32,120 nt of DNA, taken from Ectothiorhodospiraceae bacterium. Lineage in GTDB: Bacteria > Pseudomonadota > Gammaproteobacteria > Nitrococcales > AK92. Made by a program: the position numbers and the translations under genes. How positions within the stretch are numbered: the first letter of the stretch is position 1; each line of letters starts with the position of its first letter. Positions 1 through 32,120 of this stretch are shown in pieces. The notes below the pieces were generated by a model. That model was given only the letters and a program-made list of their open reading frames with translations. It had not been told where the DNA came from and ran no database searches. Where the stretch lies: positions 1 through 32,120 of the forward strand of contig JAJUGG010000007.1 in assembly GCA_029268285.1 (NCBI GenBank). Reading direction: 5' to 3'.

Positions 1-1
1 G

Positions 2-241
2 CTGCAACTGACCGCGTTCGAGTACCGTCTGTTGGCCTACCTGGTCCATCACCCGGGCGAAGTCATTTCCAAGAGCGCGCTTGCCGAACATCTCTACCAG
101 GAGGAGATCGAGCGCGACAGCAACGTGCTGGAAGTGCTGGTCGGGCGCCTGCGCCGCAAGCTCGACCCAGATGGCACGCTGCAACCGATCGAGACGCTGC
201 GCGGCCGCGGCTATCGCTTTGCCTTGTCGCCGGCGTCATGA
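2..241 (+). CDS. OmpR/PhoP-family response regulator, C-terminal DNA-binding domain (5' truncated by window)
   Basis: Only the last 79 codons are inside the window; the frame is open from base 2, so the receiver domain lies upstream. The visible part is a winged-helix OmpR/PhoB-type DNA-binding domain: [12 protein letters not shown], then [16 protein letters not shown], the recognition-helix region [15 protein letters not shown] and the closing wing TLRGRGYRF. Its stop codon overlaps the start of the next gene (ATGA), so it is translationally coupled to a PhoQ-like sensor kinase that is very probably its partner. The family binds direct repeats in promoters when its receiver is phosphorylated. 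PhoP-like identity is inferred mainly from the kinase; the exact regulon cannot be read from this fragment. Confidence 0.93.
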
Positions 242-1554
242 AAAGCTCCCTCACCCGCCGTCTGCTCGGCGTCAGCGGCCTGTTGCTGCTCGCTTTCATC
301 GGCGGCACCGGCATGGTGCTTGAGCGTGCCTTCGTGAACAGCCTGGATGCGGCGCAGCGCGATCGCTTGCTGGGCATGGTCTACACCGTGCTTGCGGCCG
401 CGCGCATGGAAGCGGCCGGGCTGTCGATACCCGCGCAGCTACCGGAGTCGCGCTTGGCCACGCCCGGCTCGGGGCTGTACGTCTTCGTGCGCGGGCAACA
501 AGGCAGTTGGGCCTCGCCCTCTTTGACCGGTATCGATTTCTCGCCGCAGCAGAACCTCCCTCCTGGCGAGCATTTCTTCCGCCACATCTCGATTGGCGGC
601 GACGAGGCCGCGCTGCTTGCCTATGGCCTGGCTTGGGAGCAGGCAGACATGGAACGGCGCTTTACCGTTTATGTCGCCGAGGAAATGAGCGCTTACCAAG
701 CGCAGCTTTGGAGCTTTCGCCGCACGCTGTGGGGCTGGCTCGGCGTGCTGGCGGTCGGGTTGGTGTTGTTGCAGCTTAGTGTCCTGCGCTGGAGTCTCGC
801 ACCCCTGCGCCGCGTTGCCGTCGATTTAAAGCACATCCGCGCCGGCAAGGCGGAGCGCTTATCGGGCCGCTATCCGATCGAGATCACCCCCCTTGCGGAC
901 AGCCTCAATGCCCTGGTCGACAGCGAGCGGCAGCGCGTCCAACGCTACCGCGACACGCTCGGCAACCTCGCCCACAGCCTTAAAACACCGCTGGCCGTGC
1001 TGCGCGGCAATCCGGCCTTGGCAGCGGACCAGGAGGCGCAGGAACAACTGTCGAGAATCGACGCCGCGGTCGATTACCAACTGCGTCGAGCTGCCGCCTC
1101 CAGCACGGCGGTATTGGCGCCGCCGCTGCCGGTGGCGCCGGCTGCCGAGCGGATCCTAGCCAGCTTGAGCAAGGTCTACGCGGCCAAGAACCTGACACTG
1201 GAACGCGCGCTCGAGGCCGACGCGAGCTTTCACGGCAGCGAGGGGGATCTGCTGGAACTGCTCGGTAATCTTCTCGACAATGCCTGCAAATGGGCCAAAG
1301 GCCGAGTCCGCGTATCAGCAACACAACGCGATGGCCTCGTGCTCACCGTGGAGGACGATGGACCGGGCATCGCCGCCGAGCTCTCGGAAGCGGTTCAGCA
1401 GCGCGGCCGCCGTGCCGACGAGCGCGTCGCCGGCCAGGGCATCGGCCTGGCCGTGGTGCGCGAAATCGTTGATGTGCGCCGCGGCTGGCTGCTCATTGAC
1501 CGCAGCGAAAAGCTGGGCGGCGCGCGCGTCACGATACATCTGCCCGCGATGTAA
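238..1554 (+). CDS. PhoQ-like sensor histidine kinase
   Basis: A 438-residue inner-membrane kinase. A first membrane helix (about 8-30) and a second (about 164-183) enclose a periplasmic sensor domain of about 130 residues; a HAMP linker (184-237) follows. The H-box has His246 in [13 protein letters not shown], which closely resembles the PhoQ H-box. The ATPase domain has the N-box [11 protein letters not shown] (Asn348), the G1 box DDGPGI (373-378) and the G2 box GQGIGLAVV (399-407), so all catalytic elements are intact. It overlaps the upstream response regulator by four bases. The sensor region does not show the acidic patch I would expect of enteric PhoQ, so the Mg2+/peptide-sensing role should not be assumed. 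Confidence 0.93.
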
Positions 1555-1595
1555 GGCCGCACCGTCGGCTTGTTCGCAGCCGGTTTGAGAACCAG

Positions 1596-1638
1596 GATAA
1601 TGCAGGGCTCAGCCAGTCTTGGCATAATATGCATTATC
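1596..1638. repeat. Short inverted repeat upstream of sufT
   Basis: GATAATGC (1596-1603) and GCATTATC (1631-1638) are perfect 8-base inverted arms separated by 27 bases. They bracket the likely promoter of the sufT-like gene, so a dimeric regulator could bind here. No known operator consensus was recognised; this may be chance in an AT-richer patch. Confidence 0.3.
1620..1628 (+). promoter_or_regulatory. Candidate extended -10 promoter of sufT
   Basis: TGGCATAAT reads as an extended -10 element (TG, one base, CATAAT) with no convincing -35 hexamer. It would place the transcription start about 30 bases before the sufT start codon. The same nine bases occur upstream of metG in this window. Confidence 0.4.
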
Positions 1639-1663
1639 TAAACATCTTTCACAGGATCCGATC

Positions 1664-2215
1664 ATGCGCATGCGCACGCAAGAACCCGTAACCCTGACCC
1701 GCGATTGCGAGGCCGTGCTCATCCCGGCCGGCGACATCGGCATCATCCCCGCGGGCACGCTGGTTACCATTACCCAGGACCTTGGCGGCAGCTTCACCGT
1801 CTACGCCGGCGGTAATCTGTTCCGCATCGCCGGCGAGGATGCCGATGCACTCGGCCGCGAGCCGCAGCGCGCGCCCGACTTGCCCGAGGACGCGACCGAC
1901 GCGGACGTGGAAAAGCTCGTCTGGGATCAGCTGCGGACCTGCTACGACCCGGAGATTCCCATCGATATCGTCGAGCTGGGGCTGGTGTACGAGTGCTCCA
2001 TCCACCACCTCGATAATGACGAGCGCCGGGTCGACATTAAAATGACCCTCACCGCACCCGGCTGCGGCATGGGCGACATCATCGCCGATGATGTCCGCAG
2101 CAAGGTCCTGCTGGTGCCCACCGTCAGCGAAGCTAACGTGGAAGTCGTATTCGACCCGCCCTGGAGCCCCGAGCACATGTCCGAAGCAGCGAAGCTGCAG
2201 ACGGGAATGCTTTGA
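1664..2215 (+). CDS. sufT: SufT-type Fe-S cluster assembly protein (MIP18/DUF59 family)
   Basis: 183 residues. The C-terminal two thirds are a MIP18/DUF59 domain: the DPEIP motif (95-99) preceded by Cys93, GLVY (106-109) and the signature TAPGCGM (130-136) with Cys134. The N-terminal extension of about 75 residues, rich in PAG and GG turns, matches the longer SufT type rather than a bare DUF59 protein. The family helps mature Fe-S proteins in the cytoplasm, particularly when Fe-S demand is high. Here it stands alone, with no suf or isc genes beside it, and has its own likely promoter. The start at 1664 has an AGGA ribosome site 7-8 bases upstream; an in-frame ATG two codons later is possible. 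Confidence 0.88.
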   Translation: MRMRTQEPVTLTRDCEAVLIPAGDIGIIPAGTLVTITQDLGGSFTVYAGGNLFRIAGEDADALGREPQRAPDLPEDATDADVEKLVWDQLRTCYDPEIPIDIVELGLVYECSIHHLDNDERRVDIKMTLTAPGCGMGDIIADDVRSKVLLVPTVSEANVEVVFDPPWSPEHMSEAAKLQTGML

Positions 2216-2248
2216 ATCCCAAGCGTTGAGCCTAAAATCGCAAGAGCT

Positions 2249-2279
2249 GTAGGTCGCCCGAGCCGAAGCTGCCTCAGGC
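2249..2279 (+). repeat. REP-like element with GTAG head
   Basis: GTAG (2249-2252) is followed by an imperfect hairpin, GCCCGAG (2256-2262) against CTCAGGC (2273-2279), with one mismatch. The layout, a GTAG tetranucleotide then a short palindrome, is that of GTAG-type REP sequences, like the clearer copies near 5843 and 22816. Confidence 0.45.
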
Positions 2280-2297
2280 GGCCCCGCAACAGCGAAA

Positions 2298-2340
2298 TGT
2301 TGGTCGAACAGCCTCCCCTACGGCTTCCGTTCGACCAACA
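2298..2340. repeat. Perfect 12-bp inverted repeat before gshA
   Basis: Arms 2298-2309 and 2329-2340 are exact reverse complements (12 bp). The 19-base loop carries a further AGCC/GGCT pair. It lies between the sufT stop and the gshA start and could act as a terminator for sufT or as a structured gshA leader; there is no T-tract on the plus strand. Its right arm begins GTTCGAC, as does the left arm of the repeat after gshA. Confidence 0.7.
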
Positions 2341-2405
2341 CAAGCTTGACGCAGCGCGGCGCGCATGCGAAATGTAGCGCGCTCGACAGACAGGGGATCC
2401 GCAAT

Positions 2406-3977
2406 TTGTATTCCTCAACCCGGGAACGGCTCGAACGCCTGATCGAACAGGCCGGCCACAGCGCCATCAACAGCGGGCTCAAAGGCCTCGAAAAGGAAAG
2501 CCTCCGCGTCACCCAGGACGGGCGAATCGCACAAACGGAACACCCTCGCGCGCTAGGCTCGGCACTGACTCATCCGAGTATTACCACCGACTACTCGGAA
2601 GCGCTGCTGGAGTTCATCACGCCGCCGATGCCGTCGGCGACGCAGACGCTGGCGGCCTTGGAAGACATTCACCGCTTCGTGTACTCGGTGCTCGAAGACG
2701 AATTGCTGTGGGCCACCAGCATGCCCTGCGTGGTCGGTGGCGATAAATCGATTCCGATCGCCCGTTACGGCAGCTCCAACGTCGGCTTCATGAAGCACGT
2801 CTACCGCCGCGGCCTGGACTATCGCTACGGACGCAGCATGCAGGCGATCTCGGGCGTGCACTTCAACTACTCGCTGCCTGAAGCGTTCTGGGAAGCCTGG
2901 CGTACCGTGGAGGGCGACCCGCGCCCGCTACAGACGATCAAGTCGGACGGCTACTTCCGCATGATCCGCAACTTCCAGCGCTTCGGCTGGTTGATTCCGT
3001 ATCTGTTCGGAGCCTCGCCGGCGGTCTGTAAATCTTTCTTCCTCAGCCCGCGCGACGATTTCGACAGCTTCGACGACTACACCTACTACCTGCCCTATGC
3101 CACGTCGCTGCGGATGAGCGATATCGGCTACAAGAACCGTGCGCAGGCCGATCTCAAAGTGTCGTACGACAGCCTAGAAAGCTATCTGGACAGCTTGACG
3201 CACGCGATCGAAACTCCCGACCCGGAGTACCTGGAGATCGGCGTGAAAGTGGACGGCGAGTACCGCCAACTCAACGCCAACATCCTGCAGATCGAGAACG
3301 AATACTACAGCTTCGTGCGGCCCAAGAACGTTACGCAAAGCGGCGAGAAGCCCTCGATCGGCTTGCGTCGGCGCGGCGTGCACTATGTCGAGATCCGCGC
3401 GCTGGACGTTAACGCTTTCGATCCCGTCGGCGTCGCTGCTACCCAGCTTTACTTCATCGAGGCCTTGCTGATCTTCTGCATACTCCACGACAGCCCCGTC
3501 ATCGGCGCGCGTGAGCAACGGGAGATCGACCAAAACCAAGCCTTGGTCGCTCGCGAGGGGCGGCGCCCCGGCTTGACACTGATGCGGGACGGTCATGCTA
3601 TGCCGCTGCCGGAGTGGGGATTGGCGATCGGCGAAGCACTACTGCCCATTTGTCAGGTCCTGGATCAGGACGCGGAGGGTGCGCCCTACACGGAGGCCGT
3701 GCGCGCGCAACTCCTCGCCCTGCAGCACCCCGAGCAGACGCCTTCGGCGCGCGCTCTGACCGAAATGCGTAAGCACAGCGAGACCTTCGTGCAGTTCGCC
3801 ATGCGGCTCTCCCGCCAGCATGCGGCCTATTTCCACGGCCGCCCGCTACCCGAGGCTCAACAGCGGGAGATGGAACGCATCGCCGCCGAATCGCTGGCTG
3901 AGCAAGCGGCTCTTGAGACACAAGACGAATTGAGCTTCGATCAGTATCTGGAGCGTTATTTCGCCCAGCGCGCCTAG
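2406..3977 (+). CDS. gshA: Glutamate-cysteine ligase (E. coli type)
   Basis: Catalyses the first, ATP-dependent step of glutathione synthesis, joining glutamate and cysteine. Conserved blocks of the gammaproteobacterial GshA family run the full length: GLEKESLRV near the N-terminus, ITTDYSEALLEFITPP, then SMPCVVGG, ISGVHFNYSLPEAFW, GWLIPYLFGASPAVC, YLPYATSLRMSD, LQIENEYYSFVRPK and RALDVNAFDPVGV. The frame is open from 2346, but I choose the TTG at 2406, which gives 523 residues (E. coli GshA has 518) and has an AGGGG ribosome site about 10 bases upstream. No gshB lies nearby, so the second enzyme must be encoded elsewhere. Cytoplasmic. Confidence 0.95.
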   Translation: MYSSTRERLERLIEQAGHSAINSGLKGLEKESLRVTQDGRIAQTEHPRALGSALTHPSITTDYSEALLEFITPPMPSATQTLAALEDIHRFVYSVLEDELLWATSMPCVVGGDKSIPIARYGSSNVGFMKHVYRRGLDYRYGRSMQAISGVHFNYSLPEAFWEAWRTVEGDPRPLQTIKSDGYFRMIRNFQRFGWLIPYLFGASPAVCKSFFLSPRDDFDSFDDYTYYLPYATSLRMSDIGYKNRAQADLKVSYDSLESYLDSLTHAIETPDPEYLEIGVKVDGEYRQLNANILQIENEYYSFVRPKNVTQSGEKPSIGLRRRGVHYVEIRALDVNAFDPVGVAATQLYFIEALLIFCILHDSPVIGAREQREIDQNQALVAREGRRPGLTLMRDGHAMPLPEWGLAIGEALLPICQVLDQDAEGAPYTEAVRAQLLALQHPEQTPSARALTEMRKHSETFVQFAMRLSRQHAAYFHGRPLPEAQQREMERIAAESLAEQAALETQDELSFDQYLERYFAQRA

Positions 3978-4070
3978 TCTGGAAACCACCGCCTGAGCAG
4001 TGCGCCATAGTCGGGTTGCCTATGCTGTGATTGAACACGCAGACACCCGGGACCGGGAGAATGGCTAACA

Positions 4071-4107
4071 GTTCGACTGGCACGCCCACCGGCCGTGCCA
4101 GTCGAAC
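4071..4107. terminator. Perfect 14-bp inverted repeat after gshA
   Basis: Arms 4071-4084 and 4094-4107 are exact reverse complements with a 9-base loop (CCCACCGGC). It lies 94 bases after the gshA stop and could end gshA transcription, but lacks a following T-tract, so a REP-like element or RNA-stability hairpin is equally possible. It shares the GTTCGAC arm core with the repeat upstream of gshA. Confidence 0.5.
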
Positions 4108-4227
4108 AATGCGCGCCCCCGAAAAGGCTTTAGCCGTCCTCGTGCCTGCGTCCTTCAATCGCAAGCGGGTTTGAACCCTGCACAGACTGCACGCATACTT
4201 GCCACTTTCGAATCCGCGGAACTCATC

Positions 4228-5205
4228 GTGCACAAGCAATTAGCTGCCGCTTTCTACCGTTTTGTCCCCCTGCCCGACTACCAGGCGCTACGCCGGCCGC
4301 TGCTGGAGCGGGCCGAGGCGCTGGGGCTCAAGGGCACGGTACTGCTGGCACCCGAGGGCATCAATGGGACTCTGTCGGGGCCGCAGGCAGGCTTGCAGGC
4401 TTGGTTCGACGCCTTGGCCGAAGACAAGCGCTTCGAGGCGCTGATGCCTCGCCTCTCGCCCGTGATCGGTCCCCCTTTCCTGCGTCTGAAGGTTAAGCTC
4501 AAGCGCGAGATTATTTCCTTCGGCACCGACGAGATCGACCCAATCCGCGCTACCGGCGTGCATGTCCCGCCCGAAGACTGGAATGCTCTGATCGAAGATC
4601 CGAAGACTCTGCTGCTCGACACCCGAAACCGCTACGAAGTTGCAACCGGCACCTTTCGCAACGCCGTGGATCCTGGCATCGACCGCTTTCGCGACCTCCC
4701 CTCCTACATGGATAAGGCACTGGATCCACAGCGCCACAAACGCGTCGCCATGTTCTGTACCGGGGGCATTCGTTGCGAGAAGGCTTCGGCTTGGCTGCTG
4801 ACACGCGGCTTTGAAGAGGTTTATCAATTACAGGGCGGCATCCTGAACTATCTCGAGAAAACGCCAGAGCAAGACAGCCTCTGGCAGGGCGAGTGCTTCG
4901 TGTTCGACGAACGCGTTACAGTGGGCCATGGTCTACAGCCGGGAAGCCACACCAGTTGTCGCGGCTGCCGCCGGCCGCTTTCGCCCGAAGATCGCCGCTC
5001 TCCGGACTACGAAGAAGGCGTGCATTGCCCCTATTGCAAGGGCGAGAATCCGGCCCGCGAAGCGCGCGCTCGCGCGCGGTGGCGGCAGGTACAGCTCGCC
5101 GAGCAGCGCGGCTTGGCGCATATCGGCGTCAGCACCGAAGCACAGAAGAGCGCCCGCTCGCTTGAGCGGACCACCGAGGACCAAGGTAATAGAGACCCCC
5201 GATGA
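4228..5205 (+). CDS. trhO: tRNA uridine(34) hydroxylase TrhO (rhodanese-domain, YceA family)
   Basis: TrhO uses O2 to make 5-hydroxyuridine at the wobble position of several tRNAs. The N-terminal acylphosphatase-like part holds APEGINGTLSG (41-51); the rhodanese domain (about 120-215) has the active-site loop FCTGGIRCEK with Cys177. After it comes GECFVFDERV (221-230) and a four-cysteine set C244/C247 and C267/C270 that may bind zinc. The frame extends upstream to a TTG at 4171, but the GTG at 4228 aligns better with family N-termini (AAAFYRFVPL) and has a GGA ribosome site 7 bases upstream; it gives 325 residues. The stop overlaps the proQ start (ATGA), linking two RNA-acting proteins in one transcript. 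Confidence 0.9.
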   Translation: MHKQLAAAFYRFVPLPDYQALRRPLLERAEALGLKGTVLLAPEGINGTLSGPQAGLQAWFDALAEDKRFEALMPRLSPVIGPPFLRLKVKLKREIISFGTDEIDPIRATGVHVPPEDWNALIEDPKTLLLDTRNRYEVATGTFRNAVDPGIDRFRDLPSYMDKALDPQRHKRVAMFCTGGIRCEKASAWLLTRGFEEVYQLQGGILNYLEKTPEQDSLWQGECFVFDERVTVGHGLQPGSHTSCRGCRRPLSPEDRRSPDYEEGVHCPYCKGENPAREARARARWRQVQLAEQRGLAHIGVSTEAQKSARSLERTTEDQGNRDPR

Positions 5206-5696
5206 CTGAGCAAGACGCAGAGCAGAAGAAAGCCCAGAAGATTGAGGAGAAGCGCCAGCGCGCCGAGCGTGCGCGTGAGTTGCTGGCGCGTCTCGCCGAG
5301 CGCTATCCGAACTGCTTTACCAGCGATCCGGCCCGCATCCGCCCGCTCGCCATCGGTATTCAGCAAGCCCTGCGTGCCGATCTCGCAAACGATCCGGAAC
5401 TGCAGGACACTCCGGGCTGGCTAGTCCGTCAGGCCCTGGCCCAGTACGTTCGCCGGCCGCGTTACCTGAAAGCCATCGTCGAAAAGCAGCGACGGGTCAA
5501 CCTCGACGGCAGCGATGCCGGCGAAGTTGACGATCAGCAACAGGCACATGCCGAGCAGCAGCTGGCGGAAATCGAAGCACGACGCGCGGCACGCAAGCCG
5601 CAGCGGCCGCGCCGCGCGCCGCGTAAGCGCGAGACCGACGAAGATCGTACTCGACGCAAGCTCGAGCAGCTGGCGGCCAAGTATTCGAAGAACTAG
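5202..5696 (+). CDS. proQ: ProQ/FinO-domain RNA chaperone
   Basis: 164 residues. Residues 20-105 form a ProQ/FinO RNA-binding domain: RARELLARLAERYPNCF, IRPLAIGIQQAL, GWLVRQALAQYVRRPRYLKA. A charged Glu/Gln-rich linker (107-128) and a strongly basic tail with RKPQRPRRAPRKR (131-143) follow. The family binds structured small RNAs and mRNA 3' ends. It lacks the C-terminal Tudor-like domain of E. coli ProQ (232 residues), so it is of the short, minimal type. Translational coupling to trhO by a 4-base overlap suggests co-expression. Confidence 0.9.
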   Translation: MTEQDAEQKKAQKIEEKRQRAERARELLARLAERYPNCFTSDPARIRPLAIGIQQALRADLANDPELQDTPGWLVRQALAQYVRRPRYLKAIVEKQRRVNLDGSDAGEVDDQQQAHAEQQLAEIEARRAARKPQRPRRAPRKRETDEDRTRRKLEQLAAKYSKN

Positions 5697-5842
5697 AGAG
5701 CCCGAGAGGGTTCATCCGTTCAGCGCTTGCGACATTGCGTCCCGCCGGGATGGAAAGGCGGGCGCGGTAGGCCATGAACGCTCGGCGGCTTGCACAGGCC
5801 GCTATGATTGGCGCTGGGCCGGCCCTTCAAGGCGGGTTCTTC

Positions 5843-5900
5843 GTAGGTCCGACTTCAGTCGGACGTTTTCTGCGAGGCGTCCGACTGAAATCGGACCTAC
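5843..5900. repeat. REPIN-like inverted pair of GTAG REP sequences
   Basis: Left arm 5843-5865 starts GTAG and contains the hairpin GTCCGAC-TTCA-GTCGGAC. Right arm 5878-5900 is its inverted copy, ending CTAC, with one difference in 23 bases. The spacer is 12 bases. Each arm can fold alone or both can pair into one long stem. This is the architecture of a REPIN (two inverted REPs), mobilised in trans by RAYT transposases. The placement between convergent genes is typical. Confidence 0.85.
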
Positions 5901-5915
5901 GTGGCGCTTTTCTCC

Positions 5916-5943
5916 CTACTTCTTGGGGCATGCCAAAAAGTAG
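5916..5943. repeat. Hairpin with CTACTTCTTGG / CCAAAAAGTAG arms
   Basis: Arms 5916-5926 and 5933-5943 pair over 11 bases with one mismatch and a 6-base loop. It directly follows the REP pair. It could end transcription of proQ or belong to the same repeat cluster. Confidence 0.6.
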
Positions 5944-6009
5944 GCCGCCCGCGGGGGAGCGGGGCCCCGCATCACCGCCCCGATCAGACGCCCCGCTGCC
6001 GCTGGGAGC

Positions 6010-6888
6010 CTACTCGCCGCCCTCCACCGTCATCCCTAGACGCGCCGGCAAACCGGCGGGGTCGATGATGGCGGCGGTAATGACTTCATACACCGACACC
6101 GGCCGCTCTGGCTCTAGTCGGATCACCACCGTGCCCGGCTCTTGTAGGTGCTGCCTTAGCACGGAGCCAAGCTGGCGCGCGAACGGCGTGTTCCAAGCAT
6201 CCACGCGCGCAGCGATTTCGGCATCCAGCAACGCGCGATAGCGCTCCTCGCCGATACCCGCTTCACGCGCGCCCTGTTCGATCAGGCGCGCGGCAAAACT
6301 GTAGTCGCGGAATACGGCCTGCGCTCGCGCAACGCGAAACTCCGGCAAGCGCGGCGCGTCGACCCGCGTCGCCTGCGCAAGGTCGAAATCGTGTAAATCC
6401 AACGCAACCCGCAGCGTGGCGATGCCCTCCAGTTCGCCGGAGAATTCATGCAGCTCAAGTATGCGGGTATCGGGGTCGTAGTCGTAGTCGATCACATAGC
6501 CGCCGCGCCAGGTGGTGTAACCCAGGCGCTCCAGCGTCTTCGCCTCGGCCTGCGGCAGAGCGCGTAGATTCTGTTCTACGCCCGAGACCTTGAGCCTCAT
6601 GTGATGAGGCGGTTGGCTGGACCTGTCGTAGTCCATCACATGGATCTCGTCGACGTGCAACGCCGGCTCGCCGTAGTGGCTCAACACCAGGTCGTGGATT
6701 CGTAAGCTGCGCCCGAACAAGCCCGTTTCCAGGTTCTCGTAGCGTGCCTCCACGCCCGCTGGGAGGCGCTCAAGCGCCGCGGCGACGCGCTGCTCGGCCT
6801 GATGCGTGAAAAAGACCTGAGCCCCTGCGAGCACTCCGCCCAGCAGCAGCAAAACCAGCAACAGCGCCCACCGTCGTTTGATTGTCAT
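6010..6888 (-). CDS. Membrane-anchored protein of unknown function (possibly YdgA/DUF945-like)
   Basis: 292 residues. The N-terminus has two basic residues then a strongly hydrophobic helix (about 7-25, WALLLVLLLLGG), an uncleaved anchor or signal sequence, so the rest should lie in the periplasm. The remainder is soluble and mixed, with the early block RYENLETGLFGRSLRIHDLVLS that resembles the start of DUF945/AsmA-like periplasmic proteins, where G.F.....I.D repeats mark beta strands. I do not recognise a catalytic motif. It faces a small exported protein across a 238-base divergent spacer, and converges on proQ. Function unknown; the family suggestion is weak. Confidence 0.7.
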   Translation of the reverse strand: MTIKRRWALLLVLLLLGGVLAGAQVFFTHQAEQRVAAALERLPAGVEARYENLETGLFGRSLRIHDLVLSHYGEPALHVDEIHVMDYDRSSQPPHHMRLKVSGVEQNLRALPQAEAKTLERLGYTTWRGGYVIDYDYDPDTRILELHEFSGELEGIATLRVALDLHDFDLAQATRVDAPRLPEFRVARAQAVFRDYSFAARLIEQGAREAGIGEERYRALLDAEIAARVDAWNTPFARQLGSVLRQHLQEPGTVVIRLEPERPVSVYEVITAAIIDPAGLPARLGMTVEGGE

Positions 6889-7126
6889 CGCAGCCTCAGC
6901 AAATTGTCACACCGCCCGTGAAAACTGTACCCACACGACGACGGTGTACCAAGCGATCGCGGCTTGCCTGAAAAGAAGGCAGCAAGCGAGGATAAACACT
7001 TATCGACAACACAGCCTATCCGAACACGCTGAATGAGCAGCGTTGTGGCTGCGCGGTGAGAGGGATGCGCGTCGCGCTACAGCCGCACAGAGCTCGCCGA
7101 GCAACTTACACGCACAAGGAAGGAAA

Positions 7127-7405
7127 ATGCGACACCTATTGCCGAAAATGTTTCTCACGCTCCTGGGCTTCAGCGTGCTCGCCGGCGTGGCGGCCAAAGA
7201 ACAAATCGACGGCGAACTGGAGACGCTGCAGCGGCAGTGGGCAGAAGCGCAACGCCATCCGCAGAGCGCGGAGCTACGGCTGCTTGCAGCGCACATCGAC
7301 CGTTTGGCTGAGGACTATCCCGAAAGCCGTGAAGCCGCCGCCCTGGAGCGCGAGGTCGATCACAGCCACGGAGCGGCGGCTGCTCGACCGGCTAAGCTGC
7401 CTTGA
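7127..7405 (+). CDS. Small exported protein, unknown function
   Basis: 92 residues beginning MRHLLPKMFLTLLGFSVLAGVAA, a signal peptide with likely cleavage around residue 23 (VAA/KE). The mature part of about 70 residues is predicted helical and charged (DGELETLQRQWAEAQRH, LRLLAAHIDRLAEDY), with a run of His/Ala near the end. An AAGGAAGG ribosome site directly precedes the ATG at 7127, which supports this start over frame starts further upstream. It ends 15 bases from the convergent FNR gene. I do not recognise a family; a small periplasmic coiled-coil protein is the most I can say. Confidence 0.65.
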   Translation: MRHLLPKMFLTLLGFSVLAGVAAKEQIDGELETLQRQWAEAQRHPQSAELRLLAAHIDRLAEDYPESREAAALEREVDHSHGAAAARPAKLP

Positions 7406-7420
7406 TGGCGATGGCCGGAT

Positions 7421-8194
7421 TCAGCGCGTGCTGCCAGAGTAGCTCTCGTCCTTGGCGGCAACCTGCCCAGAAATGCGACGCAGCTCGTCCACATCCTCGA
7501 TGACGACTTCCTTGCCTGAGCTCGAAATCAACCCCTGATCCTGGAATCGCCGGAACAGGCGGCTCATGGTCTCCGGCGCAAGGCCCAGGTAATTGCTGAG
7601 GTCGCTGCGCGACATCGGTAGGCGAAAGCGTTTTGCCGACAGCCCGCGCCGCGCATAGCGGTCCGAGTAGCTCAGCAAAGCGATAGCCAGCCGCTCCTCA
7701 GCAGTGCGCTTGGCGACTGCATGCAACATTTCCTGATCCTGGAAAATTTCCTTGCTCATGATCCGGAGCAACTGGCGCTGCAGCCCAGGGATGCGCGCTG
7801 CCAGCGTCTCCAGGTCCTCGAAAGGAATCTCGCAGACACTGGTGGTTTCCAGCGCGACCGCGCTACACGGGTGGGTACCGCGATTGATGGCATCGAAGCC
7901 TACCAGTTCGCCCGGCAGGTGAAAGCCGGTAATCTGCTCCACGCCGTCTACGGACACGGTGGAAGTCTTGAGCGCGCCGGCGCGCACGGCATAGATCGAT
8001 TTGAACGGATCGCCGGCGCGATAGAGATGATCACCTCGCGCCATCGGCCGCCGCCGCCGCACGATGTCGTCAACCTGCTCGACATCATCCGGGCTGAGAC
8101 TGACCGGCAGGCAGAGCTGCCCCAGGCTGCAGTCCCAACAGGCGTGGCGAATAGTGGAGATATCAACGACTTTGCGCTGCGGATCAGAGGCCAT
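7421..8194 (-). CDS. fnr: FNR/ANR-type oxygen-sensing transcription regulator
   Basis: 257-residue Crp/Fnr-family activator. Cys19, Cys22 and Cys28 (HACWDCSLGQLC) plus Cys110 (THPCSA) are the four ligands of the oxygen-labile [4Fe-4S] cluster of FNR. A cyclic-nucleotide-like beta-barrel (about 45-130), a long dimer helix (135-165) and a helix-turn-helix follow. The recognition helix LAPETMSRLFRRF carries Glu208, Ser211 and Arg212, the E..SR pattern that reads TTGAT-N4-ATCAA. It is expected to switch genes for anaerobic or microaerobic life. GGAG lies upstream of the start. No clear FNR box was seen in its own upstream region. Confidence 0.95.
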   Translation of the reverse strand: MASDPQRKVVDISTIRHACWDCSLGQLCLPVSLSPDDVEQVDDIVRRRRPMARGDHLYRAGDPFKSIYAVRAGALKTSTVSVDGVEQITGFHLPGELVGFDAINRGTHPCSAVALETTSVCEIPFEDLETLAARIPGLQRQLLRIMSKEIFQDQEMLHAVAKRTAEERLAIALLSYSDRYARRGLSAKRFRLPMSRSDLSNYLGLAPETMSRLFRRFQDQGLISSSGKEVVIEDVDELRRISGQVAAKDESYSGSTR

Positions 8195-8335
8195 AAAGTG
8201 CTCCGGAATCCCCGCCCATGTGTACCGGCGGGCGCTCCCATAGTACTTGAAACTAAGGGAAAACGCTAAAGTGTGGGCTTGACGCCACAGAATCCGGCAG
8301 CCACGGCGCGGGCTGTGGGGAGCATTGGGGCTAGG

Positions 8336-8818
8336 CTACAACCACCATGCCAGAGCTTGCATGACCGCGAGCCCGAACAAGCCTGCCACCACATCGTCGA
8401 TCATGATGCCGAACCCTCCGGCCACATGGCGGTCGAGCAGCCTGATCGGCCAGGGTTTGACGATATCGAACACGCGGAAAGCGAGAAAGCCCACGAGGGG
8501 CCAGTACCAGCCGGCCGGTGCTGCGAACATGGTAATCAGATAGCCGACGACCTCGTCCCAGACGATGGAAGGATGATCGTGTACGCCGGCCGCACGAGCC
8601 GTGGCATCGCAGATATAAACCCCGGCGACGAACATGGCAGCGACGATCAAGGCGTAGGACAAAAGGCCCAGGTCGCAAAACAGCCAATAAAAAGGCAGAC
8701 CGACCAAGGTACCCACTGTCCCCGGTGCCTTGGGCGCCAGCCCCGTACCGAAGCCCAACGCCAGCAGGTGGACCGGGTGGCTGAGCCGCATGCCTTGCCG
8801 CGCTGACTCAGGCTTCAT
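8336..8818 (-). CDS. pgpA: Phosphatidylglycerophosphatase A
   Basis: 160 residues from the ATG at 8818, which overlaps the thiL end by 11 bases; the frame continues upstream but inside thiL. PgpA removes phosphate from phosphatidylglycerol phosphate at the inner membrane. Family motifs are present: GFGTGLAPKAPGTVGTL near the N-terminus, the acidic DHPSIVWDEVVGYLI, FLAFRVFDIVKPWPI, and GGFGIMIDDVVAG near the C-terminus. Hydrophobic segments (about 36-60, 88-105 and 140-158) fit a membrane protein. It is the last gene of the long minus-strand run, in the usual thiL-pgpA order. Confidence 0.93.
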   Translation of the reverse strand: MKPESARQGMRLSHPVHLLALGFGTGLAPKAPGTVGTLVGLPFYWLFCDLGLLSYALIVAAMFVAGVYICDATARAAGVHDHPSIVWDEVVGYLITMFAAPAGWYWPLVGFLAFRVFDIVKPWPIRLLDRHVAGGFGIMIDDVVAGLFGLAVMQALAWWL

Positions 8819-9773
8819 CGCTGCCTCCAGCGCCGGCGAAATGCTGATAGCCCAGCCGGTCGAGTCGAATCGGCCGACCTTGGCGTAGAACGCGCAGCGC
8901 GCCACCCCCCTCAATGCGCCCGATACGGGTGATCGGCAGGGCCAACTGCTCGGACACCTTGCGCAGAACCTCTGCGGCTTCTGGCGGCGCGGTGAAGCAC
9001 AACTCGTAATCGTCGCCCCCCGTCAAGGCCAAGGCCTCGGCCTCGACGCGACCGACGCGCCCCAGCAGGGCCGGCGACAGCGGCAAGCGCTCGACATCGA
9101 GTACGCCGCCGACACCGCTGGCGCTGAGGATGTGCGAAAGGTCGGCGGCCAATCCATCGGAAACGTCGACGCCAGCCGTGGCAAGCCCACGCAAGGCCCG
9201 TCCCAGTGCCAAGCGCGGCTCCGGCCGCAGCAGGCGCCCGACCGCCGGCCCTGCCCGCTCGCCGGCCTGCCAGAGCCGCAATCCCAGCGCCGCATCCCCA
9301 AGATAGCCGCTAACGTAAATCTCATCGCCGACGCGGGCGCCGCTGCGACGCAAGGCGAGATCAGGCGCCACGCAACCGGTGAGCTGAACAGTGATAGTGC
9401 GCGGGCCACGCGTCGTGTCGCCGCCGATCAGGGCTACGCCGGTGCGTTCGGCTAGCGCGCGCATGCCCTGGGCAAAGCCCGCCACCCAGGCGGCGCTGTT
9501 GTCCGGCAGCGTCAGCCCGAGCAGCGCCCAGCCAGGTTCTGCTCCCATTGCGGCCAAATCGCTGAGATTGACGGCCAATGCCTTGTGCCCCACCGCATCG
9601 GCCGGAGTATCGACCGGAAAGTGCACGCCCTCCACCAGGGTGTCGAGGCACATGGCCAGCCCCGGCCCCAGATCCAGCAGTGCAGCATCGTCGCCGTACC
9701 CAAGTGCGACGCCTTCGCCCCCGCCCCAGGCTGAGAAAAAGCGCTCGCTGAGTTCGAACTCAAGCATCGTCAT
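8808..9773 (-). CDS. thiL: Thiamine-monophosphate kinase
   Basis: 321 residues. ThiL phosphorylates thiamine monophosphate to the active diphosphate cofactor. It shows the AIR-synthase-type fold motifs: GYGDDAALLDL near residue 25, CLDTLVEGVHF, GHKALAVNLSDLAAMGAEP, GGDTTRGP, DVSDGLAADL and LTGGDDYELCFT. The first two codons with ATG at 9773 and 9767 both work. Its start overlaps the upstream DUF2889 gene by 14 bases and its end overlaps pgpA by 11, so the three are tightly coupled. Confidence 0.94.
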   Translation of the reverse strand: MTMLEFELSERFFSAWGGGEGVALGYGDDAALLDLGPGLAMCLDTLVEGVHFPVDTPADAVGHKALAVNLSDLAAMGAEPGWALLGLTLPDNSAAWVAGFAQGMRALAERTGVALIGGDTTRGPRTITVQLTGCVAPDLALRRSGARVGDEIYVSGYLGDAALGLRLWQAGERAGPAVGRLLRPEPRLALGRALRGLATAGVDVSDGLAADLSHILSASGVGGVLDVERLPLSPALLGRVGRVEAEALALTGGDDYELCFTAPPEAAEVLRKVSEQLALPITRIGRIEGGGALRVLRQGRPIRLDRLGYQHFAGAGGSDEA

Positions 9774-10317
9774 CTGCGGTATCCCGGCGCCAACCGGGAT
9801 AAAGGGTGCGGATGGTCACGCTGTCTGCCGCCCAGCCGCGACAAGTGTCGACGATATACTTCGGCGGCGCATCACCGCTGCCGACCGGACGGCGAATGGG
9901 GGCGATGGTCTGAATCGCGGTAGTCGCCAGCGGTCGCAGCAGTTCAAAGAGATGCGTGCAGCCCGCTACCTGCCCGATCTGTTCTTTCGCCTGCTCGGTC
10001 CAGCCGGAAGCGATCCGCATGCCGACCAGCTGCTGGAAGGCCGCCGCCGCACCGGGACAGGGAGGAAACGGATGACTGTCGATGGATGCCGCCACCTCGC
10101 GAATGGTCAGCGTGTCATCGACGGTGATGCGCATCCAGATGTCGTGCAGGGGCTCGCCGCTAGGGATGGTGCCGCGGAACTGGTTGTCGAAGTCATAGCC
10201 CTTGGTGTCTACCAAACGAGCCTCGATGTCCCACAGACCATCCTCGCGCTCGTATCCGTCGAGCTGAATCCGCCGGCTATGGCGCAGCGTGCGCGCTTGG
10301 GGCTCGGGTAACGGCAT
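9760..10317 (-). CDS. DUF2889 domain protein between nusB and thiL
   Basis: 185 residues, cytoplasmic, no signal peptide. I recognise the DUF2889 pattern: paired Arg/His at the start (RTLRHSRRIQLDGYEREDGLWDIEA), DTKGYDFDN, GEPLHDIWMRITVDD, and CTHLFELLRPLATTAIQTI. The conserved Asp, His and Cys/His positions could be catalytic, but the biochemical role of the family is not known to me. It sits 27 bases after nusB and overlaps thiL by 14 bases, a position usually empty in nusB-thiL clusters. Co-transcription is near certain; a part in vitamin or cofactor metabolism is a guess from location only. Confidence 0.85.
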   Translation of the reverse strand: MPLPEPQARTLRHSRRIQLDGYEREDGLWDIEARLVDTKGYDFDNQFRGTIPSGEPLHDIWMRITVDDTLTIREVAASIDSHPFPPCPGAAAAFQQLVGMRIASGWTEQAKEQIGQVAGCTHLFELLRPLATTAIQTIAPIRRPVGSGDAPPKYIVDTCRGWAADSVTIRTLYPGWRRDTADDDA

Positions 10318-10344
10318 GGTTCGGTTTCCTTGTCGAGGCTGAGG

Positions 10345-10806
10345 CTAACGCTGCGCGCCCATCTCCGCGGCACGCATGGGCTGTTCACGGGCGATTTTAT
10401 CCAACACCCCGTTGACGTACTTATGGCTCTGCTCAGCGCCGAACTGTTTAGCCAGCTCAACCGCTTCGTTGATCACCACCCGGTACGGCACATCCAGGCG
10501 CTCGATCAGCTCGTATGTACCGATACGCAAAATGGCACGCTCGACCGGGTCCAGCGCCGCGACGGCGCGATCCAGGCGCGGGGCGAGCAACTCGTCCAGT
10601 CGATCGGTGGCCTTCGGCACCTCGTGCAGCAGCGCCACGAAGAACTCCCAGTCCTCGCCGTCCCACTCCATCTGGTCACGAAACTGGGCTTCGATGTCGA
10701 TCAGGTCCTGACCGGCAATCTGCCACTGATACAAGGCCTGCACGGCGCGGCGTCGACCGCGGCCACGCAGGCGCTGCAAAGAAGGAGTACGCTTCGGTTT
10801 CGACAT
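10345..10806 (-). CDS. nusB: Transcription antitermination factor NusB
   Basis: 153 residues, all-helical NusB fold: RRRAVQALYQWQIAG near the N-terminus, LDPVERAILRIGTYEL in the middle, and the family signature YRVVINEAVELAKQFGAE followed by KYVNGVLDKIAR. NusB with NusE (S10) binds boxA RNA to allow antitermination on rRNA operons. The ATG at 10806 shares one base with the ribH stop (TGATG), so the two are coupled; the longer open frame upstream lies inside ribH and is rejected. Confidence 0.95.
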   Translation of the reverse strand: MSKPKRTPSLQRLRGRGRRRAVQALYQWQIAGQDLIDIEAQFRDQMEWDGEDWEFFVALLHEVPKATDRLDELLAPRLDRAVAALDPVERAILRIGTYELIERLDVPYRVVINEAVELAKQFGAEQSHKYVNGVLDKIAREQPMRAAEMGAQR

Positions 10807-11273
10807 CAGGCGCTTAACTTGCGTAGCAGGCTGACCATCTCCAGCGCGGTAAGCGCGGCTTCCGCCCCCTTGTTGCCGGCCTTGGTGCCGGCCCGCTCGA
10901 TCGCCTGTTCGATGGTGTCGACGGTGAGCACGCCAAAGGCCACGGGGATATCGTACTCGAGCTGAGCCTGGGCCACGCCCTTGGCGCATTCGCCCGCGAC
11001 GTATTCGAAGTGCGCGGTGCCGCCGCGTATGACCGCACCCAGGGCGATAATGGCGTCGAAGTCGCCCTGAGCGGCCATGCGCTTGACCACCAGCGGCAAT
11101 TCGAACGCGCCCGGCACCCGGACCAACTGCATACGCGAATCCTGCACGCCGTGACGACGCAGAGTATCCAGTGCGCCCTCCACCAGGCTTTCCACGATGA
11201 AGCCGTTGAAACGGGCGGCCACGATGCCGAAGCGGCCCTCGCTACGGGTGAAATCCCCTTCGATGATTTTCAT
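10806..11273 (-). CDS. ribH: 6,7-dimethyl-8-ribityllumazine synthase
   Basis: 155 residues. Condenses dihydroxybutanone phosphate with the ribitylaminopyrimidine to lumazine, the penultimate riboflavin step. Diagnostic stretches: [53 protein letters not shown] with the catalytic His in the GTAHFEYV loop, [18 protein letters not shown] and [13 protein letters not shown]. The start at 11273 is chosen for the GGAGA ribosome site directly upstream and the family N-terminus MKIIEGDF. Confidence 0.96.
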
Positions 11274-11307
11274 TCTCGCTCTCCAAAAACGCGGGCTCTC
11301 GCCGCGA

Positions 11308-12429
11308 TCAGACTTCCGGCTCCACGTATTCGACGACTTCCATGCCGAACCCCGACAGCGCATTCATGCGCTTGGGCGACGACAGCACGCGCATCTTCGC
11401 CACCCCGAGATCGGTCAGAATCTGCGCGCCGATGCCGTAGGTGCGCAACTCCTGGCTACGCTCACCGGGACCGTGCGGCAGGTCTTCACCCTGCGGACGA
11501 CGCTGGTAGGCGCGCATGCGCTCAAGCACATCAGGCACATCGTCGCGCCGGCGCAATACCACCACAACGCCCTCGCCAGCTTCCGATACCTGTTTGAGTG
11601 CCGAGCGCAGCGGCCAGCCGCATAGGGGTCCAGAGCTGGCAAGCGTGTCGGATAGGGTATTCTGCACGTGCACGCGCACCAGCACCGGCTTGTCGGGCGC
11701 GGGCACGCCCTTTACCAAGGCGAAGTGCATGGCACCGCTGATGACGTCCTGATAGGCGTAGAGGTGGAAGGGGCCGAACTCGGTAGGCAGTTCGCATTCC
11801 GCTACCCGCTCGACGGTGCGCTCGTTGCGCACGCGATAGGAAATCAAATCGGCGACCGTACCCACTTTGAGGCCATGTTCGCGGGCGAACGCGACCAAAT
11901 TATCGCGCCGGGCCATGGTGCCGTCCTCGTTGAGGATCTCGCAGATCACGGCAGCCGGCTCGAAGCCCGCCAGTCTTGCGAAATCGCAACCCGCCTCGGT
12001 GTGCCCGGCGCGTGTTAGAACACCGCCCGGTTGAGCGATGAGCGGAAATACGTGCCCCGGCTGGGTCAGATCTTCTGGCTTGGCATTGGGCGCGACGGCG
12101 GCCTGAATCGTGCGCGCGCGATCGGCCGCGGAAATGCCCGTGGTCACCCCTTTTGCGGCTTCGATCGAGACCGTGAAATTGGTCGACTGCTTGCGCTCGG
12201 TCTCGTTGACCATCAGCGGCAAACGCAGTTGCTCAGAGCGCTCCCGGGTGAGCGTGAGACAAATCAGGCCGCGGCCATAGCGAGCCATAAAGTTGATGTC
12301 GTCAGGGCGAACCAGGCTTGCGACCATGAGGAGATCGCCCTCATTCTCGCGGTCCTCGTCGTCCATGATGACCACCATCTTTCCCTGGCTCAGGTCTTCG
12401 ATGATCTCTTCGATACTGTTCAGTTGCAT
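11308..12429 (-). CDS. ribBA: RibBA: 3,4-dihydroxy-2-butanone 4-phosphate synthase with degenerate GTP cyclohydrolase II domain
   Basis: 373 residues, two domains. Residues 1-205 are an intact Rib[12 protein letters not shown] (23-33) with the acidic metal/substrate residues, TGISAADRA (97-105), HVFPL (126-130) and RAGHTEA (140-146). Residues 210-373 have the GTP cyclohydrolase II fold, ending [15 protein letters not shown] (329-343). However, where active RibA has three zinc cysteines in HxECLTG...RCDCG, this protein reads HVQNTLSD...GPLCG, keeping only one cysteine (Cys270). The catalytic QEGRGI-type segment is also replaced (about 290-300). The RibA half is therefore probably inactive and a separate ribA should exist in the genome. 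Such proteins are common in gammaproteobacteria. Confidence 0.93.
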
Positions 12430-12459
12430 GATCTACTCGGTGTTGCGCGCGGTGCCGGC

Positions 12460-13116
12460 TTACTTGGCGAAGCCATGCTCCCGCAGGAAGTCCAGGGTCA
12501 ATCGGCTGCCGCTCTGCGCTGCCGCGTCGCCGAGCATCAGACGCTCGAGATAACGGGCGATAAGATCGACTTCCAGGTTGACCTTGTCGCCCGGCCGACG
12601 GGTATGCAGGGTGGTATGCTCCAGCGTGTGCGGCACCAGGTTGAACTCGAACTCGGCCCCATCGACCGCATTGACCGTCAGGCTGACGCCGTCGACACAG
12701 ATCGAGCCCTTCTCGGCGATGTAGCGCGCAAGGGCTGCCGGCGCCTCAAGGCGAAAACGCTCGGAGCGCCCATCCGGCGTGCGCGACTTGATCGTCCCCA
12801 GCCCGTCGACATGACCGCTCACCAGGTGCCCGCCGAGAGGCGTGCCGAGGGTAAGCGCTTTCTCCAAGTTGACCGGGTCGCCGTCGGCTAAGGCGCCGAG
12901 GCTGGTTCGATCCAGCGTTTCGCCCGAGACGTCGGCAACGAAAGCCTGTTCGCTCAGGCTAATTGCGGTGAGACAGACGCCGTTGACGGCAATGCTGTCG
13001 CCAATGGCCACACCGCCTAGCTCCAAGTTGCCGGTGTTGATTTCGAGGCGCATGTCCGCGCCGCGCGCTTCACGCCCGGCAATATGCCCGACTGCTTGTA
13101 TGATGCCGGTAAACAT
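12460..13116 (-). CDS. ribE: Riboflavin synthase alpha chain
   Basis: 218 residues. Dismutates two lumazine molecules to riboflavin. Starts with the signature MFTGIIQAVGHI and has two homologous lumazine-binding halves: the first with AVNGVCLTAI and FVADVSGETLDRTSLG, the second with ICVDGVSLTVNAV and NLVPHTLEHTTL. GGHLVSGHVDG links them. Nine bases follow the ribD stop and 30 precede ribBA, consistent with one transcript. The gene is called ribC in some naming systems. Confidence 0.96.
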   Translation of the reverse strand: MFTGIIQAVGHIAGREARGADMRLEINTGNLELGGVAIGDSIAVNGVCLTAISLSEQAFVADVSGETLDRTSLGALADGDPVNLEKALTLGTPLGGHLVSGHVDGLGTIKSRTPDGRSERFRLEAPAALARYIAEKGSICVDGVSLTVNAVDGAEFEFNLVPHTLEHTTLHTRRPGDKVNLEVDLIARYLERLMLGDAAAQSGSRLTLDFLREHGFAK

Positions 13117-13125
13117 GTGCTGTAC

Positions 13126-14217
13126 CTATCCCGCCGCCTGCGACGGTTTTGCTGTGATCCTCAAATCGGGCCCGACGCTGCGCACCTCGATGATATCCAA
13201 GCCGATGCGCTCGGCCATACTGCCGATGCCGGGCAGGCGCAACAAGGGCGCGCCGTCGTGTCCCATTAGATGCGGCGCCATGTAGAAGACGAGTTCGTCG
13301 GCCCAGCCTTCCATCACACAGGCACCCGCCAGGGTTGGCCCTGATTCAACCAGCACCTCGTTGATCTCGCGCTGCGCCAGCAGCTCGAGCACTGCGCCGA
13401 TATCGGGCCGCGACAAGCGCAGCAATTCGGCGCCGGAAATATCGCGCGATGCGGCCTCGGGTCCATAGACTATCAGGGTCTCGCCCTCGCAACCGAGCAT
13501 TCGCGCCGCAGCGGGGAAACGCAAGCCGCGATCCAGTACAACGCGCAGTGGCTGCCCGGAGCCAGCGGCAGGCAGCTCGAAATCGCGCACCGTGAGGCTG
13601 GGATCGTCGGCTAGCACCGTGCCGATGCCGGTAACAACAGCATCGCTGCGCGCGCGCAGCCGGTGAACGTCGCGGCGCGCTGCAGCCGATGTAATCCACT
13701 TGCTCTCGCCGGATGCCATGGCTGTGCGACCGTCCAGACTACTGGCGAGCTTGACTCTTACCCAAGGCCGGCCGCGGCGCATGCGCGAGACGAAGCCGAC
13801 GTTCAATGCCTCGGCCTCCGCAGCCATCAGGCCCGCGACAACCTCGATGCCCGCCTCCTGCAGACGGCGCAGGCCCTGACCGGCAACGCGGGGATTGGGA
13901 TCTTCCATGGCGGCGACCACCCGCGCGACGCCGGCTTCGACAAGCGCATCGGCACAAGGCGGGGTGCGACCGAAATGGCTGCACGGCTCTAGGCTAACGT
14001 AGGCTGTGGCGCCGCGTGCCTGCTCCCCGGCGGCTTGCAGCGCCTCGACTTCGGCGTGAGGACCGCCGGCACGGCGATGATAGCCCTCGCCGACCACCAC
14101 GCCCTCCTTCACCAGGACGCAACCCACACGCGGATTAGGTCGCGTGGTGTAGAGCCCGCGCTCGGCCAGTTGCAGAGCGCGCGCCATATGCTGATGGTCG
14201 GCGGAGCTGAAATTCAT
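13126..14217 (-). CDS. ribD: Bifunctional riboflavin deaminase/reductase RibD
   Basis: 363 residues. The N-terminal deaminase has the zinc site: His54 and Glu56 in HAEVEAL, with Cys79 and Cys88 in PCSHFGRTPPC. The C-terminal reductase (about 150-360) has RPWVRVKLASSLDGRTAMASGESKWITS and the NADPH-side motif EVLVESGPTLAGA. Together they convert the GTP-derived pyrimidine to the ribitylamino form. The ATG at 14217 is the family start (MNFSSADHQHMARAL); the frame continues upstream only through nrdR. Sixty-five bases separate it from the nrdR stop, with no FMN riboswitch visible. Confidence 0.95.
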   Translation of the reverse strand: MNFSSADHQHMARALQLAERGLYTTRPNPRVGCVLVKEGVVVGEGYHRRAGGPHAEVEALQAAGEQARGATAYVSLEPCSHFGRTPPCADALVEAGVARVVAAMEDPNPRVAGQGLRRLQEAGIEVVAGLMAAEAEALNVGFVSRMRRGRPWVRVKLASSLDGRTAMASGESKWITSAAARRDVHRLRARSDAVVTGIGTVLADDPSLTVRDFELPAAGSGQPLRVVLDRGLRFPAAARMLGCEGETLIVYGPEAASRDISGAELLRLSRPDIGAVLELLAQREINEVLVESGPTLAGACVMEGWADELVFYMAPHLMGHDGAPLLRLPGIGSMAERIGLDIIEVRSVGPDLRITAKPSQAAG

Positions 14218-14282
14218 TATCGATCCTACCGGATGCAGAACCTCTGCGGGCCTGCCGCTCCGAACATGCGCCTCAGGCGGCG

Positions 14283-14768
14283 CTAGTCCGTGGAAGGCTC
14301 CGAACCGGCCGTTCCAGGCTTGCTCTCCAGCCCTTCGATGACTTCGCGAAAAGCGCTGACGTCCTGAAAGCTTCGGTAAACGGAGGCGAAACGCACGTAG
14401 GCGACCTGATCCAATTCGCGCAATTCGTCCATCACCCACTCGCCCAGCTGGCGCGCCGGCACTTCGCGCTCGGCGCTGCCCTGCAGGCGTTTCTTGATGC
14501 GGTTGATGGCGGCCTCCACAGCCTCGGTTGCAACGGGCCGCTTCTCCAGCGCCCGCAACATGCCGGTACGCAGCTTCTGCTCGTCGAAGGGCTCGCGGCT
14601 GCCGTCGCTTTTGACCAGCCGCGGCAACACCAGCTCGGCGCTTTCGTAAGTGGTGAAGCGCTCGCCGCAGTTGACGCACTCGCGGCGACGGCGCACTTGG
14701 TCGCCGTCGCTCGCCAAGCGCGAGTCGATGACCCGCGTGTCCTGCGCCTGACAAAATGGGCAGCGCAT
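14283..14768 (-). CDS. nrdR: Ribonucleotide reductase repressor NrdR
   Basis: 161 residues. The N-terminal zinc ribbon has Cys3, Cys6, Cys31 and Cys34 (MRCPFCQ...ECVNCGERF); the ATP-cone domain follows (about 48-138) with [19 protein letters not shown] and [15 protein letters not shown]. NrdR senses ATP/dATP and represses nrd operons by binding NrdR boxes. It lies 21 bases after glyA and ahead of ribD, the usual gammaproteobacterial order. No nrd gene is in the window. Confidence 0.96.
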
Positions 14769-14789
14769 GCCGTCTCCCTTAGTCGCTCA

Positions 14790-16046
14790 TCAACCCCGGT
14801 ACACCGGGAAGCGACGGCAGATTTCCAGCACCTGCCCCTTCACGCGCTCGATCACGGTCTGATCCTCGATGTTATCCAGCACATCGCAGATCCAGCCGGC
14901 CAGTTCGCGCACTTCGGCTTCCTTGAAGCCTCGGGTGGTCACGGCCGGCGTACCGATACGCAGCCCTGAGGTGACGAAAGGCGACTGCGGGTCGTTGGGC
15001 ACTGTGTTCTTGTTCACGGTGATGTTGGCGCTTCCGAGCGCCGCGTCGGCGGCTTTGCCGGTAAGGCCCTTGTCGATCAGATCGATCAGGAAGAGATGAT
15101 TGTCGGTGCCACCGGAGACGACCTTGTAGCCGCGCTCCTGGATCACTTCGGCCATGGCGCGCGCATTGGCGACGACCTGCTTGGCGTAGTCGGCGAAGCT
15201 CGGCTCCAACGCCTCCTTGAAGGAGACGGCCTTGGCGGCGATCACGTGCATCAGCGGGCCGCCCTGGGTGCCGGGGAAGACCAGCGAATTGAGCTTCTTC
15301 TCGATGTCGGGATTGGCCTTGGCCAGGATCAGGCCGCCGCGCGGGCCGCGCAGGGTCTTGTGCGTGGTGGTGGTGGTGACGTCGGCGATCTGCACCGGGT
15401 TCGGATACATGCCGCCGGCGACCAGCCCTGCCACGTGTGCCATATCTACGAACAAATAGGCGCCGACGGAATCGGCGATGTCGCGAAAGCGCTGCCAATC
15501 GACCACGCGCGAGTAGGCCGAAAAGCCAGCCACGATCATCTTCGGCTTGTGCTCCTTGGCCAGGCGCTCGACCTCGTCATAGGCAATCTCGCCGGTGGAC
15601 GGGTCGATGCCGTACTGCACGGCGTGATAGATCTTGCCGGAGAAATTGGGCTTGGCGCCGTGGGTCAGGTGGCCGCCGTGGTCCAGGCTCATGCCCAGGA
15701 TGGTGTCACCGGGCTCGCACAGCGCCATGTAGACGGCGGCGTTGGCCTGCGAACCGGAATGCGGCTGCACGTTGGCATAGTCGGCCCCGAACAACTGCTT
15801 GGCACGCTCCATAGCAAGGCTCTCGGCGATGTCGACGTACTCGCAGCCACCGTAATAGCGCTTGCCCGGGTAGCCTTCGGCGTACTTGTTGGTGAGCACG
15901 CTGCCCTGCGCTTCCAGCACGCGCGGGCTGGTGTAATTCTCCGAGGCAATGAGCTCAATGTGTTCTTCCTGACGGCGGCGCTCGCCGTCAATCGCATCGG
16001 CAAGCTCGGGATCAAAGCCGGCAATTTTCATGTCGCTGGAAAACAT
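14790..16046 (-). CDS. glyA: Serine hydroxymethyltransferase
   Basis: 418 residues. Interconverts serine and glycine with transfer of a one-carbon unit to tetrahydrofolate. PLP-enzyme motifs are complete: [19 protein letters not shown] (31-49), YYGGCEYVD (64-72), [10 protein letters not shown] (97-106), [12 protein letters not shown] (201-212), and the PLP lysine Lys230 in [15 protein letters not shown]. The ATG at 16046 is supported by a GAGAGGAA ribosome site; the open frame extends much further upstream but that part has no homology I recognise. It heads the ten-gene minus-strand run and links with purU (one-carbon pool) elsewhere in the window. Confidence 0.97.
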
Positions 16047-16088
16047 GCGGGTTCCTCTCGATGGGTCCGGGGCAAGAAAAGGCGCGAA

Positions 16089-16094
16089 ATTATA
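16089..16094 (-). promoter_or_regulatory. Candidate glyA -10 box
   Basis: On the minus strand this is a perfect TATAAT, 43 bases before the glyA start. No good -35 hexamer is seen 16-18 bases upstream; a perfect CCCCGGGG palindrome occupies the spacer, which may mean activator control. It would drive the whole glyA-to-pgpA run. Confidence 0.5.
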
Positions 16095-16147
16095 AACGAT
16101 ATCCCCGGGGACTGCATGAGTTTGCGGAGGAACGACAAAAGCTTCAA

Positions 16148-16178
16148 GCGAAGGCCGACGCTTGCGGCCGACCTTCGC
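16148..16178. terminator. Hairpin between the beta-helix gene and glyA
   Basis: GCGAAGG.. at 16148 pairs with ..CCTTCGC ending at 16178, forming a stem of about 12 bp when G-T pairs are allowed. It lies about 77 bases after the stop of the minus-strand gene that ends at 16255 and before the glyA promoter, so it probably ends that transcript. Only short T-runs follow on either strand. Confidence 0.5.
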
Positions 16179-16254
16179 TGTTTTGCGAAAAGCGTGTACT
16201 GATGGCGGTGCCTCCGCAAAGGCGCCGGGCAAGCAAGGGCAAAGCCGCTCTCGA

Positions 16255-18231
16255 TCAGTCCACCGGAAAGGCCGTCCAGCCCGCATACCAGGGCCGGACA
16301 CTGCCGGGCCGCACGGCGCCCAGGAAGGTCGCAGCCTCATCGAAGAATTCTTCCTTGGGAATGGGAGCGGCATTGTTCAGCGCCGGCGAACCGCTATGAG
16401 GCACGAAATCGGGCATGATCGGGTCGAAAGCTTGCGACGACAGCATCGGGTCCACGCCCAGTCCGATAAAGCGCGCTGGGTCGCGCAGATAGGAGGCTTC
16501 ATCGAAGCCGCCATCATCGTCGCCGCTTTCGTCGGCCGCATAGGTTGCACCCTCAAGCCCGACGTCAAAAATGATGCCGTGGGCCAGTGAAAGCGCGCCG
16601 GTTTGGGCAAGCAAACTGGTCGCGATATCGCGAACATCGATCGCTTCCAAGCCAAAACCGCTGACGATGAAGTTCCGTAGAGTAAGGCCCGTGCCCCGGC
16701 GCAGCGTCATGCCGCGCTGGGCAATCTTTCGACTCCCCGAACCGAGCAGCGTGACGTTGTAGAGCACCGGCGCGGAGCGCGGCAAAGCGTCGTGATCGTC
16801 TGTGTTGTTGTCGCTTTCGAAACCGTTATCGCCGGCGTCGCCGTGTTGCTGCACAATGAAGAATTGACCGCGACCCTGCCAGCCCAAGTCCCAGTCGATG
16901 GAATCGTCGCCGGCGCCGGTGATCACGATATTGCGCAGATCGGCGTCTCCCCCGAACAGCTCGATGCCGTCGTCCAGCGCCTTATGCACCTGAACGTTGC
17001 GCACGATGGTCTTGTGCCCGCATCCGCCCAAGGTAAGCCCGTTCAACTCATTGTTCGCAAAGGCTTCGAAACCCGCGAACTCAATGCGCACGTACTCAAG
17101 AACACCGCAGTTTGCGCCTATTTCGCTGCCGCCGAATGCGCCTCGAGGGTCCTTGTCCACGATGCCCTCGATGAAGGCGCTTTCCTCGTTCACCGGTGCA
17201 TTACCTAGCAGCACGACACCGCCCCAGTCGCCACGACGACGCTCCCCGACCGGCGCGGCGCTAGTGAAAACGATGGGTTGATCAGGCGTGCCGCGCGCGT
17301 ACAAGGTCGCGTCACGCGTCACGATGAGCGCCGAGCCTTGCTCGCCGAGCACGCGCACACCGGGCTCTATCGTCAACGAGGCATCTCCTTCGACGTAAAC
17401 GAGGCCTTCGAGCAGGTAAGTCTGCTCTGCCCGCCAGACCGTGGAGCTGCGAATCGGGCCGGCGACTCGCTCTTCCACGACCTCCTGCGGGTGCTCCGCG
17501 ATCGCACTATCGACAACAGCAAACGGTGCACCCAGCTGCATCCAGAGCAGCGCGCCCACCGCGCCAACCACACTTGCAATCGCGAGCGGCCAGGCCAAGG
17601 AACGACGCTGCTGCGACACCACGACGGTCGGCCGCACCCGCGCCAACTCTTCTTCGAGGATGTTTTGGGCGTGGCGAATAGATAAGCGGCTGCTACGCAG
17701 GTAGGTATCGAACAGCTTGAGGCGATCGTTCTCACCCAGCACGCCGTCCCGCTGCAGCAAACGCACCGCACCTCGGCATTCATCGCCCCAATTCAGAATC
17801 GGCAGCCCCAGCGCCTCGCGCCGCTCGTTCTCGATCGTCTCCGCGCTGCGCAGGTCGATACGCAGAAGGCGGCACTGTTGATCCAGCGTCCGCCGCCCAT
17901 CCACGCTCAGGGGCGGACTCGACAACACGGCATCCAGAGCCTGCTCGTAGTGCTCGCGCGCCACCTGAGCGCGCGCTCGGGAAACGCCCTGTTTATGGGC
18001 GCTCGAACTCGTCACCGAAACGGCGTCGGCAGCCGTCCGCTCAAGCCACGGCAGCAGCGCCTCGGCCTGCTCGCGCAACTCTTCGACGCCCAGGTTTTTC
18101 GCACGCTGCAAGCAGCGCTTGAGCAACTCGGGCTGCTGACGCAGGCTCACATAGGAAATCTGCTCGCCGGTATGTTTCTTGTAGCTGTTAATGAAGGGCC
18201 AGAGCAGAGCCTGAACGTTTCTCTCATGCAT
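16255..18231 (-). CDS. Membrane-anchored right-handed beta-helix protein with cytoplasmic helical domain
   Basis: 658 residues. Residues 1-210 are soluble, helical and charged, with two similar helical units (about 107-137 and 163-195; each has L....R..L...L...I/R.A..I..E). One membrane helix follows (about 211-231, [21 protein letters not shown]). Residues 270-560 look like a parallel beta-helix: [40 protein letters not shown]...[66 protein letters not shown]. An acidic stretch [11 protein letters not shown] (568-578) may bind calcium. The outer part resembles surface-exposed beta-helix proteins seen in myxobacteria and Bacteroidetes, which there are usually exported without this cytoplasmic part. 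Topology is inferred as N-in/C-out. Function unknown. Confidence 0.8.
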
Positions 18232-18311
18232 GTCCTTGTCTCAAGAGCCGAATTCCAGCGACTCATGATCAGGCACGCATATGACCGTTTTAATACAAAT
18301 TGATGTTTTCC

Positions 18312-18331
18312 CTGTTTTTACCAAAAAACAG
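18312..18331. repeat. AT-rich hairpin in the divergent spacer
   Basis: CTGTTTTT (18312-18319) and AAAAACAG (18324-18331) are perfect 8-base inverted arms around a 4-base loop. It sits between the divergent beta-helix and rimB genes. It could be an operator or cruciform; it is too weak to be a good terminator. Confidence 0.5.
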
Positions 18332-18356
18332 TGCCCGCCGGCTTTGTGGATTTCGC

Positions 18357-18385
18357 TTGTCACGTCCCCATGTTTGCTCTACAAA
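18357..18385 (+). promoter_or_regulatory. Candidate rimB-rimK promoter
   Basis: TTGTCA (18357-18362) and TACAAA (18380-18385) are separated by exactly 17 bases, a fair sigma-70 match (5/6 and 4/6). Transcription would start near 18391, inside the left arm of the 12-bp inverted repeat that follows. Confidence 0.4.
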
Positions 18386-18445
18386 GTGCCTGCCGCTCCG
18401 GCTCCGGGGAAGCAGCAAGGCTTCTCTCGCCGTCGGCAGGCACTT
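18384..18445. repeat. Perfect 12-bp inverted repeat in the rimB leader
   Basis: AAGTGCCTGCCG (18384-18395) and CGGCAGGCACTT (18434-18445) are exact reverse complements around a 38-base GC-rich centre. It lies 62 bases before the rimB start and could form a large leader hairpin or be a decayed mobile repeat. Confidence 0.7.
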
Positions 18446-18507
18446 CGCCTGTGTAACGGGGCCGCCCCGATGCTCGCGAAAACTACCCAACACTTCGAAA
18501 AGTTCAT

Positions 18508-19005
18508 ATGAGGCGTAAATTCCAACCTCGCCACTGGGTCGGCTGGAGAGAATGGGTGGCTCTGCCCGGGCTTGGGATCGAGACCATCAAGGCGAAAATC
18601 GACACCGGCGCTAGCACCTCGGCTCTCCATGCGATCCATATTTCGCGCTTCCAGGAGAACGGCCGCGACCGGGTTGCGTTCGAAGTGCATCCGTTGCAAA
18701 AGCGCACCGACGTGACCGTGCGCTGCGTGGCGGACATCCACGACGAGCGCCATGTAACCAGCTCGACTGGCCACCGCGAGATGCGCATCGTCATCCGCAC
18801 GCCGCTGCTGGTAGCCGGCCGCACGTGGCCGATCGAGCTAACCTTGGCGAATCGAGACACCATGGGCTTTCGCATGCTACTAGGCCGCTCGGCCATGCAC
18901 GGCCGCATCCTGGTGGACCCGAGCGCATCCTACCTCGCCGGAGCTGCGGATCAGCCCGTCGCCAGCCGCCGTCACGACGAGCATTTACCTGGGAGCGATA
19001 AATGA
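18508..19005 (+). CDS. rimB: RimB: retropepsin-like protease linked to RimK (putative ATP-dependent zinc protease family)
   Basis: 165 residues. Shows the retropepsin-like layout of the PF05618 family: [14 protein letters not shown], then the active-site loop [15 protein letters not shown] with Asp32-Thr-Gly (32-34), and the closing flap [16 protein letters not shown] (123-137). In Pseudomonas, RimB works with RimK to control how many glutamates are on ribosomal protein S6. Its stop overlaps the rimK start (ATGA), so both are made together. No rimA-like gene lies in front. ATG at 18508 follows a weak purine-rich site. Confidence 0.88.
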
Positions 19006-19919
19006 ACAGGCCCCTGAACATTCTGGTGCTGTCACGCAATCCCAAGCTGTATTCGACCCGTCGCCTGGTCGAAGCCGGCGAGGCGCGCGGCCACAAGGTG
19101 CGTGTCGTCAATCCACTGCGCTGCTATATGGACATTAATCCCATCCGGCCCGGGGTCCACTACAAGGGCGAGCCGCTGGGCCCCTTCGACGCCATCATTC
19201 CGCGCATCGGCGCCTCGATCACGTTCTACGGCACCGCGGTTGTGCGTCAGTTCGAGATGATGGGCGTGTTTTCGCTCAACGAGTCGGTCGCCATCAGCCG
19301 CTCGCGTGACAAGCTGCGCTCGCTGCAACTGCTGGCCCGCAAGGGCATCGGTCTGCCGGTGAGCGGCTTCGCCTACTCGCCCGACGATACTCAGGACCTT
19401 ATCCAGATGGTCGGCGGAGCACCGCTGGTCATCAAGCTGCTCGAGGGCACTCAGGGCAAAGGCGTGGTGCTGGCCGAGACAGACAAGGCCGCCGAGAGCG
19501 TCATCGACGCCTTCCGTAACCTGAACGCTTACTTCCTTACGCAGGAATTCATCAAGGAAGCCAACGGCGCGGACATCCGCTGCTTCGTCATCGGCGACAA
19601 GGTGGTGGCCTCGATGATGCGCCAGGCTCAGGAGGGCGAATTCCGCTCTAATCTGCACCGAGGCGGCAGCGCCCGTCCCATACGCATCACCCCGGAAGAG
19701 CGCTCGACCGCGGTCCGCGCTGCGCGCATCCTCGGCCTCAATGTTGCCGGCGTCGATCTCATGCGCTCGAACCACGGCCCCGTTGTGCTGGAGGTCAACT
19801 CCTCCCCCGGACTGGAGGGTATCGAGGCCACGACCAACAAGGACATTGCCGGCCTCATCTTTGAGTTCATCGAGAAGAACGCCAAGCCGGGCAAAACCAA
19901 AACCCGAGGCCGCGGCTAG
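19002..19919 (+). CDS. rimK: Ribosomal protein S6-L-glutamate ligase RimK
   Basis: 305 residues, ATP-grasp ligase (E. coli RimK has 300). It adds glutamate residues to the C-terminus of ribosomal protein S6, which changes translation. Features: [20 protein letters not shown] at the N-terminus, [20 protein letters not shown], the ATP-grasp loop [35 protein letters not shown], and the metal-binding end [25 protein letters not shown]. It overlaps rimB by four bases. The basic tail ([11 protein letters not shown]) is somewhat unusual. Confidence 0.95.
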
Positions 19920-19936
19920 CCACGCCGGCCGACCAG

Positions 19937-19977
19937 GAGGCACCACCGAGGCACAGAGGACACCGAGAACAGAGGGA
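19937..19977 (+). repeat. Purine-rich CACAGAG/CACCGAG tract
   Basis: The stretch GGAGGCACCACCGAGGCACAGAGGACACCGAGAACAGAGGG (split here as GGAGGCACCACC, GAGGCACAGAGG, ACACCGAGAACAGAGGG) repeats an ACNGAG core about every nine bases. Similar degenerate repeats of this type are scattered between genes in other proteobacteria. It follows the rimK stop. Its role is unknown. Confidence 0.5.
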
Positions 19978-20110
19978 CTAATTATCAACACCCCCTCCGA
20001 GCAGCTTCGTGCCCTGCAGTGCTTCTTCGCCTTCGCCGCCACCCTGCCCTTTAAAGCACGCGCGGCTTAGTCGATAATGCCGTGTTCACTCCTTTAACGG
20101 TTAGGACTCC

Positions 20111-21778
<1,668 letters not shown>

Positions 21779-21787
21779 TGAGCATGA

Positions 21788-21849
21788 AGGCCCGGCTTCG
21801 AAGAGTTCTGCACAACGAGCAGCTCCGCGAAGACGGGCCTCTTCTTTCT
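21788..21849 (+). terminator. Rho-independent terminator of ettA
   Basis: AGGCCCG-g-CTTCG (21788-21800) pairs with CGAAG-a-CGGGCCT (21828-21840): 12 base pairs with one internal mismatch. The T-rich tail CTTCTTTCT (21841-21849) follows. It starts 10 bases after the ettA stop. Confidence 0.8.
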
Positions 21850-21895
21850 GCGACCGAGCACTTCCGTTCAATGTAAACGGGACCGACCAACGACC

Positions 21896-22771
21896 ATGAA
21901 CCACAAGCCCTGCCCCGCCGAATCAGCCACGCTCTTGATCCACTGCCGCGACCAAGAAGGCTTGGTTGCCGCCATTACGCACTTCATCGCCGCCCACAAC
22001 GGCAACATCATCTACCTCGACCAGCACGTGGACGCCCAGAAACAGGTGTTCTTCATGCGCATCGAATGGGAGCTGGAGCGCTTCGCCATTCCAGCGGAGG
22101 AAATCGGGCCGCGCTTCGAGGCGGAACTGGCGCAGCGCTTCAACATGAGCTGGCGCCTGCATTTCTCCAACGAAGTGCCGCGCATGGCGATTTTCGTCTC
22201 CAAGCTCTCGCACTGCCTGTTCGACTTGCTGGCGCGCTACCAGTCGGGCGAATGGCAGGTCGAAGTGCCGCTCATCATCAGCAACCACGAAGACCTGCGG
22301 CCGGTAGCGGAGCGCTTCGGCATCGACTTCCATGTGCTGCCCATCACCAAGGAAAATAAGCGCGAGCAGGAAGAGCGCGAGATCGAATTGCTGCAGCAGC
22401 ACGACATCGACTTCATCGTGCTCGCTCGCTACATGCAGATCCTGTCGCCGGAATTCATCGACCGCTATCCGGAGCGGATCATCAACATCCACCACTCCTT
22501 CCTGCCTGCCTTCCCCGGCGCCAAGCCTTACCACTCCGCCCATGCGCGCGGTGTAAAAATCATCGGCGCCACCAGTCACTACGTGACTAGCGAGTTGGAT
22601 GCGGGCCCCATCATCGACCAGGGCGTCACCCATGTCAGTCATCGCGATTCGGTCGAGGACCTGGTACGCAAGGGCCGCGACCTCGAAAAGCTGGTGTTGG
22701 CACGCGCAGTTTATGCGCATATCCAAAACAAGGTGCTGAGCTACGACAACCGCACGGTTATTTTCGACTAG
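21896..22771 (+). CDS. purU: Formyltetrahydrofolate deformylase
   Basis: 291 residues. PurU hydrolyses 10-formyl-tetrahydrofolate to formate and tetrahydrofolate, which balances the one-carbon pool. An N-terminal ACT domain (about 11-90, LLIHCRDQEGLVAAITHFIA) is the allosteric methionine/glycine sensor. The C-terminal formyltransferase-like domain has the catalytic triad Asn197 and His199 in NIHHSFLPAFPGAKPYH and Asp235 in SELDAGPIIDQ. It stands alone, between the ettA terminator and a REP-type hairpin. It fits functionally with glyA in this window. Confidence 0.96.
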   Translation: MNHKPCPAESATLLIHCRDQEGLVAAITHFIAAHNGNIIYLDQHVDAQKQVFFMRIEWELERFAIPAEEIGPRFEAELAQRFNMSWRLHFSNEVPRMAIFVSKLSHCLFDLLARYQSGEWQVEVPLIISNHEDLRPVAERFGIDFHVLPITKENKREQEEREIELLQQHDIDFIVLARYMQILSPEFIDRYPERIINIHHSFLPAFPGAKPYHSAHARGVKIIGATSHYVTSELDAGPIIDQGVTHVSHRDSVEDLVRKGRDLEKLVLARAVYAHIQNKVLSYDNRTVIFD

Positions 22772-22780
22772 GACACCTAG

Positions 22781-22819
22781 CCTCGTCGCAACGGTCGCGG
22801 CGAGGCGCTGCTCCTACAT
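22781..22819 (-). repeat. GTAG-type REP copy after purU
   Basis: CCTCGTCGC (22781-22789) pairs with GCGGCGAGG (22797-22805) over nine bases with one G-T pair, and CTCCTAC follows. Read on the minus strand it is GTAGGAG then a GC-rich palindrome, which is the classic REP order seen in Pseudomonas-type genomes. It lies nine bases after the purU stop and may also help end transcription. Confidence 0.6.
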
Positions 22820-22853
22820 GGGAAAGTGATTGGCCAAGAATATCGGTTGCACC

Positions 22854-22881
22854 CGTAGGACCGACTGCTGTCCGACCTAAG
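22854..22881 (+). repeat. Decayed REP of the 5843 type
   Basis: CGTAGGACCGACTGCTGTCC then GACCTAA resembles the REP at 5843: a GTAGG head and GTCCGACCTA end around an imperfect palindrome. It carries several differences, so it looks like an old copy. Confidence 0.45.
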
Positions 22882-22895
22882 AAAAGCTCGTTTCC

Positions 22896-22919
22896 CTAGG
22901 GTGCGCCCGTGCACCCTAG
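22896..22919. repeat. Perfect 9-bp inverted repeat
   Basis: CTAGGGTGC (22896-22904) and GCACCCTAG (22911-22919) are exact reverse complements with a GCCCGT loop. Confidence 0.7.
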
Positions 22920-22940
22920 TCGTGGAAGGCAAATCCCTGC

Positions 22941-23004
22941 CACAGAAAACACAGATGAACACTGAAAGAAGCAACTATTTCAGTGTCCGTCTGCGCTTTC
23001 TGTG
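22941..23004. repeat. 27-bp imperfect inverted repeat (CACAGAAAACACAG type)
   Basis: Arms 22941-22967 and 22978-23004 match as reverse complements at 23 of 27 positions around a 10-base loop. All four differences are transitions. The element belongs to a recognisable class of intergenic inverted repeats built on CACAGA(N)nACACAG, found scattered in many bacterial genomes. Function unknown. Confidence 0.75.
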
Positions 23005-23254
23005 CGTTCCGTGGCGCATTCATCTTCTGGGGTTAAACCAAAACCGAACGCTATAGCACGCCTCGCTGGCGAGCATGCTGGCCCTCCCTGGTTCGCGCTA
23101 GTTGCCCTAATGCGCGATCGCACCTTACAAGGAGACGCACCGAATAGCCGCGGTCGCGGTAGTGGTGCGTCACGCACCGTTCCAGCCGAGCCGACCGATG
23201 ATGATGCGTGATGCGCACCCTACGGGAGGCGCTCGCTGCCCGTCCCGCCAGCGC

Positions 23255-23288
23255 CGTAGGGCGCAATCGCGCAGCATTGCGCCCTACG
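23255..23288. repeat. Perfect 13-bp inverted repeat with GTAG ends
   Basis: CGTAGGGCGCAAT (23255-23267) and ATTGCGCCCTACG (23276-23288) are exact reverse complements around the loop CGCGCAGC. The GTAGGG head marks it as a further REP-like class. The similar half CACCCTACGGG lies just upstream near 23217. Confidence 0.75.
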
Positions 23289-23383
23289 CGTTGGCCTTTC
23301 TCCGTGCCGGCGAACCTCCGTGGTTCAATCGCATTCAAACAAGTCTCTTGTGGTGCAAGACCCGTCTTAGGGCGTGAAACGAC

Positions 23384-24076
23384 TCAGCTATCCACCCAGG
23401 CGTCCAGCAGCGGCTCCAGATAGTCGTGCATGCGCGAAAAACGCTGCGGATCGGCCAGCATCTCGCCGGCCCCCTGCACGCCCGGCCGTGGGTTGAGCGA
23501 CTGCTTGGTGTTGGCAATCAAGTCACGTGCCGTGGACTCGTCCATTTCCAGGTGAAACTGCAGAGCAATGACTCGGTCGCGGTAAACGAAACCCTGGTTA
23601 GCGCAAAGCTCGCTGTAGGCGATGGGGATCGTTCCGTGCGGTACCTCGAAGGTATCGTGGTGCCAATGGAAGACTTCGAGGCTCGGCGGCAACAATCTGT
23701 CGAGGTAAGTCACGGAAAGCTGCGGCAGGCGGCGGACCGGATACCAACCGATCTCGGGGCTAGCGTTACGGCGTACCCCCGCGCCCATGGCACTGGCGAT
23801 CAACTGCGCGCCCAGGCAAACCCCAAGCAGCGGCTTGCCGTTGTCGATCCACTCTCCGATATAACGCTTTTCTTCGATCAACCAGGGATGCTCGGCCTCG
23901 TCCCCTACTCCCATCGGCCCACCCAGGACGACCAGCGCATCGGTATCCCCATGCTCGGGCAGCGGCTCGCCACGGAAGATCTCGACGCCGCTGAACTCGA
24001 ACTCTCGCGCGGCGGCCCAGTCCGCTATAGCCCCTGGCCCCTCATAGGGAACATGCTTGATGTAACGGATTTTCAT
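23384..24076 (-). CDS. Class I glutamine amidotransferase-like protein (GMP synthase-like)
   Basis: 230 residues, a single amidotransferase domain. The triad is visible: Cys87 in LLGVCLGAQLIASAMG, and His175 with Glu177 in ALQFHLEMDE. The oxyanion turn is VLGGPMGV (50-57), and HWHHDTFEVPHG (137-148) is the typical substrate-side motif. Stand-alone members of this family act on gamma-glutamyl compounds or are of unknown use; no synthetase partner is next to it. I give no gene symbol. The true substrate is unknown. Confidence 0.85.
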   Translation of the reverse strand: MKIRYIKHVPYEGPGAIADWAAAREFEFSGVEIFRGEPLPEHGDTDALVVLGGPMGVGDEAEHPWLIEEKRYIGEWIDNGKPLLGVCLGAQLIASAMGAGVRRNASPEIGWYPVRRLPQLSVTYLDRLLPPSLEVFHWHHDTFEVPHGTIPIAYSELCANQGFVYRDRVIALQFHLEMDESTARDLIANTKQSLNPRPGVQGAGEMLADPQRFSRMHDYLEPLLDAWVDS

Positions 24077-24229
24077 TCACCGACCTGCTTGATTCCGGCC
24101 AACTCAACAGCACATTTTCAAGAGCTATGGCGACTCGGGGGTGGAAAGAGCCCGAACGACCGGCCCGCGACGGTTATCGTCGTAACCGGACGAAGCGCCG
24201 TTTCGGTTTCGTATTACTGGGAGAACGAC

Positions 24230-24388
24230 ATGGACGTGATAAGAATCATTCTGGCAATCATTTTGCCGCCCCTGGGCGTATTCTTGCAGGTGGGTTTTGG
24301 CCTGCATTTCTGGCTCAACATCCTGCTCACGATCCTGGGCTACGTTCCCGGCATCATCCACGCTGTTTGGGTCATCGTCAAAAAATAA
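24230..24388 (+). CDS. Pmp3/YqaE-family small membrane protein
   Basis: 52 residues with two membrane helices: MDVIRIILAIILPPLGVFLQV and FWLNILLTILGYVPGIIHAVWVI. The ILPPLGVFL and LGYVPGIIHA motifs are diagnostic of the Pmp3/YqaE family, linked to membrane potential and stress tolerance in yeast, plants and bacteria. GGGAGAA lies 5-11 bases before the ATG. The longer reading frame upstream of it is not used. It is close to, but separate from, the stressosome operon by 277 bases. Confidence 0.9.
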   Translation: MDVIRIILAIILPPLGVFLQVGFGLHFWLNILLTILGYVPGIIHAVWVIVKK

Positions 24389-24389
24389 A

Positions 24390-24408
24390 GGCTCGCCACC
24401 CCCGAGCC
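24390..24408 (+). terminator. Short hairpin directly after the Pmp3 gene
   Basis: GGCTCG (24390-24395) and CGAGCC (24403-24408) form a perfect 6-bp GC-rich stem with a 7-base loop, two bases after the stop codon. There is no T-run, so termination would be weak or partial. Confidence 0.4.
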
Positions 24409-24665
24409 AATGCGTGCATCTTGGATGCTAACCCAGTCCATGCCCAGCTCCGACCCAGACGGGTGCCGGCTGGGCCCTGCCTAGGACCATCCCTAGCTCC
24501 ACCCGCATCTTGAAAGAAGTCAAAAACGGTAAACTCCTGCCGAGTTTCGAAGCCGCGAAGGCTTGGTCGCAGCCTGGCCAGCCTTTTGCTTTGTGAAGGA
24601 CATAAAAGATTCGGCTTCGAGAGATACCCGCGCCTCTGCAACCTACAAGAAAAGGACCGTAAGTA

Positions 24666-25526
24666 ATGGATGCCAAGCAAAAGGCACTGGCGGATCTTAT
24701 TGCCGAAAACCCGAATACCCTGCGCGCGGCCTGGATGCGCGAGTTGGCCATCGACGTCAAGCGGACGAATTTGATGGGCGAGGCGGAGCTGCAGGGTCAG
24801 TGCCAAGAGTTCCTCATGCGGTTGGAGCACGCCATCCGGCACGGCGAACTCGAAGATATCGGCGCCCCTTCCTGGACGCCGGTGCGCGACTACCTGACGG
24901 AAGTCTCGCAGCGCCGCGCTAATCTCGGCTTCTCGCCCGCCGACACGGCCACCTTTGTGTTCTCGCTGAAGAAACCCCTGTTCATGTATCTCCAGGAGCG
25001 CTCCGGCAACGACTCCATGCTGGTCGAGCAGATCTGGCAGACCACGGCGCTACTCGATCGCCTCGGGCTCTATGTGATGGAGGTGTATCAGAAGAGCCGC
25101 GAAGAAATCATCGCGCGCCAGCAGGACGAGATGCTGGAGCTGTCCACGCCGGTGGTGAAACTGTGGGACGGCATCCTTGCCCTGCCGCTGATCGGCACGC
25201 TGGATTCCAACCGCACGCAAGTGGTCATGGAAACCCTTCTGCAGCGCATCGTCGATACCAACTCGGAAGTCGCGATCATCGATATTACCGGCGTACCCAC
25301 CGTCGACACCCTGGTGGCGCAGCACCTGATCAAGACGGTGTCCGCCGCCAAGCTCATGGGTGTGGAGTGCGTCGTAAGCGGCATCCGGCCGCAAATCGCA
25401 CAGACGATCGTCCACCTCGGCGTCGGCCTCGGCGACATCGTCACCAAGGGCAACCTCGCCGGCGCCTTCGAGTACGCGCTGCGCAGAGTGGGCATGACCA
25501 CGACCCCCATACGCAGCGAATCCTGA
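24666..25526 (+). CDS. RsbR-like stressosome sensor (RsbRD N-domain + STAS)
   Basis: 286 residues. Residues 8-145 form an all-helical RsbRD-type N-terminal domain (LRAAWMRELA, VRDYLTEVSQRRANLGFSPADTATFVFSLK), which in this family replaces the globin-like sensor. Residues 155-275 are a STAS domain: LSTPVVKLWDGILALPLIGTLD, AIIDITGVPTVDT and GIRPQIAQTIVHLG. Thr215 in VDT lies at the STAS phosphoacceptor position and Thr247 is the second likely RsbT target known from B. subtilis RsbR proteins. It opens an operon R-S-T-phosphatase-kinase-kinase; an AAGGA site precedes the ATG. Confidence 0.92.
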   Translation: MDAKQKALADLIAENPNTLRAAWMRELAIDVKRTNLMGEAELQGQCQEFLMRLEHAIRHGELEDIGAPSWTPVRDYLTEVSQRRANLGFSPADTATFVFSLKKPLFMYLQERSGNDSMLVEQIWQTTALLDRLGLYVMEVYQKSREEIIARQQDEMLELSTPVVKLWDGILALPLIGTLDSNRTQVVMETLLQRIVDTNSEVAIIDITGVPTVDTLVAQHLIKTVSAAKLMGVECVVSGIRPQIAQTIVHLGVGLGDIVTKGNLAGAFEYALRRVGMTTTPIRSES

Positions 25527-25540
25527 CGGAGAGGCTCTCG

Positions 25541-25936
25541 ATGGAGAGAATACCCATCCTCCGCATGGGCGAGTTCCTGCTCGTCACCATCCAGGTCGAC
25601 ATGCATGACCGGCTCGCCATGCGCCTGCAGGATGATCTTACTGAAAAGATCGCCGAAACCGGCGCGCGCGGGGTGATGATAGATATCTCCTCGCTGGAGA
25701 TCGTCGATTCTTTCATCGGGCGCGTGCTGGCGAACATCGCCAGCATGTCGCGTGTGCTGGATGCGCAGACCGTGGTGGTGGGCATGCAGCCTGCCGTCGC
25801 GATCACCCTAGTGGAGTTGGGTCTTGAGCTCCCCGGCGTATTGACGGCACTGAACGTCGACAAGGGGATGGAAGTCCTGCGAGGGACGCTGGCGAAAGCC
25901 GTTGAGGAGCAAGGCGGTGATCGTCACCCGACATGA
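25541..25936 (+). CDS. RsbS-like STAS scaffold protein
   Basis: 131 residues, a lone STAS domain. RsbS and RsbR build the stressosome core that holds RsbT until stress. Ser57 in IDISSLEIVDSFIG lies at the position phosphorylated by RsbT; VVVGMQPAVAITLVELGLEL is the matching C-terminal helix-strand. The start at 25541 (ATGGAGAG) is 14 bases after the RsbR stop and preceded by GACGGAGAGG. The longer frame upstream runs inside the RsbR gene and is rejected. It overlaps the RsbT-like gene by about 20 bases. Confidence 0.93.
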   Translation: MERIPILRMGEFLLVTIQVDMHDRLAMRLQDDLTEKIAETGARGVMIDISSLEIVDSFIGRVLANIASMSRVLDAQTVVVGMQPAVAITLVELGLELPGVLTALNVDKGMEVLRGTLAKAVEEQGGDRHPT

Positions 25937-26321
25937 GTCCCTGCGCATCCAGGACGAAGACGAAATCGTCAAAATCCGCCAACAGGCGCGTCGCTGGGCC
26001 GCTGATTTGGGGTTTAGCCTCGTCGACCAAACCAAGATGGTAACGGCGGCGAGCGAAATCGCTCGCAACACCGTCGTTTACGGGGGCGGAGGCACCGTCG
26101 ACATCGAGATGGTTCAGGCCGGCGACCGCCAAGGCCTGCGGTTGAGCTTCGTCGACGCGGGACCGGGTATTTCCGACGTCGAGCTGGCGTTGCGGGACGG
26201 TTATACCACCGGCAGCGGGCTCGGCCTGGGCCTGGGCGGCGCGCGGCGGCTGGTCAACGACTTCGAAATCGACTCCCGCCCGGGGCAAGGTACACGAGTC
26301 GTCATAACCCGATGGAAGTAG
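25917..26321 (+). CDS. RsbT-like switch kinase
   Basis: 134 residues (B. subtilis RsbT has 133), GHKL ATPase. The N-box EIARNTVVYGGGG has Asn51, the G1 box is DAGPGI with Asp80, and the G2 loop is GSGLGLGLGGARRL (99-112). In B. subtilis RsbT phosphorylates RsbR/RsbS, leaves the stressosome and activates the RsbU phosphatase. I place the start at the GTG at 25917: it gives the family N-terminus MIVTRHESLRI and has GAGGAG about 7 bases upstream; the TTG at 25902 would add five residues. It overlaps the RsbS gene and the next gene. Confidence 0.92.
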   Translation: MIVTRHESLRIQDEDEIVKIRQQARRWAADLGFSLVDQTKMVTAASEIARNTVVYGGGGTVDIEMVQAGDRQGLRLSFVDAGPGISDVELALRDGYTTGSGLGLGLGGARRLVNDFEIDSRPGQGTRVVITRWK

Positions 26322-27322
26322 ACCAGCTGCACCGTCAGCTCACAATGCCGGTATCGGATCACACACAAATCGGACAGGTACGACGCGCCGCGGTGGCGCT
26401 CAGCAACCAGATGGGACTGGACGAAACCACCCAGGGGAAGCTGGCTATTATCGCCACCGAAATGGCCAGCAACATCGTCAAGCATGCCGGTCGGGGCGAA
26501 GTGGTGTTACGAGCGCTGCGCGACGAAGGTCCGGGCATAGAAGCGCTCGCGATCGATCGCGGGCCGGGCATGGCCGACCCTGACGCCTGTCTGCGCGACG
26601 GCTTTTCCACGGCCGGCAGCGCCGGTACCGGGCTAGGCGCGATGAGCCGGCTGTCGGATACCTTCGACATCTACTCGTACCCGGATAAAGGCACGGTGGT
26701 CATGGCGCGGGTCTGGAAGAGCGGCGGACCGATCAATCCCAGCTGCCAAGTAGGCAGCATTTGCCTGCCGATGGGCAGCGAGCAGCTACCCGGGGATGCG
26801 TGGGCTGTGGATGTAGAACCGGGACGCCTCCTGGTTACCGTCATCGATGGCCTCGGCCACGGCGCGGCCGCGGCCATCGCGGCGGAGAAGGCGCTGCAAA
26901 TCTTCCGCGAACATCACGCCGAGACCCCTGAGCAGATTCTCGGTAAGGCGCACGAGGCGCTGCACGACACCCGCGGCGCCACCATGGCGGTTGCGGAGGT
27001 CTTCATGGGCCGGCAACAGCTCGAGTATTGCGGCATAGGCAACATCTATGGTGCCGTGGTCGCGCCGTCTCGCTCGCGCAGTCTGGTGTCGCTCAACGGC
27101 ACGGTCGGGCATGAGTTGCGCAAGTTGCGCGCCTTCACCTACCCCTACCCGGCCGGCGCGCTGCTGATCATGCATTCCGACGGCCTCTCGACGCGCTGGA
27201 GTCTCGATGACTATCCGGGTATTTTTCAACATCATCCTGCGATCGCCGCGGCCGTGCTCTATCGCGATCACAGCCGGCAGCGCGACGATGTCGCCGTATT
27301 GGCCGTGAGGTATAGGCCATGA
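26312..27322 (+). CDS. Anti-sigma-type ATPase fused to SpoIIE/RsbX-like PP2C phosphatase
   Basis: 336 residues. Residues 20-135 form a second GHKL domain of the RsbW/RsbT class: N-box ATEMASNIVKHAG (Asn54), G1 DRGPGM (Asp82), G2 GSAGTGLGAMSRL. Residues 160-336 are a SpoIIE-type PP2C phosphatase with metal aspartates in VIDGLGHG (Asp179), MHSDGLSTRW (Asp290) and RQRDDVAVLAVRY (Asp325/326). The phosphatase half fits an RsbX-like role, resetting phosphorylated RsbR/RsbS. All catalytic residues look intact. It overlaps the RsbT stop by 10 bases and its own stop overlaps the next start, so the cassette is tightly coupled. No sigma or RsbV-like target is present nearby. Confidence 0.92.
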   Translation: MEVDQLHRQLTMPVSDHTQIGQVRRAAVALSNQMGLDETTQGKLAIIATEMASNIVKHAGRGEVVLRALRDEGPGIEALAIDRGPGMADPDACLRDGFSTAGSAGTGLGAMSRLSDTFDIYSYPDKGTVVMARVWKSGGPINPSCQVGSICLPMGSEQLPGDAWAVDVEPGRLLVTVIDGLGHGAAAAIAAEKALQIFREHHAETPEQILGKAHEALHDTRGATMAVAEVFMGRQQLEYCGIGNIYGAVVAPSRSRSLVSLNGTVGHELRKLRAFTYPYPAGALLIMHSDGLSTRWSLDDYPGIFQHHPAIAAAVLYRDHSRQRDDVAVLAVRYRP

Positions 27323-29364
27323 TCCCCATTGCCGCAGTAGCCGTTCGCAGCGTGGCGGATCTGCCGCGCCTGCAGGTCGGTACCGAAGCGCTGACTGCGG
27401 AACTGCAACTCCCCGTGCGCGAGCGCGCCGCTGTGACGGCAGCCGCGCTGGAATGGGCACGTCAGCTTGCCGAATCGGGTGGCGGGCAGCTCAGCTTTGC
27501 GCTACGCGCTGCCCCCGGCGAGCTAATCATCGAAGCGAAAGGCGAAGCCATCCGGCTCGCGTCCGAGCAAGACGCAATGGCGTTGAGCCGCATCGTGCAG
27601 GACGCTGACGTCCAGCGGCTCTGCCTACCGATCCGCGGGCTAAGCAATCCGGAACAGACCGCTGCGCGGTTGCGCAACTGCCTAGCCGACGAAGCACCCA
27701 ACGCCGCCGAGGCCCTCGCAGCCCATAACGCTCACACAATCGCACTGCTGCGCGAGCTCGAGCGCCAACAAGACGAACTGGCGCAGGTCAACGACGAGCT
27801 GGAAGAAACCAACCGCGGCGTCGTGGCGCTCTACGCCGAACTCGAGGAGCGGACCCAGTACCAGCAACGCATGACGGAAGCCAAGAGTCGCTTCCTGTCG
27901 AACATGACGCACGAGTTCCGCACTCCGCTGAACTCCATCCTCAGTCTCGCCGATATCCTGTTGCAACGCCTGGACGGCCCTCTGACCGAGGAACAGGAAA
28001 AGCAGATTCGCTTCATTCAGCAGGCCGCGGAGGGCTTGTCCGAACTCGTCAACGACCTGCTCGACCTCGCCAAGGTCGATGCCGGCAAGGTTCAGATAAA
28101 GCCTGTCGAGTTTCGCATCGAAAACCTCTTCTCGACGCTGCGAGGCATGCTGCGCCCGCTGCTTGCGGACAAGCCCGATCTACAACTGATCTTCGAGCAG
28201 CCGCGGGGGCTGCCGACGCTTTACACCGACGAGGCCAAAGTCTCGCAGATCCTGCGCAACTTCATCTCCAACGCCATCAAGTACACCGAGCGCGGAGAGG
28301 TGCGCGTAAAAGCCGAGGCGCGCACCGGCGACACCGTCGTCTTATCCGTAACCGACACCGGCATCGGCATCGCCCGGGCCGATCAGCAGCGCATCTTCGA
28401 CGAATTCACGCAACTCGATTCACCGCTGCAGAGCGGCATCAAGGGCACCGGCCTCGGCCTGCCCCTGTCACGGCGGCTGGCGCAACTGCTCGGCGGCAAC
28501 ATCGGCGTCCGCAGCACGCTCGGGGAAGGCTCGACCTTCTATACCGTCCTGCCGGTTCGTTACCAAAACGCCGGCAAGGAAGCCAGCGGACCGGACATCA
28601 CCTGCCTGGACCCGGGGCGCCAGCCGGTCCTGGTGGTCGAGGACAGTCGCGAATGGCTTTACCTGTATCAACAGTGCTTCGAGGACAGTCCCTATCAAAT
28701 GCTACCGGCGCGCACGCTGAAGGAAGCGCGCAGCTGGCTGGAGAGCCTTCGCCCCGTTGCCGTCATCCTTGACGTGCTGCTGGAAACCGAGAACACCTGG
28801 GATTTCCTCGGCGAACTCAGAGCCGCGCCGGAAACCGCTAAACTACCGATCATCGTTGCAACCGTGGTGGACAACGAAGCCCTGGCCCGCCGACTGGGCG
28901 CGGACGCGTTCCATGTCAAACCGGTGGACCGGGAGTGGCTGCTCTCCACCCTCGACCGCTTCAGTGGGCGCCAGGATAAGCTGCTCATCGTCGACCCCGA
29001 TGAAATCTCGCGCTATTTGCTGCGCGACCTGCTCGCCGATCAGCCCTTTGCGGTCATTGAGACCACCAACCCGGCCGAAGGCCTGTTGGCCGCGCGCCGA
29101 CATCGCCCGCTCGGCATCTTCCTGGACCCCATGACGAATGCAGCGGAACTCGATACCCTGATCACCGCGCTGCGCAACGATCCGACACTGGCATCGATGC
29201 GGGTATTTGCCTATAGCTCGCGGCCGCTTTCCCGCACCGAGCAAGAGCACCTACGCGCCGTTGCCGTGCTGCGCAAGGACGGCGGCACTCGCGACAGCGC
29301 CCGCCTCATGCTGCGCCAAGCACTCCGGGAGGCGGGTCTACTCACAGAGGAACAGGCAATATGA
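27319..29364 (+). CDS. Hybrid histidine kinase with two receivers and a degenerate RsbT-like N-domain
   Basis: 681 residues, no membrane helix, so cytoplasmic. Residues 30-110 resemble a decayed anti-sigma ATPase (VTAAALEWARQLAESGGGQLSF aligns with the RsbT N-box region, but the catalytic Asn is Gln49). A coiled coil follows (about 135-190), then the HisKA domain with His198 (NMTHEFRTPLNS), the ATPase domain with Asn318 (RNFISNAIKYTE), DTGIG (346-350) and GTGLGLPLS (376-384). Receiver 1 (435-545) has Asp485 and Lys534; receiver 2 (553-674) has Asp603 and Lys653, with acidic DPDE (559-562). Its start overlaps the phosphatase stop by 4 bases, and its stop overlaps the next start. It is probably the output partner of the stressosome. 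Confidence 0.92.
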   Translation: MIPIAAVAVRSVADLPRLQVGTEALTAELQLPVRERAAVTAAALEWARQLAESGGGQLSFALRAAPGELIIEAKGEAIRLASEQDAMALSRIVQDADVQRLCLPIRGLSNPEQTAARLRNCLADEAPNAAEALAAHNAHTIALLRELERQQDELAQVNDELEETNRGVVALYAELEERTQYQQRMTEAKSRFLSNMTHEFRTPLNSILSLADILLQRLDGPLTEEQEKQIRFIQQAAEGLSELVNDLLDLAKVDAGKVQIKPVEFRIENLFSTLRGMLRPLLADKPDLQLIFEQPRGLPTLYTDEAKVSQILRNFISNAIKYTERGEVRVKAEARTGDTVVLSVTDTGIGIARADQQRIFDEFTQLDSPLQSGIKGTGLGLPLSRRLAQLLGGNIGVRSTLGEGSTFYTVLPVRYQNAGKEASGPDITCLDPGRQPVLVVEDSREWLYLYQQCFEDSPYQMLPARTLKEARSWLESLRPVAVILDVLLETENTWDFLGELRAAPETAKLPIIVATVVDNEALARRLGADAFHVKPVDREWLLSTLDRFSGRQDKLLIVDPDEISRYLLRDLLADQPFAVIETTNPAEGLLAARRHRPLGIFLDPMTNAAELDTLITALRNDPTLASMRVFAYSSRPLSRTEQEHLRAVAVLRKDGGTRDSARLMLRQALREAGLLTEEQAI

Positions 29365-30512
29365 TGCGACAGCCGACCGGCAAGATCCTCGTCGTCGACG
29401 ATACCCCTGCGAATCGCTATGCCTTGGTGCGCATCCTCAAGACGGGCGGCCACGGGATACTCGAGGCCGACACCGGCCAGGGCGGCCTGGATGCCGCGGT
29501 ATCCGAGCAACCCGATCTTATCCTGCTCGACGTCAAACTGCCGGACATCATCGGCTTTGAAGTTACGCGCCGCCTAAAAGAAGACCCTGCCACCAGCCAC
29601 ATCCCGGTACTGCAGATTTCCTCCAGCTATACCGATGCCGACGCCCGCGCCTACGGGCTGAATGCCGGTGCCGACGCCTATCTCACCTCGCCGGTGGCGC
29701 CACAGGTCTTACTGGCTACGGTAACGGCGCTGCTACGCCTGCGCCGCGCGGAGCAGGAACTCAAAGAGGCGGTGCAGGCACGCGACGAATTCCTCGCGAT
29801 TGCCTCGCACGACCTGCGCACCCCATTGATGGCGCTGCAGCTCAAGGTCGAGATGATGCGCCGTGCTGCCGAACGCGGCCTGTCCAACCCGGACGCGCTG
29901 CCGCAACAGCTCGACGGAATATCGCAACTGGTGCGGCGCATGATCAGCCTGCTCGAGGGCCTGCTGGACATTTCCCAGATCAATGCCGGCACGCCCTCGC
30001 TCAAGCTCGACGATGTAGACCTCAGCGCGCTCGCGCACGTAGTGCTGGACCGCTTTGTCGAGCAGTTAGGACAATCCGGCTCGGCGCTGAACATCAGCAT
30101 CCCGGACGAACCGGTCATTGGTCGTTGGGATCCTATGCGCGTCGAGCAGGTTATCGCCAACTTACTGTCCAACGCCGTCAAATACGGCGCCGGCAAACCG
30201 GTGGACCTGATCGTCGAAGCGGACGCAGGCGCCGCAAGAATCATCGTGCGCGACCGCGGCATCGGCATCGCGCCGGACAAGCGCGAGCAAATCTTCCAGC
30301 GCTTCCAACGCGCCGACGCTGACCGTGAATCCGGCAGCTACGGCCTCGGCCTCTGGATCGTGCATGAACTGGTGCAGTTGCTGGGCGGGCAAATCTCGCT
30401 GGACAGCGCCGTCGGCGAAGGCTCCACCTTTACAGTGGAACTCCCTCTGGCAGGGCCGCAGGCAGCTGCCGAGAAAGCAGAAGCGACCCTGCTTGCCTCC
30501 CCGGCGGACTGA
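29361..30512 (+). CDS. Receiver-histidine kinase fusion, last gene of the stressosome operon
   Basis: 383 residues, cytoplasmic. Receiver (1-125): acidic pair Asp13/Asp14 (ILVVDDTPANR), phosphoacceptor Asp57 (LILLDVKLPD). The conserved receiver lysine is missing: the segment reads YLTSPVAP, with Ser110 where Lys is expected. A HisKA domain follows with His150 (IASHDLRTPLMALQ), then an ATPase domain with Asn271 (NLLSNAVKYG), DRGIGIA (298-304) and SYGLGLWIVHEL (326-337). It has no DNA-binding or cyclic-di-GMP output domain, so a further regulator must take its signal. It overlaps the previous gene by ATGA. Confidence 0.92.
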   Translation: MMRQPTGKILVVDDTPANRYALVRILKTGGHGILEADTGQGGLDAAVSEQPDLILLDVKLPDIIGFEVTRRLKEDPATSHIPVLQISSSYTDADARAYGLNAGADAYLTSPVAPQVLLATVTALLRLRRAEQELKEAVQARDEFLAIASHDLRTPLMALQLKVEMMRRAAERGLSNPDALPQQLDGISQLVRRMISLLEGLLDISQINAGTPSLKLDDVDLSALAHVVLDRFVEQLGQSGSALNISIPDEPVIGRWDPMRVEQVIANLLSNAVKYGAGKPVDLIVEADAGAARIIVRDRGIGIAPDKREQIFQRFQRADADRESGSYGLGLWIVHELVQLLGGQISLDSAVGEGSTFTVELPLAGPQAAAEKAEATLLASPAD

Positions 30513-30581
30513 GATTCCACCTCAAAGCCGCTGCGCGTTTCTCAAAACCCGCGCGCGTCTTCGCCAGGGTCTGCTGGAATC

Positions 30582-30590
30582 TGGCATAAT
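30582..30590 (+). promoter_or_regulatory. Candidate extended -10 promoter of metG
   Basis: TGGCATAAT at 30582-30590 is an extended -10 element, 33 bases before the metG start, with no good -35 box. The same nine bases occur ahead of sufT. It shows that metG is likely transcribed separately from the stressosome operon. Confidence 0.5.
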
Positions 30591-30623
30591 CCCGCCTTTA
30601 GTTCCGAACGAACAGCAGGTTCC

Positions 30624-32120
30624 ATGAGTCGCAAAATCCTCGTTACCAGCGCGCTGCCCTATGCTAACGGGCCCATCCACCTGGGGCACTTGGTGGAGTA
30701 CATCCAAACCGACATCTGGGTGCGCTTTCAGAAACTCCGCGGCCACGAGTGCTACTACGTTTGCGCCGACGATGCCCACGGCACGCCCATCATGCTCAAG
30801 GCGCGCCAGGAAGGGATCAGCCCCGAGGAACTGATCGAGCGCATCGGGCGCGAGCACCGTCGCGACTTCGACGAGTTCCTGATCGGCTTCGACAACTACC
30901 ACTCGACGCATTCGCCAGAGAACAAAGAACTGGCTTCGCTGATCTACGAGCGCCTGCGCGACAGCGGCCACATCGTCAGCCGCAGCGTCATGCAGGCTTA
31001 CGACCCCGAAGCCAAGATGTTCCTGCCGGACCGTTACATCAAGGGCACCTGCCCGCAGTGCGGCGCCCCCGATCAGTACGGCGACAACTGCGAAGCCTGC
31101 GGCACCACCTACACGCCGGGCGAGCTCAAGAACCCGGTCTCGGTGGTATCCGGCGTAGCGCCGATTGAGCGCGAATCGCTGCAGTACTTCTTCAAGATGG
31201 CCGACTTCGAAGACATGCTGCGCGAATGGGTCAGCGCCGAGCACATGGACGCTGAGGTCGCCAACAAGGTCCACGAATGGTTCGAGGGCGGCCTGCGCGA
31301 CTGGGACATCTCCCGTGATGCGCCCTACTTCGGCTTCGAAATCCCCGGCGTCGAAGGCAAGTATTTTTACGTCTGGCTGGATGCGCCGGTCGGCTACATG
31401 GCTTCGTTCAAGAACCTGTGCGCGCGCGCGGGGCTGGACTTCGATAGCTTCTGGCAGCAGGACTCCGACGCCGAGCTCTACCACTTTATCGGCAAGGACA
31501 TCATCCGCTTCCACTGCCTGTTCTGGCCCGCCATGCTGCACGGAGCCGGCTTCCGCATGCCGACCCGCATCAACGTGCACGGCTTTCTCACGGTCAACGG
31601 CCAGAAGATGTCGAAGTCGCGCGGCACCTTTATCATGGCTCGCACCTATCTCGAGCATCTACAGCCCGAGTACCTGCGCTACTACCTCGCAGCCAAGCTA
31701 TCGGGCGGCGTGCACGACCTCGACCTCAACCTAGAAGACTTCATCCAGCGCGTGAACTCGGACCTGGTCGGCAAGCTAGTCAACATCGCTAGCCGGTGCG
31801 CGGGCTTCATCAACAAGCGTTTCGACGGCCGTCTGGCCGATCACCTAGCCGACCCGGCCCTGTTCCGCGAGTTCACCGCCGACGCCGAGAGCATCGCCGG
31901 CCTCTACGAAGCGCGGGAGTACTCACGCGCGGTGCGCGAGATCATGACCCTCGCCGACCGTGCCAACCAGTACATCGATGAGAAAAAGCCCTGGATTATC
32001 GCCAAGGAAGAAGGCCGCGAAGCCGATCTTCAGGCCATCTGCACCATGGGCCTCAACCTGTTCCGCGTACTGCAGCTCTACCTCAAGCCGGTGCTGCCCG
32101 CCATGAGCCAAGCGGCAGAA
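30624..32120 (+). CDS. metG: Methionyl-tRNA synthetase (3' truncated by window)
   Basis: 499 codons are visible, open to the window end; E. coli MetG has 677 residues, so roughly the last quarter is missing. Class I synthetase: HIGH-type motif HLGH (19-22) in [14 protein letters not shown], the zinc knuckle with Cys143, Cys146, Cys156 and Cys159, and KMSKS (328-332) in [16 protein letters not shown]. The anticodon-binding helices begin around 380. It charges tRNA-Met in the cytoplasm. The ATG at 30624 is 111 bases after the stressosome operon, with an extended -10 promoter. Confidence 0.97.

Follow-up and report, generated by a model that had tools for sequence, protein, structure and literature searches.

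What does a protein do when a single membrane helix joins a large, presumably periplasmic beta-helix to a helical cytoplasmic part that matches no protein family? The question is raised by a single open frame of 658 codons, encoding 658 aa, on the minus strand of the window, that is, the whole stretch of 32,120 nucleotides analysed here, which is an entire contig from a 3.1 Mb draft genome. The initial annotation, made from the sequence alone, saw a beta-helix surface-type protein with one membrane helix and proposed either a one-component sensor or an envelope anchor. Pfam and NCBIfam offered no family for the window protein (E ≤ 5) or for its N-terminal part. The gene and its putative end signal are as follows.

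16255..18231, minus strand: whole gene for the predicted bitopic protein of 658 aa (open frame; a near-full-length relative in genome G006 is 46% identical)
16145..16164, minus strand: hairpin with T-rich tail, candidate terminator in the spacer before glyA (sole terminator-like match in 15900-18700)

The gene stands alone, as had been proposed: 276 bp separate it from a divergent upstream pair of Zn-protease/RimK genes and 208 bp from glyA, which lies downstream on the same strand, with ribD, riboflavin synthase, ribBA and nusB farther downstream in the window. An AAGGA-type ribosome site is visible immediately 5' of the ATG. The promoter scan found no sigma-70-like site, and the terminator-like site is not significant (one match in 15900-18700 versus a mean of 3.3 in shuffles). 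No second copy of the gene was found in its own genome at E ≤ 1e-3, and the nine neighbours tested included no glycan genes, no sigma-factor gene and no NosFY-type transporter membrane gene.

The C-terminal part of the protein contains the following features.

16444..17475, minus strand: right-handed parallel beta-helix, predicted periplasmic, residues 253-596 (AlphaFold model, VIA comparison)
16807..17052, minus strand: acidic ladder, residues 394-475 (NELNG / DDGIE / DDSIDWD / GDNGFESDN), at the same turn of four successive rungs
17107..17109, minus strand: Cys375, covarying with Cys404
17020..17022, minus strand: Cys404, predicted disulphide partner of Cys375 (covariation)
16258..16443, minus strand: C-terminal tail, residues 597-658, with conserved EFWDE..GA.RPG..W..GWT.F (alignment A2)

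The AlphaFold model, made from the window protein and 33 relatives, has a mean pLDDT of 89, with the beta-helix mostly above 90 and the tail rich in coil. The closest PDB fold to the beta-helix was NosD (7o0y_A; VIA Z 22.7, rmsd 3.4, 274 residues aligned, 10% identity), tied with AlgE6, Pel9A and others; more broadly, NosD, the AlgE/AlgG epimerases, Pel9A and PL6 lyases scored at Z of about 19-23, with rmsd mostly 3-4 over 240-300 residues. The 50 matches listed by VIA share the fold at identities of 6-16%. Foldseek gave no match for the beta-helix at E ≤ 0.001, its profile found no solved-structure sequence at E ≤ 0.1, and the Pfam Beta_helix family appeared only below its cut-off, in two relatives (E 0.006 and 0.026). 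The model thus supports a right-handed parallel beta-helix well, and the fold does not reveal the function. A fold search had been suggested for both ends of the protein; it succeeded for the beta-helix (Z about 22, the top rows aligning about 260-295 residues) and gave no convincing solved fold for the N-terminal part.

D420, D421, E424, D443, D446 and Q456 are invariant in all 58 aligned proteins, membrane forms as well as the 23 secreted ones, and the stacking of acids with a Trp on one face of the beta-helix suggests a cation or sugar site. Cys375 and Cys404 covary: the pair is Cys-Cys in 54 of the 58 proteins and Ser-Val in four (one clade in the tree), with no mixed pairs, and the beta-helix part holds two cysteines in 79 of 80 relatives and three in the other one. 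This pairing suggests a disulphide and hence a periplasmic location.

Between the two parts lies one hydrophobic stretch only, as the initial annotation had recognised (best window residues 211-229; model helix 214-233).

17533..17601, minus strand: single transmembrane helix, residues 211-233, putative N-in type II anchor (hydropathy and charge bias)

In the window protein, Arg precedes the stretch and is absent from the 15 residues after it. Of 80 relatives, 71 carry more Lys plus Arg before the helix than behind it, 3 carry the same number on both sides and 6 carry fewer before it. From this charge bias, the exported or lipoprotein homologues described below and the coupled cysteines, we infer that the N-terminus is inside and the beta-helix periplasmic. 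Sequence and model together thus give a cytoplasmic domain, one membrane helix and an extracytoplasmic domain, with the topology read from charge and homology; a cytoplasmic output domain of known type, which a bitopic one-component receptor should have, was not detected with Pfam or NCBIfam at E ≤ 5. Joints of low pLDDT occur at residues 72-80, 202-215 and 237-248.

The N-terminal part is helical, with ten helices within residues 3-198 in the AlphaFold model. It falls into three pieces, the first of which we call the LW module.

18022..18231, minus strand: LW module, residues 1-70, helical, presumably cytoplasmic, common to the short-form relatives (profile-profile match, model helices)
17803..17952, minus strand: helical unit A, residues 94-143, an addition of the long form (alignment A3)
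17632..17796, minus strand: helical unit B, residues 146-200, with weak similarity to unit A (shuffle and hhalign tests)

The LW module, which in the short forms has about 70 residues and the pattern LW.LK....FIHFN.LL.DP.YR..I...A..S....R.L, has model helices at 3-21, 27-32, 34-46 and 50-72 in the window protein. Profile-profile comparison indicates that the long-form and short-form modules share ancestry (probability 95% over 54 columns, with E 2.6e-8 for a single target). Units A and B are each modelled as a three-helix unit of about 50 residues, with helices at 148-159, 167-178 and 185-198 in unit B. Their mutual similarity is weak, as 94 of 2000 shuffles score equally high and the profile-profile match has E 0.009 and probability 4.6%. 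Two similar helical units had been proposed for the inner part; they correspond to residues 94-200, and residues 1-70 proved to be a separate module. Among the relatives examined, units A and B are confined to the window gene and three others, and the A3 profile matched three of 369 genomes of the class at E ≤ 1e-40 (the window's own, G006 and G291). Nine further A3 matches in these genomes, at E 0.007-0.036, were weak and taken as chance.

The N-terminal model (pLDDT 80) found nothing convincing among solved folds, the best Foldseek E being 0.4. EMSY, the best VIA match (Z 7.7), falls short of the score regarded as reliable for helical models. Augmin and syntaxin coils and a designed protein, matched by the N-terminal profile among PDB sequences at E 0.04-0.3, were treated as composition matches, as were the designed helical repeats matched by the LW profile along some 25 residues (best E 5e-7, others weaker). 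Across Pfam/NCBIfam, PDB profiles, Foldseek and VIA, no relative of known function was detected for the LW module.

To place the protein among its relatives, we used the best 80 of 299 matches from a scan of genome contigs; alignment A2 comprises 33 of these 80 and the window protein. The 80 comprise 79 Pseudomonadota (25 Marinobacteraceae, 22 Alcanivoracaceae, 10 Spongiibacteraceae and others) and one Myxococcota; the culturable species Marinobacter algicola and Alcanivorax jadensis are among them. A short form, in which a linker and one membrane helix connect the LW module to the same beta-helix, is found in 73 of them; the count combines a regular expression with the alignment and a list of loci that had been set aside, and the profile that finds the modules again was trained on those modules. 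The linker from LW module to membrane measures 9-35 residues (median 20) in these short forms and is disorder-prone and rich in R, A, S and P. The long form of the window protein, with a diverged LW module and two helical units, recurs in three loci, L033, L034 (Arhodomonas aquaeolei) and L096, and L094, L104 and L112 are without an LW module. At one locus (L005/L051) a stop codon falls within the LW module that is intact in a near relative (L006/L058), pointing to a pseudogene or a sequencing error; at another (L031/L209, genome G343) the in-frame remainder is the C-terminal tail alone, likely a remnant or an assembly fault. The gene is near single copy: of 50 relatives' genomes, 47 gave LW matches, 48 in total, and the open frames around them have 527-702 codons, a length typical of the family's genes.

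The initial annotation implied that such a fusion is rare, which does not hold given the 73 short forms. Its proviso that the fusion might prove common and already characterised came true in its first half (73 of 80 short, three more long); search listings and the starts of abstracts yielded no description of the family. It is thus widespread, new to Pfam/NCBIfam and apparently undescribed. The suggested phylogenetic profile places the fusion in many marine proteobacteria; in the window's own order, just 4 of 54 genomes, its own included, match at E ≤ 1e-3, and besides its own one match is full length, so the gene is patchy and dispensable there. The host is probably a halophile close to Arhodomonas aquaeolei, to which the relative in G006, of the same order, is assigned.

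In a quick tree of 58 beta-helices, which leaves out nine genome-search loci lacking the anchor string DWGG, most gammaproteobacterial membrane forms cluster. The four long forms need three changes on this tree, yet may still have a single origin. No neighbour gene is conserved across genera (assigned by eye) in the 80 loci. A cluster that we take, from a motif read by eye, to be GMC oxidoreductases occurs at 19 of these loci (for example in Alcanivorax; L048 and similar loci); at 17 it immediately precedes the family gene and shares its strand. An ArgH-like cluster occurs at 11.

Both parts of the protein are found with other partners. On the inner side, L104, from one myxobacterial MAG, has a Ser/Thr kinase (PF00069, E 2.3e-44), then a membrane stretch, then the same beta-helix; in its sequence the usual kinase motifs are visible as HRDLKPSN and as DWG, the latter replacing DFG. 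Genome G457 encodes two proteins in which a different, unnamed N-terminal domain precedes a membrane stretch and the same beta-helix. They stand beside an LW protein in the quick tree, nested in the membrane forms (SH-aLRT 95 and 100), and this third type of N-terminal domain (L094, L142, L145) matches nothing in NCBIfam and no Pfam family below E 0.2. On the outer side, the LW module of a protein in G354 (L131) is followed by a membrane stretch, a PstS-like domain (PBP_like_2, 8.3e-29) and an OmpA domain (2.4e-6), and frame reading indicates the same plan in G441 (L137) and G447 (L139); this architecture looks undescribed. LW-like stretches also occur in short lone frames of about 90-100 aa in three genomes of one small family (L132, L133, L134; E 3e-7 to 8e-6), which at L132 and L134 adjoin genes that by eye encode a permease and a sigma-54-type activator. 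A match in G455 (L138) lies in a 138-aa frame at a contig end, and matches in G369 (E 0.002-0.004), within a coiled-coil-like frame, were set aside. Swapping on either side of the membrane helix is the behaviour of a receptor family, and anchors fit it too.

Exported beta-helix kin in myxobacteria and Bacteroidetes, proposed in the initial annotation, were indeed found: of 282 Myxococcota genomes, 51 contain beta-helix relatives at E ≤ 1e-100, and relatives also lie on Bacteroides/Parabacteroides plasmids. Of 29 myxobacterial loci, five lacking the DWGG string were left out of the display; nearly all of the 24 displayed begin, by eye, with an export signal, often a lipobox. The kinase fusion L104 (also L213; G456:C112) groups in the quick tree with a myxobacterial lipoprotein. 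At two further loci, G508:C17 (L210) and G456:C162 (L212), a kinase, a TPR-type protein (by eye) and a beta-helix lipoprotein follow one another on one strand, and these kinases match that of L104 at E of about 1e-58 to 3e-59. The kinase fusion occurs at one of the 80 loci, and a search of 71 genomes from the class of L104 at E ≤ 1e-135 showed no other. Nor were kinases enriched beside myxobacterial beta-helix genes (8 of 44 windows versus 5 of 18 controls). The 44 windows were part of those around the 59 beta-helix matches listed and three more matches, and were scored at E < 1e-10; the controls, 18 of 20 with two falling off the contig, were scored at E ≤ 1e-5, all five of their matches also being below 1e-10. 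Since kinases are common in Myxococcota and adjacency alone is not enriched, we weigh the one fusion and two gene orders as suggestive of a kinase link, not as statistical evidence.

The reading we prefer, while according it slightly less than even chances, is that the window protein is a bitopic inner-membrane receptor or adaptor, whose periplasmic beta-helix, probably glycan- or cation-binding, is coupled to a cytoplasmic docking module. The beta-helix would bind its ligand along the conserved acidic, Trp-bearing face, most likely an envelope glycan or a cation-glycan complex, and the single helix would link it to the docking module, consisting of the LW module and here enlarged by the two helical units, which may hold or release a soluble partner. 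Because the linker between LW module and membrane is short and mostly disorder-prone in relatives, any signal, presumably inward, would more likely depend on clustering, on tethering or on regulated cleavage than on the helix acting as a rigid rod. Of the two roles first proposed, both fit the data; domain swapping on both membrane sides and the myxobacterial kinase link favour the sensor or adaptor, and the version combining LW, PstS-like and OmpA domains fits an anchor about as well. In the anchor or scaffold alternative, the beta-helix would attach to peptidoglycan or a different envelope polymer, the cytoplasmic module would keep a cytoplasmic or membrane machine at that site, and no signal would pass. 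OmpA-type domains belong to a family that binds peptidoglycan, and the pairing of the LW module with one in G354, the flexible linkers, suited to a tether, and the want of a conserved regulator next door all agree with such a role. The kinase fusion of this beta-helix in L104 and the kinase, TPR and beta-helix order at two more loci speak for signalling at least there, and on balance we rank a pure anchor as the main rival, less likely than the receptor or adaptor.

Many of the top structural neighbours are glycan-active (AlgE, AlgG, Pel9A, PL6 lyases), though NosD, which is not, ties with them, and the invariant acidic ladder is compatible with lyase or epimerase activity. The beta-helix might thus be a polysaccharide lyase, epimerase or hydrolase that the N-terminus merely anchors or regulates. 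This we regard as improbable, given the low identities of the 50 listed matches to a common fold, the failure to match any solved-structure sequence or Pfam enzyme family, the near single copy per genome and the lack of glycan genes among the nine neighbours. It would be more surprising still, and we give it hardly any weight, if the protein were an ordinary exported beta-helix with a long, unimportant leader, as the lipoprotein-like appearance of most myxobacterial relatives displayed could suggest: the LW module is conserved in sequence in the 73 short forms, gives E values down to 5.6e-31 with a profile to which such rows had contributed, and occurs joined to other partners. The possibility, raised at the outset, that the N-terminal domain is a known export domain does not hold: Pfam and NCBIfam contain no match for it, and in one relative a cytoplasmic kinase stands in its place.

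If the sensor or adaptor reading is true, a function would be gained for a mostly single-copy family in many Alcanivoracaceae, Marinobacteraceae and Spongiibacteraceae, marine oil degraders included; beta-helices would join the ectodomains of bacterial receptors, and the LW module would be a new cytoplasmic signalling or docking domain. A wider and more doubtful generalisation, which we put at about one chance in three, is that a class of periplasmic beta-helices reads the state of envelope glycans through interchangeable cytoplasmic outputs, namely a kinase in myxobacteria, the LW module with optional units in marine Gammaproteobacteria and a third module, and that the LW module serves more than one periplasmic sensor. 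If the protein is an anchor, it would represent a new means of holding a cytoplasmic machine at the envelope.

Several known systems resemble the window protein in part. NosD is likewise a periplasmic right-handed beta-helix, and differs in its low identity, in the absence of a Pfam match and in that no NosFY-type gene is among the nine neighbours. The exported or lipoprotein beta-helices of Myxococcota, Bacteroidota and Gammaproteobacteria have a related beta-helix with the acidic ladder; judged by eye, their N-termini are export signals or lipoboxes, whereas the window protein has a cytoplasmic module and a membrane helix instead. RsgI-type membrane anti-sigma factors of Clostridium thermocellum, in outline, consist of a cytoplasmic N-terminal module, one membrane helix and a polysaccharide-binding extracytoplasmic domain; unlike them, the window protein matches no anti-sigma domain and has no sigma-factor gene among the nine neighbours. 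PknB-type transmembrane Ser/Thr kinases differ in that the window protein has no Pkinase match and carries inside the LW module and two helical units, of no known family. They share with it an N-in orientation, one membrane helix and an extracytoplasmic C-terminal domain, and L104 is exactly such a kinase bearing this beta-helix.
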